From: Acidobacteriota bacterium
GTDB lineage: Bacteria; Acidobacteriota; Vicinamibacteria; Vicinamibacterales; UBA8438
Direction: 5' to 3'
Assembly (NCBI GenBank): GCA_009838525.1
Contig: VXRJ01000035.1
Coordinates: forward strand, 207,475-271,474
Length of the DNA stretch: 64,000 bases
Shown: in pieces, positions 1-64,000 of the stretch
Layout: each line of letters opens with the position of its first letter
Numbering within the stretch: position 1 is the first letter of the stretch
Made by a program: the position numbers and the translations under genes
Notes under the pieces: model-generated
What the model was told of the DNA's origin: nothing
Database searches by the model: none
What the model saw: the letters and a program-made list of their open reading frames with translations, nothing else

Positions 1-1
1 G

Positions 2-2221
2 TGTGGCTGGCGGCTGTGGCCGCGCGTCCTTCTGGGTGGTGTTGGGGGCTCGTCTGTGGGTTTTGGGGGCGGGGCCCCCCCCCGCCCCCCCCGGGGCGGG
101 GGGGCCCCCCCCCACGACGCGTGGACCGACGCGGCGCGGCTCTCCACCTTCGTGCAGACGGCGCCGGTGGAGGGGGCTGCGGCCAGCGAGCCGACCGACG
201 TGTACCTCGTCTATGACGGCGAGAATCTGTACGTCGGGGTCCGTGCGCGCTACGGCGACACCGGCCTTATGCGGGCCAACCGCGCGGACCGCGACCAGAT
301 CGCGGAGGACGACACCGTCTCCCTGTTCTTCGACCCCTTCCGCGACCGTCAGCGCGCCTACCAGTTCACGGTCAACGGCTTTGGCGTGCAGGGGGACGCC
401 ATTCTGAATTCGACCGGCCTTCGGAACCGCACGCAACGCCGGGCCATCGGGGCGCGGGGCGGCGGAGCCTCGGATGCGCCGCCGAGCGGCATTCCCGAAG
501 GCGACATCTCCTGGGACGCGCTGTTCCTGTCGGCCGGCGCGCCCTCGGACGACGGCTGGACGGCGGAGATGGCGATTCCGTTCAGGAGTCTGCGGTACCC
601 GGCAGTGGAGGCGGGCGAGTCTCACCGCTGGGGTTTCCAGGTGTCTCGTACCGTCAAGGGCAAGGACGAGACGGTCGTCTGGTCGCCGGTTTCCCGGGAC
701 ATCGCGCAGTTCCTGGCGCAGATGGGAGTACTGGATGGCTTGGCGAATCTCTCGACGGCTCGCAACCTGGAGATCCTGCCGACGGTGACCGCCCTGCGTA
801 CCGGATCGCTCGACACGGCCGGAGCCTTCACCGACAACGACGTGGCGGAGGCGGGGCTCAACGTGAAGTACGGCCTCTCCTCGGACCTGACCGCCGACTT
901 CACGATCAATCCGGACTTCTCGCAGATCGAGTCGGATCTGCCGCAGATCGACGTGAATCAGCGGTTTCCGCTCTTCTATCCCGAGTTGCGGCCGTTCTTC
1001 CTGGAAGGGCAGGAGATCTTCAACGTCTTCGCGCCGATTACCCCCATTCATACCCGGACCATCATCGATCCCCGCTACGGCGGCAAGGTGAGCGGCAAGG
1101 TGGGCCGGAGCTCGGTCGGCGTCCTGTTCGCGGACGACGAGGCGCCGGGCAAGCGGGACGATCCATCGGATCCGGCGTTCGGCCGGACCGCCAACGTGGC
1201 GATTGGCCGGGCGCGCTTCGACCTCTATCCGGAGTCGTTCGTCGGCGCGACGGTGACCAACCGCAACTTCATGGACAGTTACAGCCGGATGCTCGCATTC
1301 GACTCCAACATGCGGCTCGGCGCCACCAACCGCTGGAACGTCTTCGTGTCGCGGGCGTGGCACCGCGACGAGAAGGGGATCGAGCGCCGGGGCGAGGCGA
1401 TGGGGACGTTCTTCAATCACCTCGGGCGGAACGTGAACTTCTCCGCGTTCTACGGTGGCACCACTCCCGACTTCCGTATAGACACCGGCTTCGTTCGACG
1501 GGTCGACGACAAGCGCATGTTCACCAACCTGTCGTACCGATGGTGGCCGGAGCACTGGCTGGTCAACTGGGGGCCGCGCCTGCGGTACGGGCGCAACTAC
1601 TCGTTCGAGAACGTGCTGATGGACGAGACCGTCGGGGGCGGTCTCGACTTCACTTTCGCGCGGAACGTGCGGCTCGGGTTGAGCGCGGAGCGGGCGCTCG
1701 AACGCTACGGCGGCATCGATTTCTGGAAGTGGAATCACGGCGTCGACTTCGACGTCAACGCCAGCCGGCGGGTCGCGCTGGTCGGCAGCTTCACGTGGGG
1801 CGAGTCAATCCGCTACAGCGGGATGCCGTTTCTCGGCCGCGGCCGGCTCGGCAGCCTGACCGCGATCTTCCGGCCGGCGTCCCGGCTGCAGTCGCAACTG
1901 AACGTCGAACTGAGCCGTCTCGACGATCCGCGCACCGAGACGCTGGTGTTCGACATCCGCGTGCTGCGGGCGCTCACCACGTTCCAGTTCACCGAGCGGT
2001 TCCTGATTCGGAACATCATGGAATACAACTCGTTCGACGGCACCATCGACGGCAACCTGCTGCTGACCTACCGCGTCAATTCCGGGACCGTGTTCTACCT
2101 CGGCTACGATGGCCACTACCAGCAGGAGGACCGCCTGGATCCCCTGCTCTACGTCACGGACCGCTACCGGCAGACCAACCGCGCGATCTTCACGAAGATC
2201 TCGTATCTCTTCCGCTACTGA
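2..2221 (+). CDS. CBM9-like / DUF5916 outer-membrane protein, 5' truncated
   Basis: Partial gene entering from the left edge; its frame is open to base 2 (first in-frame start-like codon is GTG at 56), but convincing protein begins near base 116 (DAWTDAARLSTFVQ). The N-terminal ~170 residues look like a family 9 carbohydrate-binding-like domain (PTDVYLVYDGENLYVGVRA pattern); the rest resembles DUF5916, with many alternating hydrophobic strands and an aromatic C-terminus (LFRY) typical of outer-membrane beta-barrels. Homologues normally carry a signal peptide and ~50 more residues, missing here because of the contig edge and the abnormal homopolymer bases. Role unknown; probably surface glycan or ligand interaction. 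Converges on the VWFA-related gene. Family assignment is fairly sure, function is not. Confidence 0.75.
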   Translation, partial: CGWRLWPRVLLGGVGGSSVGFGGGAPPRPPRGGGAPPHDAWTDAARLSTFVQTAPVEGAAASEPTDVYLVYDGENLYVGVRARYGDTGLMRANRADRDQIAEDDTVSLFFDPFRDRQRAYQFTVNGFGVQGDAILNSTGLRNRTQRRAIGARGGGASDAPPSGIPEGDISWDALFLSAGAPSDDGWTAEMAIPFRSLRYPAVEAGESHRWGFQVSRTVKGKDETVVWSPVSRDIAQFLAQMGVLDGLANLSTARNLEILPTVTALRTGSLDTAGAFTDNDVAEAGLNVKYGLSSDLTADFTINPDFSQIESDLPQIDVNQRFPLFYPELRPFFLEGQEIFNVFAPITPIHTRTIIDPRYGGKVSGKVGRSSVGVLFADDEAPGKRDDPSDPAFGRTANVAIGRARFDLYPESFVGATVTNRNFMDSYSRMLAFDSNMRLGATNRWNVFVSRAWHRDEKGIERRGEAMGTFFNHLGRNVNFSAFYGGTTPDFRIDTGFVRRVDDKRMFTNLSYRWWPEHWLVNWGPRLRYGRNYSFENVLMDETVGGGLDFTFARNVRLGLSAERALERYGGIDFWKWNHGVDFDVNASRRVALVGSFTWGESIRYSGMPFLGRGRLGSLTAIFRPASRLQSQLNVELSRLDDPRTETLVFDIRVLRALTTFQFTERFLIRNIMEYNSFDGTIDGNLLLTYRVNSGTVFYLGYDGHYQQEDRLDPLLYVTDRYRQTNRAIFTKISYLFRY
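62..112. other. Homopolymer-rich contig-end sequence, probably artefactual
   Basis: Runs of 6 to 10 C or G dominate these 50 bases and encode only Gly/Pro/Arg in every frame. This differs sharply from the rest of the window and sits exactly at the edge, so the base calls before about position 113 should not be trusted. Confidence 0.7.
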
Positions 2222-2287
2222 CAGGGTCCACGACGGGTGCGGAGGCGCGCCGCCCATCGGCGGGACCGCCAGGAGCTTTGGGCCGCA

Positions 2288-2301
2288 CGCCCGCAAGGGC
2301 G
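2288..2301. terminator. Short GNRA-loop hairpin between convergent genes
   Basis: Perfect 5-bp stem CGCCC/GGGCG closed by a GCAA tetraloop, in the 80-bp gap between two convergent genes. No T-run follows, so a terminator role is only suggested by its place. Confidence 0.3.
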
Positions 2302-3642
2302 CTAGCGGGCATCGACGCCGGGGGCTTCCACCGGCGTTACGGGGGCCGCCCCGGCCGGCGCGGCGGCAGACGCGCCAGGAAACGGCAGCATGTAGTGGGT
2401 GCGTGATCGGACGTCGGCCCCTTCTTGCGTCACTTCTACGCGCAGGCGCCGGGTGCGCCGCGTCTCGTCCGGGTTTGACGAGTAGAAGCCGAGGACGTAG
2501 TAGTCGCTGGTCTCGGCGTCGATTTCGGTGAACGCCTCGCGGAACGTGTTGCGGTTCACCACGGCCATCCCTCCAGTGAGCTCCGCGAGCGTCCGGAGGG
2601 ACGAGTGCTGCTTGCGGATGTACTCGTTCCACTCCGTGGTGCGGAGGTCGAAATCGAGATCCGGGATGGTGGTGAGTCCGCGGACGTCAACCGTGTAGAA
2701 CGAGACGTTAGCGCGGTTCGCCGCGTCGACGAGCAGCAGCAGCTCGTTGTGCAGCTCCGAATCGCTGAACACCTCGCCGAACGCGTCGGTCGTCGTGAAC
2801 TGATCGAGGGCCGGCTCGTCGAATTCCGGCAGCCGCGTACCGCCGTTCTCGAAGAATCCCACCTGCTGCATCGACTCGATGCGGGCGTTGACGCGCGCAT
2901 CGTCGAACGGATTGAAGTTGTAGCCCGCGCTTATGTACAGGAAGGCCTTGCGGCGGTGCTGGATCTGCTCGAGGCCGCGCACGGTTTCGAGTGCCGTCTT
3001 GAATGCCACGTGCGCGCGCCAGCGTGATTCGTTCAGCGACGAGAGCTGTGTCGCCGTCTCGATCAGAATGCGGGGATCGAACGCTTCGCCCACCGCCCGG
3101 TCGATCGCCCGCAGGCGGTTCTGATCCGTCGTCATCTGCACGCGGATGGCCGACTTGCCGCTGGAGATGATCCCGAACTCGTCCCCCTGGTGGATCAGCG
3201 TGTCCGGCAGCAGGTCCATCACGCGGTGGATGAGCGGTGTGTCGGCGGCGCGGATGTGCAGGTCGTCGATGAAGATGACGAAGACCCGTCCCGGCGTCGC
3301 GGTCGCCGCCGGCGCGCCCCGGCCGGGCAGGATGATCCCCTCCTGGACTGGCGCGGGCGGCAGCAACTGGTTGTAGACGCGTCCGCCGTGGACCAACACG
3401 AGCGAGGCGATCTCCTGCGCGACGTCGTCCTCGTAGATGGTGAAGTCGTCGCGCGTCAGGTCGGGGATGAACAGGCCATCGCCGTCCCGCACGATGACGT
3501 CGGTCGTCACCAGGGTCACTCCGGATCGGAAGACCGGCGACTGACGCTGCGCGTCGAGGACTATTCCGGCGGTCGCGATGACGACCGCCAAGGCGACCGC
3601 CTTCCACGCGGCCGCAGAAGCCACACCGGGCGGGAACGGCAT
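2302..3642 (-). CDS. VWFA-related (acidobacterial type) secreted protein
   Basis: 446-residue exported protein of the acidobacterial VWFA-related family. A basic/hydrophobic N-terminus (residues 1-32, ending LDAQ) is the signal peptide. The VTTDVIVRDGDG / LTRDDFTIYEDD block (about 43-72) is the family's typical N-terminal element. The VWA core starts at FVIFIDDLH (121-129), where the usual metal-site DxSxS is degenerate (DDLHI), so classic metal-dependent adhesion is doubtful. The C-terminus is Ala/Pro-rich. The chosen ATG is the one with TATACT ending 7 nt upstream; a longer frame exists to 3705 but would place a hydrophilic extension before the signal peptide. Divergent from the TonB receptor gene. 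Role unknown; probably protein-protein contacts in the periplasm. Confidence 0.8.
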   Translation of the reverse strand: MPFPPGVASAAAWKAVALAVVIATAGIVLDAQRQSPVFRSGVTLVTTDVIVRDGDGLFIPDLTRDDFTIYEDDVAQEIASLVLVHGGRVYNQLLPPAPVQEGIILPGRGAPAATATPGRVFVIFIDDLHIRAADTPLIHRVMDLLPDTLIHQGDEFGIISSGKSAIRVQMTTDQNRLRAIDRAVGEAFDPRILIETATQLSSLNESRWRAHVAFKTALETVRGLEQIQHRRKAFLYISAGYNFNPFDDARVNARIESMQQVGFFENGGTRLPEFDEPALDQFTTTDAFGEVFSDSELHNELLLLVDAANRANVSFYTVDVRGLTTIPDLDFDLRTTEWNEYIRKQHSSLRTLAELTGGMAVVNRNTFREAFTEIDAETSDYYVLGFYSSNPDETRRTRRLRVEVTQEGADVRSRTHYMLPFPGASAAAPAGAAPVTPVEAPGVDAR

Positions 3643-3649
3643 TTTTCGG

Positions 3650-3655
3650 AGTATA
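3650..3655 (-). promoter_or_regulatory. -10-like TATACT, leaderless start of the VWFA gene
   Basis: TATACT on the minus strand is followed by 7 nt and then the ATG at 3642, which puts the expected transcription start on or next to the start codon. No Shine-Dalgarno sequence fits in this gap. Confidence 0.5.
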
Positions 3656-3676
3656 GCGCACGCATTCCAAACGGCC

Positions 3677-3705
3677 TTGCGCCTGCCGATCTCGTGTGTT
3701 ATCAA
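3677..3705 (+). promoter_or_regulatory. Possible -35/-10 pair for the TonB receptor gene
   Basis: TTGCGC and TATCAA are separated by 17 bp; this would give a leader of about 90 nt for the receptor gene starting at 3801. Matches are moderate only. Confidence 0.3.
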
Positions 3706-3800
3706 TGCCGGTGGACTGCGTCGGGCGAAAGGACACGCCCATTGGGTTAGACGCAGTTTATGGGGCGTTGGTTCCGTCCCCAGATCGCGAGGTGTCTAGC

Positions 3801-6800
3801 ATGTCGCGTCCGATTAGGCAGCGGTTCAGATTCGGCGTTCGAACCATGGCCGCGCTCTGCGCGGTTCTGGCATGTACGGTCGCCGGCGCGTCAGCCCAGC
3901 AGTTGGGCGGTATCGCCGGAGAGGTGACTGACAATACGGGCGGTGTTCTCCCCGGAGTAACGGTGGAGGTCACGTCCGAGGCGCTTGGCGCGCCGCAGGT
4001 GGCGTTCACCGACGGCGCCGGGCTTTTCTCCGTCGTGCAGCTCCCGCTGGGGACCTACACCGTCACGTTCACGCTTCCCGGCTTTTCCACCGTGGTCCGC
4101 GACGGGATCACGATCGGCGCCGGGTTCACCGCGACGATCGACGCCCAGATGGCGGTCGGGTCGGTGGAAGAGACGGTCACGGTAACCGGTGAGGCGCCGG
4201 TTGTCGACGTGCAGACTGTCCGCCAGCAGGCGGTGCTCGACACCGAGGAGTTGGACGTTCTGCCGGTCGGCAACTATGGCCTGCAGACGATCGCGCAGGT
4301 GACTCCGGGGTTCACCGAGGACCGGGCGGACGTGGGCGGCACCCGCGATACCTGGTCGGCGCAGGGAGCCTACCGTTTCTACCACGGCAAGCCGGGCACG
4401 CGCGCCTCGTTCAACGGCTTCCGGAACCAGTACTTCATCGGCACCGCGTCGGGCTCCGGCTACATCACGAACTCCGACACCATCGGGGAGATGCAGGTCG
4501 AGATCGCCGGCATGGGCGCCGAGAACGGTTCCGGCAGCACGACCATCAACGCCATCCCGCGTGAGGGGAGCAACGTCTTTACCGCGTCCCTCAACACGAA
4601 GTACTCCGGCAGTGGCATGCAGTCGGAGAACCTCACGCCGGAGCTTCGGGAGTTCGGCATCGAGCCGCCGAGGATGGAGAACATCTGGCGCGCGGCCGGG
4701 ACCATCGGCGGCGCGATCAAGGAGGACCGGGCGTGGTACTACGTCTCCATCGCGCGCTGGGGCCGCCGCATTCAGCCCCCCGGCGGCTTTTTCAACGCGC
4801 TGCAGGGGCACAACCAGTTCGGGACGGCGGGAGCTCCGTTCCCCGACCCCCGGATGGGCGGACCCACCGAGATCGAGGATCCGTTCGGCCTCCGGGGTGG
4901 GCCGGGTTCACCTGGCTTCTACAACACGCGGACCATCTTCCACGAGCTTGACATGAACCGTCCGGCCCACGACTTCGACTGGAACCGGACCCACGCGGTG
5001 CGGTTCACCTTCCAGGCGACCGACCGGAACCGGTTCGCGAGCTTCCTCGACATCCAGAAGGACTGCCGCTGCACCACCGGTTACACCGGCCAGTACGCCA
5101 TCGAGAACGAGAACGGTTGGGACATGTGGCCGGCCGGTGTCGTGCAGGGATCCTGGACGTCGCCCGTAACCACGCGCCTCCTGCTCGAGGCGGGCGGCGG
5201 CTGGCAGACCGCGAACTGGGTCAACTTCCCCGCCACCGGCGTGGTCGACGGCCAGGATCGCCACATTCGGGATCTCGCTACCGGTTACCGGTGGGGCGCC
5301 CCGATCCTGAACATCGCCCCGCGTGCGCGGACCGGCCGGAGCATGGAGTACTTCCGGCTGTCGTATGTCACCGGTTCGCACAACTTCCGCGTCGGCCTGA
5401 CGCTGGAGCAGGCGTTCAACGACGAGGAGCGGACCACTGGCCACCAGGACACGCTGGCGTGGGCGCTGTTGGCCGGTAATCCGCTGGCGCTCATCTACTA
5501 CGTCCAGCCGTACTTCCAGCAGGAGCGGATGAATCAGGAGCTGGGCCTCTACGTCCAGGACTCGTGGACGCTCGGCAACCTGACCCTGACCGGAGGCCTG
5601 CGCACCGACTACGTCTCGATGGGCTTCCCGGCCGCCCAGTTGGCGGGCGGGCCCTCCGTCGGGGCGAGATCGGTGTCGGAACTGTCGGGTGTCCCGGACT
5701 GGACTGATATCAATCCGCGGGGCGGCGCCAGCTACGACCTGACGGGCGACGGCCGGACGGCGATAAAGGTGTCGATGGGCCGCTTCAACGAGTTGACGCG
5801 GAGCCGCCTGACGCGCGAGTTCCACCCGTTCAGCTCGTCCGTTGCGACAGCGAACCGGTTCTGGCTGGATGTCAACCAGAACTGGATCGTGGATTGCGAC
5901 ACCGGGAACTTCGCACCGAACGGCGAGTGCGGCGCCATCAGCAACGCCAACTACGGCCAGTTCCCGGATCTGCAGCCGACGGACTACATCTTCGGGAACC
6001 TGGCCGGCTGCTCGGAGTCGAGCCCGGAAGCCTGCCCCGCCACGATGTTCGACCCGGACGTCCTGTACGACAACCGGCCCTACACGTGGGACTTCCTCGC
6101 CGAGATCCAGCGCGAGCTGGTGACCGGACTGTCGGTCAGCGCCGGCTACAACCGGAACTGGTCGGGCGGCTACTGGGTGTCGGACAACCTGCTGACCAGC
6201 CCGTCGGACTACGACGAGTACTGCATCGCCGCTCCAGCGAGCGGGCGCCTGTTCGACGTGGTGGGCGATCTTTCGCCGGGCCAGCCGCTCTGCGGCTACT
6301 ACGACATCCGGCCGGAGCTGTTCGGCCAGAGCAAGCGGCTCGTGACGATCGCCGACAACTACGGCAACCAGACCCGTGAGTGGAACGGGTTCGTCTTCAA
6401 TGTGGACGGTCGTCTCCCGAACGGCATCCGCGTGACCGGCGGCCTCGACCTCGGTACGCAGACGGTCGGCAACTGCTTCACCGTGGACGAGCCGAACCAG
6501 CCGCGCGACCTGTTCAACAACCTGCCGCCGGGCGGCCCGAACTGCCGCCACACGCACAGTTGGGGCAACCTCGCGGACTTCCGCATGCACGGCGACATCC
6601 CGCTGCCGGCTGACTTCACGCTGAGCTGGATTTACAAGAACACGCCGGGGACGCCGATCAACGCCGTCGGCGACTTCACCAACGCTGACATCCACTGCTG
6701 GGCGGACGGTAACGGCAACTGCGATCCGATGAGCACGCGGACGGGCTTCTCCGGGAGCCCCAGCCGGACGCTCGCGATCACGGCGCCGAACCAGTACTTC

Positions 6801-7007
6801 ACCAAGCGGTTCACGCAACTCGACCTCCGGTTCCTCCGGACGTTCAGCCTGGGCGACATGCGGCTCGACACCAGCATCGACCTCTACAACGCGCTGAACT
6901 CGAACTCGGTCCAGTCGATCGAGAGCACGATCGGCACCGCGTTCGGGCGGCCGATCACGGTGCTCGACGCTCGCGTGCTGCAGGTCTACGCGAACCTGCG
7001 GTTCTAG
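3801..7007 (+). CDS. Oar-like TonB-dependent receptor with carboxypeptidase-regulatory-like N-domain
   Basis: 1068-residue outer-membrane receptor. Signal peptide about 1-33 (ending ASAQ), then a CarboxypepD_reg-like beta-sandwich (GGIAGEVTDNTGGVLPGVTVEV... about 35-115), a plug-like domain (VDVQTVRQQAVLDTEELDVLPVG and following), and a long 22-strand-type barrel ending in VYANLRF with the terminal Phe expected for BAM-dependent insertion. Acidobacteria encode many such Oar/SusC-like receptors; the substrate cannot be told from sequence. The ATG at 3801 is preferred to upstream in-frame starts because GAGGTG lies 7 nt before it and the signal peptide begins there. The downstream 126-residue gene follows after 31 nt and both precede a strong terminator, suggesting a two-gene transcript. 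Confidence 0.88.
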   Translation: MSRPIRQRFRFGVRTMAALCAVLACTVAGASAQQLGGIAGEVTDNTGGVLPGVTVEVTSEALGAPQVAFTDGAGLFSVVQLPLGTYTVTFTLPGFSTVVRDGITIGAGFTATIDAQMAVGSVEETVTVTGEAPVVDVQTVRQQAVLDTEELDVLPVGNYGLQTIAQVTPGFTEDRADVGGTRDTWSAQGAYRFYHGKPGTRASFNGFRNQYFIGTASGSGYITNSDTIGEMQVEIAGMGAENGSGSTTINAIPREGSNVFTASLNTKYSGSGMQSENLTPELREFGIEPPRMENIWRAAGTIGGAIKEDRAWYYVSIARWGRRIQPPGGFFNALQGHNQFGTAGAPFPDPRMGGPTEIEDPFGLRGGPGSPGFYNTRTIFHELDMNRPAHDFDWNRTHAVRFTFQATDRNRFASFLDIQKDCRCTTGYTGQYAIENENGWDMWPAGVVQGSWTSPVTTRLLLEAGGGWQTANWVNFPATGVVDGQDRHIRDLATGYRWGAPILNIAPRARTGRSMEYFRLSYVTGSHNFRVGLTLEQAFNDEERTTGHQDTLAWALLAGNPLALIYYVQPYFQQERMNQELGLYVQDSWTLGNLTLTGGLRTDYVSMGFPAAQLAGGPSVGARSVSELSGVPDWTDINPRGGASYDLTGDGRTAIKVSMGRFNELTRSRLTREFHPFSSSVATANRFWLDVNQNWIVDCDTGNFAPNGECGAISNANYGQFPDLQPTDYIFGNLAGCSESSPEACPATMFDPDVLYDNRPYTWDFLAEIQRELVTGLSVSAGYNRNWSGGYWVSDNLLTSPSDYDEYCIAAPASGRLFDVVGDLSPGQPLCGYYDIRPELFGQSKRLVTIADNYGNQTREWNGFVFNVDGRLPNGIRVTGGLDLGTQTVGNCFTVDEPNQPRDLFNNLPPGGPNCRHTHSWGNLADFRMHGDIPLPADFTLSWIYKNTPGTPINAVGDFTNADIHCWADGNGNCDPMSTRTGFSGSPSRTLAITAPNQYFTKRFTQLDLRFLRTFSLGDMRLDTSIDLYNALNSNSVQSIESTIGTAFGRPITVLDARVLQVYANLRF

Positions 7008-7038
7008 CGGTCAGCATGACGATGGGAGGAGAACCACG

Positions 7039-7419
7039 ATGACTGCGAAGACGAACTGGATGCGGGTGACGGCGTTCGTCCTGGCCATGCTGATCGCGTA
7101 CACGCCGGCGGCGTTCGCCGGGCCCCTGCGGGATTCCGCCGTGCGGGTCGCGGCGGAGATGGGCGCGCGGACGGCGGCGGCGCCGGGTGGCGAGGCGGCC
7201 GTTGCCGGAGCGTTTTCCCGGTCCGGCGGAGCCCGGGCTGCCGCTACGCAGGACGAACCGGGCGACAGCGGCCGGATGCGGTCGCGCAACGTCTGGGCCC
7301 TGATTGGCGCCGGCGCCGCGCTCGGCCTGATCATGATGAAGATAGACCGGACAGTGGAGGATTCCACGCCGTCGACCCGCCGCGAGCGGCAGGACGGCTG
7401 CGGGCTGTTCTGTTCGTGA
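7039..7419 (+). CDS. Small exported protein of unknown function
   Basis: 126 residues, not recognised. An N-terminal signal peptide (about 1-27, MLIAYTPAAFAG) is followed by an Ala/Gly-rich, low-complexity stretch (40-80), a second hydrophobic segment (NVWALIGAGAALGLIMM, about 84-100) and a charged tail ending in CGLFCS. It could be anchored in a membrane by the second segment with the Cys-bearing tail exposed. A clear Shine-Dalgarno sequence (GGAGGAGAA) lies 4-5 nt upstream of ATG. It follows the TonB receptor by 31 nt and is followed by an intrinsic terminator, so it is probably an accessory of the receptor, though that is inference. Confidence 0.65.
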   Translation: MTAKTNWMRVTAFVLAMLIAYTPAAFAGPLRDSAVRVAAEMGARTAAAPGGEAAVAGAFSRSGGARAAATQDEPGDSGRMRSRNVWALIGAGAALGLIMMKIDRTVEDSTPSTRRERQDGCGLFCS

Positions 7420-7438
7420 TCGGCTGATCGGATCATCT

Positions 7439-7485
7439 CGCCGGGCGGCCGTCCTCGGGCGGTCGCCCGGCGTTCCTTTCCTCTT
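7439..7485 (+). terminator. Strong intrinsic terminator after the receptor operon
   Basis: A perfect 9-bp stem CGCCGGGCG (7439-7447) / CGCCCGGCG (7464-7472), which can extend inward with more GC pairs, is followed at once by the T-rich run TTCCTTTCCTCTT. It is the clearest rho-independent terminator in the window. Confidence 0.65.
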
Positions 7486-7510
7486 GCCAGAATGCGCCGC
7501 CGCGCGGGGA

Positions 7511-9301
7511 ATGTGGGTGGCGCCCTGTCTGGTGGTTCTGGCCGCGGTGGCCCTCGCCTGCGGGGCCGGCTCGGATCCGCCGGCTGACGACGCCAGCACT
7601 GCCGGCGGCGATGATCCGCCTCCGGCGGGGGTCGCGCAGGACCTGTTCGTCGACCGCGCGGCCGGCGTCGGGCTCGACTTCGTCCACGTGAACGGAGCTT
7701 CAGGCCGCTTCTACTACCCGGAGATCCTGCCTCCCGGAGTGGCGCTCCTCGACTACGACCGCGACGGCGACCTCGACGCCTACCTCGTCCAGAGCGGCGC
7801 GCTCGAGCCGGCCGCCGGGTCGGGCGCGGCTCCTGCGGACGGGCCGGGGGGGCGGCCGGCGGGAGGCGGGCGCCTCTTTCGCAACGACCTGACTCCTGCT
7901 CCGGACGGGCGGCCGCTGCTCCGCTTTACCGACGTCACCGATGCGAGCGGCCTCGACGCTGGCGGCTACGGCCTCGGGGTGGCGGCCGCCGATATGGACA
8001 ATGACGGCCTGGTGGATCTCTACCTGACGAACTTCGGACCGCCGCAGGTGTACCGCAACAACGGCGACGGAACATTCACCGACGTGACGGCCGGGAGCGG
8101 CCTGTCGGGGGCGGACGGGTTCGGCGTTTCCGCCGCCTTCGTCGACTACGACCACGACGGCTGGCTCGATCTCTACGTCGGCCACAATGTGGACTACGAC
8201 CTCGACAACGCGGCGGAATGCCCGAACCAGGCCGGCGTCCGGGATTACTGTCCGCCGGAAGTGTACGGCGGCATGCCCGATCATCTGTACCGCAACCTCG
8301 GCCAGGGCCGGTTCGAGGACGTGACCGACACCGCCCTCGTGGGCGGACGCTTTGGACCCGCGCTCGGCGTCGTCGCGGCCGACTTCGACGGGGACGGCTG
8401 GACCGACATCTACGTCGCCAATGACGGGACGGAGAACATCCTCTGGATGAACCAGGGCGACGGGACACTGCGCGACGCGGCGCTCGCGTCCGGCGCCGCG
8501 CTGAGCGGCCTCGGCGTTCCGGAGGCGAGCATGGGGGTCGACGCCGGGGACTTCGACAACGACGGAGACGAGGATCTCTACATGACCCACCTGATGCGGG
8601 AAGGCAACAACCTGTACGTCAACGACGGCACGGGCCTCTTCGCCGACCGCAGCGCCCGCGCCGGCCTCGGCGCCGCGAGCCTGGCCTACACCGGCTGGGG
8701 AACGTCGTGGTTCGACTATGACAACGACGGCTGGCTCGACCTGCTGGCGGTCAACGGCACCGTGGTGATGGTGGAGGGGCGCGAGGGCGAACGCTTCCCC
8801 TACGATCAGCGGATGAGGCTCTTCCGTAACCTCGCGGACGGGCGCTTCGAGGATGTGAGCGAGCGGGCCGGCGCCGTCTTCGCGCTCTCCGCGGTGGGGC
8901 GGGGAGCCGCGTTCGGCGATGTCGACAACGATGGTGATGTCGACGTCCTGGTCGGCAACGACGACGGTCCGGCCCGGCTGCTCATCAACCAGGTGGACAA
9001 CGCGAACCACTGGCTCGGCCTCCGGCTAATCGGGGCCGGGGGCCGCGATATGCTGGGCGCGCGGGTTGCGGTCGAGCGACCCGGGGCTGCCACGCTGTGG
9101 CGGCGCGCCCGCTCCGACGGGAGCTACGCGTCCGCGAACGATCCGCGTGTGCTGATCGGACTCGGCGAATCGACGACGGCGCCCGACGTGACCGTGCACT
9201 GGACGGACGGGAGCGCGGAGCGGTGGGAGGCGCTGCCGATCGATCGGTGGCGGACGCTGGAGCAGGGGACCGGCCGCCTGCTGCCCGGTGGACGACCATG
9301 A
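7511..9301 (+). CDS. CRTAC1-family FG-GAP/VCBS lipoprotein with ASPIC/UnbV C-domain
   Basis: 596-residue exported protein. The start is ATG 7511 rather than TTG 7484 because a lipoprotein signal with lipobox ALAC begins there (Cys about residue 17). Many FG-GAP/VCBS repeats with calcium-type DxDxDGxxD loops (DYDRDGDLD, DMDNDGLVD, DFDGDGWTD, DVDNDGDVD) form a predicted seven-bladed propeller. The C-terminal ~110 residues (NHWLGLRLIG...GARVAVE...GSYASANDPRVLIGLGE) are an ASPIC/UnbV domain, giving the CRTAC1 architecture. Molecular function of bacterial CRTAC1 proteins is not established. It overlaps the TPR gene by 4 nt (ATGA), so the two are co-translated; this pairing suggests a joint envelope role. 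Confidence 0.85.
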   Translation: MWVAPCLVVLAAVALACGAGSDPPADDASTAGGDDPPPAGVAQDLFVDRAAGVGLDFVHVNGASGRFYYPEILPPGVALLDYDRDGDLDAYLVQSGALEPAAGSGAAPADGPGGRPAGGGRLFRNDLTPAPDGRPLLRFTDVTDASGLDAGGYGLGVAAADMDNDGLVDLYLTNFGPPQVYRNNGDGTFTDVTAGSGLSGADGFGVSAAFVDYDHDGWLDLYVGHNVDYDLDNAAECPNQAGVRDYCPPEVYGGMPDHLYRNLGQGRFEDVTDTALVGGRFGPALGVVAADFDGDGWTDIYVANDGTENILWMNQGDGTLRDAALASGAALSGLGVPEASMGVDAGDFDNDGDEDLYMTHLMREGNNLYVNDGTGLFADRSARAGLGAASLAYTGWGTSWFDYDNDGWLDLLAVNGTVVMVEGREGERFPYDQRMRLFRNLADGRFEDVSERAGAVFALSAVGRGAAFGDVDNDGDVDVLVGNDDGPARLLINQVDNANHWLGLRLIGAGGRDMLGARVAVERPGAATLWRRARSDGSYASANDPRVLIGLGESTTAPDVTVHWTDGSAERWEALPIDRWRTLEQGTGRLLPGGRP

Positions 9302-10956
9302 ATCTCACGAAACCGCACTACGGCGTGATGGCGGGACTACTGTCCGTTCCGCTGTGTCTCGCGGCGGCCTGCGGCGGTGCCGGCCCCCCGGAATCGGGCG
9401 GCGCGATGCCGGTCGGCGGGGGCGGATCGGATCCCCGTGCGGTGGCGGAGCAGCGGTTGGAAACCGTTGTCCTTCCCGATCTCTCCGAGGTCAGCGACTC
9501 GGTTCGCGAGCAGGTGCTGGCGCGCTGGGGACCGGTCGACCGCCTGCAGGCCGGCGAGGCCGACTCAGGGCCGGATGCGGCTGGACACTACGGCGCGCTG
9601 GGCATGGTGCTGATGGCGGCGGAGTTTGCCGTTGCCGCGGTTCCGGCGTTCCGCAACGCCCGGGCGCTGGCTCCGGATGATGTGCGCTGGCCCTACTACC
9701 TGGCCCACCTGCAACGCGATGCCGGCGCGCTCGATGGCGCGGCGGCTCGTTTCGAGGAGGCGCGGCGGCTCGATCCCGACGCTATGGCGATTCTCGTCTG
9801 GCTTGGCGACGTCCGCCTCGCGCAGGGCGACGCGGAGGCGGCCGAGCCGCTGTTCGCACGGGCCCTGGAGCTGTACCCCGATTCCGTGTCGGCGCGGTTC
9901 GGGCTGGCGCGCGCCGCGCTGATGCACGAGGAGTTCGAGGCGGCGGCCCGGGGGCTGGAGGAGATTCTGGAGCTGGAGCCGTCCGCGACGGCGGCCCACT
10001 ATCCGCTCGGCCAGGCCTACCTCCGGCTCGGCGAGCCGGATCGGGCCGAGGTTCACCTGCGGCAGCGCGAGGCGGCGGACATCCGGCCGGCCGATCCCCT
10101 GATGGACGCCCTAAACGCGCTGCTTGAGAGTGCGCAGGCATACGAGACGCGAGGCATACAGGCGCTCAATCGGGAGGACTGGGACGGCGCGGTAGCGGCC
10201 TTCCGGCGCGGCCTGGAGCTCGAATCGGAGGACGCCGAGTTGCGCCACCGGCTCGCGACGGCGCTGTATCTCCGGGGCGATACGGACGTGGCCCGGATCG
10301 AGTTCGAACGCGCCGCGGCGGAGGGGACGAACCTCGCGCAGGCGGACTACAGCCTCGGCGTGCTGCTGCAGGACGAGGGGCGGTACGCCGAGGCGGTTGG
10401 GCGTTTCGCGGCGGCGCTCGAACAGCGTCCGACGTACGCCGAGGCGCGCCTGCGGCTGGCCTGGAACCTGCGCCGGGCGGGCGATCCGGAGGCGGCGCTC
10501 GCGCACTACGAGCAGGTGTACCGAGCGAATCCCGACCTGATCGAGGCCGCTTTCGGGCATGCGATGACGCTGGTGGTCCTGAATCGCTGGGGAGATGCGC
10601 GCGCCCGCCTGGAGCGGGCCCTCGAGGCGCATCCGGACGACATGGGCCTCGCGCACGCCCATGCCCGTCTGCTGGCGGCGGCGCCCGATGCGCAGGTGCG
10701 TGACGGCGACCAGGCGCTCGCCATTGCCGACCGCCTGGCGGCTCAGGCACGGACCCTCGACCTCGGCGAGACGATGGCGATGGCCCTGGCCGAGGTGGGC
10801 GCCGTCGATCGCGCGGCGGCCCTGCAGCGGGATCTCATCACCGGCGCCCGGCGCGCCGGGCTGACGGACGTGATCCGCCGGCTGGAAGAGAACCTGCGTC
10901 GCTACGAGCGCGGCGAAGCGTCCCGCACGCCATGGCCCGAAGGGGAAGTGCCGTGA
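9298..10956 (+). CDS. TPR-repeat lipoprotein
   Basis: 552 residues. The N-terminus is a lipoprotein signal (LCLAAACG lipobox, Cys about residue 25). The remainder is alpha-helical tetratricopeptide repeats (at least ten copies of the W/L-G-Y-A-F-A-P pattern, for example LALARAALMHEEFEAAARGLEEILELEPS and DYSLGVLLQDEGRYAEAVGRFAAALEQRP in shortened form). Such proteins act as scaffolds, with no enzyme motif visible. The start overlaps the stop of the CRTAC1 gene (ATGA at 9298), indicating translational coupling and a shared complex or pathway. A possible hairpin follows the stop. Confidence 0.85.
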   Translation: MNLTKPHYGVMAGLLSVPLCLAAACGGAGPPESGGAMPVGGGGSDPRAVAEQRLETVVLPDLSEVSDSVREQVLARWGPVDRLQAGEADSGPDAAGHYGALGMVLMAAEFAVAAVPAFRNARALAPDDVRWPYYLAHLQRDAGALDGAAARFEEARRLDPDAMAILVWLGDVRLAQGDAEAAEPLFARALELYPDSVSARFGLARAALMHEEFEAAARGLEEILELEPSATAAHYPLGQAYLRLGEPDRAEVHLRQREAADIRPADPLMDALNALLESAQAYETRGIQALNREDWDGAVAAFRRGLELESEDAELRHRLATALYLRGDTDVARIEFERAAAEGTNLAQADYSLGVLLQDEGRYAEAVGRFAAALEQRPTYAEARLRLAWNLRRAGDPEAALAHYEQVYRANPDLIEAAFGHAMTLVVLNRWGDARARLERALEAHPDDMGLAHAHARLLAAAPDAQVRDGDQALAIADRLAAQARTLDLGETMAMALAEVGAVDRAAALQRDLITGARRAGLTDVIRRLEENLRRYERGEASRTPWPEGEVP

Positions 10957-10960
10957 AGGG

Positions 10961-10992
10961 GCTCTAGCAACCCGGGCTGCTAGGTAGAGAGC
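10961..10992 (+). terminator. Possible hairpin after the TPR gene
   Basis: CTAGCA (10964-10969) and TGCTAG (10978-10983) can pair around CCCGGG, and the flanks GCTCT/AGAGC offer an alternative stem. There is no T-run, so this is a weak terminator candidate. Confidence 0.3.
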
Positions 10993-11012
10993 CGGGCGGT
11001 GTCGGCCGCCGG

Positions 11013-11043
11013 TTGTTCCCGGACGAACCCGGCGCGTTATCAT
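11013..11043 (+). promoter_or_regulatory. Possible promoter before the monooxygenase-like gene
   Basis: TTGTTC and TATCAT are 19 bp apart in the 145-bp gap before the gene at 11102, which itself has a good Shine-Dalgarno (AAGGAG, 11088-11093). Spacing is slightly long. Confidence 0.35.
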
Positions 11044-11101
11044 GGTGTCGCATTCACCGATCGCCAGTCGCTTCGACGCGGAGCCGGAAGGAGCTTGACG
11101 C

Positions 11102-12589
11102 ATGCGGATTCTGTTTAGCCTCGGGGGAGTTGTTGTGGCGGGTTTCCTGCTGGCCGCGCCGGCGGAGGGCGCGCAGGGCTCGGCCGAGAGTTCCGTCACC
11201 TACGCGGAGGACGTCGCGCCGATTCTCCGACGTAGTTGCGAGAACTGCCACCGGCCCGAATCGGTCGCGCCGATGGCCCTGCAGACCTACGAGCAGGTTC
11301 GTCCCTGGGCGCGGGCGATCAAGCAGCGGATCACCATGGGGCCGCGCGCCGGCGTCATGCCGCCGTGGTACGTGGAGCGCGACCTCGGGATTCAGCACTA
11401 CAAGAACGATCCGTCGTTGAGCGAGGCGGAGATCGCAACGGTGGTCGACTGGGTCGACAGCGGCGCGCCTTCCGGAAACCTGTCGCTCGCTCCGCCGCCG
11501 CGGGACTTCAGCGCGGGCGGCTGGTCGATCGGCGAGCCGGACCTGGTCGTGAAGCTGCCGGAGGTGACGGTGGCCAGCGACGCGCCCGACTGGTGGGGTG
11601 AAATCGAGTCGACGCCGGTCGGACTGGATGAGGATCGCTACGTGGCGGCGCTCGAGTTCCGGGAGGTCAACGACTACGACTTCTCCGAGGCGCGCGACAC
11701 GGTGGGCGGACGCTACGTCTTCCACCACATGATCTGGAGCACCCAGGTGCTCGGCGAGGACGGGGAGCAGGACACGGAGCGCCGGCGCGAGACGACCACC
11801 GGCTGGCCGGTGCACGAGGTGGGTCGTAACGCCGACATCTTCGACCCGAAGGCGGGCCGCCTGCTCGCCGCCAACTCCAGCGTGGTCTCGAACTCGGTGC
11901 ACCTGCACTCGAACGGCCGGGACACCACGTCTCACCTGGAGATTGCGTTCAAGTTTCACCCACACGGTTACGAGCCGACGTTGAAGCCGGCCGGGCGCGA
12001 CCTGGGCAACGGTCTCGACATCGACATCCGGGGCATGCAGGCGGGGCAGGAGCTCCACGCCTACACCGTTCTGGAGGAGCATCAGAAGATCACCACCTTC
12101 GAGCCGCACCTGCACGCGCCGGGCGAGCGGATGTGCCTGGAAGCGATCTGGGGCAACTTCATCGAGACCCTCAGTTGCGTCGGCTACGACCACAACTGGG
12201 TCCGGACCTACGAGTACGCCGACGACCACGCGCCGCTGCTGCCCAAGGGCACCATCCTGCACATCACCGGTTACATGAACAACTCGCCGACGAACCGCAA
12301 CGTGCCGGATCCGCGGAACTGGCAGGGATCGGGCAACCGGTCGGTAACCAACATGTTCATCGACCTCGGTCTCGGCGTGGAGCTGTCGGACGAGCAGTTC
12401 CTCGAGGAGATGGCCGAGCGGCGCCGGGCGCACGACTGGCGGCCGGGCGACCACATCCTCGGCTGCCCGCTGTGCGGCTACGACGACCTGGAAATCCCGG
12501 CCGATGAGGACGAGGAAACGGAGGCCGAAACGGAGGCGGAAGCGGAGGCGGAAGCGGAGGCGGGAGCTGCCGCCGGGGCCGCGCAATAG
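11102..12589 (+). CDS. Secreted heme-c plus copper type II monooxygenase-like protein
   Basis: 495 residues with a signal peptide (1-24, ending EGAQ). A cytochrome c-type heme site CENCH is at 46-50 in a region shaped like a c-type domain (VTYAEDVAPILRRSCENCH; later MPPWY, methionine as possible axial ligand). The rest resembles the ascorbate-dependent copper type II monooxygenase fold: His208-His209-Met, HLH at 267-269, HLH at 336-338 and Met344 could be copper ligands of the two sites. A very acidic Glu/Ala tail (about 465-495) ends the protein. Periplasmic; the substrate is unknown. Fusion of a heme domain to a PHM-like core suggests internal electron delivery, which is inference. Likely co-transcribed with the next gene (5-nt gap). 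Confidence 0.75.
   Translation: MRILFSLGGVVVAGFLLAAPAEGAQGSAESSVTYAEDVAPILRRSCENCHRPESVAPMALQTYEQVRPWARAIKQRITMGPRAGVMPPWYVERDLGIQHYKNDPSLSEAEIATVVDWVDSGAPSGNLSLAPPPRDFSAGGWSIGEPDLVVKLPEVTVASDAPDWWGEIESTPVGLDEDRYVAALEFREVNDYDFSEARDTVGGRYVFHHMIWSTQVLGEDGEQDTERRRETTTGWPVHEVGRNADIFDPKAGRLLAANSSVVSNSVHLHSNGRDTTSHLEIAFKFHPHGYEPTLKPAGRDLGNGLDIDIRGMQAGQELHAYTVLEEHQKITTFEPHLHAPGERMCLEAIWGNFIETLSCVGYDHNWVRTYEYADDHAPLLPKGTILHITGYMNNSPTNRNVPDPRNWQGSGNRSVTNMFIDLGLGVELSDEQFLEEMAERRRAHDWRPGDHILGCPLCGYDDLEIPADEDEETEAETEAEAEAEAEAGAAAGAAQ
12521..12568 (+). repeat. 12-bp in-frame tandem repeat coding an acidic tail
   Basis: Four 12-bp units related to GAGGCGGAAGCG encode (E-A/T-E-A) repeats at the C-terminus of the monooxygenase-like protein. 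The units differ by one to four bases. Confidence 0.7.
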
Positions 12590-12594
12590 CCGTG

Positions 12595-13563
12595 ATGGGA
12601 GGAATGGGTCCGGGCGGAACTCCAGAGCGGCTGGCGGCGGCGCTGGTGCTGGCGGCGCTGGTGCTGCTGCCGGCGGCCGCGGCCGATGCCCAGGGCCGCG
12701 GCGGCGACTTCACGCTGTCGTACACGAGCGGTCTGAACGTGTCCCCCGCCTACGAGGGTTGGGAGCGGGATCCGGACGGGCAACGCTACTTCCTCTTCGG
12801 TTACATGAACCACAACTGGGAGGAAGAGATCGTGGTTTCGGCGGGCCCGGACAACGCCATTGAGCCCGGCGGGCCGGATCAGGGGCAGCCGACTCGCTTC
12901 CTGCCGCGGCGCAATCGATTCATCTTTCGCGTTCCGGTGCCGGAGAACTTCACGGTGACGGACGAGATGGTCTGGACGCTGACGACGAACGGCGTGACGG
13001 AGATGGCCTACGCCACGTTGCGCCTCGACTACTTCGTTGACTCGATGGTGCGGGCCTCGGAGCAGGGCGCCATCGGCGCCGGCACCACGAACCCGACGAT
13101 CCGCTCGAACACCGGGCCGACGCTGACGGTCGAAGGCCCGACGGAGCGGCGGATCCGCGTCGGAGAACCGCTGACGCTGGTGGCGCGGGCGACTGACGAC
13201 GGCATACCGGAGTCGCGGCGCCAGCGGTCGGCGAGCCGCCGGCAGTCGGAGCGACTGGATCGGTGGCGTCCGCCCTACCGCGCCACCGTGAGCAGCGAGA
13301 CCGGCTTGCGCGTGTCGTGGTTCGTCTACCGCGGCGCCGGCGAGGTGAGGTTCGATCCCCCGCAGGTGACGGTGTGGGAGGATACGCGGCCGGGGTCACT
13401 CTCACCCTGGTCGCCGCACTGGGTGACGCCCGAGCCGCCGCCGGATAACGGTTGGGTCGCCTCGGTCACCTTCGAGGAACCGGGAGTCTACACCCTTCGA
13501 TGCCGGGCGAGTGACGGTGCGCTCGACGTGGACCGCGACGTAGTCGTCACCGTCGTTCCGTGA
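12595..13563 (+). CDS. Exported protein of unknown function
   Basis: 322 residues, not recognised. A long hydrophobic Ala/Leu-rich signal peptide (about 1-33, AADAQ) precedes a beta-rich mature part. The mature N-terminus (FTLSYTSGLNVSPAYEGWERDPDGQRYFLFGYMNHNWEEE) and a later segment (EPLTLVARATDDG, EPGVYTLRCRASDGALDVDRDV) look Ig/cadherin-like. The gene sits 5 nt after the heme/copper protein and overlaps the next CRTAC1 gene by 4 nt (GTGA), so it is part of that operon and probably contributes to the same periplasmic complex. GTG 12592 is an alternative start. Confidence 0.7.
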   Translation: MGGMGPGGTPERLAAALVLAALVLLPAAAADAQGRGGDFTLSYTSGLNVSPAYEGWERDPDGQRYFLFGYMNHNWEEEIVVSAGPDNAIEPGGPDQGQPTRFLPRRNRFIFRVPVPENFTVTDEMVWTLTTNGVTEMAYATLRLDYFVDSMVRASEQGAIGAGTTNPTIRSNTGPTLTVEGPTERRIRVGEPLTLVARATDDGIPESRRQRSASRRQSERLDRWRPPYRATVSSETGLRVSWFVYRGAGEVRFDPPQVTVWEDTRPGSLSPWSPHWVTPEPPPDNGWVASVTFEEPGVYTLRCRASDGALDVDRDVVVTVVP

Positions 13564-15305
13564 CGGCACGGGCGCGGATCCACGCGCCCGCTCCGGTCTC
13601 CTCCGGACCGCGCGGCGGCCGGAGTCTTAGCCGTGCGGTTGCGTCAGCGTCGGCCGGCGCCGCCTTGGGATTCTGCGCAGCCACCCTTGCGGCCCAGCCA
13701 GGGTCGACTCCCTTCGCCGTCACGTTTGCCGACGCCACGGTGCAGGCCGGCATCGACTTCACGCACGATAACGGCGCAAGTGGGCGTCACCTGTACCCGG
13801 AACTCTTCGGCGGCGGCGTCGCCGTGCTCGATCTGGACGCCGACGACTGGCCGGATCTGCTGTTCGTCAACGGCCGGGGCTGGGGCTCGTCCGCCGACAC
13901 TCGCCACGGGCTGTTCAGGAACAACCGCGATGGAACGTTCCGCGACGTGTTCAGCGGCAGCGGCCTCGATGGCGCCGATGTCTACGGGCTGGGGGCAACC
14001 GTCGCCGACTACGACAACGACGGCTACGACGACGTCTTCCTGACCACCGTCGATGGCGGCCGGCTCTACCGGAACGCCGGCGACGGCACTTTCCTCGACG
14101 TTACACTCGACGCGGGCATCGGGGATGGCCGGTTCGCGGTCAGCGCCGCGTGGCTCGACTACGACCGTGACGGACTGGCCGACCTTTTCGTCGGGAACTA
14201 CGTCGACTGGTCCCCGGACGCCGATACGGGTTGCGGCGATCCTCCGGGCTATTGCGGCCCCGACGCGTACGGACCCGTCGCGCCCACGTTGTACCGAAAC
14301 ACCGGCGGCGGTCGGTTCGAGAACGTCACCGGGGCCGCCGGACTCGACGATCCCACCGACAAGGCGATGGGCGTCGCCGTGCTCGACTACGACGCCGACG
14401 GCTGGCCGGACCTGTTCGTCGGCAGCGACCGCGTACCCGCCAAGCTGTACCGGAACGACGGCGCCGGACGGTTTACCGACGTGGCGCTGCGCTCGGGGGT
14501 CGCGGTGAGCGAGCGCGGGCGGGCGCGCGCGAACATGGGAGTGGACGCTGCCGACTACGACCGGTCCGGAAGGCCGGACATCCTGGTCGGCAACTTCCTC
14601 CACGAGATGCTCGGTCTTTACCGCGCCACCGGGGACGAGTTGTTTGTCGACGCCGCTCCCCGGTCGACGGTGGGCCGGGCCAGCTACCAGTCGGTTACCT
14701 GGGCGGTCTTTTTCCTGGATGTCGACCTCGACGGCTTCCTCGATATCTTCGCCGCCAACGGCGGGACCGATGAATCGCAGGGGATGCTGGATGCGCGGGC
14801 GCGGCTCAGTCAGCCGCCCCTGCTGTTGCGGAACCAGGGTGACGGCACGTTCGACGACGTCAGCGCGGCGGTTGGAGAAGCGTTTGGCCGGCCCGCCATG
14901 GGTCGGGGCGCGGCCTACCTCGATTACGACGGCGACGGCGATCCGGATATCGTGCTCACCGCGTTGAACGGTCCGGCGCGCCTGCTGCGCAACGATGGCG
15001 GCAACCGAAGCAACTGGCTTCGGGTCCGGCTCGCCGGGACACCCTCGAACCGGCTCGGCATCGGAGCCACGGTCCGGATTGCCAGCGCGTCCGGCACGCA
15101 GCGGCGGACGGTTCGTAGCGGATCGAGCTACGCCTCGCAGAGCGAGTTGCCACTCACGTTCGGGATCGGCAGCGATACGGTGGTGGAGTCGCTCGAGGTC
15201 GTCTGGCCTTCCGGCAGTAGCCAACGGTTCACGGATATCGTTCCCAATCGACTGATCGTCATCGACGAGGCGGAGGGCCTGCGGCCGTCAGCGGCGGTCC
15301 CGTGA
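13560..15305 (+). CDS. CRTAC1-family FG-GAP/VCBS protein with ASPIC/UnbV domain (second copy)
   Basis: 581 residues, same architecture as the protein at 7511 but distinct in sequence. The GTG start overlaps the previous stop (GTGA). An N-terminal Arg-rich segment and hydrophobic stretch (about 22-46, ATLAAQ) serve as export signal. FG-GAP repeats (DLDADDWPD, DYDNDGYDD, DYDRDGLAD, DYDADGWPD, DVDLDGFLD, DYDGDGDPD) are followed by an ASPIC/UnbV domain (SNWLRVRLAG, GATVRIAS, SGSSYASQSELPLTFGIG). It is the last gene of the 11102-15305 operon and its 3' end overlaps the convergent gene at 15288 by 18 bp. Confidence 0.85.
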   Translation: MTARARIHAPAPVSSGPRGGRSLSRAVASASAGAALGFCAATLAAQPGSTPFAVTFADATVQAGIDFTHDNGASGRHLYPELFGGGVAVLDLDADDWPDLLFVNGRGWGSSADTRHGLFRNNRDGTFRDVFSGSGLDGADVYGLGATVADYDNDGYDDVFLTTVDGGRLYRNAGDGTFLDVTLDAGIGDGRFAVSAAWLDYDRDGLADLFVGNYVDWSPDADTGCGDPPGYCGPDAYGPVAPTLYRNTGGGRFENVTGAAGLDDPTDKAMGVAVLDYDADGWPDLFVGSDRVPAKLYRNDGAGRFTDVALRSGVAVSERGRARANMGVDAADYDRSGRPDILVGNFLHEMLGLYRATGDELFVDAAPRSTVGRASYQSVTWAVFFLDVDLDGFLDIFAANGGTDESQGMLDARARLSQPPLLLRNQGDGTFDDVSAAVGEAFGRPAMGRGAAYLDYDGDGDPDIVLTALNGPARLLRNDGGNRSNWLRVRLAGTPSNRLGIGATVRIASASGTQRRTVRSGSSYASQSELPLTFGIGSDTVVESLEVVWPSGSSQRFTDIVPNRLIVIDEAEGLRPSAAVP

Positions 15306-16721
15306 CACCTGCAGAAGCGCCTCCTCGATGAGCCGCGTGAAGTACTCGAAGGGCGGCAGGAAGGGAGGCGGTTCCGGTGCGAGCCGGCCGTTGACCAGGA
15401 AGCCCGGGCTGGTGTGCAGACCGTAGCGTATCGCCTCGTCCAGGGCGTCCATGATCGCCGGACGCGTCTCGCCGCTCGTCAGGCAGGCGCTGAACTGGCC
15501 GGCATCCAGACCAGCCTCGACCGCCGCCTGCCGCAGGCGGTTCGCGTTCAGCACCGCTGGCCGTGACAGCAGGGCATCGTGAAACGGCCAGAACAGATTC
15601 TGGTGGTTGGCGCACTGCCCGGCCTGCGCCGCCTGGATGGCCGCGGTGCGATCGGGTGGCGGGAGATGTTTGAACACAATCCGGATCCGGTCCCCGTACG
15701 TTTCCCGCACGCGGCCGAACGCGGTGGCGAACCGGCCATAGTCAGCGTTCTGGAAGTCGCCGAAGACAACCAGCTCGACCGGGGCGCCCTCCGGACCGAG
15801 TACGGCGTCCTGCGCGGTCCGCTCCACCGCGATGCGGGGCGGGTCCAGAGTCAGCTCGGCGTTCGTGGAGATCGCGATCAACTCCTCCAGGTAGTTCATC
15901 CGGGCCAGCTCTCGTGCCGTCACGCGTTCCAGCCAGGCCCGCAAGGCAGGCTTCATCCGTTCGTAGCTGTAGCCTCGCGTGGCAGTCCCGAGGTCGGCGT
16001 AGAGTGATTGGGCGGCCGATTCCGGCATTTCGACGACCCGCGGAGGAATCTCCCGTTCCATCAACTCCTGCGGCGTCAGGCCCTGCGCCTCGGCCTCGCG
16101 GGCAATGAGCTCCTCGGCCACGAGCTCGTCCGTGAAGCGCCACCGGGTGTCGTGGATCTCGCGGGCGAGTGCGATGAAGCCGCCCGGATCCTGCCGGCGC
16201 CACTCGCGATCGACCTCGGCCACGGTGATGATCCGGTCGCCGACCGTCGCGGCGACCGCGTCCGGAGTCGCGGCGAGACCCGGGCCTTCCGCGTCGTCCG
16301 TGTCGTCAGCGGCGCGGCGTCCGCCGGCCGGGGCCCGCCCCGGCCCGGTGGCCGAGCGGTCGGCGGGCGATGATCCGCCGGCGTCCACGCCGCCGTGCAG
16401 GGCGACGTCGAGCGAGGCATGGTCCCCGGGGTCCGAACCGCGGCTGACGGTCAGGATGTAGTCGCCGGGCGGCATGAGGGAGATCGGCGCGTTGGCGACG
16501 ATTTCGACGTCGGTGGCCGACCGGACGATGAGCGGGACGAGATCGAGGGTGACGAAGGGAGTAGAGCCGAACCCTGTCCCGGTGATGGTCAGGGTGCCTC
16601 CCTGGGCGTCGGGTCGAGCGCCGGAGATGGCGAGCGGTGACGTCTCTACCGGTTGCGGGAACGCCGGAGCGGCGGCCAGGACGAACGCCACGGCGACCAC
16701 GGAGACGGGCTTGCCGCGCAT
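15288..16721 (-). CDS. IPT/TIG + SurA-like + DsbA-like exported protein lacking CXXC
   Basis: 477 residues. A signal peptide (about 1-22) precedes an IPT/TIG-like domain (about 28-112, GGTLTITGTGFGSTPFVTL), a Gly/Ala/Arg-rich linker, a SurA/PpiC N-terminal-like helical part (VAATVGDRIITVAEVDREW... LVAEELIAREAEAQGL, about 155-225) and a DsbA/thioredoxin-like domain (about 310-477). In the last, the expected active-site pattern FxDFQCPYC reads FGDFQNADYG, so both redox cysteines are absent; cis-Pro region TSPGFLVNG is present. It therefore cannot be a normal oxidoreductase and may act as chaperone or binding protein. The start was chosen at the signal-peptide Met. Divergent from the DedA-like gene. 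Confidence 0.75.
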   Translation of the reverse strand: MRGKPVSVVAVAFVLAAAPAFPQPVETSPLAISGARPDAQGGTLTITGTGFGSTPFVTLDLVPLIVRSATDVEIVANAPISLMPPGDYILTVSRGSDPGDHASLDVALHGGVDAGGSSPADRSATGPGRAPAGGRRAADDTDDAEGPGLAATPDAVAATVGDRIITVAEVDREWRRQDPGGFIALAREIHDTRWRFTDELVAEELIAREAEAQGLTPQELMEREIPPRVVEMPESAAQSLYADLGTATRGYSYERMKPALRAWLERVTARELARMNYLEELIAISTNAELTLDPPRIAVERTAQDAVLGPEGAPVELVVFGDFQNADYGRFATAFGRVRETYGDRIRIVFKHLPPPDRTAAIQAAQAGQCANHQNLFWPFHDALLSRPAVLNANRLRQAAVEAGLDAGQFSACLTSGETRPAIMDALDEAIRYGLHTSPGFLVNGRLAPEPPPFLPPFEYFTRLIEEALLQVSRDRR

Positions 16722-16775
16722 GCTACGGTCCGCAAGGATATCAAGGATCCTTCGCGCCGACCGTGCGGCAGCGTC

Positions 16776-16781
16776 TATAAT
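16776..16781 (+). promoter_or_regulatory. Consensus -10 TATAAT, leaderless GTG start
   Basis: Perfect TATAAT followed by 9 nt and GTG at 16791. The expected start of transcription coincides with or lies a base or two before the start codon, leaving no room for a ribosome-binding site. Confidence 0.6.
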
Positions 16782-16790
16782 CCGCCGTCT

Positions 16791-17402
16791 GTGACGCGTA
16801 TCGTCGCCTGGGTTCAGGCCTTCGCACTCGGCATCGGGGGGCCGGGCCTCTTCCTGGTCGCCTTCCTCGACTCGTCGTTCCTGTCGCTCCCCGAGATCAA
16901 CGACCTGCTGGTCGTGCTGCTCGTCGTGGGGCACCCGGAACGGATGCCCTTCTACGCTCTGATGGCGACGCTCGGCTCGGTTACGGGCTGCCTGGTGTTG
17001 TATTCCATCGGCAAGCGCGGGGGCGAGGCGCTGGTCCGCCGGCGATTCAGCGGGCCGCGGGTCGAACGGGCGCTCGAATTGTCGCGGCGGTACGGCGTGC
17101 TGGCGATCGCCGTGCCGTCGATCCTGCCGCCCCCCGCGCCGTTCAAGATCTTCGTCCTCCTGGCGGGGGTGGCCGCCGTCCCCGTCTGGAAGTTCACGGT
17201 GACGCTCGCGGTGGCGCGGGGATTCCGCTATCTGACTGTGGGCGTCCTCTCGATTCTGTACGGCGAGGAGGCGATCGGGTTCATCGAAGAGAACGGCCGC
17301 GCTGTCGCCCTGGCGATCGCGGTCCTGATTGTCGTGGGCGCGGCGGGCTGGCTGCTCTGGCGCCGGCGGACGCAGAACGCGGCGCGCGCCGGCCACCTAT
17401 AA
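16791..17402 (+). CDS. DedA/VTT-family inner-membrane protein
   Basis: 203 residues with four to five hydrophobic segments. Features of the DedA/SNARE-associated (VTT) family: an amphipathic N-terminal region (GGPGLFLVAFLDSSFLSLPEIND), the central PSILPPPAPFKIFVLLAGVAAV segment, and a C-terminal TM helix followed by WRRRTQN. DedA proteins are thought to be lipid scramblases or proton-dependent transporters of lipid carriers; the family role here would be membrane homeostasis or undecaprenyl/dolichol-type lipid handling, matching the glycosyltransferase next door. GTG start chosen from the TATAAT box just upstream and the signal-less hydrophobic start. Its stop codon is part of the -10 box of the next gene. 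Confidence 0.8.
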   Translation: MTRIVAWVQAFALGIGGPGLFLVAFLDSSFLSLPEINDLLVVLLVVGHPERMPFYALMATLGSVTGCLVLYSIGKRGGEALVRRRFSGPRVERALELSRRYGVLAIAVPSILPPPAPFKIFVLLAGVAAVPVWKFTVTLAVARGFRYLTVGVLSILYGEEAIGFIEENGRAVALAIAVLIVVGAAGWLLWRRRTQNAARAGHL

Positions 17403-17403
17403 T
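17398..17403 (+). promoter_or_regulatory. Consensus -10 TATAAT overlapping a stop codon, leaderless GTG start
   Basis: TATAAT spans the TAA stop (17400-17402) of the DedA-like gene and lies 8 nt before the GTG of the glycosyltransferase at 17412. The same bases thus end one gene and appear to initiate the next. Confidence 0.55.
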
Positions 17404-17411
17404 CGGATGCC

Positions 17412-18431
17412 GTGACGACTCCCGAACTGTCGGTCGTCGTTCCGCTCTACAACGAGGAGCCGAACGTCGCGGACCTGCACCGCGAGCTGACGGACGTGCT
17501 CGATGGGTGGGGCCGGCCGTACGAGCTGATCCTGGTCGACGACGGCAGCACCGACGGGACATTCGAGAGGTTGCGCGCGCTGCACGCGGCGGACCCGCGC
17601 CTCAGAGTGCTTCGCCTGCGCCGGAATTTCGGCCAGACCGCGGCGTTCGCGGCGGGCTTTGCGCATGCGCGGGGACGCCTGATAGCCACCGCGGACGGCG
17701 ACCTGCAGAACGACCCGGGCGACCTGCCGGCGATGGTCGACCTGCTGAACGACGACAATGACATCGTCTGCGGCTGGCGCCGCGACCGGAAGGACCCGTG
17801 GCTCACCCGCCGCCTCCCGTCGCGGTTGGCGAACTGGATCATTTCGCGTACCACCGGCGTTCGGCTGCACGATTACGGCTGCTCGCTCAAGGTTTTCCGC
17901 GGCGACGTCGTCCGCTCGATGCGCCTCTATGGCGAGATGCACCGGTTCATGCCGGCGATCGCGAGCGAGCAGGGAGTGCGGATCACCGAGATGGTGGTGA
18001 ACCACCGCGCGCGGCGCGCCGGCCAGTCCAAGTACGGGTTGTCACGCACGGTGCGCGTCGTGCTCGACCTGTTCACGGTGAAATTCCTCCTGACCTACTC
18101 GACGCGTCCGCTCCAGATGTTCGGTCCTCCCGGGCTGCTCCTGGGTGCGATCGGCGTCGTGCTGACCGGCTACCTGGGCTATATCCGGCTGTTCACGGAC
18201 CAGGGGATCGCCGACCGACCCTTGCTTCTGCTGGCCATCCTGCTGATCTTCGCCGGCATGCAACTGGTCACGCTCGGATTGCTGGCCGAACTCCAGGCGC
18301 GCACCTACCACGAGTCCCAGGGCAAGCCCATCTTTGCCGTGCGGGAGCGGCTCGAACCGCCCGCCGATGCCCCGCGGTCGGAGACGGCTCCGCTTGGCGC
18401 CGAAGCCGAAGTGCGGCAGCCCGTTCGGTGA
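17412..18431 (+). CDS. GT2 glycosyltransferase, dolichol-phosphate mannosyltransferase/ArnC-like
   Basis: 339 residues. The N-terminal GT-A domain shows LSVVVPLYNEE (6-16), VDDGSTDG (42-49) and ADGDLQNDP (94-102, DxD-equivalent), all hallmarks of polyisoprenyl-phosphate sugar transferases. Two TM helices at the C-terminus (about 235-255 and 270-295) anchor it in the inner membrane, as in ArnC and GtrB, with a short cytoplasmic tail. It likely loads a hexose onto undecaprenyl phosphate for a periplasmic GT-C acceptor enzyme; the GT-C-like protein at 21095 is a possible partner (inference). Start by -10 box and full family N-terminus. Confidence 0.85.
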   Translation: MTTPELSVVVPLYNEEPNVADLHRELTDVLDGWGRPYELILVDDGSTDGTFERLRALHAADPRLRVLRLRRNFGQTAAFAAGFAHARGRLIATADGDLQNDPGDLPAMVDLLNDDNDIVCGWRRDRKDPWLTRRLPSRLANWIISRTTGVRLHDYGCSLKVFRGDVVRSMRLYGEMHRFMPAIASEQGVRITEMVVNHRARRAGQSKYGLSRTVRVVLDLFTVKFLLTYSTRPLQMFGPPGLLLGAIGVVLTGYLGYIRLFTDQGIADRPLLLLAILLIFAGMQLVTLGLLAELQARTYHESQGKPIFAVRERLEPPADAPRSETAPLGAEAEVRQPVR

Positions 18432-18441
18432 TCGTCCCGTG

Positions 18442-19218
18442 ATGCGAAACCGGTCTTGCCTTCTGTCCGGCATCGTCGCCCTGAGTTGTCTCCTGACGGG
18501 CGTGACCCCGGCCACCGCCCAGGAAGCGACCCCGCCCGCCGCCCAGGCGCCGCGCATCACGGTGCAACTGAACGGCGCGTTCCAGGCGGCGCCGTCCGCT
18601 TTCGGCGCTCGTTCCACCGAGCAGGCCTACGGCGAGGAGGCGACGTTCGAAACGCTCCACTCACTCGACGGCGGTCCGACGGCGGATGCCAGCCTGATGC
18701 TTCACCTGGACGATCGCTTCGGGTTGGGCGCAGCCGTCAGCTGGATGCGGGTCGCGGACACGGCAACATTTGCCGGTGCGGTGCCGCATCCGCTGGAGGC
18801 CGAACGGCCCCGCATGCCGCCGCCGCAGGAGTTCGCCTTCGAGCGCGAGGAGCTTGCGGTCCACCTGTTCGCGGCCTGGCGGATACCACTGAGCGAGCGG
18901 ATGGAGTTGACCCTTTCCGGCGGACCAACCGCCGTCAACGTGACGCAGGACACCGTGGTGGGATTGCTCTTCCGGGAGGGGGCGCCCCCGGACTTCGAGC
19001 AGATAGGGCTCGAAGCGGAGACGGGCGAGCAGCGGCGCAACGCCATCGGTGGCCACGTCGGGATCGACTTGGTGTTCATGGCGACCCGGCACCTGGGCTT
19101 CGGCTACTTCGTTCGATTCGCCCGGGCGACGGTCGAGCTGCCGGGCCGGGGCGAGGCGACGATCACCGCCAACGCCGGCAACGTCCAGACCGGCGCGGGC
19201 TTCCGTTTCCGCTTCTGA
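18442..19218 (+). CDS. Outer-membrane beta-barrel protein (paralogue of 31431 product)
   Basis: 258 residues, not assigned to a named family. Signal peptide about 1-27 (PATAQE); mature protein is made of alternating strands and ends in GAGFRFRF, with the terminal Phe of outer-membrane barrels. Its last ~60 residues match the product of 31431-32192 (pattern G-D-hydrophobic, T-R-LG-G, R-x-GxxTVE, PG, GxxFRFRF), so the two are paralogues. It starts 10 nt after the glycosyltransferase stop and is likely in the same transcript. No Shine-Dalgarno sequence; GTG at 18439 is an alternative start. Converges on the SGNH hydrolase gene. Confidence 0.7.
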   Translation: MRNRSCLLSGIVALSCLLTGVTPATAQEATPPAAQAPRITVQLNGAFQAAPSAFGARSTEQAYGEEATFETLHSLDGGPTADASLMLHLDDRFGLGAAVSWMRVADTATFAGAVPHPLEAERPRMPPPQEFAFEREELAVHLFAAWRIPLSERMELTLSGGPTAVNVTQDTVVGLLFREGAPPDFEQIGLEAETGEQRRNAIGGHVGIDLVFMATRHLGFGYFVRFARATVELPGRGEATITANAGNVQTGAGFRFRF

Positions 19219-19266
19219 GCGAGGCGGCCGCGCGACCGGACGCGTCCGCGCGACGGAACGCGTCCG

Positions 19267-20298
19267 TCAACGCGGGTCGCGCGACAATCGCGGCTGGCCA
19301 TCGGCGGCGTCGAGTTCGTACAGCGCCTTCAGTTCCTCGAAGAAGCCTCGTGCGACGAGGGCGTAGCCTTCCTGCGTAAGGTGCAGTTCGTCTGCCGCCA
19401 GGCAAGGGAACGAATCGGGGGACCGGCCCATGGGGGCGTCGCTGCAGCGGCCGTCTCGAATGATCCGGTGGACGTCTACCAGAGGCACACGGTTCACTGC
19501 GGCGATCTGGCGGATCTGCTGGTTGTACGGTTCGACCCGGGCAGCCGACGTGTGTCTTGAGCCCTGCGGTGGAATCGTCGCGATGATCGGATCCCGCCCT
19601 CCCTCTCTCGCTGCGAGCGCCATGCGCCGGATCGCGTCGGCCGCGGCCATGCCCTGCTCCCGATCCACGTCGATCGTTCCCTGCATGATGAGTACGACGT
19701 GCGGGTCGTGGCGCCCTAGGGCCGCTTCGAACCGCGGCCGCGCGCCGACCGCGTTGTCGCCCGGCAGCCCCTCGTTCGCGACAGTAATCTCCTGGGTGAG
19801 GTACCGGCTCCGGAGCAGGGTCTCGAGCACGGCCGGATACGCCGTGGTCGGCGTGACGCCGGCGCCGTAGGTCAGGCTGTCACCGAACGCCAGGATCCGG
19901 GTTACCTCAAGCCGGCGGAAGACGGTGACCTCCAGCGAGCAACTGGCGGTCAGTCCCAGTTGGTCTCTTCCCTCGCACGTGACGGCATGCCGGCCGAGGG
20001 GGAATCCGGATCCGGACGGCGGCGTGCAGTTGACGTCAACCGGAGCGAGTCCGCCGACAATCGTCGGCGGATCGAAGGTGACGCGGGCCGGCCCGCCATC
20101 GGGCGATTCGACTGGCGGGCTGACCGGGCAGACGAGAGCGAGGCTTTGCACCCTATCGGGTGGGAACGACGTCGGAGCGGTCGGCTGGGTAGTCGTTTCC
20201 GCGCAACCCGCTCCGGCCAGAAGCAGGCTGAGGATTGCCACCGAGCGGCGTGCGGGATACGGCGCCAAGCGGCGGCGCCAGAGGGGCGTGAGCGACAA
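19267..20298 (-). CDS. SGNH/GDSL-hydrolase lipoprotein with HYR-like domain, GxND motif altered
   Basis: 343 residues starting with TTG. Lipoprotein signal with AGAGC lipobox (Cys about residue 32). Residues ~55-128 form an HYR/Ig-like domain (VTFDPPTIVGGLAPVDVNCTPPSGSGFPLGRHAVTC...SCSLEVTV). The SGNH core follows: block I FGDSLTYG, block II Gly in NEGLPGDN, block V DELHL. Block III, normally GxND, reads MQGTIDVD, so the oxyanion-hole Asn seems replaced by Ile. It may be inactive or use another residue. Expected role would be esterase/deacetylase on surface glycans or lipids. TATAGT lies 8 nt upstream of TTG, supporting this start. Divergent from the methyltransferase at 20410. Confidence 0.75.
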   Translation of the reverse strand: MSLTPLWRRRLAPYPARRSVAILSLLLAGAGCAETTTQPTAPTSFPPDRVQSLALVCPVSPPVESPDGGPARVTFDPPTIVGGLAPVDVNCTPPSGSGFPLGRHAVTCEGRDQLGLTASCSLEVTVFRRLEVTRILAFGDSLTYGAGVTPTTAYPAVLETLLRSRYLTQEITVANEGLPGDNAVGARPRFEAALGRHDPHVVLIMQGTIDVDREQGMAAADAIRRMALAAREGGRDPIIATIPPQGSRHTSAARVEPYNQQIRQIAAVNRVPLVDVHRIIRDGRCSDAPMGRSPDSFPCLAADELHLTQEGYALVARGFFEELKALYELDAADGQPRLSRDPR

Positions 20299-20306
20299 GG
20301 CCCGGT

Positions 20307-20312
20307 ACTATA
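20307..20312 (-). promoter_or_regulatory. -10-like TATAGT, leaderless TTG start
   Basis: On the minus strand TATAGT is followed by 8 nt and the TTG of the SGNH gene at 20298. This spacing supports TTG as the true start. Confidence 0.5.
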
Positions 20313-20394
20313 GCCCGCCGTCGACTGCGGTGTCTGGTGGTCGTGCGCTCAGAGGCCGCGCCGCGGCCGCCTCCATCGGGCGACACTGATGTAG

Positions 20395-20400
20395 TACGCT
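20395..20400 (+). promoter_or_regulatory. -10-like TACGCT, probable leaderless start
   Basis: TACGCT is followed by 9 nt and the ATG at 20410; no Shine-Dalgarno sequence is present. The hexamer match (TAnnnT) is only partial. Confidence 0.35.
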
Positions 20401-20409
20401 CCGACCCGC

Positions 20410-21066
20410 ATGTCGGCGAAGCATGCCTTCGGCAACCGCAGCGCCAACTTCCACGCGCTGCAGGTGAGCGGTGTCCCGCTTCGAGATCGCCGCGTGCTGG
20501 AGATCGGTTGCGGCAACGGCTACCTCAGCGAGTACGTTCGCAGTCTCGGCGCCACTGTCGTCGGTTGCGACATCACACCGCCCGCCGTGCTACCCGACGT
20601 GCAGTTCGTCCAGGCTGACGGTGCGGCGTTGCCGTTCGGACAGCACTTCGACGTCGTCATGAGCTTCGACGTGCTGGAGCACATTCCGGATACTGATCAG
20701 CATCTGCGGGAAGTTCGGCGCGTCCTGCGTCCGGGCGGCTGCTACGTGTTGCAGACACCGAACAAGATGACGAACGTGGTATTCGAGACCATTCGCTGGC
20801 GGAGCTTCACGGCGTGGAAGTCGGATCACTGCTCCCTCCACACGTTTGGCCAACTGCAGAGGCGGTTCCGGGCGGCGGGATTCTCGTTGCAGTTCCTGGA
20901 CGTTCCCGTCGTCAATCGGTATTTCGTCGATAAAGTCCGCTCGCAATTGGGGCAGCTCGGCGTTCTGGCTGTCGCGCTCTTCAATCCGGACCGGTTTCCC
21001 CTTCGTTTCCGGACCAACTTCTACGCCGTTGCTCGGCTTCGTAGCGCCGACGCCGCAGACCGCTAA
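20410..21066 (+). CDS. Class I SAM-dependent methyltransferase
   Basis: 218 residues. SAM-binding motif I VLEIGCGNGYLSEY, followed by DITPPAVLPDVQFVQADGAALPF (motifs II/III), FDVVMSFDVLEHIPD and LRPGGCYVLQTPN, as in Methyltransf_11/UbiE-type enzymes. The substrate is unknown; gene context (sugar transferases, epimerase) suggests a nucleotide sugar, glycan or isoprenoid lipid. It stands alone, divergent from the SGNH gene and convergent with the GT-C-like gene (28-bp gap). Confidence 0.82.
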   Translation: MSAKHAFGNRSANFHALQVSGVPLRDRRVLEIGCGNGYLSEYVRSLGATVVGCDITPPAVLPDVQFVQADGAALPFGQHFDVVMSFDVLEHIPDTDQHLREVRRVLRPGGCYVLQTPNKMTNVVFETIRWRSFTAWKSDHCSLHTFGQLQRRFRAAGFSLQFLDVPVVNRYFVDKVRSQLGQLGVLAVALFNPDRFPLRFRTNFYAVARLRSADAADR

Positions 21067-21094
21067 TCAGATTCGACGAGACCGGCTGCCTTGG

Positions 21095-22942
21095 CTAGAT
21101 CCCGCCGTCAGCGTGCGGCGTCAGGCTGACTTGCGCGCCAAGGTACCGCGCGTCGACCGACCCGAGCCGGCCAAGCTTCGGAATGAAACCGGAGGTGGTT
21201 TCCACGGACAGCACGTACGCCCAGCGCCGCAGGGAGTAGACGCCCCGCGACCGGAGCGTGACCGTCGCCTCGACTCCCGGTTGAAGCTCCAGGGTCGCCG
21301 AGTCGCCTCCCAGGCTGATCGTCGCCCGGTTCGGGACCGGCGACTCGATGGTCACGGTCACCGCATCGAGCGGTTTCGGACTCCGGAGGATGACGTCACC
21401 CCGCCGCCGGCCGTTCACCCAGAACTCGGTGAGGCTCGACGGGTGGACGTTGTGGTCGAGCAGATACATCATCAGCTCCGGCTCCGAGTCGTAGGTAATC
21501 CGGCTGCGCCGCCGGTCGAGCGAAACGGGGAGATCGTTGATCATCGTCAGCTCGACCGGCAGGGCGCGCAGCAGGCCACGCTCGGCGATCAGGTACGGTT
21601 CCTTCGCGGCGCTGAACGGATTGATCAGCACATGCCCGATGAACGCCGTGCCGCCGGCGAACGCGGCGACGGCCGGCATGAACGAGCCAAGCCGCGGCGT
21701 CAGGAACAGGAGCACCGGGTAGACGCTCAGGAAGTACCGGTTGCCCGGCGGTCCCCCTCCGCCCGACCAGGTGTACGGCATGTAGGCCGCGAGGGCGACC
21801 GCCGTGAAGGCGAAGGTCCCCAGGATCGCCCATTGCCACGGGCGCCGGTCGCCACGCACCAGCAGAAACAGCGTCACCGCGACGACGCCGGGAAAAAAGA
21901 ACGGCAGGAACCCGAAGTGCCGGCCGACGACGAAGTAGCGAAGGTTCTCCGCGAGCAGCACGGCGCTACGCGCTAGCGACGGCTCGTCGACGATGATCTC
22001 GTTCGTCGTCATCGCGACGCCGAGCGCGTCGAACGTCGCTTCGGGGCGCTCGAAGGGGTAGGTGTCGTAGAAGGTCTTGCGGTTGCCTCCCTGGTAGTTC
22101 ATCTCGCCGGAGATCGCCGCATTGCTCAGGAAGCCGCCTGCCGTCACGGCGGCGAAGACGACGCCGATCGCCGTGGCGTGCGCGAGCCGCCGCCGGTGCG
22201 CGGCCAGCGCAAGCAGCGGGACGATCAGGAGCACGTGCGACGGCTTGGAGAAGGTGATGAGCCCCAGGATTGCCGCCGCGGCGATGTCGGATGCCGGTCC
22301 GCGGAGGAAGGCGCCCCAGGGGCCGTCGCGCGGCGGCGCCACTTCCTTGTAGCACCAGAGGAAGTAGGCGAATGTCACCGCCGCGACATGGAAGAAGTCG
22401 GAGCTGAGAAAGACCGCGTGCACGGGCACGATCGACACGCCGAAGAAAGCGAGGACGTACAGGAGTGCGGGGCCGGGCCGCGACCGCGCCGCTACGAACG
22501 CGTAGGCCGCGAAGCCCATCCCCGCAAAAAGGAGGACATGCAGGACGAACATCCCGTTCAGGCCGAAAAGGCGGACGAACGGCGCCGCAATAACCGAATA
22601 GACGTACGCCTTGCCGAAGTAGAGCCGGTCGTACCCCGCCTGGTCGCCCGCACCGGTCTTCAGGAAGATCCCCGACGGGCCTTCTTCGTACACCTCGTAG
22701 AAGCGGGCGATGTCTTCCGTCTCGTAGACGAGGTCGCCGTCGTACGCGGCGCTGAGCGCCATGGCGACGTACGTTGCCTCGTCGCCCTTGAGTCCGAAGC
22801 CGGTTCGGGCGATGTCGATCGACAGTGCGCCGCACGCCCCGGCAAACAGCAGCAGGATCGCGGCGAGACGGCCGGTATCCCAACGGCGCGGCGCGGGCGG
22901 CGGGGTAGCAGCGGGCGCGAGGTCGCCGGTTTCGATCGGCAT
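21095..22942 (-). CDS. Multi-pass membrane protein, GT-C glycosyltransferase-like
   Basis: 615 residues with about ten to twelve predicted TM helices between residues 30 and 470 and a C-terminal ~130-residue soluble, beta-rich domain. The first periplasmic loop contains GLKGDEATYVAMA, an Asp-Glu pair in the position used as catalytic acid in GT-C enzymes (ArnT/PMT-like). That and the setting at the end of a GT operon suggest sugar transfer from a polyprenyl-phosphate sugar in the periplasm, with the C-terminal domain perhaps binding the acceptor. No family name can be fixed. It follows the GT4 gene after 14 nt in the same operon (26365 to 21095). Confidence 0.65.
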   Translation of the reverse strand: MPIETGDLAPAATPPPAPRRWDTGRLAAILLLFAGACGALSIDIARTGFGLKGDEATYVAMALSAAYDGDLVYETEDIARFYEVYEEGPSGIFLKTGAGDQAGYDRLYFGKAYVYSVIAAPFVRLFGLNGMFVLHVLLFAGMGFAAYAFVAARSRPGPALLYVLAFFGVSIVPVHAVFLSSDFFHVAAVTFAYFLWCYKEVAPPRDGPWGAFLRGPASDIAAAAILGLITFSKPSHVLLIVPLLALAAHRRRLAHATAIGVVFAAVTAGGFLSNAAISGEMNYQGGNRKTFYDTYPFERPEATFDALGVAMTTNEIIVDEPSLARSAVLLAENLRYFVVGRHFGFLPFFFPGVVAVTLFLLVRGDRRPWQWAILGTFAFTAVALAAYMPYTWSGGGGPPGNRYFLSVYPVLLFLTPRLGSFMPAVAAFAGGTAFIGHVLINPFSAAKEPYLIAERGLLRALPVELTMINDLPVSLDRRRSRITYDSEPELMMYLLDHNVHPSSLTEFWVNGRRRGDVILRSPKPLDAVTVTIESPVPNRATISLGGDSATLELQPGVEATVTLRSRGVYSLRRWAYVLSVETTSGFIPKLGRLGSVDARYLGAQVSLTPHADGGI

Positions 22943-22956
22943 GGCTCGTCGCCCAA

Positions 22957-24168
22957 TTATGAAGGATGGGCCGTCGCCGTCAGAAACTCCAGGTCGGCGT
23001 CGGCCAGGCCGCGGGGCCGCCCCTCCCGCCGGCGCGTATCCATCAGCTCGTAGAGCCGCTCCATCTTTCGGACGAACGTGCGGATGTCGTACCCGGCCCC
23101 GGTCGTTTTGGCGGCCGCGGCCAGCGTGGCCCGGCGGTCCGGGTCGCCCAGCAGCCGAAGGATGGCGTCGGCGAGCGCCGGCGCGTCGCGCTTGGGGACG
23201 ACGACGGCGTCGTGTCCGTCATGCAGGATGTCTGACAGCCCGTCGGCGTCGGTCGCGACGATTGGCCGGCCGGCGGCAAGCGCTTCGAACGCGGTGAGGG
23301 GCGTCCCTTCCCAAAGCGAGGGGAAGACAACGAGGTCGAAGGCGCTGAGCGCCCCCGCGACGTCGCGCGTGAAGCCGGGAAAGTGGACCCGTTCCGCCAC
23401 GTTCAGCTCACGGGCCTGCCGTTCGAGGTCGGCCTGCAGCTCGCCTTCGCCGACGATGCAGACATGGACGTCGGGTGCGGCGTCGAGCACGCGCGGCGCC
23501 GCCGCGACCAGGTACTCGTTGCCCTTGGATGGCATGAGCCGGGTGATGGTTCCGACGATTCGGCCGTCGGCGGGAAGGCCAAGCGCCGTCCGCGTCGCTC
23601 GAACCTCCGCGTCGCTGCTGGATCGCGCAAACTCCGCGACGGGCGCTCCGAGGTAGACGACGCGCGTGCGCGCCGGGGGTACGAGGCGCGCGCGGGTGAC
23701 GAAGTCCGCGGTCGAGCGCGACACGGCGACCGCCAGGTCGGTGTAAGGCGCAAGCAACCGGTCCGCCACCTTCTGGAACCAGGGCGTATCGGTGAGGTTC
23801 GCGTGTTCGTGGAGCAGCGCCGGCAAGCCGCGCCGCGCCGCGGCGAGGCGTCCGAACGTCGTGGCGCCGTAGCCATGCAGGTGCAGGACGTCCGCGTCGC
23901 GCCGGTCCAGCTCCGCCAGCAGCGCCGGCAGCGTCATCGGATCGAACTTGGACCGCGACAGGTAGGTCACGTCGACACCGTAGTCCTCCAGCCGATCCCC
24001 GGACGTGTCGGGCGCCCGCAGGCTGATCAGCGTAACGTTGAAGCGCGTCACGTCGAACGCCGGGATCATCCAGGCGAACAGCCGCTTGACGCCGTGCATG
24101 CGCGAGCCGGGCCACCCGAGGTGATCGCAGATCTGGACGATGTTCAGACGCCGGTCCGTCACAGCCAT
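22957..24168 (-). CDS. GT4-family glycosyltransferase
   Basis: 403 residues with GT-B fold. The N-terminal half (NIVQICDHLGWPGSRMHGVKRLF... VLHLHGYGATTFGR... LLHEHANL) matches the acceptor domain; the C-terminal half has GTITRLMPSKGNEYLVAAAPRVL, VCIVGEGELQADL and the donor-binding EGTPLTAFEALAAGRPIVATDADGLSDIL (E-x7-E) of GT4 enzymes. It transfers a sugar in the cytoplasm, likely during build-up of a surface polysaccharide or glycolipid. Its start overlaps the end of the epimerase gene by 10 nt, and the next gene lies 14 nt on, so it is an internal gene of the operon. Confidence 0.85.
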   Translation of the reverse strand: MAVTDRRLNIVQICDHLGWPGSRMHGVKRLFAWMIPAFDVTRFNVTLISLRAPDTSGDRLEDYGVDVTYLSRSKFDPMTLPALLAELDRRDADVLHLHGYGATTFGRLAAARRGLPALLHEHANLTDTPWFQKVADRLLAPYTDLAVAVSRSTADFVTRARLVPPARTRVVYLGAPVAEFARSSSDAEVRATRTALGLPADGRIVGTITRLMPSKGNEYLVAAAPRVLDAAPDVHVCIVGEGELQADLERQARELNVAERVHFPGFTRDVAGALSAFDLVVFPSLWEGTPLTAFEALAAGRPIVATDADGLSDILHDGHDAVVVPKRDAPALADAILRLLGDPDRRATLAAAAKTTGAGYDIRTFVRKMERLYELMDTRRREGRPRGLADADLEFLTATAHPS

Positions 24169-25145
24169 CCCCTTTCACGGTACCCGACGGCGGTCCGGTG
24201 GATCCCCTCCGGCAGATCGATCGCCGGTTCGAAGCCGAGTTCAAGGCGGGCGCGCGATCCGTCGAAGGCGCGGCTCTTGGTGAAGAAATCGACGCGGCGG
24301 CGGTAGAGTGGCGGCTCGATCCGGAACGGGACGCAGAGCAACTCGCAAAGCGCTCCCGCCAGCCAGACCGGGGCCACCGGGATTCGCCAGCGGGGTGGTG
24401 GGACACCGAACTCCGCCGCGATCATCCCGACCAGCTCGGCGAGGGTCGTGTAGCGCGGTCCGGCCAGCAGGTAGGTCCGCCCGGCGGCGGCAGGAATCTC
24501 GCCACAGCGCCGGAAGCCCTCGACCAGGTCATCGATGTAGGTGAGGTGATAGAACACCTCTCCGCGCCCGATCATCGGAAAGCGGCGGCGCGCAATCGCC
24601 CGGAACATCTTCAGGAAGCGGGTGTCGCCGGGCCCATAGATACCGATGGGCCGGGCGACCACGACCTCCAGGCCGTCCGCCTCGCCCTCCGCCCGCGCGA
24701 TCCGCTCACCTTCGAGCTTCGATGCCTGGTAGACGTCGCCCGGCGCGAGCGGGGCGTCCTCGTTCGCCGGGGGCCGTTCAATGTGGCCGTGCACGCCGCC
24801 CGTGCTGCAGTGGACGAAGCGACGCGCGCCCGCCTTTCGCGCCGCCGCTATCAGAGCCCGCGTGCCCTCCGCGTTCACTGCGTGGTACGCGGAGTCGGAA
24901 TGTCCCGCCGTCCGGTAGGTGGCGGCGATGTGGTAGACGATGTCCACGCCTTCGCAGGCGGGCGGGAGCGATGCGGCGTCGGTCAGGTCGCCGGCGACGA
25001 TCGCGACGCCATTCGCCGACAGCGCCCCGGCTCGGTCCCGGCTCGCCGGACGGACAAGGCCGCGGACCGACTGCCCCCGTTCCGCGAGGTGCCGGGCGAG
25101 ATGACCGCCCGTGAAACCCGTCACGCCGGTGACCAGGACACTCAC
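24159..25145 (-). CDS. NAD-dependent epimerase/dehydratase family protein
   Basis: 328 residues, extended SDR fold. Nucleotide-binding GVTGFTGGHL (7-16) is the GxxGxxG variant; catalytic Ser/Thr in HCSTGGVHG and YQASK (YxxxK) are present; the domain ends with substrate-binding helices. Comparable to dihydroflavonol-4-reductase-like or hopanoid/sugar-modifying SDRs (HpnA-like); the lack of a clear sugar-epimerase signature leaves the substrate open. Start ATG overlaps the preceding GT4 stop by 4 nt and its own end overlaps the next GT4 by 10 nt, so translation is coupled. Confidence 0.82.
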   Translation of the reverse strand: MSVLVTGVTGFTGGHLARHLAERGQSVRGLVRPASRDRAGALSANGVAIVAGDLTDAASLPPACEGVDIVYHIAATYRTAGHSDSAYHAVNAEGTRALIAAARKAGARRFVHCSTGGVHGHIERPPANEDAPLAPGDVYQASKLEGERIARAEGEADGLEVVVARPIGIYGPGDTRFLKMFRAIARRRFPMIGRGEVFYHLTYIDDLVEGFRRCGEIPAAAGRTYLLAGPRYTTLAELVGMIAAEFGVPPPRWRIPVAPVWLAGALCELLCVPFRIEPPLYRRRVDFFTKSRAFDGSRARLELGFEPAIDLPEGIHRTAVGYRERGWL

Positions 25146-26365
25146 GCCCGGCCCGTCTCCGTCCCCGGGCCGTCGCCGGCGTCGGGCGGCGTGTCGAGCA
25201 GGTGCGCGTAGGCGGCCGCCGTGCGCGACAGGTAGGAGGCCCGGCTGTAACGCACCTCGGCGAGGGCGCGTGCCGCCTCGGCCAACCGCGTCCGTTCCTC
25301 CGGCTGATCGATCAGTTCCGCCATTCCCTCGGCGAGGGCGACGGGATCCGGCGGCACGAGCCGCGCCGTCTCCGGGGTCAGCACCTGAGTGTGCGTGCGT
25401 AGGTCGGTCGCCAGGATCGGCCGTCCGGATCGGAGGTACGAGTAGATCTTGAGTGGCGTGTTAGTGCCGCTGATTCTCGGCGAAACCAGGATGTCGCAGG
25501 CCGCGACGAAGCTGGGAATCTCCTCTGGCGGGCGCTGTCCGGCAAAGACCAGGGGGCTGCCGGCCCGTTCGGCCCGGACCCGGGCGGCGTCCACCTGGAC
25601 CGGAGTGCCGCCGGCGACGAGGACGCACGCGTCGGGGTGCGTGACGTGGAGGCGTGCTGCGGCGTCAATCAACAGGTCCAGACCCTGGTACGGTTCGAAG
25701 GTTCCGGCATAGAGGAGCACCGGCTGATCCGCCTCGAGCCCGTAGCGTGCGCGCAGCGCATCCCGCGGCGTCCCGGCAGCGTGATCAACGTCGCCCCCCA
25801 TCACGTTCTCGATGAGTCGGGCGCGGTCGCCCGCGCCGAGCGCGATTGCCGTGTCCTGCAACTCCGGGCAAATCGTGACGACTACCCGCGAACGCTCCAC
25901 CATGGTCCGTTCCGCCCATTCGAAGAGTCGCTGCGCCACCGCCAGCCGCGTGTAGCGGAAGTTGCGGAGTTGCTGCGGCAGGCTGGAGTGCATGTCGTAC
26001 AGGTGCGGCACGCCGATCCAGGACGCGAGCCAGACCCCGAGCAATCCCGCCTCCTCGTGCGAGTGGATCGCCGCGTAGCGCCGGTTGAACGCCAGGCGCG
26101 TCGCCGTGATCGTCAGCAGCAGGTCGAGAAAGACCTTCACGATCGAAGGACCGACCGGCACGCGCCGGACGAACGGCAGCCGGGCGCAACGGTGAATCTC
26201 CAGGTTCTGGATCGCGACATCGGCGCCCAGGGGGTAGGTCACCAGGTCGATCCGGTATCCTAGTTCCGACAGCGCCTTGATTCGGTGATACTCGCTGAAA
26301 GGGGTGCCTCGCGGCTCGAAGAACGGTTCGGGCGCGAGCATCAGGATCCGAGCGGAAGCGTTCAC
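25142..26365 (-). CDS. GT4-family glycosyltransferase, first gene of the operon
   Basis: 407 residues from a GTG start (VNASARILMLAPEPFFEPRGTPFSEY). GT-B features: IHSHEEAGLLG in the acceptor half, LLYAGTFEPYQGLDLLIDAAARL and the GTNTPLKIYSYLRSGRPILATDLRTHTQVL donor site. Longer frames reach 26485 but the extension is Pro/Arg-rich and unlike the family start. It is the promoter-proximal gene of the four-gene reverse operon (25142, 24159, 22957, 21095). A -10-like TATACT 63 nt upstream fits a short leader. Confidence 0.82.
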   Translation of the reverse strand: MNASARILMLAPEPFFEPRGTPFSEYHRIKALSELGYRIDLVTYPLGADVAIQNLEIHRCARLPFVRRVPVGPSIVKVFLDLLLTITATRLAFNRRYAAIHSHEEAGLLGVWLASWIGVPHLYDMHSSLPQQLRNFRYTRLAVAQRLFEWAERTMVERSRVVVTICPELQDTAIALGAGDRARLIENVMGGDVDHAAGTPRDALRARYGLEADQPVLLYAGTFEPYQGLDLLIDAAARLHVTHPDACVLVAGGTPVQVDAARVRAERAGSPLVFAGQRPPEEIPSFVAACDILVSPRISGTNTPLKIYSYLRSGRPILATDLRTHTQVLTPETARLVPPDPVALAEGMAELIDQPEERTRLAEAARALAEVRYSRASYLSRTAAAYAHLLDTPPDAGDGPGTETGRA

Positions 26366-26428
26366 GCTGTTCGGCCGTCCCGGCGGGCTGGTCGGTGGCC
26401 TGAATCGGCCTCGCCCTGAAGCCCGCGC

Positions 26429-26434
26429 AGTATA
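26429..26434 (-). promoter_or_regulatory. -10-like TATACT for the reverse sugar-transfer operon
   Basis: Minus-strand TATACT, 63 nt before the GTG of the first GT4 gene. Unlike most promoters here it would give a leader of about 55 nt. Confidence 0.4.
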
Positions 26435-26505
26435 GCACGCCGGCCGCCGGTGACCCGTCGGGCTGCTGTCACCGACGGGAACCAATCATCCGATAACGAG
26501 GGAGA

Positions 26506-27705
26506 ATGACTACGCGCCGTCAGGGTCTTGCAGTGTGCTGGTGCATCGCGGCTTCCGTCGCCGCCCTGGTGGGCTGTGGTGTCGAGAAGAGCCGCAATCC
26601 GCTCAGTCCGTCGATTGCCGGCCCCATCGAGGGAGTGGTCATCAGCGCACCGATGCCGGCGACGGCGGGCGGTGGGCTGATCAGGGTGACCGATCAACCG
26701 ATCACGCTTCAATTCAGCGCCGCCACGTCGAACAGCGAACGGCCGTTCTGGTACGAGATTGAGCTCTCTACATCCAACGCGTTCAATATGCTGGTCCACG
26801 CGGCCGACCAGGTGGCGCCGTCCGGCGACTCCACCGAGTCGTACCAGATCCCGCCGCTCGATGCCGAGCAGCAGTACTTCTGGCGGGTCCGGGCGCTCGA
26901 CGGCGCGAACACGGGACCGTATTCGGCGGTAGCCACGTTCGAGGTGTACACGCCGGTCACCGTCGGTCGCCCGGAGCCGGTTTCCCCGGTCGGCGACGCG
27001 CGGGTGGACGGATTGTCGGCCGTGCTTACGGTCCGCAACGCCAGGGTGACCGGGCCGGCGCGTAACGTGCGGTACGAATTCCAGTGGGCGACGGACGCCA
27101 GCTTGTCGCAGGGTCTCGCGACGGCCACAGTGCCGGCCGGCAATGCCAACACGTCCACGACAGTTCGCGGGCTGGAGCATGCGACCCGGTACTACTGGCG
27201 CAGCCGCGCGCTGGCGGACGGCCAGGAGCGGGACCCGATTGCCGGCGCGTGGTCGCAGGCGGCATCGTTCATGACGCAGCCGCGCGTAGTCGTACCGCCT
27301 CCGACGCCTCCTCCGAGGCCGGGGCCGATGACGGCGCCGGGCCTAGGCCAATGTTGTCCACCGCCGAATCGGTTCTCGGTCGTTCAGGCCATTATCGAGG
27401 CGACCGGCAACCTGTATCGAGAGGACATCCAGCAGTTCACAGAGCGGGTGGCGGAATGTCTCGCGGCCGAGGATGGCGACTGGGGGCGTCGATTGAACGA
27501 CTCGGGTGCGGTCGGCAAGGACACGGTCGCGTATCGGACGTCTAAGGGGCGCGGCGATGGCCCGTACAGTATCGACATCATGCGTGGTGCGGAGAGCAGC
27601 GATCCCCATCCGCACTGGACCATCCAGTCGCACGAGGGCATCGAGGGGCGGGTCGGAGGAAGTTGGTTCGCTGTCGATGGCGCCGGCTGCATCCTATCGG
27701 AGTAG
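26506..27705 (+). CDS. Lipoprotein with FnIII-like domains, function unknown
   Basis: 399 residues. Lipoprotein signal with ALVGC lipobox (Cys about residue 24). Two FnIII-like modules (about 40-145 and 155-260) share the motif YxWRVRALDG...GPYSAVATFEV / YYWRSRALADG...SQAASF. A Pro-rich hinge (VVVPPPTPPPRPGP, about 265-278) leads to a ~105-residue C-terminal domain (CCPPPNRFSVVQAIIEATGNLYREDIQQFTERVAECLAAEDGDWGRRLN in pieces) that I do not recognise. Start is set by ATG 26506, with GATAAC 8 nt upstream and a purine-rich GAGGGAGA. The next gene follows after 10 nt and carries a related FnIII-like module. Confidence 0.7.
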   Translation: MTTRRQGLAVCWCIAASVAALVGCGVEKSRNPLSPSIAGPIEGVVISAPMPATAGGGLIRVTDQPITLQFSAATSNSERPFWYEIELSTSNAFNMLVHAADQVAPSGDSTESYQIPPLDAEQQYFWRVRALDGANTGPYSAVATFEVYTPVTVGRPEPVSPVGDARVDGLSAVLTVRNARVTGPARNVRYEFQWATDASLSQGLATATVPAGNANTSTTVRGLEHATRYYWRSRALADGQERDPIAGAWSQAASFMTQPRVVVPPPTPPPRPGPMTAPGLGQCCPPPNRFSVVQAIIEATGNLYREDIQQFTERVAECLAAEDGDWGRRLNDSGAVGKDTVAYRTSKGRGDGPYSIDIMRGAESSDPHPHWTIQSHEGIEGRVGGSWFAVDGAGCILSE

Positions 27706-27715
27706 CGGTCTCCGC

Positions 27716-29584
27716 GTGCCCGCACCGCGAACCGGAGCGTTGGCGCGGTCCATCGCCCTGATGAGTCTCCTCGGGACATTGCTGGCGGCCACGACGGGTC
27801 TGGACGCCCAGGAAACCGTGCTGAAGGCGACCGCTCCGATGCCCTCGGCGCCCCGCGACGGTACCCGGTTCGGCGACGTCCCGCCGTTCGTGACACTGAC
27901 CGCGGAACCCGCGACGAGCATCTTCGTCCCGGCGGTCTTCGACTATCGCTTTGAGGTCTACGCTGGCGGTGCGCCCGTCGTTTCTTCGGTCGTGTCACAG
28001 AGCGACACCCGTGTGTCCTACCGGTTCGCAGGTCCGATGCGAGAAACGACGGTCTACGCCTGGAGGGTGCGCGCCGAGTTCGATGGCGCCGCCGGTCCCT
28101 GGTCAGAAACCTGGACCTTCGAGACCGGCATCCGGGCGGGACCGCAGCTGCGGTTCACGGACGTCACCGGGTCTTCGGGTCTCACGGGGCCGCCACCGAT
28201 TCCCCTCGGCGGACACGGCGCGGCCTTTGCCGACGCGACGGGAGACGGAAGACCCGATCTGTACATCACGGTCAACTTCGACGATCCGGTAGCCGACCAG
28301 TTCTTCGTCAACCAGGGTGGAGGGAGGTTCCTGGAGGCTGGCGTCTCCCGCGGTATCGCCGATTTCGACGCCGGTTCGCACGGCGCGGCCTGGGGCGATC
28401 TCGACAACGACGGTGACTTCGACCTGTTCAATGGAACTACGGGTGGCCGCGCCGGGGCTTCGAACGACATCTATCGGAATGACGGCCTCGGGCGGTTCCG
28501 CGATACGACGCCTTCGGCGATGCAGGACCGGCGCGAGTCCACGCGCGGCGTAGCGCTCTTCGACATGGACCGGGACGGCGACCTTGATGCGTTTGCGGTT
28601 TCCGGCTGGCTCGGTTCCGGAGATCCACCGGGGGAGCGGAACGAGCTGTACCGCAACGACGGCGACATGCGCTTCTCGCCAGTCGATGACGATGCCGCCG
28701 TTGCCGCTCCCGCGGGGCAGGGCGTAACCGACACCGACTTCGACGGGGACGGCGACATCGACCTGATCGCCGCCAATCGCGACGGTGACCTCGTGGTTCT
28801 CAGGAACGGTGGGGACGGATTCACTTTGGTCGATCCGGAGACAATCGGCATCATGCACCGCGCGTACGGCGGCGTGACCACGGCGGACGTCGACAACGAC
28901 GGGGATTTGGACCTGCTGCTCGTCGGTCTCGACGCGGTTGGTGAAACGGTCGGCCACCTCTATCGAAACCTCGGGGGAGGAACCTTCGGCTACCTGCGCG
29001 GTTTCGTGGACATCGACGGTTACATGGGAGCCTTCGCGGATCTCGACCACGACAGCGACGTCGACCTGGTGTTCGCCGGCGACGATGTTGCGTACCTGAA
29101 CGACGGCGCAGGCGTTTTCTCCCCGGGACCGCCGGTGCCGGTGTCGGGCATCAGCGACCCGCGGGCCATCGCGTTCGCCGATATCGACGCCGACGGCGAT
29201 CTCGACTTTGCGGTCGGCGTCAAGCGGAGCCGGAACTGGCTGGTTCGGAATGACCTGGATGTGGGGTACACGAACTGGTTGAAGATCAGTCTCCGATCGG
29301 CCCAGGGACAGGCTGGTGCGTTCGGCGCCAAAGTCGCCGTCTATTCGGGCTCGGGCCGGGAGCGGCTACTGGCGTTTCGGGAGAGCCGAAGCGCGATCGG
29401 ATACCTCGGCCAGGACGATCCCGTGGTTCACGTGGGTCTCGGCCCTCACATGGCGGTCGATGTAGTCGTGACGTTCGTCGACGGCGCCATGCACGTGTTG
29501 TCAGGCGTGCCGTCGAATCAGACCGTCCTGATCGATGGGAGTGCCGCGGCGGGCGCGCCGGTCTTCGTGGAACAGTACCGCTGA
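27716..29584 (+). CDS. FG-GAP/VCBS repeat protein with FnIII-like N-domain and ASPIC/UnbV-like C-end
   Basis: 622 residues from GTG 27716 (ATG 27677 is an alternative that would overlap the previous gene). Signal peptide about 1-31 (TGLDAQE). Residues ~45-135 form one FnIII-like module (VYAWRVRAEFDGAAGPWSETWTFET), closely matching those in the upstream gene. The body has FG-GAP calcium loops (DATGDGRPD, DLDNDGDFD, DMDRDGDLD, DFDGDGDID, DVDNDGDLD, DIDADGDLD), and the end (TNWLKISLRSAQ...GAKVAVYSG...VVVTFVDGAMHVLSG) is ASPIC/UnbV-like. It is the third CRTAC1-type paralogue in this window. Co-transcribed with 26506. Exported; function unknown. Confidence 0.78.
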   Translation: MPAPRTGALARSIALMSLLGTLLAATTGLDAQETVLKATAPMPSAPRDGTRFGDVPPFVTLTAEPATSIFVPAVFDYRFEVYAGGAPVVSSVVSQSDTRVSYRFAGPMRETTVYAWRVRAEFDGAAGPWSETWTFETGIRAGPQLRFTDVTGSSGLTGPPPIPLGGHGAAFADATGDGRPDLYITVNFDDPVADQFFVNQGGGRFLEAGVSRGIADFDAGSHGAAWGDLDNDGDFDLFNGTTGGRAGASNDIYRNDGLGRFRDTTPSAMQDRRESTRGVALFDMDRDGDLDAFAVSGWLGSGDPPGERNELYRNDGDMRFSPVDDDAAVAAPAGQGVTDTDFDGDGDIDLIAANRDGDLVVLRNGGDGFTLVDPETIGIMHRAYGGVTTADVDNDGDLDLLLVGLDAVGETVGHLYRNLGGGTFGYLRGFVDIDGYMGAFADLDHDSDVDLVFAGDDVAYLNDGAGVFSPGPPVPVSGISDPRAIAFADIDADGDLDFAVGVKRSRNWLVRNDLDVGYTNWLKISLRSAQGQAGAFGAKVAVYSGSGRERLLAFRESRSAIGYLGQDDPVVHVGLGPHMAVDVVVTFVDGAMHVLSGVPSNQTVLIDGSAAAGAPVFVEQYR

Positions 29585-29598
29585 GCTGGCATCCCCCC

Positions 29599-29644
29599 AA
29601 CGGGCGTATGCGGCTGCCAGGAGCTTGGCGTCCGCACTCCCGTT
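29599..29644. terminator. Nested hairpin between convergent genes, probable bidirectional terminator
   Basis: Three nested stems fit in the 70-bp convergent gap: AACGGG (29599-29604)/CCCGTT (29639-29644), TGCGG (29609-29613)/CCGCA (29632-29636) and GCCA/TGGC (29616-29629). No long T-run on either side. Confidence 0.45.
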
Positions 29645-29653
29645 AAGGGCGCG

Positions 29654-30376
29654 CTAGGTCTGTGAGTGCGGCTTGCGCGCGACGAACGCGATGGTCTCGA
29701 AGAGGTTCTTCCGGACGTGGAAGATCACTTCCTCGGTCCGGGTCCACCGCGACAACGCATCGACACCGGGCAGGTTGACCAGGAGTGCGCCGGCCGCCAG
29801 CACGTCGCGTTGAAGTCCCGTTGCGGCGCCGATGCTCCGGACCGTGGTGGCGATCTCGAACCCGCCGTCGTACAGCAGTTGGCGCACCCGCCGTTCGGTC
29901 GTAACGAAGTTGTGCGTGTAATCGATGTCCCAGAAGAAGGCTCGCTCCTTCAGATAGTCCGGAACGACAACGAAGAGAACGCCGCCCGGCCGCAACGCGC
30001 GCAGCCCCTCCGCGACGAACGCTCGGGCGGCGTCGATTCCCGTCATGTGCTCGAGCACCTGATCGGCATAGATGACATCGCAACTCGTGTCGTCGGCCGG
30101 GATTGGTGGAGACCACGCCTCGGTCACCTCCAGGCCGCGGTCGCGCAAAGCGGCCGCCAGTGAGGGACTGGCCTCGACCGCACGGTAGCGCCAACCCGCC
30201 TCGATCGCCCGGGCAGCGAGCGAGCCATCGCCCGGTCCGATCTCCAGGAAGTCGCCCGGCGGCGACGCGAGACGATGCAGCAGCGCGAGACGCGCCTGTT
30301 CGACCCGCTGGCGGCGAGAGGCGCCGAACGCGGTCACTCGGCGCTCGCGGAACGAGCGGTAGAAGTGTTCGGCCAT
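29654..30376 (-). CDS. Class I SAM-dependent methyltransferase
   Basis: 240 residues. Motif I FLEIGPGDGSLAARAIEAG, then YRAVEASPSLAAAL, SCDVIYADQVLEHMTG and LRPGGVLFVVVPDYLKE, as in Methyltransf_11/23 enzymes. The family methylates small molecules, sugars or lipids; no substrate can be named. Its start overlaps the stop of the membrane protein gene (TAATG at 30374-30378), which implies translational coupling and a shared pathway in surface polymer assembly. Confidence 0.82.
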   Translation of the reverse strand: MAEHFYRSFRERRVTAFGASRRQRVEQARLALLHRLASPPGDFLEIGPGDGSLAARAIEAGWRYRAVEASPSLAAALRDRGLEVTEAWSPPIPADDTSCDVIYADQVLEHMTGIDAARAFVAEGLRALRPGGVLFVVVPDYLKERAFFWDIDYTHNFVTTERRVRQLLYDGGFEIATTVRSIGAATGLQRDVLAAGALLVNLPGVDALSRWTRTEEVIFHVRKNLFETIAFVARKPHSQT

Positions 30377-31320
30377 TACGCGCGTGCTCCGGCAAGTCGG
30401 CTTCGGATCAGGAGAAGAGCGCCTGGTGTTGCGCTCAGCAGGGCCGCCAGCACGAGGATTGTCGACAGCGCGAAGGATTGCTCATCCGGGACGCCGACCG
30501 GTCGGAGAAGTGCGACCATGGCGCCCTGCGCCACGCCCACTCCGGCGATAGAGATGGGCAGGAGCGCAGCCAGGATGCAAACCGGCATGAACGCGAAATA
30601 GTAGCTGAAGGCAACATCGATCCCGAGACCGAGGCCGAAGACGTACGCCTGCAGCACGCGGGTCACCTGCACGACGAACGAAAGCGCCAGGAGAGCGGCG
30701 ACCAGACGCCCGTGCCGGCGGTACTGGCCGAGGGTGCGAGCGAAGCCGTAGGCCCGAACCAACAGGCTGTTTCCCTCGTGGCGAGGCCGTGCGGCCAGCG
30801 CAAGCAGCCGATCCGCCCAGAGGAGGCCGGCCGCGCCCGCGACGACGGCGGCCGCCAGGACCGCGCTCACCTGCTGCAACTCCGGTACCGCCTGATTGCT
30901 CCACAGAACCAATCCCATCGCCGCGAGCAAGGCGAGCGAGCAGACGCCGAGATAGCGATCGACGACAACCAGACCGACCGCGTCGGCGCCACGCGCAGTG
31001 CGCTGGGCAAGAGCGTAGGCCCGCACGGCATCGGCGCCGAAGCCGCTCGGGAGCGCGTGCCCGACCGACGCACCGACGAGAAACACCCAAACGGCGGAGC
31101 GGATCGATATGGTGCGCTCGAACCGGCGGATCAGCATCACCCAGCGCGTAATCATCAAGGCGCGGTCGAGCGCCACCAGCAACAATCCGGTAACGAGATG
31201 CGACGGCGTGATTGCCGCCATGCTGCGGACCGTCGCGTCCATATCGATCCGTGCGACGAGCCAGGAGAGGAGGGCGGCGCTGACGGCCGCGCGGAACCAG
31301 ACGGATCGGAATACGCGCAC
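30376..31320 (-). CDS. Lysylphosphatidylglycerol synthase TM-region/flippase-like membrane protein
   Basis: 314 residues from GTG 31320 (an ATG at 31389 would add a 23-residue hydrophilic extension). Eight or so TM helices, with RRFERTISIRSAVWVFLVGASVGHALPSGFGADAVRAYALAQRT matching the UPF0104/LPG_synthase_TM signature and a late SIAGVGVAQGAMVALL segment. Such proteins are thought to move or modify lipids, often next to polysaccharide genes. TACGAT lies 10 nt before the GTG. First gene of a two-gene operon with the methyltransferase at 29654. Confidence 0.75.
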   Translation of the reverse strand: MRVFRSVWFRAAVSAALLSWLVARIDMDATVRSMAAITPSHLVTGLLLVALDRALMITRWVMLIRRFERTISIRSAVWVFLVGASVGHALPSGFGADAVRAYALAQRTARGADAVGLVVVDRYLGVCSLALLAAMGLVLWSNQAVPELQQVSAVLAAAVVAGAAGLLWADRLLALAARPRHEGNSLLVRAYGFARTLGQYRRHGRLVAALLALSFVVQVTRVLQAYVFGLGLGIDVAFSYYFAFMPVCILAALLPISIAGVGVAQGAMVALLRPVGVPDEQSFALSTILVLAALLSATPGALLLIRSRLAGARA

Positions 31321-31330
31321 GGCGCGCAGA

Positions 31331-31336
31331 ATCGTA
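31331..31336 (-). promoter_or_regulatory. -10-like TACGAT, possible leaderless GTG start
   Basis: Minus-strand TACGAT with 10 nt to GTG 31320. It helps choose this start over the upstream ATG at 31389 but the match is partial. Confidence 0.35.
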
Positions 31337-31430
31337 GCGGATCCCGGCGCGGTTGCCCATAGATCCCCGGTTTGGCGCTGTGCTAGCATCGCTATGTTTG
31401 CTGTCGCGCTCCAACCTCTTCGGCCCCGCG

Positions 31431-32192
31431 ATGTCCGGTAGGCCGCCTGCTCGGCGTTCCTCTATCGAGTGCGCCCTTGCCCTGCTTGCGATGACCCTGC
31501 TTGCGCCCGGCCGCGCCGAGGCGCAGTGGAACGGGTTCCTTCATATCAACGGCGGCCAGGAGACGGCGGACCGGGTCGTTGCCGATACCCTCCACGTGGA
31601 GATCTATGGTGAGACGGCCACCTACGACGCCACCACGACGACACCAGGTGGAACGGTGGTCGATGCCTGGGCCGGCTTGCGAACGGTTGGGAATCTGGGC
31701 GTCGGAATCGGCGTAACGGTCCTCGACGGACGGGGGGTAATCACGCTGGACGGCTCCGTGCCATCGCCTCTGTTCAGAGGACGCCACCGCACCCTGCTGC
31801 ACGAGCAGGGTGGGCTGAACTACCGGCAGTCCGGCTTGCACGTCCCGGTGGTCTACATGATCCCGTTCTCGGAACGGGTCCACGTCGCCGTGCTTGCGGG
31901 GCCGTCCCTGTTTCGAGTGCGGCACGATGCACTGTCCGCCGTCTCTCTCGGCGACGAGGCGGCCCCGTATGACACGGTTTCCCTCACCGGTTTGACCACA
32001 ACCTCCGAGAACGGGACCGGTATCGGTTACCACGCCGGCCTGGACGTGACGTACCTGCTCACCCGGTGGTTGGGAGCGGGGCTGCTCTTCCGCTACACCG
32101 GTGGGACAGTTGAGTTCGAGATGCCGGGCGGTCCACAGTCGATAGATGTGGGCGGCGCCCAGGCCAGCGCGGGCGTGCGCTTCCGGTTCTGA
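31431..32192 (+). CDS. Outer-membrane beta-barrel protein (paralogue of 18442 product)
   Basis: 253 residues. Signal peptide about 1-30 (PGRAEAQ); mature part of alternating amphipathic strands, ending ASAGVRFRF. Strong similarity in the last ~60 residues to the 18442-19218 product, plus matching spacing of the HVAVLAGPSLFRV and IPLSERMELTLSGGPTAV strands. The start ATG 31431 precedes the signal peptide; an upstream in-frame extension to 31353 is unlikely. Both paralogues sit beside sugar-transfer genes, hinting at a role in surface glycan export or as receptors. Function unknown. Confidence 0.68.
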   Translation: MSGRPPARRSSIECALALLAMTLLAPGRAEAQWNGFLHINGGQETADRVVADTLHVEIYGETATYDATTTTPGGTVVDAWAGLRTVGNLGVGIGVTVLDGRGVITLDGSVPSPLFRGRHRTLLHEQGGLNYRQSGLHVPVVYMIPFSERVHVAVLAGPSLFRVRHDALSAVSLGDEAAPYDTVSLTGLTTTSENGTGIGYHAGLDVTYLLTRWLGAGLLFRYTGGTVEFEMPGGPQSIDVGGAQASAGVRFRF

Positions 32193-32236
32193 CTCTCGGG
32201 CGACGCGGGGTTTCACCACCGCCTCCTAACAGCCAA

Positions 32237-33157
32237 ATGGGTCTCGACACGAAAGCCACGCAGTTCCTGCTGGCGGCGCGCGGTTTGGGAGTGTCTCTTG
32301 AACGCGTTGCCACCATCGGTCGCCAGCGCCTGTACGTAACCCCCGCCTGGCTGCGCGCGCGCCTGCGAGCGATCGGGATCGCCCTCGATTCCGCGGCTAC
32401 GGCCAGGTTGTTCGAAGAAGCTGACGGATTTGCCGAGCCCCTCCTCCGAATGCTCGGCGCCAGGCGGGTACTTTCTCTCGACGCCTCCGGTTACGAAGGT
32501 GCGTCGCGTGTCGCGGACTTGAACGCCAGGATCGCTCCCGACCTGGAGAGCGCATTCACGACCGTGTTCGACTCCGGCTCGCTCGAGCACGTGTTCGATT
32601 TCCCTACCGCTATCGGCAACTGCATGCGCATGGTCGCGGCCGATGGCCACTTGCTCATCGTTACTCCTGCGAACAACATGGTCGGTCACGGGTTCTATCA
32701 GTTCAGCCCCGAACTGTTCTACCGCGTCCTGGCCGAGTCGAACGGCTTCGTCATTGAACGGATGCTTGCCACCGAGTTGTCCTCTTCACGGTGGTACCAG
32801 GTGGCCGATCCCGCGGTTCTCGGCACGCGCGTGCAGTTCCGGACCTTCCGCCCGACCTACCTCTGTGTCATTGCGCGCCGCGTCGCGGTGCGCCCCGTGC
32901 TGGTCAGCCCGCCTCAGCAGAGCGACTATGTGACTCAGTGGCAGAACACCGGAAGGACGGCCCGCGGCGTTGCGGGAGCGGACTTGCATCCGCTGGACAG
33001 GTACTTGCCCCACTGGTTGGCCACGGTCACGAAGAGCTGCGGGCACCTGGGGCAAGTGTTGCTGCGCCCCTTCGGTCCCAAGGCGTTCAAGCGCGTGGAT
33101 ATCGCTCGACTGGCAACCAGCGACGGCACTACGCCTCCTTCCGGCAGAACGCCATGA
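32237..33157 (+). CDS. Methyltransferase-like protein of glycan loci
   Basis: 306 residues. The core RVLSLDASGYEGASRVADLNARIAPDLE...FTTVFDSGSLEHVFDFPTAIGNCMRMV...HLLIVTPANNMVGHGFYQFSPELFYRVL follows the SAM methyltransferase order but motif I is not the usual ExGxGxG, being LDASGYEGA. That variant is typical of a group found in polysaccharide clusters, so SAM binding is likely but not shown. C-terminal ~80 residues (LHPLDRYLPHWL) are unassigned. The 3' end overlaps the convergent methyltransferase gene at 33129 by 29 bp. Confidence 0.68.
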   Translation: MGLDTKATQFLLAARGLGVSLERVATIGRQRLYVTPAWLRARLRAIGIALDSAATARLFEEADGFAEPLLRMLGARRVLSLDASGYEGASRVADLNARIAPDLESAFTTVFDSGSLEHVFDFPTAIGNCMRMVAADGHLLIVTPANNMVGHGFYQFSPELFYRVLAESNGFVIERMLATELSSSRWYQVADPAVLGTRVQFRTFRPTYLCVIARRVAVRPVLVSPPQQSDYVTQWQNTGRTARGVAGADLHPLDRYLPHWLATVTKSCGHLGQVLLRPFGPKAFKRVDIARLATSDGTTPPSGRTP

Positions 33158-33923
33158 GGTGCCAGCCGAGCGGCCGTACGAGGCTGCGGGGCAGCGCGTT
33201 GAAGGTCCCGACGAAGAACCGGTTGTAGACCGTTGCCTTCCAGCCCTTGTGCAGGCGTGACGGGACGGGAAAGCGTTCCGGGACGATCCGCACCTCGGCG
33301 AACGGATCGAGGAGGCGGCGGAACTCGCCGATTGTGAACATTCGAAGGGCGGGCGCGTCCGCATGCTCGAGGGCGGTGCCGGTCAGCGCCGACATCACAC
33401 CGAGCCACGACCACCGGTTGTAGACCATCATGATGGCTTCGCCGCCCGGCCGGAGCACGCGGTGGGCCTCGCGTATCAGGCAGGCCGGATCCGCCGTGTA
33501 CTGCACGACCCCGTGGGCGTAGACGACGTCGAACGACGCGTCCTCGAACGGAAGCGCTTCGCCGTCAGCCACCTCGAGTGCGTCGGCAACGACATCATGC
33601 AGCTCGACATTGCGCCGCGCCAGGTCGATTGCCTGCTGTGCCAGGTCGACTCCGGTCATCCGCGCGCCGCCCCGTGCGAAGCGGACCAGGTCGGTGCCGA
33701 TGCCGCAGCCGATCTCCAGCACCCGCCGGTCGCGGTAGCCGTCGAAGTCGACCAGTCGTGGGAGGTACCGCAGCTTGTCGAAGCGGTAGTCGTCGAGGTC
33801 GTTGAAGAACCCGAGCGTGCCGGGCGACGCCTCGCTCATTTCCTGATCGTGGATCCGGCCGTTCCAGTACGCGCGGATTCGCTCGATAGGTGGAGGACTG
33901 GGGGGCTCGGGAGAGGCGATCAC
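33129..33923 (-). CDS. Class I SAM-dependent methyltransferase
   Basis: 264 residues. VLEIGCGIGTDLVRFARGG (motif I), GVDLAQQAIDLARRN, DGEALPFEDASFDVVYAHGVVQYTADP and LRPGGEAIMMVYNRWSW are classic Methyltransf_11 elements; the C-terminal part (EFRRLLDPFAEVRI, RFFVGTFNALPRSL) is longer than in minimal enzymes. Substrate unknown. GTG start with TATACT 9 nt upstream. Shares a 20-bp divergent promoter region with the GlpD-like gene. Confidence 0.82.
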   Translation of the reverse strand: MIASPEPPSPPPIERIRAYWNGRIHDQEMSEASPGTLGFFNDLDDYRFDKLRYLPRLVDFDGYRDRRVLEIGCGIGTDLVRFARGGARMTGVDLAQQAIDLARRNVELHDVVADALEVADGEALPFEDASFDVVYAHGVVQYTADPACLIREAHRVLRPGGEAIMMVYNRWSWLGVMSALTGTALEHADAPALRMFTIGEFRRLLDPFAEVRIVPERFPVPSRLHKGWKATVYNRFFVGTFNALPRSLVRPLGWHLMAFCRKEA

Positions 33924-33931
33924 GCGGGGGG

Positions 33932-33938
33932 TAGTATA
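33932..33938. promoter_or_regulatory. Overlapping divergent -10 boxes (TAGTAT / TATACT) in a 20-bp gap
   Basis: The plus strand reads TAGTAT (33932-33937), 6 nt before GTG 33944; the minus strand reads TATACT (33938-33933), 9 nt before GTG 33923. Both genes start within 20 bp of each other, so both are probably leaderless and use one near-palindromic -10 core. Confidence 0.55.
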
Positions 33939-33943
33939 CGGGC

Positions 33944-35581
33944 GTGCAACGCGACCTGGCCGCGCTGACGGCGCGCGAGTTCGACCTGCTCGTCGTCGGC
34001 GGCGGGGTCTACGGCGCGTTTGCCTTCTGGGACGCGACGCTGCGCGGACTGTCGGCGGCGTTGATCGATCGGGGCGACATCGGTTCCGGCACTTCGTTCA
34101 ACAGCGCGAAGACGATACATAGCGGCGTCCGCGTGCTGCAGAGCGGCAACCTGGTCCTGCTGCGCCGGTTCGCGCGCGAGCGGCGCGCGCTGATGCGAAT
34201 CGCTCCGCATCTTGTCCGGCCGCTCCCCTTCGTGCTGCCCGCCGGCGGCGGGATTACCGGGCACCGCCTGCTGCTCCGCGCCTACTTCGCGCTCAGCGAT
34301 CGGCTGACGCGCGGGATGAACGACGGCGGCCCCGAAGATCCGGCCTCGCGCCTCCCTCCGAGCCGCCTGCTGTCGCGCGACGAGTGTCTCCGGCTCAATC
34401 CGCTGATCGATCCGGGCCGCGTTGCCGGAGGAATCGAGTGGTTCGACGGCCAGATGCGCAACGGTGACAGGCTGCATTTCTCGGCCGTTGCCTCCGCCGT
34501 GGAGCGGGGCGCCGTGGCGGCGAACTACGTCGAGGCGGACGGTGCGCTGAGGCGCGGGGAAGACGTTGCCGGCGTGCACGTCATCGATCGCCTGACCGGC
34601 GACCGGTTCGAAATCCGCGCTCGCGTTGTGCTCAACGCGGCCGGGCCGTGGGCGCCTGGCCTCAATGGCCGTCTGGCCGACGGCGCATCCGGCGCGCTGC
34701 ATCCGCGGCTGTCGAAAGCGATGAATCTGGTGATTGGCTCGCCGCTCCGGGGGACGCATGCCGTGGCCGGATCCGCGCGCGGCCGGTTGTTCTTCGTGGC
34801 GCCGTGGCGGGAAGTCGCCATAGTCGGGACCAGCCATGACCGGCACGCTGGCGGTCCCGGCGCGCTGGCGCTCGAACGGACGGAGATTGACCGGTTCATC
34901 GACGACGTGCGCGAAGCCTTCCCGGCGCTGCCCCTCCGGATCGATGACGTTCGCCTGGTGCACCGCGGCCTGTTGCCGGCGGCGCCCGGCGGGGATGGCT
35001 TGCAACTGGCGACGGCAAGTGCGGTGATCGATCACCGTCGGGACGCCATTCACGGGCTGGTCAGCCTGCTCGGCGTCCGGTACACCACGGCGCGCGAGAC
35101 GGCCGAACGGGCGGTCGACGCGGTCGTCGATCAGGTGGGTCGCACCGTCGAACCCTGCCGCACGGCGACGACCCCGCTCGCCGGCGGCGACATTCCGGAC
35201 GTCGACGCGTTCGTGCGCGACGCCGCCGCGGAGGGGGAGGGCGCGGAGCCGGCCGAACTGCGCCGCCGCCTGGCGCGCACGTATGGCACGCGCTACGAAG
35301 CACTGGCGGCGGAGTTGTCGGCATCGCCGGAGGCGCGTGCGCCGCTCAGTCCCACGTGCGCCGTCACCGTCGGCGAGGTGCGTCACGCCGTCCGCGAGGA
35401 GATGGCGTTGCGGCTCTCGGATGTCCTGCTGCGGAGGACGGAAGCGGGATCGGCGGGCGATCCGGGAGACGAGGCGGTCGCGGCCGCCGCGCGAGTCATG
35501 GCTGGCGAGCTGGCGTGGACTCCGGCGCAGGTGGAGCGCGAAGTCACGGACCTGCGTCGCGTCTATCAGCTTCCCGACTGA
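33944..35581 (+). CDS. FAD-dependent oxidoreductase, glycerol-3-phosphate dehydrogenase (GlpD/GlpA)-like
   Basis: 545 residues. FAD-binding FDLLVVGGGVYGAF (13-26), IDRGDIGSGTSFNSAKTIHSGVRVLQ (the GlpD SxNSxKxxHGG-like segment), then WFDGQMRN, VLNAAGPWAPG, KAMNLVIGS and LLGVRYTTARETAERAVD, all in the order of the GlpD/GlpA family. The C-terminal helical part (TPAQVEREVTDLRRVY) matches the DAO_C domain. It would oxidise sn-glycerol-3-phosphate to DHAP at the membrane face and pass electrons to quinone, but the N-terminal HGG is HSG, and a relative acting on another glycerol-type sugar is possible. The 3' end overlaps the convergent asnB-like gene by 16 bp. Confidence 0.75.
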   Translation: MQRDLAALTAREFDLLVVGGGVYGAFAFWDATLRGLSAALIDRGDIGSGTSFNSAKTIHSGVRVLQSGNLVLLRRFARERRALMRIAPHLVRPLPFVLPAGGGITGHRLLLRAYFALSDRLTRGMNDGGPEDPASRLPPSRLLSRDECLRLNPLIDPGRVAGGIEWFDGQMRNGDRLHFSAVASAVERGAVAANYVEADGALRRGEDVAGVHVIDRLTGDRFEIRARVVLNAAGPWAPGLNGRLADGASGALHPRLSKAMNLVIGSPLRGTHAVAGSARGRLFFVAPWREVAIVGTSHDRHAGGPGALALERTEIDRFIDDVREAFPALPLRIDDVRLVHRGLLPAAPGGDGLQLATASAVIDHRRDAIHGLVSLLGVRYTTARETAERAVDAVVDQVGRTVEPCRTATTPLAGGDIPDVDAFVRDAAAEGEGAEPAELRRRLARTYGTRYEALAAELSASPEARAPLSPTCAVTVGEVRHAVREEMALRLSDVLLRRTEAGSAGDPGDEAVAAAARVMAGELAWTPAQVEREVTDLRRVYQLPD

Positions 35582-37479
35582 GGCGGATCGATCGTCGCCT
35601 GCGCCCAGCGCTCTAGCACCATCAGGCTGAACAGCAGGTGAGCGTGGTTCTCGCGCCCCGCGGTGTGTTCCGCGATCCTGCCGGCGACCGCCCCCGGCTC
35701 GATCCAGCCTCGGCGGGCGAGCCGTTCCGGCGACAGCAGATCGTGCATCAACGGCGCGAGCTCCCGCTTCAGCCAGTTCTTCATCGGGATGCTGAAGCCC
35801 TCCTTCGGCCGGCGCAGAATGGAAGCGGGCAGCCGATCCGCGAACGCGCGCTTCAGGATGAACTTCCGCTCCGCGCCGCGCACCTTCAGGTGGCCCGGCA
35901 TCGACCCGGCCAGCTCGAGCACCTCCGTATCGAGGAACGGCGCGCGCGTTTCGAGCGAAGCCGCCATGCTCATGCGGTCGACCTTTACCAGAATGTCGTC
36001 GGACAGGAAGATCCGAAGGTCGGTGTAGAGCTGCCGGTTCAGGAGGTCGCCGCCGCCGAACGCGCCGAGCGCGTCGCGCACCGGGCGGTACGACTCCGCG
36101 CCGGCAAGCGCGTCACGAAGTGCCGGGGTGTACAGGGTTCGCTTGGCTTCCGGCGAAACGTACGTCATCCAGCGGTAGTGCCCGATGTCGGCCGGCGCGT
36201 CCGCGATACCGGCCGTGAACCGCTTCAGCTTGTTCACCAGGCCCTTCTTCTGTTCGCGCGGAGGCAGGTGGGCCGCCGCTGCGGCAATCGCGCGCAGTGC
36301 GCCGTCCGGCGCGACTGCCGCGAGACGTCGGGCCAGGCGATCCGCGGCGTAGGTGTCGTAGCCGCCGAACAGCTCGTCTCCGCCGTCGCCCGAAAGCGCC
36401 ACCGTCACGTGCTCGCGCGCGATGGTCGAGATCAGATACGTGGGGAAGAGCGAGACGTCGGCGAAGGGCTCGTCGAGGTGGACGATCAACTGATCGAACA
36501 GCGCCGCGATGTCAGGCTGGACCATCCCTTCCCGGTGATGCGTGCCGAATCGCTCCGCAATCAGCCGGGCATGCGGCAACTCGTTGTAGCTGCCATCGGC
36601 AAAGCCCATGCTGAAGGTGTTGACCGGGCTGTTGGTCCGCTGGGCCGCCTCGCGCATGCAGGCTACCACCACGCTCGAGTCGATGCCGCCCGATAGAAAC
36701 GCCCCGAGCGGGACGTCCGACATCATCTGGCGCTCGACGGCCCGTTCCAGGGTCTCGCGCAGGGCCGCGGCCGCGTCGTCGTCGCTCCAGTTGCGGGGCG
36801 CGATCGCGGCGGCGTCCCAGTACGGGGCAATCTTGAGTTCGCCCGCGCGCCAGGTGAGTGCGTGAGCGGCGGGCAGCCGCCGGATCGCGGCGAAGATCGT
36901 GCGGGGCGATGGGACGTACTCGTAGGTCAGGAACTGATCCAGCGCTTCGAGATCCACCTCGCGCGAGACGTCCGGACAGGCGAGCAGCGCCTTGATCTCG
37001 GACGCGATCACCAGGCCGTCCGGGGTCTCGGCATAGTAGAGCGGCTTCTCGCCCGCCCGGTCGCGCGCCGCCCACAGCGTCCCGGCGCGAGCGTCCCAGA
37101 GCGCGATGGCGAACATGCCGTGGATTCGCTCCAGGCAGTTTGTCCCCCACGCCTCGTAGGCGTGCAGCACCGCTTCGATGTCGCTGCTGCTCCGGAACAC
37201 ATGGCCGTGCGCGACGAGGTCGGCGCGGAGTTCCGCGTGGTTGTAGATCTCCCCGTTTCCGACCAGGTGGACCGTGCCGTCCTCGTTCGTGAACGGTTGC
37301 CCGCCGCCGGCGACGTCGATGATTGACAGGCGGCGCATGCCGAGCCCGGCCCCCGGCAACGCGACCTGACCGGCGTCGTCCGGCCCGCGGTGGCGCAGTG
37401 TCGCGACCATCGCGGCCAGGCGGTCCGCCGGCGTGGGGCGTTCCGGGTCGCGGGCGACGATGCCGGCAATGCCGCACAT
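35566..37479 (-). CDS. Asparagine synthetase B-type glutamine amidotransferase
   Basis: 637 residues. Cys2 (MCGIAGIV) is the glutaminase nucleophile; RRLSIIDVAGGGQPF and GNGEIYNHAELR belong to the class II amidotransferase domain (1-~200). The synthetase domain has the PP-loop LSGGIDSSVV and SGDGGDELFGGYDTYAADRLAR (ATP/Asp site), and the C-terminal FSIPMKNWL. It matches AsnB and equally the amidotransferases of exopolysaccharide loci that amidate sugar acids. Its place among glycan genes, with no other amino acid genes, makes the second reading attractive. The lipoprotein gene at 37550 is divergent, 70 bp away. Confidence 0.85.
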   Translation of the reverse strand: MCGIAGIVARDPERPTPADRLAAMVATLRHRGPDDAGQVALPGAGLGMRRLSIIDVAGGGQPFTNEDGTVHLVGNGEIYNHAELRADLVAHGHVFRSSSDIEAVLHAYEAWGTNCLERIHGMFAIALWDARAGTLWAARDRAGEKPLYYAETPDGLVIASEIKALLACPDVSREVDLEALDQFLTYEYVPSPRTIFAAIRRLPAAHALTWRAGELKIAPYWDAAAIAPRNWSDDDAAAALRETLERAVERQMMSDVPLGAFLSGGIDSSVVVACMREAAQRTNSPVNTFSMGFADGSYNELPHARLIAERFGTHHREGMVQPDIAALFDQLIVHLDEPFADVSLFPTYLISTIAREHVTVALSGDGGDELFGGYDTYAADRLARRLAAVAPDGALRAIAAAAAHLPPREQKKGLVNKLKRFTAGIADAPADIGHYRWMTYVSPEAKRTLYTPALRDALAGAESYRPVRDALGAFGGGDLLNRQLYTDLRIFLSDDILVKVDRMSMAASLETRAPFLDTEVLELAGSMPGHLKVRGAERKFILKRAFADRLPASILRRPKEGFSIPMKNWLKRELAPLMHDLLSPERLARRGWIEPGAVAGRIAEHTAGRENHAHLLFSLMVLERWAQATIDPPQSGS

Positions 37480-37519
37480 GGAGTGGTGGCAGAGGAGGAA
37501 GGGGTTCGGAGGAAGAGGC

Positions 37520-37525
37520 TACAAT
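37520..37525 (+). promoter_or_regulatory. -10-like TACAAT upstream of the acetylation-locus lipoprotein gene
   Basis: TACAAT lies 24 nt before ATG 37550, predicting a leader of about 18 nt. No well-spaced -35 was found. Confidence 0.35.
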
Positions 37526-37549
37526 GAATTCAGATTTCCCCGCCAACCG

Positions 37550-39109
37550 ATGCTGACCGCCGCGACGATGGACGACGACTCGACGGTGGGGCTCCGCCGC
37601 ATCTTCTTCGCGATCCTGCTTGTCGTCGTTCCTGGGCTGTCGGGTTGCACGGCCCCGACAGAAGAAGTCGCGGCGCCCGAGCCCTCGGCGGTGGAGACCA
37701 TGGCGATGGAGGCGCCGGCGGGGGAGCCGGCGGTGACGGAAGCGCCTGACGCCGAATCCGTGGAGAGTCGATCCGCGCCGCCTGCCGGGGCGCAGCCCCC
37801 TCGCGATACGCTGCACCTGCGGGTCGCCTGGACGCGCGACGTGGGTGACGGCACCGACTTCGTCAGCCTCGGCGACCGTCTGCGGCTGATGACGTACGAC
37901 TCGCTCGACGGCATCGGCGAGCGGTCGCTGCTTCCCGAAACGGCCAGTTTCGCGAAACCGCTCATCGCGCCGTCGGGCGACTCGGTTGTGTTCACGATGC
38001 GGCGCCAGGGCGTCGTTTACGCCATCAACTGGGATGGCTCCGGCCTGCGGCGGGTCGCCGAGGGATTCGGTCTCGACGTCTGGTCCGATCCGACCGACGG
38101 TGTCGAATGGGCCTACGTCGGCGTCGACGAGCGGCCGACGGATCCTCCGTCGTATCCCGCCATTCGCCGCTATCGCCTGGATGATCCGTCGGTCAGTGAG
38201 ACGGTCTGGGATGCGCAGCCGGTCTCCGGTGACAGCTTCCAGTTGTCGGCAGACGGACGGACTGCGGCGGCGCTCCTGCCCTGGCCGTCGGCGGGCGTGA
38301 TCGATTTTGCGGCGGGTACGTGGCGGGAGCTGGGCGAGGGTTGCTGGACGGCCTTTTCTCCCGGCCGGACGCCACTCTGCTGGTTCTTCGACGGCGCCCA
38401 CCGCAACGTGACGGTGGTCAACCTCGACGGCGAGGAGCGCTGGACGATCCCGATGAATGACGACCCTCGTTTCGGCGGCTACGAGGTGTACCACCCGCGC
38501 TGGACCAACGATCCGCGCGCGATCGTGCTGACCGGCCCGTATTCGGTCGGGACGCGCGTCAACAAGATCCGGGCCGGCGGCCGCCAGGTGGAGGTGCATG
38601 TCGGCATCCTGAACGAGTCCATGACGGCCGTGGAGTCCTGGCGGCAGGTGACGGAGAACGATGCCGCCGACTTCTATCCGGATGCGTGGATCGCGCCGGG
38701 TGGGTTGCCGGCCCCGCGGGGCGGCGCCGCGCCGGCGACGGTGGCCGATCGCGCGCCGGACGGCGCCGCGGCCAGCGTGGTCGTTTCGGTGCGCGTCCGC
38801 GAAGACGTTCCGCTGCCGACGCCGCAGTCGATCTCGCCCTACCGCGAGGGGTTGCTGGCCATCGAGTACGACGTGGTGGAAGTGCTCGAAGGCGACCTCG
38901 ACGTGCCGGTTGTCGCGGTTGCGCACTGGGTCATTCGCGATGGGGAGACGCTGGCCGACGCGACGCGGCCGGCTGGAGAGACGTACCGCCTGAACCTCGC
39001 GCAGTACGACGCGCGGCGCGAGCTGGAAGGGAAGCGGCTGGTGATGGGCACGCGGGACCTGACCCTGCCGCTCTTCTACGATACGGAGTCGGGAGCGCCC
39101 GCACCCTGA
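37550..39109 (+). CDS. Lipoprotein with propeller-like body and a C-domain shared with 42429 product
   Basis: 519 residues from ATG 37550 (ATG 37568 also possible). Lipoprotein signal with lipobox LSGC (Cys about 33). After an acidic Pro/Glu/Ala linker (35-85) the body has TolB/WD40-like repeating segments (FAKPLIAPSGDSVVFTMRRQG, VTENDAADFYPDAW) that read like a six-bladed propeller. The C-terminal ~95 residues (SPYREGLLAIEYDVVEVLEGDLDVPVVAVAHWVI...YRLNLAQYDARRELEGKRL) align with the C-terminus of the AlgX-like protein at 42429. It opens the O-acetylation locus, 11 nt ahead of the AlgX-like gene at 39121. Not recognised as a known family. Confidence 0.65.
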   Translation: MLTAATMDDDSTVGLRRIFFAILLVVVPGLSGCTAPTEEVAAPEPSAVETMAMEAPAGEPAVTEAPDAESVESRSAPPAGAQPPRDTLHLRVAWTRDVGDGTDFVSLGDRLRLMTYDSLDGIGERSLLPETASFAKPLIAPSGDSVVFTMRRQGVVYAINWDGSGLRRVAEGFGLDVWSDPTDGVEWAYVGVDERPTDPPSYPAIRRYRLDDPSVSETVWDAQPVSGDSFQLSADGRTAAALLPWPSAGVIDFAAGTWRELGEGCWTAFSPGRTPLCWFFDGAHRNVTVVNLDGEERWTIPMNDDPRFGGYEVYHPRWTNDPRAIVLTGPYSVGTRVNKIRAGGRQVEVHVGILNESMTAVESWRQVTENDAADFYPDAWIAPGGLPAPRGGAAPATVADRAPDGAAASVVVSVRVREDVPLPTPQSISPYREGLLAIEYDVVEVLEGDLDVPVVAVAHWVIRDGETLADATRPAGETYRLNLAQYDARRELEGKRLVMGTRDLTLPLFYDTESGAPAP

Positions 39110-39120
39110 GAGCTACCGTC

Positions 39121-40224
39121 ATGCGCGTGCGATTGTCCGCGAGTCTCACCGCTGCGACGATTGCCGCCGCCACGGCGTGCGCGCCGGCGCCGGCCGAACT
39201 GGGCGACGTCCTTCCACGGTTCCAGGAGACGGCCCGCGCGCTGGCGGCCGGCGCCGACGCGGACGGACGGACGACGGTCTCCGGCCTCGACGGCTGGCTG
39301 TTCTTCGGACCCGAGCTCCGCCACGCCTCGGTCGGTCCCTTCTGGGGGTCGGACGCGGCCGCCGTGAGCCGCGCGCGCGACCCGGAGGCGGCCGATCCAC
39401 TGGCCGCGATACTCGATTTCCGGGCCCAGTTGCGGGAACTGGGCGTGGAGTTGATCGTCATGCCGGTGCCGGCGAAGAGCGTCATCTATCCCGATCAACT
39501 GGCCGCGGAGCTGTCGGACCTGTCGTCGCCGCCACGCCTCGATCCGGACCACGTCGTGTTCTACACGCTGCTGCGCCAGCAGGGCGTGGAGGTGCTCGAC
39601 CTGACGGAGCGCTTCCTCCAGGTGCGGAACCACCCGCGAGGGCCGCTTTACTGCCTTCGTGATAGCCACTGGTCGGGAGTCGGCTGCGCGGTGGCCAGCG
39701 CGCAGCTCGCCGGCGCCCTGCTGTCGCGGTCGTGGTACGGCGCGCCGCCGGGAGACGCACCGCATATTGCGGACTGGCGCCCGGTGACGATCACTGGCGA
39801 TCTCGAGCGCGAGGCGACCGACGGCGTGACCGGCGAGACGCTTCAGATGCGGTCGATCAGCGTCGCGGGCGGGGCGGACGGCGCATCAGGCCCGCGGCCC
39901 GAACCGGATCCGAACAGCCCGGTCGTTCTGCTCGGCGACAGCCACAACCTGGTCTTTCACGCTGGCGATGACATGCACGCGACGGACGGCGGTCTGCCGG
40001 AACAGCTCGCCTTCGAGCTGGGCTTCCCCGTCGACGTGGTCGCCGTTCGGGGTTCCGCGTCAACTGCCGCCCGCGTGAACCTGTTGCGCCGCGCGCAGGC
40101 CGATCCCACCTACTGGGAGCGGAAGCGAATGGTGATCTGGGTCTTTTCGGTGCGCGAGTTCACGGAGGGAGACGGCTGGCCGCTCATTCCGATTCGGCCG
40201 GATCCTCCCGGCGATTCCGGATAA
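39121..40224 (+). CDS. AlgX/AlgJ-like SGNH acetyltransferase protein
   Basis: 367 residues with a lipoprotein-like signal (TACAP, Cys about 20). The core LSGLDGWLFFGPELRH-type start, VIVMPVPAKSVIYPDQL, D181-S-H183-W and G272-D273-S274-H275 carry the Asp/His and Ser of AlgX/AlgJ-type SGNH acetylesterases; note Ser-His adjacent in GDSH. In alginate systems these enzymes complete O-acetylation with AlgI. The gene is 11 nt after the lipoprotein gene. Its 3' end overlaps the convergent acyltransferase gene by 41 bp. Polymer unknown, as no alginate synthase was seen. Confidence 0.75.
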   Translation: MRVRLSASLTAATIAAATACAPAPAELGDVLPRFQETARALAAGADADGRTTVSGLDGWLFFGPELRHASVGPFWGSDAAAVSRARDPEAADPLAAILDFRAQLRELGVELIVMPVPAKSVIYPDQLAAELSDLSSPPRLDPDHVVFYTLLRQQGVEVLDLTERFLQVRNHPRGPLYCLRDSHWSGVGCAVASAQLAGALLSRSWYGAPPGDAPHIADWRPVTITGDLEREATDGVTGETLQMRSISVAGGADGASGPRPEPDPNSPVVLLGDSHNLVFHAGDDMHATDGGLPEQLAFELGFPVDVVAVRGSASTAARVNLLRRAQADPTYWERKRMVIWVFSVREFTEGDGWPLIPIRPDPPGDSG

Positions 40225-40975
40225 CCCGCGCCGGCACGCCGGCCGCGATTGCGTACGGGGCAATCGTCCCGCGCACCACCGCGCCAGCGCCGATGATGGC
40301 ATCACGCCCAACCCTCGCGCCGTCCGAGATGACGACGTGCGCGCCTAGCCAGACGTTGTCGTCCACATCGATTCCCTGCGCGATCCGGGCTTGCTGCAGC
40401 ACCGGAATGTCGGTCCGATCGTGGGCGTGGTCGCCACCTACCAGGTACGTATACGCGGCGACCAGCGCGTGCCGGCCAAGACGCACGCGGCCCCCGGAGA
40501 AGATCTCGCAGTTGAAGCCGATGTTGGCGTGATCGTCGATGACGATGTCACCGTTCTTGCAGCTCAGAATCGTGCCGCGGCCGATGAAGACCCCGCTGCC
40601 GATGTCGATGCCGCGGTTGTTCGTGCCCTTCGCGTCGAGACAGCAGTTGTCGTCGATCACGACGTCGTCGCCAATCCGGATCTTGTGCGGGTGCCGCAGG
40701 ACCACGTTGACGCCGAAGGTCACGTTGCGCCCCACGCGCCCGAGCAGCAACGGATACAGCTTCGACCGGAGCAGCAGTCCGAGGGCTCCCGGCAGCGCGC
40801 TGATCGCAGTGACGATCAGCTCGTACTTCACCAGCGCCCAGAGCCCGGGTCGCCCGACGACCAACGCCGCGTACCGCGCCGCTTTCGATCGCCCGGGCTC
40901 GAACAGCTCCTCCTGAATGTCCGTGATGCCGCCCCCCGATCCGGCGGGGGGGTCGGATTGGTTCCGTGTCGTCAC
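40184..40975 (-). CDS. Hexapeptide-repeat (left-handed beta-helix) acyltransferase
   Basis: 263 residues. About 95 residues N-terminal with a hydrophobic segment (LVKYELIVTAISALPGALGLLLRSKL), then [LIV]-G-x4 hexapeptide repeats (VTFGVNVVLRHPHKIRIGDDVVIDDNC; HANIGFNCEIFSG; DVDDNVWLGAHVVISDGARVGRDAIIGAGAVVRGTIAPYAIAAGVPARVIR). The GVPARVIR end is the usual family C-terminus. Acetyl- or other acyl-transfer to a sugar is likely. GTG start is preceded by TACGCT 11 nt up. It is divergent from the AlgI gene (35-bp gap), so three acylation functions cluster here. Confidence 0.8.
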   Translation of the reverse strand: MTTRNQSDPPAGSGGGITDIQEELFEPGRSKAARYAALVVGRPGLWALVKYELIVTAISALPGALGLLLRSKLYPLLLGRVGRNVTFGVNVVLRHPHKIRIGDDVVIDDNCCLDAKGTNNRGIDIGSGVFIGRGTILSCKNGDIVIDDHANIGFNCEIFSGGRVRLGRHALVAAYTYLVGGDHAHDRTDIPVLQQARIAQGIDVDDNVWLGAHVVISDGARVGRDAIIGAGAVVRGTIAPYAIAAGVPARVIRNRREDPAESE

Positions 40976-40986
40976 AGTTGGCGCAC

Positions 40987-40996
40987 AGCGTACACT
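40987..40996. promoter_or_regulatory. Divergent -10-like boxes between acyltransferase and AlgI genes
   Basis: Plus strand TACACT (40991-40996) is 14 nt from GTG 41011; minus strand TACGCT (40987-40992) is 11 nt from GTG 40975. They overlap in GTAC, giving a compact shared promoter. Both leaders would be only a few nucleotides. Confidence 0.4.
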
Positions 40997-41010
40997 GCAT
41001 CTAGCAGCCC

Positions 41011-42429
41011 GTGGTCTTCAGCTCCCACCTCTTTCTTCTCTATTTCCTGCCCGTCGCCCTGCTCGTCTACCACACCCTGCCGCGCCGCGGCCGCCACCTC
41101 GCCCTCGCGCTCCTCAGCTACACGTTCTACGGCTGGGCCAACCCCCTGTTCGTCGTCCTTTTGCTCGCGTCGACTGTGGTCGACTACGGCTGCGGGCTGG
41201 CGATCGCCGCCTCGGCCCGCGACGCCGCCGGCGCGCGCCGGCGGCGAGCGGCGGTTGCCGTCTCGGTCGTCACGAATCTCTCGCTGCTCGGCTTCTTCAA
41301 GTACTTCAACTTCGGCATTGACACGTTGAACGGCGTCGGCGCCGCTCTCGGCGCGGAGTGGCTCGGTCTCGACACGGCGCTCCGGGTGACGCTGCCGCTC
41401 GGCATCAGCTTCTACACGTTCCAGTCGATGAGCTACACGATCGACGTCGCCCGCGGTCATGCTGCGCCGCTGCGCAATTTCATCGACTTCGCCTGCTACG
41501 TGTCGCTGTTTCCGCAATTGGTGGCGGGGCCGATCATCCGGTTTGCCGAGATAGCCGATCAACTGGTTCAGCGCACGCACACGGCGGCGAAGTTCGCCCG
41601 CGGCGTGGCGTTCGTCAGCCTCGGCCTGGCCAAGAAGGTGCTGCTCGCGAACCCGTGCGGGCGGATCGCCGATCTGGCGTTCGACGCGGGATCCATCGCC
41701 ACCCTTGATGCCTGGCTCGGCCTGGTCGCGTATGCCTTTCAGATCTACTTCGACTTCAGCGGCTACTCCGACATGGCGATCGGCCTCGGACTGATGCTCG
41801 GCTTCGTCTTCCCGAAGAACTTCGACTCGCCGTATCGCGCGGAGTCGATCACCGAGTTCTGGCGCCGGTGGCACCTGTCGCTCTCTTCCTGGTTGCGCGA
41901 CTACCTGTACGTTCCCCTGGGCGGCAGCCGACGCGGGCCGCGGCGCACGTACATCAATCTCGCGATCGTGATGCTGCTGGGCGGCCTTTGGCATGGCGCC
42001 GCCTGGACGTTCGTCTGCTGGGGCGCCCTGCACGGCGGGCTGCTCGCGGCGGAGCGGTGGCGCGGCGGGTCGTTGTACGCGTTCCTGCCGGCGCCGTTGC
42101 GGCGCGGCGCGACCTTCGGCCTGGTGCTGCTGAGTTGGGTGCTGTTCCGGTCCGCGGACCTGGGCGCCGCCGCCGGCTATTTTCGGAGTCTGGCGGGACT
42201 GACGGCGGCAACCGATCAGGCGCGGCTGCTCGGGCAGGCGATCACTGAGCCGTACTCCCTCGTCGCGCTAACCTGCGCCGCCCTCGTCACCTGGGGTGCG
42301 CCGCAGACCTGGGACTGGACGCGCAACCTCACCGGGCCGAAGGCGGCAACCGCCGTCGGCCTGCTGCTCCTGGCCTGGGGCGTGCTCGCCACGCAGGCGC
42401 ACAACCCCTTCATCTACTTCATTTTCTGA
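41011..42429 (+). CDS. MBOAT O-acyltransferase, AlgI/PatA-like
   Basis: 472 residues with about eleven TM helices. Family features: MVFSSHLFLLYFLPVAL start (like AlgI), KYFNFGIDTLN, PLGISFYTFQSMSYTIDV, FPQLVAGPIIRFAEI, GLGLMLGFVFPKNFDSPYRAESITEFWRRWHLSLSSWLRDYLYVPLGG and the catalytic LWHGAAWTFVCWGALHGG with His328 and His341. It moves an acetyl group across the inner membrane to the AlgX/AlgJ-like partners for polymer acetylation. Start GTG by homology and by a -10 box nearby. Overlaps the next gene by 1 nt (TGATG). Confidence 0.9.
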   Translation: MVFSSHLFLLYFLPVALLVYHTLPRRGRHLALALLSYTFYGWANPLFVVLLLASTVVDYGCGLAIAASARDAAGARRRRAAVAVSVVTNLSLLGFFKYFNFGIDTLNGVGAALGAEWLGLDTALRVTLPLGISFYTFQSMSYTIDVARGHAAPLRNFIDFACYVSLFPQLVAGPIIRFAEIADQLVQRTHTAAKFARGVAFVSLGLAKKVLLANPCGRIADLAFDAGSIATLDAWLGLVAYAFQIYFDFSGYSDMAIGLGLMLGFVFPKNFDSPYRAESITEFWRRWHLSLSSWLRDYLYVPLGGSRRGPRRTYINLAIVMLLGGLWHGAAWTFVCWGALHGGLLAAERWRGGSLYAFLPAPLRRGATFGLVLLSWVLFRSADLGAAAGYFRSLAGLTAATDQARLLGQAITEPYSLVALTCAALVTWGAPQTWDWTRNLTGPKAATAVGLLLLAWGVLATQAHNPFIYFIF

Positions 42430-44138
42430 TGGCTGCGACGACCGGAACCGATTTCCATCGCCTGCCGCGCGCCGAACGCGACCGCATCGCACAAGCGCGA
42501 GCCGAAGTGGGAGAGACCTCGGTGACGCCGGCCGTCGCGCGGCTTCTCGTCGCGGCGTTCGTTGCCGCGCTCGCGTTGCCGCACGTTTCCCAATTGCTGG
42601 CAAGTCCAGGCTTCTACCGGGAACTGGGCGGTGGACGTGTGGCGCTCGCGGACCGTCCGCTTGCCGACGGCCTTCCCCTTGCGTCGATCCGCGCCGCCAA
42701 CCGGGCATTGCTGGCGCGCGCGACGGCGATCGAGGATGGTCTGGCGGACGAATCCGTGATCGGCCGGCGCATCCGCCCGATCGTGCAGTCGGCCATGACC
42801 GCCTGGCTCGGCGCGGGCACGGCGCAGGTGGAGATTGGCGATGGCGGCTGGCTCTTCTACCGGCCCGATCTGGATCACGTCACCGGGCCGGGCTTTCTCG
42901 AGCCGCGCGTGCTGCGCCGCCGCGCCGCGGCTGGCGACACCCTCGCCGCGGCGCGGGCGCCCGATCCACGGCCCGCGCTGGCTGCGTTCCAGAGGCAACT
43001 GGCCCAACGGGGGATCCGGCTGATCGTCGCTCCAATCCCGGTGAAGCCGTCCGCCGATCCGGACCGTGTCGGAGGTTCCGCCCGCTTCGCGGCGCCGGTC
43101 GTGCCGAACCGCTCCTGGATGGCGTTCCTGGCCGATCTCGACGCGGCAGGCGTTACGGTCTTCGACGCCTTCACGAGCCTGGCGGAGTTGCGGGTCGAAG
43201 GCGCGGGACCGCTCTACCTGGCGACCGACACGCACTGGCGCCCGGCGACCATGCAGCGTGTCGCCGCCGATCTCGCCCGGTTCATCGAGGCCTCGATCAT
43301 GCTCGCCCCGCGCCGCGACGGGCACGTCACACGCGCCGTCGATGTGACGAACGACGGCGATACGGCGCGTCTGCTGGAACTGGGGCCGCGGCAGGCCCGC
43401 TATCCGCCGGAAACCGTGGCGACCCGGCGGGTGGAAACGGTGTCGGGCGAGCCGTGGCAGCCGTCCCGCAACGCGGAAGTCCTGCTTCTGGGCGACAGTT
43501 TCACGAATGTCTATGCGCTTGACGCGCTCGGTTGGGGGGTCGGGGCCGGCCTGGCGGAACAGCTCGCCGTCGAGCTGGAGCGCCCGGTGGATCGGATCGC
43601 CCAGAACGATCAGGGCGCCCTCGCGCCGCGCCGGCTGTTCGCGGCGGCACTGGCGCGCGAGCCGCAGCGTTTCGCGGAGACACGCGTCGTCGTCTACCAG
43701 TTCGCGGCGCGTGAGCTCTCCCAGGGAGACTGGGCAATCGTGGACCTGCCTCCGGCCGGCCCGGCGCCTGCGCCCGGCACGATCGGTTTCTGGCCCCCCG
43801 TCGCCGCGCGCGCCACCATCGAGGCAACGGTTGCCGCGGCGGGTTTCGTTCCGCGTCCCGGATCCGTGCCGTACCGCGACCACGTCGTCGCGATCCATCT
43901 GAATGCCATCGACGTGATCGACGGCCCGGCGGAGGGCGCCGGACTCGACGCGGTCGTCTACGTCCGCAGCATGATCGACAACGAGCTGACGGAGGCCGCC
44001 TCGTGGCGGCCGGGCGATCGGGTGCGCCTCGCCCTCCAGCCGTGGGCGGACGTCGCGCCGGAGCTCGATGGCATCAATCGCGGCGAGTTGAGCGATCCCG
44101 CCCTGTTGCTCGTCGAGCCCTGGTGGGGCGTGCCGTAG
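42429..44138 (+). CDS. AlgX/AlgJ-like SGNH protein with extra C-terminal domain
   Basis: 569 residues. N-terminal TM anchor (about 33-55), then the AlgX core: WLFYRPDLDHVTGPGF, IRLIVAPIPVKPS, D267-T-H269-W and G355-D356-S357-F with Asp/His and Ser for the catalytic triad, then VVYQFAARELSQGDW. Residues ~480-569 (VPYRDHVVAIHLNAIDVIDG... RVRLALQPWADVAPELDGI) form an added domain that matches the C-terminus of the lipoprotein at 37550. The gene follows algI-like with TGATG overlap, so both act on the same acetyl-transfer step. This is the second AlgX-like enzyme in the locus. Confidence 0.78.
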   Translation: MAATTGTDFHRLPRAERDRIAQARAEVGETSVTPAVARLLVAAFVAALALPHVSQLLASPGFYRELGGGRVALADRPLADGLPLASIRAANRALLARATAIEDGLADESVIGRRIRPIVQSAMTAWLGAGTAQVEIGDGGWLFYRPDLDHVTGPGFLEPRVLRRRAAAGDTLAAARAPDPRPALAAFQRQLAQRGIRLIVAPIPVKPSADPDRVGGSARFAAPVVPNRSWMAFLADLDAAGVTVFDAFTSLAELRVEGAGPLYLATDTHWRPATMQRVAADLARFIEASIMLAPRRDGHVTRAVDVTNDGDTARLLELGPRQARYPPETVATRRVETVSGEPWQPSRNAEVLLLGDSFTNVYALDALGWGVGAGLAEQLAVELERPVDRIAQNDQGALAPRRLFAAALAREPQRFAETRVVVYQFAARELSQGDWAIVDLPPAGPAPAPGTIGFWPPVAARATIEATVAAAGFVPRPGSVPYRDHVVAIHLNAIDVIDGPAEGAGLDAVVYVRSMIDNELTEAASWRPGDRVRLALQPWADVAPELDGINRGELSDPALLLVEPWWGVP

Positions 44139-44189
44139 GAGGCCGTGCTAGCCGGGGTTTCGCCGCGGCCTCTCAGCCGGACCGACTGC

Positions 44190-44195
44190 TATTCT
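44190..44195 (+). promoter_or_regulatory. -10-like TATTCT, leaderless GTG start
   Basis: TATTCT with 7 nt to GTG 44203 and no Shine-Dalgarno sequence. Confidence 0.5.
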
Positions 44196-44202
44196 TCCCG
44201 CC

Positions 44203-45246
44203 GTGGCCCGGATCGTCGTCGTAACGTCTCATCCGCCGTTCACCGCGGGCGGGCACCTGGTGATTGCAGAGGCGCTGGTCGACGCGCTCAACGCGCGGAA
44301 CCACCGGGCGACGCTGCTGCTGACGCCGCAGAACCGCTTCGGACGCCAGGGCGCGGCATACCTCTCGAACTGGCTGACCGATGTGGGCGAGGCGGGCGGC
44401 GGCGAGCCGGTGGATCAGGTAATCAGCTTCCGCTACCCCAGCTACGCCGTCCGGCATGCGCGGCATGTCTGCTGGCTGAATCACCGGATGCGCGAGTACT
44501 ACGACGAGTGGCCGCGGTTCAGCGCGTCGCTCTCCTGGCGCAACCGACTGAAGGAGGGCGTCCGGCGGAAGCTGATCCATGCGGCGGACCGGTACCTGCT
44601 CACCCGGAACGTCACCCGGGTCGTCGCCCAGTCGCGGACGATTCAGGATCGCCTGACCCGGTGGGGGGGCATTCCGTCCGAGGTTGTGCATCCGCCGCCG
44701 CCGCCGCGGGCGTACCGGTGCGACGGTTACGGCGACGAACTGCTCGTGGCGTCGCGCCTGACTCCGCTCAAGCGGATCCACCTGGTGCTCGATGCACTGC
44801 AGGAACCGGCCGCGTCGGCGATCCGCTGCGTCATCGTCGGCGACGGCGAGGAACGCGAAGCGCTGGCGGGCCGGATCGACTCCGAGGGCCTCGCCTCCCG
44901 GGTCCGCCTGCTGGGTCATGTGAGCGACGCCGAGCTGGTCGACCTGCTGGCGACCTGCCGCGCCGTCTGCTTCCCGGCCGCGCGCGAGGACTACGGTCTG
45001 GTGACGGTGGAGGCATTCGCCTCCGGCAAACCGGTGGTGACCTGTTCCGACAGCGGCGGACCGACGGAGCTGGTGGAGGATGGCGTCAACGGTTTCGTCG
45101 TCGATCCCGCCGCGCCGGCGCTGGCTTCGGCGATGGCGCGCCTGATGGACGATGTGCCGCTCGCCGAGCGGCTCGGCGCCGCGGGGCGGGAGCGGGCCGC
45201 GTCGATCAGTTGGGATCGCGCCCTGGAACGGTTGCTGCTGGTCTGA
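44203..45246 (+). CDS. GT4-family glycosyltransferase
   Basis: 347 residues with GT-B fold. N-terminal VTSHPPFTAGGHLVIAEALVDAL; C-terminal LLVASRLTPLKRIHLVLDAL, CVIVGDGEEREALAGRI and donor-site EDYGLVTVEAFASGKPVVTCSDSGGPTELVEDGVNG (E-x7-E). Acts in the cytoplasm on a nucleotide-sugar donor, probably in assembling the polymer acetylated by the adjacent locus. Start by the TATTCT box and the family N-terminus. Confidence 0.85.
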   Translation: MARIVVVTSHPPFTAGGHLVIAEALVDALNARNHRATLLLTPQNRFGRQGAAYLSNWLTDVGEAGGGEPVDQVISFRYPSYAVRHARHVCWLNHRMREYYDEWPRFSASLSWRNRLKEGVRRKLIHAADRYLLTRNVTRVVAQSRTIQDRLTRWGGIPSEVVHPPPPPRAYRCDGYGDELLVASRLTPLKRIHLVLDALQEPAASAIRCVIVGDGEEREALAGRIDSEGLASRVRLLGHVSDAELVDLLATCRAVCFPAAREDYGLVTVEAFASGKPVVTCSDSGGPTELVEDGVNGFVVDPAAPALASAMARLMDDVPLAERLGAAGRERAASISWDRALERLLLV

Positions 45247-45267
45247 CCGGCGTCGGCGCGCCCGGTG

Positions 45268-45273
45268 TAGACT
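45268..45273 (+). promoter_or_regulatory. -10-like TAGACT, leaderless ATG start
   Basis: TAGACT with 9 nt to ATG 45283 in a 36-bp intergenic gap. Confidence 0.45.
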
Positions 45274-45282
45274 CGCAGCCGG

Positions 45283-46095
45283 ATGGCATACCGCAGCACG
45301 CTTGAACGGCGCCTGGCCCGGAAGGCGACACGCGCGATCAAGACGTTCGATCTGATCGAGTCGGACGACCGGATCATGGTGGGGCTCTCCGGCGGCAAGG
45401 ACAGTTGGGCGCTGATGCAGTTGCTCGACGTCCTGCGCCGGCGGGCGCCGTTTCCCTTCTCGCTCGTTGCCGTCAACGTCGATTCCGGATACAGCGACTA
45501 CCGTCACGACGTCATCGCGCGCGAGTGCGAGGCGCGCGGCTGGGAGTACCGGATCGAGCACACCGGGATCGGCGAGATCATGGACGACGTGCTCGATGCC
45601 GGCGACACGCCCTGCTCGCTCTGTGCACGGCTGCGTCGCGGGGTGCTCTACCGGATCGCGGCCGATGTCGGCGCGACGAAGATCGCGCTGGGCCACCACG
45701 CGGACGACTTCATCGAGACGCTGCTCCTCAATCTGCTCTTTGCCGGATCGCTCAAGGCGATGCCGGCGCGGCTCGTCTCCGACGACCGGCGCCACGTCGT
45801 CATCCGCCCGCTTGTCTATGTCGCGGAAGACGAGGCGCGGGCCTACACCCGCGAGTGCAGCCTGGAGGTCATCGGCTGCTGCTGCCCCGTATGCGGCGAC
45901 CTGAGCCTGAAGCGCCAGCGGGTGAAGCGCTGGCTGCTCGATCTCGAGCGCGAACACCCGGGTGTGAAGAGTTCTGTCCTGAAGGCCCTCGGCAACGTCG
46001 CCCCGCGCCATCTGCTGGACACGCGGCTCAATCCGCCGGCGGAGTTGCGGGCCGATCCGGCAATGGAGGCGGCGCTGGCGGAATGCGCGCGGTAG
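45283..46095 (+). CDS. ttcA: tRNA 2-thiocytidine biosynthesis protein TtcA-like
   Basis: 270 residues. PP-loop [14 protein letters not shown] (SGGxDS) at about 34-47 and the [4Fe-4S]-binding [10 protein letters not shown] plus [10 protein letters not shown] pairs identify the TtcA/TtuA group. It activates and thiolates C32 of certain tRNAs with ATP and an iron-sulfur cluster. Length and order agree with TtcA, though a TtuA-type role at another tRNA position cannot be excluded. The dtd gene begins 13 nt before its stop. Confidence 0.82.
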
Positions 46096-46532
46096 TCCAG
46101 CGCGTCCGCCGCGCCGTCGTAACGGTCGAGGAGCGCGTGGCGGGCAGGATCGGTCCGGGTCTGGTCGTCCTGCTCGGAGTCGGCCGGACCGACAGTGGCC
46201 GCGACGCGGACTGGATGGCCGACAAGGTAGCCAGTCTGCGAATCTTCGCCGACGCCGCCGGCCAGATGAACCGGTCCGTGGCGGAGGCGGAGGGAGCGCT
46301 GCTGGTCGTCTCGCAGTTCACACTCTTCGGCGATTGCCGCCGCGGGCGCCGGCCGTCATATGTCGCCGCGGCGGAGCCGGAGCAGGCGCGCCGGCTCTAT
46401 CTGGCGGTAGTGGATCGGCTGCGACGCGCGGGATACACGGTGGAGACGGGGGAGTTCGGCGCGATGATGGATGTGGAACTGGTAAACGACGGTCCCGTGA
46501 CGCTGCTGATCGATAGCGAGCGGACCTTCTAA
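46083..46532 (+). CDS. dtd: D-aminoacyl-tRNA deacylase
   Basis: 149 residues, the full length for [19 protein letters not shown] start, [26 protein letters not shown] and the [13 protein letters not shown] end with the Gly-cisPro motif (GP in NDGPVT) are hallmarks. It hydrolyses D-aminoacyl-tRNA, proof-reading chirality. Start overlaps ttcA by 13 nt. Its TAA stop is embedded in the TAAAAT box of the next gene. Confidence 0.9.
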
Positions 46533-46535
46533 AAT
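46530..46535 (+). promoter_or_regulatory. -10-like TAAAAT formed by the dtd stop codon
   Basis: TAAAAT begins with the TAA stop of dtd (46530-46532) and is followed by 6 nt and ATG 46542. Probable leaderless start for the outer-membrane protein gene. Confidence 0.5.
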
Positions 46536-46541
46536 CACGCA

Positions 46542-47411
46542 ATGCGACCTTCCTTCAAACCGGTTTTCCGTTTCCCGGCGATTGCCGCGTTGGCCTCGTT
46601 CGTCGTTTCCGTCGGGCCCGCCGCCGCCCAGCAGCGGCCGCTCGTCACCGAAGACCCTGAGTCAATCGGGGCCGGCCTGGTCCTGGTGGAGGCGGGGATC
46701 GACTACCTGCGCGATCAGCCGTTCCCGGTTTCCGGCCTGACCGGCCAGTTTCGCAGCGCGCCGGTGCTCGGCATCAGCATCGGCGTCAGTTCGATCGCGG
46801 AAGTGCAGATCGACGGCATCTCGTTCGCCCACCTCGCGATCACGGACCGCAGGCTGGCGCCCCTGTCGCATCAGTTGCGCATCACCGGCGATTCGACCGG
46901 AAGCTGGATGGACACCTCGATCGGCGCCAAGACGCGGCTCCTCGCCGAGGGCGCGCGCCGCCCCGGGATCGCGCTGCGTTTCGCCACGAAGCTGCCGAAC
47001 GCCAGCAACGAAGAGGGGCTCGGCCTCGACACGATCGACTTCTACAACTCCCTGCTCATCGGCAAGACGATGGGTTCGACGCGGGTGGTCGCCAATGTCG
47101 GTCTCGGTATCCTGAGCGATCCGACGCGTGGCGACCGTCAGAACGACGTGCTCACGTATGGCGTGTCGGTCGCGCGGGCGTTCGCGGAGGGGGCCGAGGT
47201 CGTGGCGGAGGTGGCGGGCCGGCGCAACACGCGGACCGGCACGCCGCCCCCCGGCACCGACAGCTCCGGTTTCGCCCGGTTCGGCGCCCGCTTCACGCGC
47301 GGGACGGTCCGGCTGGACGCCGCGTTGCTGAGCGGCCTGACCGTCCGTGACGCCACTCTGGGCATCACGGCTGGTCTCACTTGGGTTTTTCGCGGCCTCC
47401 ATATTCCGTGA
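46542..47411 (+). CDS. Putative outer-membrane protein, function unknown
   Basis: 289 residues. Signal peptide about 1-29 (GPAAAQQ). RPLVTEDPESIGAGLVLVEAGIDYL start, followed by alternating strands (VLGISIGVSSIAEVQIDG, GIALRFATKLPNASN, VVANVGLGILSDP, TYGVSVARAF, VRLDAALLSGLT), indicating a 12-16-stranded barrel resembling the phenol-degradation MetA-like/alpha-type porin families. The C-terminus is IP rather than aromatic. It is set between dtd and dapF, whose GTG overlaps its stop, so dapF translation depends on it. Confidence 0.65.
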   Translation: MRPSFKPVFRFPAIAALASFVVSVGPAAAQQRPLVTEDPESIGAGLVLVEAGIDYLRDQPFPVSGLTGQFRSAPVLGISIGVSSIAEVQIDGISFAHLAITDRRLAPLSHQLRITGDSTGSWMDTSIGAKTRLLAEGARRPGIALRFATKLPNASNEEGLGLDTIDFYNSLLIGKTMGSTRVVANVGLGILSDPTRGDRQNDVLTYGVSVARAFAEGAEVVAEVAGRRNTRTGTPPPGTDSSGFARFGARFTRGTVRLDAALLSGLTVRDATLGITAGLTWVFRGLHIP

Positions 47412-48349
47412 CCCGCCCCGCCCCTATCCCGTACGCAAAGGGGGACGCCCATGGCAACGACTTCCTCCTTGTGTCTGCCGGCGCGCTCGGCCGGGCGTCG
47501 ACAGACGCGTCTGGCGGCACGTCGGGCGGCGCGCCGTCCCGCACATCTGACAAGGGCCTTGCCGACCTGGCGAGGGCCATGTGCGATCGCCGGACCGGCA
47601 TCGGCGCGGACGGTCTGATCGTCTGGCAGCCGACCCCGGGCGGCGCGTCGATGAAGCTGCGCAACGCCGACGGCAGTCCCGCCGAGGTGTCCGGAAACGG
47701 CGTGCGCTGCCTCGCGGCGCTGTTGGTGGAGCTTGGCGCCAGCGGGCTTGCCGGCGGCAAGGCCGGCGGCGAGCCGACGGGTGGCGAACCGATCACGATT
47801 GACACTGCGGGCGGCGCCAGGTTGCTGGAGCTGCTCGACGCCGCGCCGCCCCGCTACACGTTCCGGGCCCACATGGGCGTGCCCGGCGGTCTGACCGAAG
47901 AGACGCTGACCGTGGCGGGGGAGCCGGTCCGGGCGGTCATCCTGTCGGTTGGCAACCCGCAGTGCGTCATCCTGCTTCCGTCATTGGCGGAGGCGGAGCG
48001 GCGCCTGGCGAAGCTCGGTCCCGCCCTCGGCGCGCACGAGCGGTTTCCGGAAGGAACCAACGTGGAACTCGCGGTGGTGGAGCGCCCCGACCGGGTCCGT
48101 ATCGTGATCTGGGAGCGGGGGGTCGGACCGACCGCGGCTTCGGGCACCGGTGCATGCGCGTCGGCGGTCGCTGCGGCCCGATACGGTGGGGCCGCCCGGA
48201 GCGTGGAGGTGGTGTCCCCAGGCGGATCACAGCGGGTGGAATGGACCGCCGCCGGCATGTACCTCACTGGCTGGGCCCAACTGGTGGAGCGGGGTCAATG
48301 GACGGGTGGCGGGCGTGAGGTGGACCGCGTGAACGGACCGGGAGCGTAA
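47408..48349 (+). CDS. dapF: Diaminopimelate epimerase
   Basis: 313 residues from GTG 47408 (GTGA overlap). Both catalytic cysteines are in place: VSGNGVRCLAAL (about Cys100) and ASGTGACASAVAAA (Cys about 252), plus GNPQCV. It interconverts LL- and meso-diaminopimelate for lysine and peptidoglycan. The N-terminus is unusual: GDAHGNDFLLV instead of the common GLGNDF, followed by a Ser/Thr/Gly-rich insert (about residues 25-45) not usual for the family. Length otherwise fits. Confidence 0.88.
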   Translation: MTRPAPIPYAKGDAHGNDFLLVSAGALGRASTDASGGTSGGAPSRTSDKGLADLARAMCDRRTGIGADGLIVWQPTPGGASMKLRNADGSPAEVSGNGVRCLAALLVELGASGLAGGKAGGEPTGGEPITIDTAGGARLLELLDAAPPRYTFRAHMGVPGGLTEETLTVAGEPVRAVILSVGNPQCVILLPSLAEAERRLAKLGPALGAHERFPEGTNVELAVVERPDRVRIVIWERGVGPTAASGTGACASAVAAARYGGAARSVEVVSPGGSQRVEWTAAGMYLTGWAQLVERGQWTGGGREVDRVNGPGA

Positions 48350-48372
48350 CTCGGGAGAAAAGACCGATGGTG

Positions 48373-48378
48373 TACGAT
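48373..48378 (+). promoter_or_regulatory. -10-like TACGAT before radC
   Basis: TACGAT lies about 40 nt before the preferred radC ATG at 48419; an in-frame ATG at 48377 overlaps the hexamer and is less likely to be the start if this box is used. Confidence 0.3.
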
Positions 48379-48418
48379 GCTCGTTTGTTGCGGCACAGAT
48401 CTTGCAGTCCAGTGTCGT

Positions 48419-49084
48419 ATGCGGAATCTGGCATCGCACGACCGGCCCCGCGAGAAGCTTCAACGTCTCGGCGCCGCGGCGCTCGGCGACAACGAGTTGC
48501 TGGCAGCGGTGATCGGTCACGGATCTCATCACGAGAGCGCGCTCGACATCGCCAATCGCCTGCTTGTGCAGGCGGGAGGGCTGCACGGATTGGCGAAGTC
48601 GCTCGACACGCAGTTGCTCGGAGTCACCGGAGTGGGGCCGGCGATGGCGGTCCGGGTCCTCGCGGCGATCGAACTGGGGCGGCGAACCCTGGCGACGCCC
48701 GAGGAGCGAGTTCAGCTTTGCGGGCCGCGGGAGGTCGCACGTTACCTGCTCCCGCGGTTCGGCACGCGTGCGGTGGAGCAGTTCGGTGTGGTGCTGCTCG
48801 ACGCGCGTCACCGGGTGCTGCGGACGGTAGTTCTTTCGGTCGGGACCGTGGATGCCAGCGTGGTGCATCCCCGGGACGTGTTTCGCGTGGCGGCGTCGGC
48901 CGGGGCCACCGTGATCGTGCTGTTTCACAATCATCCGTCGGGCGATCCGACGCCAAGCGAGGATGACATGGCGCTGACCGCCCGGCTGATCGAAGCGGGG
49001 GAGTTGATGGGGATCGAGGTGCTGGATCACATCGTCCTGGCCGACTCGAGCTACTTCAGTTTCCGCGAGGGAGGGCGGCTGTAG
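48419..49084 (+). CDS. radC: RadC/JAMM-domain DNA-repair-associated protein
   Basis: 221 residues from ATG 48419 (MRNLASHDRPREKL fits family starts; ATG 48377 adds 14 residues). UPF0758 helix-hairpin-helix-like segment LLGVTGVGPAMAVRVLAAIELGRR and JAMM motif HNHPSGDPTPSEDD with zinc ligands. RadC proteins are annotated as DNA repair but their activity is not fixed; many accompany mobile DNA. Followed at 9 nt by the larC-like gene. Confidence 0.85.
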   Translation: MRNLASHDRPREKLQRLGAAALGDNELLAAVIGHGSHHESALDIANRLLVQAGGLHGLAKSLDTQLLGVTGVGPAMAVRVLAAIELGRRTLATPEERVQLCGPREVARYLLPRFGTRAVEQFGVVLLDARHRVLRTVVLSVGTVDASVVHPRDVFRVAASAGATVIVLFHNHPSGDPTPSEDDMALTARLIEAGELMGIEVLDHIVLADSSYFSFREGGRL

Positions 49085-49093
49085 CCGCGGACG

Positions 49094-50440
49094 ATGGCGC
49101 GGGTCCTGTATCTCGACTGCTTCTCGGGCGTTGCCGGCGACATGATGGCCGGTGCGCTGATTGATGCCGGCGTGCCTTTCGAAGCGCTAACGCGGGTCGT
49201 CGACTCGCTCGGCCTCGAGGGGGTCCGCATTTCGCACGACCGTGTCGATCGGAGCGGCATCGGCGCGGCCAAGTTCCGTGTGGACGCGGGGACTCACGGA
49301 CACAGCCACGGAGAAGGCCACGACCACGACCACGACCACGTCCACAGCCACGGTCACGGTCACGGTCACGGTCACGGGCACAGCCACGCCCACGACCACG
49401 ACCACGAGCATCACCATCATCACCGCAGCCTGAGCCAGATCCTCCGCATCGTGGAGGGATCGTCGCTCTCGTCGGCCGGGAAGGCGCGCGCCGGCCGCCT
49501 GTTCCGGCGGTTGGCGGAGGTGGAGGCGGCAATCCACCGGATGCCGGTCGAGGAGGTGCACCTGCACGAAGTGGGGGCGGTCGACTCGATCGTGGACGTC
49601 GTCTGCGCGGTGCGCGCGCTGGAATGGCTGGCGCCGGACAGGGTCGTCGTATCACCTCTCAACGTCGGCTCCGGGACCGTCAAATGCGCGCATGGCGAGA
49701 TGCCGGTACCCGCCCCCGCCACGGCGGCCCTGTTGGCCGGCGCACCGACGTACGCCGCCGGGCCGGCGGTGGAGCTGACGACGCCGACCGGCGCGCTCAT
49801 CGTCGCGGACTATGCGGATGCGTTTGGACCCCTGCCCCCGATGCGGGTTGCGCGGATCGGCTATGGGGCGGGCGATCGCGACCTGCCGGGCCGTCCCAAT
49901 GTGCTGCGGGCTCTGGTGGGCGAGTCGGCGCCGGTGGAGGCGAGCACCGAGCCAGCGGCCGGCATACTCGCCGCTCCGGACGCGGAGGGACTCGAGCGGG
50001 TGGTTGTCCTCGAGTGTCAGATCGACGACATGAACCCGCAGCTCTACGGCGTTCTGATGGATCGCCTGACCGAGGCGGGCGCACTCGACGTGTTCTACGC
50101 GCCGATCCAGATGAAGAAGAATCGCCCCGGCACGCTGGTTACGGTGATAGCTTCACCGGCGAGGCGCAGCGAACTGGCCGGGATCCTGTTCGCCGAGTCG
50201 ACCACGATCGGCGTCCGAGTGACGGAGACCCTGCGTGAACGGCTGGAGCGCGAGAGCGTCACCATCGACACCCGGCTTGGCGTGGTACGCGTCAAGGTTG
50301 CGCGCCGCCGGGGCGAAGTGCTGAACGCCGCCCCGGAGTTCGAGGATTGCGTTCGCCTGGCGGCGGAGCACGGCGTTGCCGTAAAGGACGTGCAGGCGGT
50401 CGCGGTCAAGGCGTGGCTGGACCGCGCGCCGCTGGAGTGA
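49094..50440 (+). CDS. larC: LarC-like nickel-insertion / nickel-pincer cofactor protein, His-rich
   Basis: 448 residues. YLDCFSGVAGDMMAGALIDAG start, EVHLHEVGAVDSIVDVV, SPLNVGSGTVKCAHGEMPVPAPATAALL, ELTTPTGALIVADYAD, ECQIDDMNPQLYG and IQMKKNRPGTLVTVIA are LarC (DUF111) signatures. LarC inserts nickel into the pincer nucleotide with CTP. Between residues ~68 and 111 lies a histidine-rich stretch with about 23 His, longer than needed and probably metal storage. It is one continuous frame, unlike the split larC1/C2 of Lactobacillus. No larA, larB or larE is in view, so the recipient enzyme is not known. Confidence 0.82.
   Translation: MARVLYLDCFSGVAGDMMAGALIDAGVPFEALTRVVDSLGLEGVRISHDRVDRSGIGAAKFRVDAGTHGHSHGEGHDHDHDHVHSHGHGHGHGHGHSHAHDHDHEHHHHHRSLSQILRIVEGSSLSSAGKARAGRLFRRLAEVEAAIHRMPVEEVHLHEVGAVDSIVDVVCAVRALEWLAPDRVVVSPLNVGSGTVKCAHGEMPVPAPATAALLAGAPTYAAGPAVELTTPTGALIVADYADAFGPLPPMRVARIGYGAGDRDLPGRPNVLRALVGESAPVEASTEPAAGILAAPDAEGLERVVVLECQIDDMNPQLYGVLMDRLTEAGALDVFYAPIQMKKNRPGTLVTVIASPARRSELAGILFAESTTIGVRVTETLRERLERESVTIDTRLGVVRVKVARRRGEVLNAAPEFEDCVRLAAEHGVAVKDVQAVAVKAWLDRAPLE
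49294..49430 (+). repeat. Tandem 6-bp repeats encoding His-x in larC
   Basis: GGTCAC and GACCAC units repeat in frame and encode alternating His-Gly/His-Asp. The units are in-frame with no spacer pattern, so this is a coding repeat and not a CRISPR. Confidence 0.75.
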
Positions 50441-50445
50441 CCACG

Positions 50446-52428
50446 ATGTCCCGGTTCTATCTGACGACGGCGATCGACTACGTCAACTCGCGGCCCCATC
50501 TCGGGACCGCCTACGAGAAGATCGCGGCCGACGTCATCGCGCGTTACAAGCGCCTCTGCGGCATCCACACGCGCTTCCTGATGGGCAACGACGAGCATTC
50601 GCAGAATGTCTTTCAGCGTGCGCGCGAGCTCGACGAGGACCCAATCGCGTTCTGCGATCGGATGGAAACGGCCTTCCGTGACGTCTGGGCGCGGCTGGAC
50701 ATCTCGTTCGACGACTTCATCCGGACCACCGAGGAGCGCCACCGGACCAGCGTCACCACGCTGGTTTCGCGCATCGCCGAGGCGGGCGACATCTACGATG
50801 GCGTCTACGAGGGGTGGTACTGCGTTTCGTGCGAGGCATTCAAGCAGGAGAAGGACCTCGACGACGGCAACTGTCCGATCCACCAGAACCCGCCCGAGTG
50901 GATCAAGGAGAAGAACTACTTCTTCCGTCTCTCGAAGTACCGTGACCGCCTCCTCGAGCACTACGAACGGCATCCGTCGTTTCTGGAACCGGAGATTCGC
51001 CGCAACGAGATGCTTCGCCTGCTCGAGGCGGGGCTCGACGACATCTCGGTGAGCCGGACCGGGCAGGCGTGGGGGATCCCGGTCCCGTCCGACGCGGACA
51101 GCGTCATCTACGTCTGGGTCGACGCCCTGATCAACTACATCTCGGGCGCCGGCTACGGCACGGACGACGCCCTGTTCGACGCGTGGTGGCCGGCCGACCT
51201 CCATGTAATCGGCAAGGACATCACTCGCTTCCACTGCGTCGTCTGGCCGGCGATGCTGATGAGCGCCGGCGTGGCGTTGCCACGCCAGGTCTTCGGCCAC
51301 GGCTGGGTCCACTGGCAGGGCCAGAAGATGAGCAAGTCGCTCGGCACGGTGGTGGATCCCCTAGAGGCAGCCGACCGCCTCGGTCCCGATCCGCTTCGGC
51401 TGTATCTCACGAAGGAGATTGCGTTCGGGGCCGACGGCGACTTCACTTGGGACCGCTTCGAGGAGCGCTACAACGTCGACCTGGCGAACAACTACGGCAA
51501 CCTCGTGTCGCGTCTCGCCTCGATGGGGAAGCGCTACCGGCGGGGCCGGCTCGTCACCCCGTCGAGCGGTCCCGGTCCGCTGGCGGACGCGGCAGCGCGG
51601 GTCGTGGCCGGGTATCGCGAGGCGATGAACGGCTACGCGCTCCACCAGGGCACGGCGGCCGCCTTCGACCTGATCGACGCCGCGAACGAGTACATCACAC
51701 GGGAGGAGCCGTGGGTGACGGCGCGCAACCCGGAGCGGGCGGAGGAGCTGGACAGGCAGCTCTGGGACGTGAGCGAGGCGGTCCGGATTGCGGCCGTGCT
51801 GCTGAGCCCGGTGATGCCACGGTCCTGCGCGGACGTCCTCATCCGGCTCGGCTCTCCCGTTCCGGAGGGCGGACTCCGGCTCGACCGGGATGCGGAGTGG
51901 ATCGGTTCGCCGGGTCTGGAGCGCCAGCTCGTCGAGGGGCCGCCGCTCTGGCCACGGCTAGAACCGGCAAAGGCAGGCGGAACGGATCAGAAACCGAAGG
52001 CAGCAAAGGAACAACCGAAGATGACGACGACAGACGTGCCGGCGGGCGATGCGCCGAAAGCGGGAACACCAGTTGCCGATGCAGCGCCCGCGACGCCGCA
52101 AATCACGATCGACGACTTCCTCAAGGTGGACCTCAGGATCGGGCGGGTGGTCACGGCGGAGCCGGTGCCGAAATCGCGCAAGTTGATCCGCCTGGAAATC
52201 GATGACGGCCAAGGTGTCCGCCAAGTGCTCGGCGGTCTGGCGAAGTCCTACGAGCCCGAGTCTCTCGTCGGCCGCCACGTCGTCTTCATTGCCAACCTTC
52301 GGCCCGCCAGATTGGCGGGCCTCGAGTCGAACGGCATGGTGCTCGCGGCGCTCGACGCCAACGGCGAAGCGGTGTTGCTGACAGTCGAGGATCCGGCCCG
52401 TGCGCCGGCCGGGTCGGCGGTTCGCTGA
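50446..52428 (+). CDS. metG: Methionyl-tRNA synthetase with C-terminal tRNA-binding domain
   Basis: 660 residues. Class I motifs HLGT (18-21, HIGH) and KMSKS (294-298); zinc-knuckle residues in YCVSCEAF and GNCPIH match the Thermus-type enzyme. Anticodon-binding helical domain about 350-500, then an Ala/Pro/Lys-rich linker (about 505-545) and the EMAP/Arc1p-type tRNA-binding OB-fold (DDFLKVDLRIGRVVTAEPVPKSRKLIRLEIDDG). Charges initiator and elongator tRNA-Met. Start ATG 50446 lies 5 nt after the larC stop; longer frames are antisense-like. Operon neighbour tatD follows after 7 nt. Confidence 0.95.
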   Translation: MSRFYLTTAIDYVNSRPHLGTAYEKIAADVIARYKRLCGIHTRFLMGNDEHSQNVFQRARELDEDPIAFCDRMETAFRDVWARLDISFDDFIRTTEERHRTSVTTLVSRIAEAGDIYDGVYEGWYCVSCEAFKQEKDLDDGNCPIHQNPPEWIKEKNYFFRLSKYRDRLLEHYERHPSFLEPEIRRNEMLRLLEAGLDDISVSRTGQAWGIPVPSDADSVIYVWVDALINYISGAGYGTDDALFDAWWPADLHVIGKDITRFHCVVWPAMLMSAGVALPRQVFGHGWVHWQGQKMSKSLGTVVDPLEAADRLGPDPLRLYLTKEIAFGADGDFTWDRFEERYNVDLANNYGNLVSRLASMGKRYRRGRLVTPSSGPGPLADAAARVVAGYREAMNGYALHQGTAAAFDLIDAANEYITREEPWVTARNPERAEELDRQLWDVSEAVRIAAVLLSPVMPRSCADVLIRLGSPVPEGGLRLDRDAEWIGSPGLERQLVEGPPLWPRLEPAKAGGTDQKPKAAKEQPKMTTTDVPAGDAPKAGTPVADAAPATPQITIDDFLKVDLRIGRVVTAEPVPKSRKLIRLEIDDGQGVRQVLGGLAKSYEPESLVGRHVVFIANLRPARLAGLESNGMVLAALDANGEAVLLTVEDPARAPAGSAVR

Positions 52429-52435
52429 CCGCGCC

Positions 52436-53224
52436 ATGATCGATTCGCACTGTCACCTGGCGGACGATCAGTTCGAGGCGGATCTCGACGCGGTCGTCGC
52501 GCGGGCGCGGGACGTCGGCGTCGCCGGCGCGCTGACGATCCTCGACGCGACGAGCGAAGCGGAGGCGGCGCGCGCCGATCGTGTCGCGTCGGCCTGGCCG
52601 GCGGTTCGCTTTGCCCTCGGCGTTCATCCGCATCAGGCGGCGGCGTTCATCGACAATCCCGAGGGCGCGGTCACGCTCGTCGGGGACGCCTACGCCGCGC
52701 GTGCCGACGCTGTGGCAATAGGCGAGATCGGTCTCGACTATCACTACGACTTTGCTCCCCGCCTTACGCAGATCGAGGTGTTTCGCCGGCAGATCGCCCT
52801 GGCGCGCGAACTGCGCCGGCCTGTGGTGATCCATACCCGCGAGGCGGACGACGACACGATCGACGCGCTGCGGAGCGAGGGGGGCGGCGAAGTAACCGGT
52901 GTCTTCCACTGCTTTACCGGGGACGTGGCGTTTGCCCGGCGCGCCCTCGATCTCGGGTTCCATGTTTCGTTTTCCGGGATCGTGACGTTCCGGAGCGCCG
53001 GGGCAATCCGTGAGGCGGCGACGATCGTCCCGCGCGATCGGCTGCTGATCGAGACGGATAGCCCGTACCTTGCGCCGGCGCCCTTCCGGGGAAAACGCAA
53101 CGAGCCGGCCCGCGTCGCGCACGTTCTCGAAGCGGTAGCCGAAATGCGCGGCGCCGGCATCGAAGCGACGGCCGATGCGACCACCCTGAATTACGCCCGG
53201 CTGTTCTGTCCAACGGGTACCTAA
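52436..53224 (+). CDS. tatD: TatD-family metal-dependent DNase
   Basis: 262 residues. MIDSHCHLAD (His5, His7), GEIGLDYHYD, VIHTREADDDT, GVFHCFTGDV and ETDSPYLAPAPFRGKRNEPARV are the TatD metal-site and substrate-site motifs. The enzyme is a TIM-barrel nuclease/hydrolase involved in DNA or D-amino-acid-related clean-up. The gene order metG-tatD is common in bacteria, which supports the call. Confidence 0.9.
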   Translation: MIDSHCHLADDQFEADLDAVVARARDVGVAGALTILDATSEAEAARADRVASAWPAVRFALGVHPHQAAAFIDNPEGAVTLVGDAYAARADAVAIGEIGLDYHYDFAPRLTQIEVFRRQIALARELRRPVVIHTREADDDTIDALRSEGGGEVTGVFHCFTGDVAFARRALDLGFHVSFSGIVTFRSAGAIREAATIVPRDRLLIETDSPYLAPAPFRGKRNEPARVAHVLEAVAEMRGAGIEATADATTLNYARLFCPTGT

Positions 53225-53236
53225 ACGCCTGCCGCA

Positions 53237-53266
53237 TTGACGCTTGGCGCGCAGTTATGGTGTGAT
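53237..53266 (+). promoter_or_regulatory. TTGACG -35 with TGTGAT -10, short leader for polyprenyl synthase
   Basis: TTGACG and TGTGAT are 18 bp apart, and GTG 53277 lies 10 nt after the -10. The -35 is a near-consensus match, uncommon in this window, and predicts a leaderless start. Confidence 0.5.
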
Positions 53267-53276
53267 TCCCCGTCGC

Positions 53277-54287
53277 GTGTCTACCTTGCTCAACACCTCA
53301 CCCCCGGCTGACCTGATTCAGCTTTTCGAGCCGATCCGCGATGACTTGGCGGCAGTCGAGGCGGCCTATACGACGCACATCGCGTCGACGGTCCATCCCT
53401 TACCCGAGATGGCGGAGTACATCCAGAACAGCGGCGGCAAGCGGGTCCGTCCGGCCGTCCTGCTGATGGCGTCGCGCCTGTGCGGCTACCAGGGAGAGTG
53501 GGCGGTTACCTACGCGTCGGTCGTGGAGTACATCCACACCGCGACGCTGGTGCACGATGACATCATCGACGAGTCGGACGTGCGCCGCGGCCGCCTCGCG
53601 GTCCACTCGCGGTGGGGGAACGACATTACGGTTCTGCTGGGCGACTACCTCTACATCAAGTCGATGGAGATGGCGCTCACCTACCACTCGATCGACGTCG
53701 TTCGGCTGTTGTGCGACGTGACGCGCCGGATGATCGAAGGGGAGTTCTATCAGTTGGCGAAGGCGGGCGACGCCGATATCTCCGAGTCGGAGTACTTCGA
53801 CATCATCGAACGGAAGACGGCGTATCTCTTCGGCGGCTCGGCCGAGATCGGCGGCCGGCTCGCCGACGCAACGCCGGAGCAGTGCGCGGCGCTGCGCGAC
53901 TACGGCTTCAACCTCGGCGTTGCGTTCCAGCTCGTCGACGATCTTCTTGACTTCACGGCCGATCGCGAGGCGCTCGGCAAGCCGGTCGGCGGCGACCTGC
54001 GCGACGGCAAGCTGACGCTTCCGGCAATCCATCTGATGGAGCGGGAGGGGAAGGGGAGCCGCGCCGACGCCATCGTCCGCGCCGCGATAGAGACCCGCGC
54101 GATCGATGCGGGATCGTGGGCTGAACTGACCGCGCTGCTTCGCGCCCGTGGGGCCATCGACTATGCCTACGACCGGGCCGTTGCTTACGCGGAGGCGGCG
54201 AAGGAGGCTCTCGTTCGGTTCGGGCCTTCGCCGGAGCGCGACGCGCTCGCCGCGCTGCCTGACTTCGTTCTTGCCCGCGACCATTGA
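53277..54287 (+). CDS. ispB: Polyprenyl (octaprenyl/heptaprenyl) diphosphate synthase
   Basis: 336 residues from GTG 53277; TTG 53244 is an alternative that would add 11 residues. First Asp-rich motif LVHDDIIDESD (DDxxD, 94-98) and second QLVDDLLDFTAD are present, with GGKRVRPAVLLMAS, RKTAYLFGGSAEIGG and GKPVGGDLRDGKLTLPAI. The residue pair before the first motif is small, in keeping with long-chain (C35-C50) products for quinone side chains or undecaprenol-like carriers; the chain length cannot be fixed here. The gene stands between tatD and ligA. Confidence 0.88.
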   Translation: MSTLLNTSPPADLIQLFEPIRDDLAAVEAAYTTHIASTVHPLPEMAEYIQNSGGKRVRPAVLLMASRLCGYQGEWAVTYASVVEYIHTATLVHDDIIDESDVRRGRLAVHSRWGNDITVLLGDYLYIKSMEMALTYHSIDVVRLLCDVTRRMIEGEFYQLAKAGDADISESEYFDIIERKTAYLFGGSAEIGGRLADATPEQCAALRDYGFNLGVAFQLVDDLLDFTADREALGKPVGGDLRDGKLTLPAIHLMEREGKGSRADAIVRAAIETRAIDAGSWAELTALLRARGAIDYAYDRAVAYAEAAKEALVRFGPSPERDALAALPDFVLARDH

Positions 54288-54320
54288 TCCCTGCCCGCGG
54301 GCACAGTGAGCCGGGGGTGA

Positions 54321-56417
<2,097 letters not shown>

Positions 56418-56457
56418 CCGCCGAGGTGCGACTCCCTCGCGGCTGCCCCACAAACGG

Positions 56458-56486
56458 TTGCACGGCGGCGGGCCGGCGCGTATGGT
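56458..56486 (+). promoter_or_regulatory. TTGCAC / TATGGT promoter for the ankyrin operon
   Basis: TTGCAC (56458-56463) and TATGGT (56481-56486) are spaced by exactly 17 bp. A leader of about 60 nt with Shine-Dalgarno GGAGGA (56545-56550) precedes ATG 56555, in contrast to the leaderless genes. Confidence 0.55.
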
Positions 56487-56554
56487 AGTCGAGTACCCGT
56501 GCGTTCGGCGTTTGCGCCGCGCCCCCTGCGAGGGCGCGCTCGCTGGAGGAGCAG

Positions 56555-58063
56555 ATGACGATCTTCGGCCGCCGGCCGTCCCTCGGGTTCCACCTGTTGC
56601 TGTTGCTGGGGATTGCCCTGCAACCCGTGGCAGGCGATGCCGCCGCCAGTGACACGCCGCTGATTGAGGCGGTCAAGGCGGAAGATGCCGCGGCGGTTGA
56701 AGCGCTTCTCGAGGCGTCCGCGGACGCCAACGCTGCCGCGCCCGACGGTGCGACGCCGCTTCACTGGGCTGCCTATCGTGACGTTGTTTCTTTGTCCAGC
56801 CTTCTGATCGACGCCGGCGCGGCGGTCGACGCGGCGAACGACTACGGCGTGACGCCCCTCGCGCTGGCTTGCGAGAACGGCTCCGACGCGATGGTGGCTC
56901 AACTGCTCGACGCCGGTGCGGATCCGAATCTGGCTCGCATGACCGGTGAAACGCCGCTGATGACCTGCGCCCGGACTGGTCGCCTGGAAACGGTCGAGGC
57001 CTTGCTAACGGCTGGAGCCGACCCGAACGCCGCCGAGATGGCGCGGGGCCAGACGGCGCTGATGTGGGCCGCGGGTCAAGCCCACGCCGACGTGGCACGG
57101 GCGCTGATCGACGCCGGTGCAGACGTTCATGCCCGTTCGCAGGGCGGCTTCACGCCGTTGCTGATTGCGGCTCGCGTCGACGCGCCGGCGCTTGCCGGAC
57201 TGCTCGTCGAAGCGGGCGCCGACGTCAACGCCGCCTCGCCCGACGGCGTGACCCCGCTTATCGTCGCTACGCTCCGCGGTCACACTGATCTGGCCATCCA
57301 CCTTCTCGAGGAGGGGGCCGATCCGAACGCCGCCGCGACAGGCTACACGGTGCTTCACTGGGTTTCAGGTTCATGGCACACGGAACTGACCGGCGACCTG
57401 CGAGGCATCGTCACCGACCGCGACAACGAATGGGCGTCGCTCAACGGCGTCGGCTCCGGCAGGCTGCCGCTGGTCGAGGCGCTCCTGGCGCATGGAGCCG
57501 ATCCGAACGTGCGTCTCGCGGAACACCCACCGCAGTTCGGATTCGCCAGCCAGCGGTTCCGGGTCAGTTTGACCGGCGCGACTCCCTTCCTTCTCGCCGC
57601 GATGGACGCCAGGGTTGAGGTGATGCGGGCCCTCGTCGATGCCGGCGCCGACACGACGCTGGCCACCGAGGAGGGAACGACCCCGCTGATGGTGGCGTCG
57701 GGCCTGGGCCAGGTGCCGGCGGAAACCCGCGTTCGGGAAGCGGACTCGATAGCGGCGGTTGAGTATCTCCTGGGGCTAGGCGCCGACGTCCACGCGGTGA
57801 ACGCCATCGGGCGGTCGGCGCTCCACGGAGCGGCGCACATTCGCTCCGACACCCTGGTGCAGATGTTGTTCGACCATGGCGCCGAGGTGAACGTGGCCGA
57901 CATACGGGGAATCACGCCGTTGATGATCGCCGAGGGGGGCGGCCACATCCTGCTGCCCGGCCTCGGTGGCGGCAGCACGGCCGACCTGCTGCGGGCCCTT
58001 GGCAGTGAGGCGACGGATCGCAACAGCTTCATCGACAGCTACCGGCAGGGTCCCATTCGCTGA
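56555..58063 (+). CDS. Exported ankyrin-repeat protein
   Basis: 502 residues. Signal peptide about 1-29 (GDAAAS). About ten ankyrin repeats (G-x-TPLHWAA.....LL.AGADPN pattern) with the canonical DGATPLHWAA, GVTPLALAC, GETPLMTCA, QTALMWAA, GFTPLLIAA, GVTPLIVAT and later units; a ~50-residue interruption (YTVLHWVSGSWHTELTGDLRGIV...) sits in the middle. Ankyrin arrays bind proteins, and a periplasmic location fits the following secreted cytochrome and DUF1552 genes, which begin 21 nt downstream. It is the first gene of a three-gene operon. Confidence 0.85.
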   Translation: MTIFGRRPSLGFHLLLLLGIALQPVAGDAAASDTPLIEAVKAEDAAAVEALLEASADANAAAPDGATPLHWAAYRDVVSLSSLLIDAGAAVDAANDYGVTPLALACENGSDAMVAQLLDAGADPNLARMTGETPLMTCARTGRLETVEALLTAGADPNAAEMARGQTALMWAAGQAHADVARALIDAGADVHARSQGGFTPLLIAARVDAPALAGLLVEAGADVNAASPDGVTPLIVATLRGHTDLAIHLLEEGADPNAAATGYTVLHWVSGSWHTELTGDLRGIVTDRDNEWASLNGVGSGRLPLVEALLAHGADPNVRLAEHPPQFGFASQRFRVSLTGATPFLLAAMDARVEVMRALVDAGADTTLATEEGTTPLMVASGLGQVPAETRVREADSIAAVEYLLGLGADVHAVNAIGRSALHGAAHIRSDTLVQMLFDHGAEVNVADIRGITPLMIAEGGGHILLPGLGGGSTADLLRALGSEATDRNSFIDSYRQGPIR

Positions 58064-58084
58064 GGAGAGACGGCCGGAGGGAAA

Positions 58085-60451
58085 GTGTTGGGAGTACCGG
58101 GTGGCATCGCGCGAATCGCTTTGATCGCGGGGCTCGTCTGGGTGGCGGGCGCCGCCGGAGCACGCGCGCAGGAACCGACCGACAGCGCCGCGACATTCCG
58201 CCAGGTGCTGGATCGGTACTGTGCCGGCTGCCACAACGAGCGGCTTCTGAGCGGCAACCTGGCCCTCGACCGGGGCTCGATCGACATCACCAGGATCGGC
58301 GCCGGTGGCGACGTTTGGGAAAAGGTGCTCCAGAAGCTGCAGACCCAGGCGATGCCCCCGCCCGGGCGGCCGCGACCCGATGCGGAGACTTATCACGCCT
58401 TCGCGGCGTGGCTTGAATCGTCGCTTGACGGAGTGGCGGCGGCTGACCCCAATCCGGGTCGGCCGACGATCCATCGGTTGAACCGGCTGGAGTACGCCAA
58501 TGCCATCCGCGATCTGCTCGGTCTCGAGGTGGATGCGGAGATGCTACTGCCGGCCGATGATCTCGCCTTCGGCTTCGACAACAACGCTGATATCCTCACC
58601 GTCGCGCCCGGTCTCCTCGAACGCTACCTGTCGGCCGCGCGAAAGTTGAGCCGCCTTGCGGTCGGCGATCTCGCGATTGGTTCGGACGCGGTTCGCTATC
58701 CGGTTTCCACGCTTCTGGAGCAGGGTGAGCGGATGGGCGACGACCTGCCTTTCGGGTCGCGTGGCGGAGCTGCGATCCGCCACCACTTCCCTCTGGACGG
58801 CGAGTACGTCATCCGCCTTGCGCTCCGGGACGGCCGCCGCGCGCCGCAGGTCGACGTCCGAATCGACGGTGCGCGGGTGGCGCTGCTCTCGGTCGATCCG
58901 GACGCCGACGCCGAGACTTCGGAGGATCCGCTGAGTGTCCGTGTGCCCGTTCCGGCCGGAAGCCACGTCGTGAGTGTGACTTTCCCGGAGGAGACGTTTA
59001 CGCCGGAAGGGGTGGCGCCGAGCCGCCTGCCGATCTGGACGTTCAGCACCGGCCGCGGCTACGTGCAGGAAGTGGGGCTCGACAGTCTGCTCATCGAGGG
59101 GCCCTTCAATCCGGACCGCGTCGGCCCCGGCGACGGTGGCCTGGGGGACAGTGCCGCCCGTTCGAGGATCTTCGTCTGCACGCCGGCGACCGAAGCGGAC
59201 GAAGCGCCGTGCGCGAATGAAATCCTCGCGACGCTGGCGCGCCGAGCCTTCCGCCGGCCGGTGACCGAGCAGGACGTGGCGGTCATCGAGGGCTTTTATC
59301 GCGATGGTCGTGCGGGCGGGAACTTCGACACCGGAATTCAACGTGCGCTCGAGGCCCTGTTGGTCGATCCGGAGTTCCTTTTCCGGATCGAGAGCGATCC
59401 CGAGGGCGTTGCGCCGGGCGCGCCTTATCCGTTGAGCGACATCGAACTGGCGTCGCGCCTCTCCTTCTTCCTATGGAGCACCATCCCGGACGACGAGTTG
59501 CTCGCTTTGGCCGAGGCGGGCCGGCTCTCCGAACCGGAAGAACTGGAACGGCAGGTACGCCGGATGCTGGCCGACCAACGCGCGTCGGTGCTGGTCGACA
59601 GCTTCGCGGCGCAGTGGCTCCACCTCCGGCGGATGCGCTCGGTCACCCCTGACGTTCTGGCTTTTCCGGAGTTCGAAGACAATCTGCGTCAGTCGTTCGT
59701 CCGGGAGACGGAGCTGCTCATCGAGCACCAGATGCGGCAGGACCGCAGTGTCGTCGACCTGCTGACCGCCGACTACACGTTCGTGAACGAACGGCTCGCG
59801 CGTCACTACGGCATCCCCAACGTGTACGGTTCGCGATTCCGCCGGTTGACGCTCCCTGACGACACGCGCCGCGGCCTGCTGGGGCATGGCAGCATCCTCA
59901 CCGTCACGTCGCTTGCCACCCGCACATCACCCGTCGTGCGGGGCAAGTGGGTGCTGGAGAACATCCTCGGGACGCCGCCTCCGCCACCGCCGCCCGACGT
60001 GCCGGAGCTGGAGGAGCGCGAGGACGATGGCGCCGTCCGTTCGCTGCGGCAGCGCCTCGAGGAGCACCGCGCCAATCCGGTCTGCGCCAACTGCCACGCG
60101 CGCATGGATCCGATCGGCTTCGCGCTCGAGGGATTCGACGCCGTGGGCCGCCACCGCGTGGTGGATGCCAACGGGACGCCGATCGACACTTCCGGAACCC
60201 TGCCGGACGGCAGGGCCTTCGATGGCCTGCCAGCCCTGCGCGACGTGCTGTTCGAGCGGCGGACGGAGTTCGTCGCCACCGTGACCGAGAAGCTTCTGAC
60301 GTATGCTTTGGGGCGGGGCATCGAATACTACGACCGGCCCGCCATCCGTGCGATAGTCCGTGAGGCCGGGGAGGACGACTACCGCTGGTCGTCGCTCATA
60401 CTGGGTGTCGTGAAAAGCGTGCCGTTTCAGATGAGGAGAGCGGAGTCATGA
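58085..60451 (+). CDS. DUF1592/DUF1588/DUF1585-type secreted cytochrome
   Basis: 788 residues from GTG 58085 with Shine-Dalgarno GGAGGG 6 nt up. Signal peptide 1-29; heme motif CAGCH (46-50) in a planctomycete-type cytochrome domain; then the DUF1587 (RPTIHRLNRLEYANAIRDLLGL), DUF1595, DUF1592 (YPLSDIELASRLSFFLWSTIPDDELL), DUF1588 (RGLLGHGSILTVTSLATRTSPVVRGKWVLENILGTPPPPPPPDVPEL, includes CANCHARMDPIGFALE, a second CxxCH) and DUF1585 domains in the usual order. Widespread in Planctomycetes and Acidobacteria; biochemical role unproven, probably in extracellular electron-linked degradation. The stop overlaps the DUF1552 start (ATGA). Confidence 0.9.
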   Translation: MLGVPGGIARIALIAGLVWVAGAAGARAQEPTDSAATFRQVLDRYCAGCHNERLLSGNLALDRGSIDITRIGAGGDVWEKVLQKLQTQAMPPPGRPRPDAETYHAFAAWLESSLDGVAAADPNPGRPTIHRLNRLEYANAIRDLLGLEVDAEMLLPADDLAFGFDNNADILTVAPGLLERYLSAARKLSRLAVGDLAIGSDAVRYPVSTLLEQGERMGDDLPFGSRGGAAIRHHFPLDGEYVIRLALRDGRRAPQVDVRIDGARVALLSVDPDADAETSEDPLSVRVPVPAGSHVVSVTFPEETFTPEGVAPSRLPIWTFSTGRGYVQEVGLDSLLIEGPFNPDRVGPGDGGLGDSAARSRIFVCTPATEADEAPCANEILATLARRAFRRPVTEQDVAVIEGFYRDGRAGGNFDTGIQRALEALLVDPEFLFRIESDPEGVAPGAPYPLSDIELASRLSFFLWSTIPDDELLALAEAGRLSEPEELERQVRRMLADQRASVLVDSFAAQWLHLRRMRSVTPDVLAFPEFEDNLRQSFVRETELLIEHQMRQDRSVVDLLTADYTFVNERLARHYGIPNVYGSRFRRLTLPDDTRRGLLGHGSILTVTSLATRTSPVVRGKWVLENILGTPPPPPPPDVPELEEREDDGAVRSLRQRLEEHRANPVCANCHARMDPIGFALEGFDAVGRHRVVDANGTPIDTSGTLPDGRAFDGLPALRDVLFERRTEFVATVTEKLLTYALGRGIEYYDRPAIRAIVREAGEDDYRWSSLILGVVKSVPFQMRRAES

Positions 60452-61806
60452 TGATCACGAAGCAGGCACTCCCGCGGCGGACGGTGCTCCGTGGGCTGGG
60501 GACCGCGATCGCGTTGCCGCTGCTTGACGGCATGGTGCCGGCCCTCACCGCGCTTCGCCGCACGGCGGCGGCGCCGAAGCCCCGCCTCGGCGTCATCTAC
60601 GTGCCCCACGGGGCGGTGATGGACAACTGGACGCCGGTGGCGGAAGGAGCCGGATTCGACTTCACGCCGATCCTGCAGCCGCTCGAGCCTTTCCGCGAGC
60701 GTCTGCTTGTGCTCTCGAATCTGGACCACGCCCCGGCGGCCCAGATGCCGGGCGATCCGGCGGGCGGGCACGGGCGCATAACCGGCGCGTTCCTGACCGG
60801 CGTCCACGCGAAGCCGACGGAGGGAGCCGACTTCCGGGCGGGCCGCTCCATGGATCAGATTGCCGCGGAAAGACTTGGACGGGAGACCCAGCTTGGCTCC
60901 CTCGAGGTCGGGATCGGCCTGCCGGAGTTCGGTGGCGCGTGCGACGCGGGTTTCAGTTGCGCGTACATCAGCACGCTGTCGTGGAGCACGCCGACAACCC
61001 CGCTCCCGATGGAGTCGAACCCGCGCGCGCTGTTCGAGCGGTTGTTCGGCGACGGCGGCACGACAGACCCCGCCGCGCGGCAGGCGCGTCGCGCTCAGGA
61101 CCGGAGCATCCTCGACGCCGTGACCGACAAGGTGGCCCGGTTGGAACAGGGCCTCGGCGCGGCGGACCGCGCGAAGCTGAGCGATTACCTGATGGCGGTG
61201 CGCGACATCGAGCGCCGCATCGAGCGGGCGGAAGCGGACGCCGACCGCGAGCTGCCGATTGTCGATCGGCCGTCGGGCAGCATCCCGGAGTCGTTCGACG
61301 ACTACGTGCAGTTGATGTTCGATCTGCAACTGCTCGCCTACCAGGCCGACCTGACGCGTGTCATCACGTTCCTGCTGACGCCGGAGCTGAACGCGCAGAC
61401 CTATCCGCAGATCGGTGTCCCGGATCCGCACCACGCGCTGTCGCACCACGAGAACCGGCCGGAGAGCCTGGCGAAGCTGACCAAGCTGCAGACCTACCAC
61501 GCCGGCCTGTTCGCCTACTACCTCGACCGGCTGCGGTCGACACCAGACGGCGACAGCTCGCTGCTCGATCAGGTGGCGATCCTGTACGGCAGCGGGATGA
61601 GCAACTCGAACCTGCACAACATCCAGAAGCTGCCGATCCTCGTGGCGGGAGGCGCTGCCGGACGGCTGCATGGCGGCCGCCACGTTCGCTACGCGGACGA
61701 GACCCCGCTGACGAACCTGTTCCTCAGCATGCTCGGGATGGTGGACGTGCCGATCGAGCAGTTCGGCGACAGCACCGGCCGGCTGCAGGAACTGACCGAC
61801 CTGTAG
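60448..61806 (+). CDS. DUF1552 exported protein, partner of the DUF1592 cytochrome
   Basis: 452 residues. Twin-arginine signal LPRRTVLRGLGTAIALPLLDGM (first 30 residues). The DUF1552 body has GVIYVPHGAVMDNWTP, GGHGRITGAFLTG, FRAGRSMDQIAAERLG and SYISTLSWSTPTTPLP-like and PQIGVPDPHHALSHHENRPESLAKL, GNSNLHNIQKLPILVAGGAAG. Nearly always found next to DUF1592 proteins, and here it overlaps its gene by 4 nt, so the two form one complex or pathway. A possible sulfatase/alkaline-phosphatase-like fold is suggested for relatives. Confidence 0.9.
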   Translation: MMITKQALPRRTVLRGLGTAIALPLLDGMVPALTALRRTAAAPKPRLGVIYVPHGAVMDNWTPVAEGAGFDFTPILQPLEPFRERLLVLSNLDHAPAAQMPGDPAGGHGRITGAFLTGVHAKPTEGADFRAGRSMDQIAAERLGRETQLGSLEVGIGLPEFGGACDAGFSCAYISTLSWSTPTTPLPMESNPRALFERLFGDGGTTDPAARQARRAQDRSILDAVTDKVARLEQGLGAADRAKLSDYLMAVRDIERRIERAEADADRELPIVDRPSGSIPESFDDYVQLMFDLQLLAYQADLTRVITFLLTPELNAQTYPQIGVPDPHHALSHHENRPESLAKLTKLQTYHAGLFAYYLDRLRSTPDGDSSLLDQVAILYGSGMSNSNLHNIQKLPILVAGGAAGRLHGGRHVRYADETPLTNLFLSMLGMVDVPIEQFGDSTGRLQELTDL

Positions 61807-61821
61807 CGGGCAGGGCAGTCC

Positions 61822-61896
61822 GGTGCACCAGTCTGGTGCGCCGGCCCGGTGCGCCGGCCTGGTGCGCCGGCCTGGTGCGCCGGCCTCCAGGCCGGC
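61822..61896 (+). repeat. Five 13-bp tandem repeats ending in a perfect hairpin
   Basis: Units GGTGCGCCGGCCT (first two diverged) run from 61822 to 61886 and end in GCCGGCCTCCAGGCCGGC (8-bp stem, 2-nt loop, 61879-61896). Three copies of GCCGGCCT can pair with the single AGGCCGGC, so alternative hairpins are possible. It may end the DUF1552 transcript or be an intergenic REP-like element. Confidence 0.65.
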
Positions 61897-61897
61897 A

Positions 61898-61924
61898 TAG
61901 ACACGGACTACGCGCTGGTACAAT
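61898..61924 (+). promoter_or_regulatory. TAGACA / TACAAT promoter for the response regulator
   Basis: TAGACA (61898-61903) and TACAAT (61919-61924) are 15 bp apart, a little short, followed by a ~30-nt leader before ATG 61963. Confidence 0.4.
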
Positions 61925-61962
61925 TGCCGCGAACGCGTTGCGCTAGCCGCGCGTACGGCACC

Positions 61963-63357
61963 ATGGCTTCCCGCATCCTCGTAATCGACGACGAAGAAGA
62001 GATCCGTGAATGGTTGAAGCGGACCCTCGAGTACGACGGTTACGAGTGCGTGACCGCGCCCAGTGGCCAGTCCGGGCTTGCCCGGATCGAGCAAGGCGAA
62101 GCGGACCTCATCTTCCTGGACATCAAGATGCCCGGTATGGATGGCCTGGAGGTATTGCGCCGCATACGCGAGACCGACGAATCACTACCCGTCGTCATGA
62201 TCTCCGGCCACGGTGATGTGGGCACCGCCGTCGAGGCGACGAAGCTGGGTGCATTCGACTTCCTCGAGAAACCGCTCGGGTCGAAACGCATCACCCTCAC
62301 GATCCGGAATGCGCTGCGCCAGCGCCGGCTCGGCGCCGAGAACCGGCGGTTCCGGCGGGCAGAGCAAGAACGGCACCTGGCGGAAGAAAAGCGGCACGCC
62401 ATGGTGGGCGAGAGTGCGGCGCTGCGCGGCCTGTCGGACGAAATCGACCGGGCGGCGCCGGTCCGGAGCGCGGTGCTCATCCAGGGCGAGAGTGGAGTCG
62501 GCAAGGAACTGGTGGCCCGCGCCCTGCACCGGCGGAGCCCGCGCGCGGGTGAGCGCTTCGTGCAGGTGAACTGCGCCGCGATTCCGCACGAACTGATCGA
62601 ATCGGAGTTGTTCGGTCACGAGAAGGGCTCGTTCACCGGCGCCGCCGACAAGCAGATCGGCAAGTTCGAGCAGGCGGACCGCGGCACCATCTTTCTCGAC
62701 GAGGTAGGCGACATGTCGCTCGCGGCGCAGGCCAAGGTGCTGCGCGTCCTGCAGGAGGGCGAAGTGGAGCGGCTCGGTTCGAACCGCACCATCCGAGTGG
62801 ACATCCGTCTGGTGGCGGCCACCAACAAGGATCTCTCGCAGGCCATCGACGCCGGGACGTTTCGCGAGGATCTCTACTTTCGCCTCAGCGTCATCCCGAT
62901 TCGTGTCCCCCCGCTCCGGGAGCGGCCGGAAGACATCCCGTTACTGGTACGGCACTTCGCCGACCTGTTCGGCCGCGAGAACAACTACCGGCTCAGGCCC
63001 TTCACCCCCGCGGCGGTAGACGCGCTGGTGGCGCGCCGGTGGCGAGGCAATATCCGCGAACTGCGCAACGCGGTGGAGCGGCTGATCGTCATGGCGCCGG
63101 GACCGTCGATCACGGTCGAAGACGTCCGCGCGACCACATTCGTCGATGGCCGCCCGTCCGTTTCGGAGGGCTCCCCGGTTGCGGCGGCACGAACGCTGCG
63201 CGAGTTCAAGGAAGCGAGCGAGCGCGCCTTCCTGGTGGACAGGCTTCGGGCGTTCGGCTGGAACGTGTCGAAGACCGCCGAAGAGATCGACACGCCCCGT
63301 AGTAACCTCTACAAGAAGCTCGAGCACTACCGGATCAGCCAGGAAGCTGACGGGTAG
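61963..63357 (+). CDS. Sigma-54-dependent response regulator, NtrX-like
   Basis: 464 residues. Receiver domain with D53 ([11 protein letters not shown]), acidic pocket near 9-12 and K104; AAA+ domain with Walker A GESGVGKE (175-182), GSFTGA (222-227, variant of GAFTGA), Walker B [10 protein letters not shown] and the second-region [27 protein letters not shown]-like stretch (here [13 protein letters not shown]); C-terminal Fis-type HTH ([25 protein letters not shown]). No kinase gene is adjacent, so it is an orphan here. NtrX is the closest type, target genes unknown. RNase P RNA starts 17 nt after its stop. Confidence 0.88.
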   Translation: [464 protein letters not shown]

Positions 63358-63374
63358 TGAGGATCCTTGACATT

Positions 63375-63783
63375 CCGCCGCAGTCGGCCGGGCGACCGCT
63401 GCGCCCGGCGCGGTGCGCCGCGCCGGACGGGGAGGAAAGTCCGAACTCCGCAGGGCAGTGCGCCGGGTAACCCCCGGTCAGGGTGACCTGAAGGAAAGTG
63501 GCACAGAAAACATACCGCCGCCGGCGCTTCCGGGCGCGGGCCGGTAAGGGTGAAAAGGTGCGGTAAGAGCGCACCGCGTTCCCTGCAAGGGGAATGGCAG
63601 GCTAAACCCCGCACGGAGCAAGACCAAATAGGGAGGCGCCCGAGAGCGGCCCGCTCGAAGCCTCCGGGTAGGTTGCTGGATCCCGTCAGCAATGGCGGGG
63701 CTAGAGGAATGGTCGTCACCGCGGCCGGGTGACTCGTCACGCGGGCGCGGTACAGAATTCGGCTTACGGCCGGTCTGCGGCGG
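63375..63783 (+). ncRNA. rnpB: RNase P RNA, bacterial class A
   Basis: About 410 nt. Universal elements appear in order: GAGGAAAGTCCGAACTCC (P4/CR-I), ACAGAAAACATACCGCC, GGTAAGGGTGAAAAGGTGCGGTAAGAGCGCACCG, GAATGGCAGGCTAAACCCC, AGCAAGACCAAATAGGG, CTAGAGGAATGGTCGTC and ACAGAATTCGGCTTA (P4/CR-V). Stem P1 pairs CCGCCGCAG (63375-63383) with CTGCGGCGG (63775-63783), which fixes the ends closely. Trims the 5' leader of tRNA precursors with protein RnpA (not in this window). Confidence 0.95.
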
Positions 63784-63821
63784 TTCTTCTCTCGAGGCCG
63801 TGCTGGTTGGTGGAGGCGGGA

Positions 63822-64000
63822 ATGCGAAGACGCGTGTGGGCGCTCGTGGGTGTGGGCGCCGCCCTGGCGGCGGCGACCGCCGTGATTGTCTCCGTCATGG
63901 ACGCTGAGGCGCAGCGCGGGCGCGGTGGGGGCAGGACGAATGAGCCGGCGCTCACGGTAGAAGAGTATGCGCCGCGCTCGACCCTCGTCGTCGACGAGAA
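63822..64000 (+). CDS. Exported protein, 3' truncated by window end; possible amidohydrolase
   Basis: First 59 residues only. Basic start MRRRVWALVG, hydrophobic core and EAQRG processing site give a signal peptide of about 34 residues. The following TVEEYAPRSTLVVDE resembles the N-terminus of secreted metal-dependent amidohydrolase-like proteins of Acidobacteria, but this is from memory and the catalytic part is beyond the window. Shine-Dalgarno GGAGG 6 nt upstream. Confidence 0.6.
   Translation, partial: MRRRVWALVGVGAALAAATAVIVSVMDAEAQRGRGGGRTNEPALTVEEYAPRSTLVVDE

Follow-up and report, generated by a model that had tools for sequence, protein, structure and literature searches.

Bacterial bidirectional promoters are known mainly from transcription start-site maps, in which much of the divergent transcription could be a by-product, and examples with symmetric −10 elements were reportedly described by Warman et al. 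(Nat Microbiol, 2021). In the available portions of two reports (PMC12825309, PMC10268837), a TANNNTA word superimposes −11A and −7T of the two strands and places the two starts 18 bp apart, the commonest bidirectional geometry, and offsets of +1 and −4 between the hexamers, i.e. start-site spacings of 18 and 23 bp, are given as common. The first-pass annotation of the present locus had noted reports of bidirectional −10 symmetry in other bacteria. A second described class comprises TA-led leaderless genes, found in 3/3 Acidobacteria genomes and in a mean of 13.3% of genes according to the accessible part of the survey of Zheng et al. (2011; PMC3160421), with TANNNT about 12 bp (counted from its first T) ahead of the start codon. 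Divergent genes with overlapping promoters, one of them giving a leaderless transcript, are also described for lysG-lysE of Mycobacterium tuberculosis (PMC5648196, in its available text).

We analysed the 20-bp gap between a methyltransferase gene (MT) and a GlpD-like gene located in the window, i.e. the whole 64,000-nucleotide stretch of DNA under study. This gap is quite likely to form one bidirectional promoter of the housekeeping sigma factor, yielding two leaderless or nearly leaderless mRNAs. It resembles the symmetric −10 promoters in its reciprocal −11A/−7T, its 18-bp or 23-bp spacings and its two mRNAs from one site (here predicted), and differs from what the available portions of those reports describe in the predicted absence or near-absence of a leader on both mRNAs. 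With the TA-led genes it shares a TANNNT ahead of the start codon, although that survey, as far as its accessible part goes, classes genes singly, whereas one element would here serve two opposite-strand starts. Unlike the MT/GlpD gap, lysG-lysE is described with a 108-bp gap, a regulator-bound inverted repeat, a regulator as one of the genes and a leaderless start from a second promoter.

The divergent gene pair and its intergenic gap

The features of the locus are as follows (window coordinates):

33923 to 33129, minus strand: MT gene, class I SAM-dependent methyltransferase, GTG start at 33923
33944 to 35581, plus strand: GlpD-like FAD-dependent oxidoreductase gene (DAO and DAO_C), GTG start at 33944
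33924 to 33943, no strand: intergenic gap of 20 bp between both GTG codons, holding the putative shared promoter core
33932 to 33937, plus strand: TAGTAT, proposed −10 of the GlpD-like gene, ending 6 nt before its GTG, predicted +1 on 33944
33933 to 33938, minus strand: TATACT, proposed −10 of MT, ending 9 nt before its GTG, predicted +1 at about 33926 to 33923
33932 to 33938, no strand: TAGTATA (TANNNTA), symmetric unit with −11A/−7T of the two strands base-paired, 18-bp geometry

The two GTG codons are indeed 20 bp apart, on the plus strand from 33944 and on the minus strand from 33923, and Pfam matches show that both reading frames are genuine and that the gene labels given in the first-pass annotation are correct, MT matching Methyltransf_11 (E 2.5e-23) and its neighbour DAO (E 4.8e-33) and DAO_C (E 1.3e-22). 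In NCBIfam the latter protein comes close to glycerol-3-phosphate dehydrogenase without reaching any curated cut-off (at best 194 bits vs 352), so that the label goes no further than "GlpD-like". The scanned start region contains no in-frame ATG, GTG or TTG besides the two GTGs for either gene. The next in-frame MT start is an ATG at about codon 29; as this later start would cut off the invariant residues Y19 W20 and I24 H25 D26, there is good support for the GTG start at 33923. At its 3′ end, MT (minus strand) overlaps by 29 bp (33129-33157) the 3′ end of a convergent plus-strand ORF (32237-33157), which has no Pfam or NCBIfam match. On the other side, an asparagine-synthase-like amidotransferase gene (35566-37479, minus strand) converges on the GlpD-like gene, the 3′ ends of the two overlapping by 16 bp; its best NCBIfam model is the XrtA/PEP-CTERM amidotransferase (611 bits vs a cut-off of 816.9).

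The gap reads gcggggggtagtatacgggc, and its sole AT-rich word is TAGTATAC (33932-33939). TAGTAT and TATACT do overlap within it, being read at 33932-33937 and as the complement of 33933-33938; the two hexamers share bases with an offset of +1 and reciprocal −11A/−7T, and the distance from the first T of TANNNT to the GTG is 12 nt for the GlpD-like gene and 15 nt for MT. The 20 bp contain no Shine-Dalgarno sequence. Assuming a −10 element at −12 to −7, the rightward start is predicted at 33944, the first base (G) of the GlpD-like GTG. The ideal minus-strand +1 (33926) is a C, where a purine is preferred; C being a poor initiator, a start at 33925 or 33923 (G) is equally likely, which would give MT a leader of 0-3 nt. 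Of the leaderless starts proposed for both genes, the one of the GlpD-like gene is thus predicted to be exactly so and that of MT nearly so, as the comparison presented below also suggests.

Taken by itself, the window is compatible with simpler readings. A one-way promoter might drive only the GlpD-like gene, the minus-strand match being a by-product of the A+T content and symmetry of −10 elements and MT being read weakly or from elsewhere; this would fit the GlpD-like box 6 nt before its GTG with a purine at +1, against a 9-nt spacing and a C at the ideal +1 on the minus strand. An AT-rich word might also have fallen into a short gap by chance, with no shared function. The window contains a single copy of TAGTATAC (0.02 expected from shuffles) and the whole genome four sites, i.e. 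five matches (one site being palindromic); as a reversed-pattern control word also gives five, the octamer as such is not enriched, in keeping with chance. What exceeds chance is the conservation among relatives.

Conservation of the element among orthologous gaps

GlpD homologues were found in 41 of the 60 related genomes searched, and MT adjoins GlpD in 27 of 30 fetched GlpD loci (own locus included), the other three having no neighbouring MT. A genome-collection search with the MT alignment provided a further 80 loci, assigned by name to Acidobacteria/Vicinamibacterales, KSB1, Chloroflexi/Anaerolineae and others. Over these 110 loci, MT and the GlpD-like gene are divergent in 81 and co-directional in 16, and one partner is missing from the examined stretch in 13. 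The 81 divergent loci reduce to 65 distinct gaps. The divergent pair is found in one Acidobacteriota group of the tree (Vicinamibacterales and related lineages): in an MT protein tree of 89 rows (65 distinct divergent, 16 co-directional and 8 without GlpD, leaving aside 16 near-identical divergent rows as well as L052 and L091, which had no GlpD match), a branch of 100% SH-aLRT sets the divergent rows apart, L056 being the one co-directional exception, and the divergent orientation needs 2 changes vs 21.3 with shuffled labels. The 16 co-directional pairs all come from the 80 MT-search loci, and nine of them are operon-like, with 6-32 bp from the MT stop to the GlpD anchor (L062, L068, L070, L087, L094, L106, L108, L112 and L113, from KSB1, Chloroflexi/Anaerolineae and unassigned MAGs), indicating that MT and the GlpD-like gene are coupled elsewhere too. 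A piece of AsnB was also observed in 55 of the 110 loci, KSB1 and Chloroflexi among them, and on this basis MT, GlpD-like and AsnB-like genes may constitute an ancient unit of three genes.

The 65 gaps were compared with 300 dinucleotide shuffles. Start codons were assigned by rule, as the one nearest to the aligned first residue for GlpD and, for MT, as the one nearest to the gap and ≥14 nt from the GlpD start, so single starts may be misplaced. Overlapping TANNNT on the two strands occur in 56/65 gaps (shuffles: mean 14.3, maximum 23). At a distance of 5-10 nt, TANNNT precedes the GlpD start in 43/65 (mean 6.6, maximum 14), the MT start in 43/65 (mean 7.9, maximum 16) and both starts in 23/65 (mean 1.7, maximum 5). 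The symmetric TANNNTA is kept in 55 of the 65 gaps, and its frequency holds with increasing divergence: 47/57 below 90% MT identity (shuffle mean 4.7), 30/35 below 80% (3.3), 20/23 below 75% (2.3) and 10/11 representatives below 70% (300 shuffles: mean 1.2, maximum 5). Such conservation of position and symmetry over deep divergence refutes chance for the family of orthologous gaps, notably through the overlapping TANNNT and the most divergent representatives, and leaves it hardly credible for the window. Among the ten gaps devoid of TANNNTA, L089 and L093 lack any TANNNT at 5-10 nt; in a few gaps (L101, L104), the box is apparently split into two separate boxes.

A palindromic word lying between divergent genes is frequently an operator, and the overlapping promoters of lysG/lysE are accompanied by a LysG-bound inverted repeat in the available text on that locus (PMC5648196); the core could similarly be the operator of a transcription factor, with the promoter secondary. 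However, the fixed part is only TA...TA, the middle triplet existing in 15 forms (TATCGTA, TACTATA, TACAATA, TAGAATA, TATTATA, TAGTATA and nine more), as would be expected for two −10 boxes and not for an operator. Moreover, no further arm is conserved on both sides, the pair includes no regulator gene, and the same TANNNT lies 6-9 nt before many unrelated genes. We consequently rejected the operator on account of these freely varying middle letters, and regard it as very improbable.

The one-way reading was confronted with a test in which symmetry was not selected, the sole criterion for picking a TANNNT being its distance of 6-9 nt from one start. The following base is an A, giving TANNNTA, in 26/42 cases on the GlpD side and 34/42 on the MT side (9/10 and 3/4, respectively, among representatives below 70% MT identity). 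In controls, this A was found in 7/47 other leaderless-like promoters on the 400 kb of the own contig analysed (C35; 49 less the two of the MT/GlpD pair) and in 4/33 in relatives. The symmetry can thus arise by chance in about 14% of other leaderless-like promoters (11/80), which leaves some room for a single direction in the window, but not in the orthologues, where the symmetric word is so widely kept. Upstream of MT, 42/65 gaps have a TANNNT at 6-9 nt from the start, with a usual spacing of 8 nt (24/42), and outside the GlpD-like coding region there is no room for another MT promoter. A one-way promoter therefore appears improbable, and the comparison upholds the proposed sharing of a symmetric −10 by both genes, with predicted leaderless or nearly leaderless starts.

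Start-site geometry and the −35 question

One 18-type unit lies 5-10 nt from both starts in 6/65 gaps, the window among them, and a 23-type unit (offset −4, e.g. TATCGTACAAT) is present in 15/65. In the other gaps, an 18-type unit is close to a single start (31/65) or lies elsewhere (3/65), a 23-type unit is close to one start (1/65), or there is no symmetric unit of either type (9/65). As only these 6 and 15 gaps have a well-placed unit, one gene would have a longer leader in the remaining ones. At least 11 switches of geometry are needed on the MT tree. Of the 22 gaps of 46-200 bp, 18 hold a symmetric unit next to one gene and show no TANNNT at 5-10 nt from the start of the other, as though both genes continued to share a single site. 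From this placement we infer that the box would stay two-way in long gaps, one gene being leadered, although the other gene could conceivably have its own leadered promoter of another type.

The first-pass annotation had also placed the −35 boxes, by necessity, within the opposite genes; this part was not supported, none being detectable in the window or the orthologues. With spacers of 15-19 nt, the best match to TTGACA in the window is 3/6 on both sides. Over 43 orthologous promoters per side, the mean best match equals that of shuffles (2.65 vs 2.59 on the GlpD side, 2.47 vs 2.58 on the MT side), hence no −35 signal is visible. For other leaderless promoters, values are slightly higher than in shuffles on C35 (2.73 vs 2.55, sd 0.11) and equal to them in relatives. 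A consensus promoter scan gave no site, as expected where no −35 is recognisable. Contacts inside the opposite genes may nevertheless exist without conserved sequence.

Leaderless signal in the genome and proposed mechanism

Genes were called on C35 (400 kb, 290 called genes) and on 20 stretches from relatives with a simple home-made codon-usage caller, not a standard program; one of these stretches (L147) yielded a single called gene, which makes it practically empty. On C35, TANNNT shows a peak at 6-9 nt ahead of starts; at this distance, it precedes the 5′-most start of 23 of 159 lead-type genes, and 41/510 candidate starts in the first 40 codons vs 4/1116 internal start-like codons. In relatives, it precedes 18/136 5′-most starts vs 13/2323 internal ones. 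Shine-Dalgarno-like words precede 12.6% of lead-type starts on C35 vs 6.0% of internal ones. Together with the accessible part of the published survey (PMC3160421), the TANNNT signal in C35 and relatives makes leaderless initiation plausible here.

In the mechanism that we propose, RNA polymerase would bind the symmetric TAGTATA in either orientation and, the −10 hexamers overlapping with an offset of +1, polymerases would compete, only one occupying the site at a time. Rightward initiation at 33944 would produce a leaderless mRNA of the GlpD-like oxidoreductase, and leftward initiation at about 33923-33926 an MT mRNA with a leader of 0-3 nt. The divergent arrangement would couple the expression of both genes, as the MT-GlpD operon presumably does in Chloroflexota and KSB1 relatives, and this arrangement has been kept through the divergence of Acidobacteriota lineages. 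More tentatively, and with slightly more doubt than belief, we suggest that in Acidobacteriota a single −10 unit of 7-11 bp, without −35 or room for leaders, could for a very long time have served as the entire regulatory region for two genes that form a metabolic unit. This −10 unit would replace the operon (co-directional in Chloroflexota/KSB1, divergent in Acidobacteriota) and drift between the 18-bp and 23-bp geometries, selection keeping both directions even with a longer gap and one leader.

Symmetric −10 bidirectional promoters and TA-led leaderless genes are already known kinds; what is new would be a deeply conserved and nearly double-leaderless example, with a switch between co-directional and head-to-head arrangements. 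Here the symmetric unit is traced over orthologous Acidobacteriota gene pairs, whereas the available portions of PMC12825309 and PMC10268837 report no orthologous conservation and do not contain the word "leaderless". No conserved double-leaderless bidirectional promoter was found among the titles and abstract openings surveyed in the open-licence literature. At the single MT/GlpD pair, the symmetry has been preserved by descent, in gaps too short to hold most other elements, and it persists as the gap lengthens, which provides evidence of selection for two-way use. The 65 natural gap variants also lend themselves to tests of the bases required for each direction. The case further suggests how two genes can stay co-expressed when an operon becomes a head-to-head pair, or the reverse.

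The idea that shared leaderless boxes are common across the own genome was rejected. On C35, leaderless-like boxes occur on both sides of 7/49 divergent pairs, close to the independent expectation (18/49 and 16/49 per side), and overlap in only 2/49 (2/35 in the 20 stretches from relatives), so that they do not form a dominant class on this contig. A second divergent pair of the own genome (L134, about 17010-17110; G000:C35, about 377012-377110) has overlapping leaderless-like boxes, TACTAT/TAACAT, in the 23-bp geometry, with a start 8 nt away in either direction. Its genes are, as we take them to be from their sequence, a MacB/FtsX-like permease gene and an aminotransferase-like gene. Elsewhere in this genome of 68% GC, an AT-rich stretch (L032, about 1110-1240; G000:C25) carries repeated TTAGTAT words ahead of an ATG and has the appearance of an operator or of foreign DNA.

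Follow-up and report, generated by a model that had tools for sequence, protein, structure and literature searches.

In the alginate system of Pseudomonas (AlgI-AlgJ-AlgF-AlgX), a secreted polymer is acetylated by an MBOAT protein together with two SGNH-like enzymes, one of which is membrane-anchored (PMC4148444, PMC10641220), and an extra non-catalytic part is found on or near these enzymes. AlgF has two beta-sandwich domains, which bind AlgJ and AlgX; alginate itself is not bound, and the protein has been proposed to bring both enzymes together (PMC10641220). AlgX itself carries a carbohydrate-binding module (CBM; residues 348-463) directly after its SGNH-like domain (PMC9734138). In the PatA/PatB system, which O-acetylates peptidoglycan, the MBOAT protein has a C-terminal FxYxxF acyl-shuttle motif whose tyrosine carries the acetyl group, and the SGNH partner has an Asp-x-His motif and a catalytic serine (PMC12148441).

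The locus described here lies in a stretch of 64,000 nucleotides from an Acidobacteriota genome, the whole of which we refer to as the window. As in the alginate system there is an MBOAT protein, two SGNH-like enzymes of which one is membrane-anchored, and an additional non-catalytic part; unlike the alginate system, this part is a predicted OB module carried both by the anchored enzyme and by a lipoprotein, and none of the locus proteins tested against Pfam matches AlgF. The MBOAT motif and the SGNH partner motifs are those of PatA/PatB, although two SGNH enzymes are present rather than one, and OB modules in addition.

A locus with an MBOAT protein and two AlgX-like enzymes

The features of the locus, in window coordinates, are as follows.

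37550..39109, + strand: lipoprotein LIP, 519 aa; lipobox LSGC with Cys33, propeller-type body, C-terminal OB module
38762..39091, + strand: OB module of LIP, body type, residues ~405-514 (hhalign, BLASTP, AlphaFold2, fold matches)
38840..38842, + strand: codon of Tyr431 in the PYR motif of the LIP module, the most conserved residue of the family (108/109 modules)
39121..40224, + strand: ALGX1, second AlgX-like (PF16822) enzyme, without OB module; Asp-Ser-His and Gly-Asp-Ser intact
40184..40975, - strand: hexapeptide-repeat (left-handed beta-helix) acyltransferase, between ALGX1 and MBOAT
41011..42429, + strand: MBOAT (AlgI/PatA/DltB-like) membrane acyltransferase; PF03062 E=3e-34, conserved Trp-His-Gly
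42409..42426, + strand: FIYFIF at the MBOAT C-terminus, which fits the FxYxxF acyl-shuttle motif (PMC12148441)
42429..44138, + strand: ALGX2, membrane-anchored AlgX/AlgJ-like enzyme, 569 aa; PF16822 E=6e-28, C-terminal OB module
43227..43235, + strand: Asp-Thr-His (residues 267-269) of the ALGX2 catalytic site, by sequence motif
43491..43499, + strand: Gly-Asp-Ser (residues 355-357) of ALGX2, by sequence motif; Ser357 presumed catalytic
43809..44135, + strand: OB module of ALGX2, enzyme type, residues 461-569 (hhalign, BLASTP, AlphaFold2, fold matches)
43872..43874, + strand: codon of Tyr482 in the PYR motif of the ALGX2 module

The LIP sequence has a hydrophobic segment along with its lipobox, and ALGX2 has a hydrophobic anchor at its N-terminus (residues ~32-50); from a weak lipobox (ATAC), ALGX1 is possibly a lipoprotein as well. 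The Asp-x-His and Gly-Asp-Ser motifs are located at residues 181 and 272 in ALGX1 and at 267 and 355 in ALGX2. In a PDB sequence search ALGX2 matches AlgJ (4o8v) at E=2e-4, the match covering residues 188-430 and thus the SGNH part only. LIP itself has no Pfam match, and its propeller-type body is seen only through weak PD40/LpqB-propeller matches of its relatives. The gene for the hexapeptide-repeat acyltransferase stays near the locus in several relatives, and there are glycosyltransferase and sugar genes nearby. Elsewhere in the window, near glycan genes, are two large FG-GAP repeat proteins with ASPIC/UnbV domains (13560-15305 and 27506-29584), and an intact class A bacterial RNase P RNA is found at 63380-63782.

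The combination of a PF03062 MBOAT protein that retains Trp-His-Gly and ends in FIYFIF with two PF16822 enzymes whose Asp-x-His and Ser motifs are intact is best read as a system that would O-acylate, and most likely acetylate, a polymer. Judging from its sequences, we place the locus, as a variant, among the MBOAT-SGNH systems for polymer O-acetylation represented by alginate AlgI/J/X and PatAB, because the two types of module described below usually share a locus with an MBOAT protein ending in FxYxxF, a motif seen at the MBOAT C-terminus in 52 of the 54 module loci.

The shared C-terminal module of LIP and ALGX2

A first-pass annotation of this DNA had suggested that LIP and the AlgX-like enzyme end in a common, uncharacterised domain, that their bodies are otherwise unrelated, and that both belong to one acetylation locus. 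All of this is borne out. By BLASTP the two C-terminal stretches are 31% identical across 77 residues (E=3e-5), and hhalign comparison of 15 lipoprotein-type with 8 enzyme-type domains gives a probability of 94.8 and E=5.2e-8 over 82 columns. The bodies are ALGX/SGNH in ALGX2 and of propeller type in LIP, the latter via the weak matches of relatives, and the two genes lie in a single O-acetylation locus with the MBOAT and both AlgX-like enzymes. The profile search that the annotation had proposed finds more than background, as the lipoprotein-type profile alone reaches enzyme-type proteins of other genomes (E=1.8e-4) and the enzyme-type profile alone reaches lipoproteins (E=7e-7); there are also intermediate sequences that score nearly equally with both. 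The proposed location is right, but the domain is longer than had been noted, spanning residues ~405-514 and 461-569, because its first strand precedes the PYR motif: the true start is about 25 residues earlier, and the proposed end at 43998 truncates the second copy, which continues to 44135. Within the module the PYR tyrosine is near-invariant, as are a proline and a glycine.

In a tblastn search of its own genome the LIP domain has the ALGX2 domain as its sole other match (E=0.126), and a joint profile search of this genome (4.3 Mb, 97% completeness) identifies exactly two sites, the LIP and ALGX2 modules. These are homologous copies of one module, a conclusion we hold with high confidence.

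The predicted folds, whose comparison had also been proposed, agree in strand order. AlphaFold2 models were built from two alignments sharing no sequence (36 and 15 rows), and both are confident (pLDDT 89.0 and pTM 0.82 for the LIP domain; pLDDT 88.1 and pTM 0.83 for the ALGX2 domain), with an identical strand order predicted to form a small five-stranded OB-like barrel. The structural matches listed for both models are almost all OB folds at Z 5 to 7, including SSB/PriB proteins at Z about 5-6.5, and the best Foldseek match of the LIP domain is the NTR domain of agrin (NtA; probability 0.93, E 0.12). On these models the module belongs to the OB-fold superfamily at the level of fold, and since the Z scores are only 5 to 7 this is a fold assignment and not evidence of function. 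Although strand order and overall fold are those of SSB/PriB and of the NTR domains (agrin NtA, N-TIMP), the module has no sequence similarity to them, lacks the NTR cysteines, and is found in an envelope setting beside an O-acetylation system. None of the 109 modules has four or more cysteines and both window copies have zero, so that membership of the NTR/TIMP family is rejected for want of the disulfide-type pattern. No AlgX, AlgF or CBM chain is among the fold matches listed for the two models, an absence that does not count against any of them; notwithstanding the similar position of the AlgX CBM, the ALGX2 module is a predicted OB barrel without a match to AlgX.

Could two unrelated OB barrels have come to resemble each other by background or convergence? 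OB folds are common, and the structural matches of the two models are weak, with Z values of at most 5.8 and 6.9. Yet each single-type profile detects the other type significantly, intermediate sequences exist, motif positions are shared and the genome's only two copies lie in the window locus, all of which makes this extremely improbable. Chance similarity is rejected on the hhalign score, the two-way profile matches and the intermediate sequences.

Distribution and the two module types

Pfam, NCBIfam and PDB sequence searches of family members give no convincing match, in keeping with the earlier description of the domain as uncharacterised, and no description of the module was found in the open-access literature searched; a family of modules of ~110 residues, borne by secreted or membrane-anchored products of MBOAT-SGNH loci, thus appears undescribed in these libraries and this literature. 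Planctomycete AlgX-like proteins presumably have similar C-termini. AlgF (PF11182) is absent from the Pfam matches of the 30 members scanned at E up to 1; a genome-wide AlgF search, whose control was silent everywhere, carries no information. Plasmid records have no match to the one enzyme-type module searched.

The family spans at least four bacterial phyla, namely Acidobacteriota, Poribacteria, Armatimonadota and one further phylum. A scan of named genomes finds it in Vicinamibacterales, other Acidobacteria records, Poribacteria, one Armatimonadetes record and several 'uncultured bacterium' records, and profile searches find it in 9/297 genomes of the window's phylum, 19/201 of that of the Armatimonadetes record, 30/85 of that of the Poribacteria record and 28/195 of the further phylum. 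A short 'Gammaproteobacteria' contig (L066:2-895) with an acidobacterial-type lipoprotein was probably misassigned in a metagenome bin. Typically the gene for the module protein comes first, followed by those for the MBOAT, ALGX2 (which may or may not bear a module) and ALGX1. Bodies that bear the module are of beta-propeller type (from weak PD40/LpqB matches), propeller-PKD-laminin G, AlgX-like or, in Poribacteria, SGNH-like (from motifs and sub-threshold matches only), and there are also short stand-alone proteins; multiple and stand-alone copies in one genome occur.

In most carriers the module is at the very C-terminus. Poribacteria proteins of about 570-600 aa (L080-L087) have a body-type module in mid-protein, followed by 300 C-terminal residues of SGNH-like appearance (a GDS motif, with DUF1574 and GDSL matches below threshold) and preceded by a weakly PepSY-like N-terminus. 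In a 1657-aa frame (L234:11070-16040), possibly a real fusion, a BlaR1-type M56 peptidase is continuous with propeller, PKD and laminin-G parts, and an OB module forms the C-terminus.

A tree of 109 modules, built on few columns, separates the enzyme-type and most short modules from the body-type ones with support of 97, and Acidobacteriota, Poribacteria and Armatimonadota are present on both sides. The AlgX-borne modules of L220 and L235-L237 are basal on the enzyme side and match both profiles, and that of L221 falls on the body side. Recent duplication within the window locus is ruled out, as the types are split by this well-supported branch with several phyla on each side. In 20 loci that have both types, body-type and enzyme-type distances are correlated over and above what the MBOAT background accounts for (partial r=0.38, p=0.001), which lends modest support to joint evolution of the two types in shared loci, with short sequences adding noise to these distances.

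The enzyme-type module is found together with ALGX1. Among 52 loci, 33 have the module and ALGX1 (the module being fused to ALGX2 or, in 2, adjoining it), 12 have neither, 7 have the module only and 0 have ALGX1 only (Fisher p=2e-7, a value inflated by kinship among loci that were collected via the domain); a tree-based pair test is underpowered and cannot reach significance. A good copy of ALGX1 exists elsewhere in 4/6 module-only genomes searched, and ALGX1 was found in 0/8 module-less genomes searched. The exception is genus g7 (G006, G014), in which ALGX1 adjoins the lipoprotein and the sole ALGX2-like enzyme is elsewhere and module-less.

The module can also be separate from the enzyme. 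In the phylum of the Armatimonadetes record, a gene for a 162-aa enzyme-type module (L238:9317-9802) is located 81 bases 3' of a module-less ALGX2, from which it follows that the module can act in trans; in L226 (8921-9607), of the same phylum, the module is on its own overlapping frame after a module-less ALGX2, possibly through a frameshift. In genome G019, a 78-aa frame before ALGX1 (L250:10025-10258) comprises just the terminal part of an enzyme-type module; the surrounding region lacks an ALGX2 body, and the frame looks like a remnant of a lost ALGX2.

Possible roles of the module

From the PatAB and alginate work, the MBOAT protein would carry acetyl across the membrane on the tyrosine of FIYFIF, anchored ALGX2 would accept it on Ser357, and ALGX2 would then hand it on, with or without ALGX1 as an intermediate, to a glycan of the envelope or the extracellular space. 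The OB module would be non-catalytic and most likely serve in docking. In this model, the ALGX2 module would bring the anchored enzyme to periplasmic partners (ALGX1, the lipoprotein, or both), and the lipoprotein module would attach a body that faces the surface or a glycan to this assembly, a role that we liken to the job proposed for AlgF between AlgJ and AlgX. We favour docking as the main role because the enzyme-type module accompanies ALGX1 and can be encoded on its own, but do so tentatively, at somewhat short of even chances. The lipoprotein-type module is kept in loci where ALGX2 is module-less, and the two copies therefore need not bind each other; obligate pairing is rejected, as the lipoprotein type is still found in loci that lack the enzyme type. 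This retention, the g7 exception and the confounding of the ALGX1 association by kinship all count against docking. The suggestion of the first-pass annotation, that the domain may dock the enzymes on a polymer or complex common to them, is compatible with these observations.

A close rival is that the module binds glycan, replacing the C-terminal CBM of AlgX on ALGX2 and holding a surface protein on the same polymer in the case of the lipoprotein. Its standing comes from the place of the module in the chain, which is that of the AlgX CBM (PMC4148444, PMC9734138), and from the fusion of body-type modules to lectin-like domains, namely laminin-G (concanavalin-like) and PKD, both of which point away from docking; multiple and stand-alone copies, moreover, require no protein partner. 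OB folds often bind oligomers. However, the enzyme-type module tracks ALGX1 and not the enzyme alone, no CBM stood out among the fold matches, and the two types differ strongly in sequence despite a supposed common ligand. We consider glycan binding a serious possibility, only a little less likely than docking. A module at the extreme C-terminus of most carriers could also simply cap its own protein or help it to fold, binding no partner, and OB barrels can be plain structural units, but the short stand-alone proteins, the attachment to unrelated bodies and the retention of near-invariant Tyr, Pro and Gly make this unlikely. It is also conceivable, although very improbable, that the near-invariant tyrosine (Tyr431, Tyr482) carries acetyl between the anchored enzyme and its partner, the OB modules being active parts of a relay; such conservation permits a catalytic idea but by itself gives no support for one. 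If true, this relay would be a second acyl-tyrosine shuttle in bacterial polymer acetylation.

Docking thus remains our preferred reading. The system is of the known MBOAT-SGNH kind. The module family, unmatched in the family libraries searched, recurs in polymer O-acetylation loci of at least four phyla, mostly uncultured; its profile is a means of finding such loci, and it suggests a testable scheme of their organisation where no AlgF-like adaptor is found. The bringing-together of two SGNH enzymes is still being worked out even for alginate, and a separable module, naturally split from its enzyme in one genome, allows a direct test of enzyme assembly.
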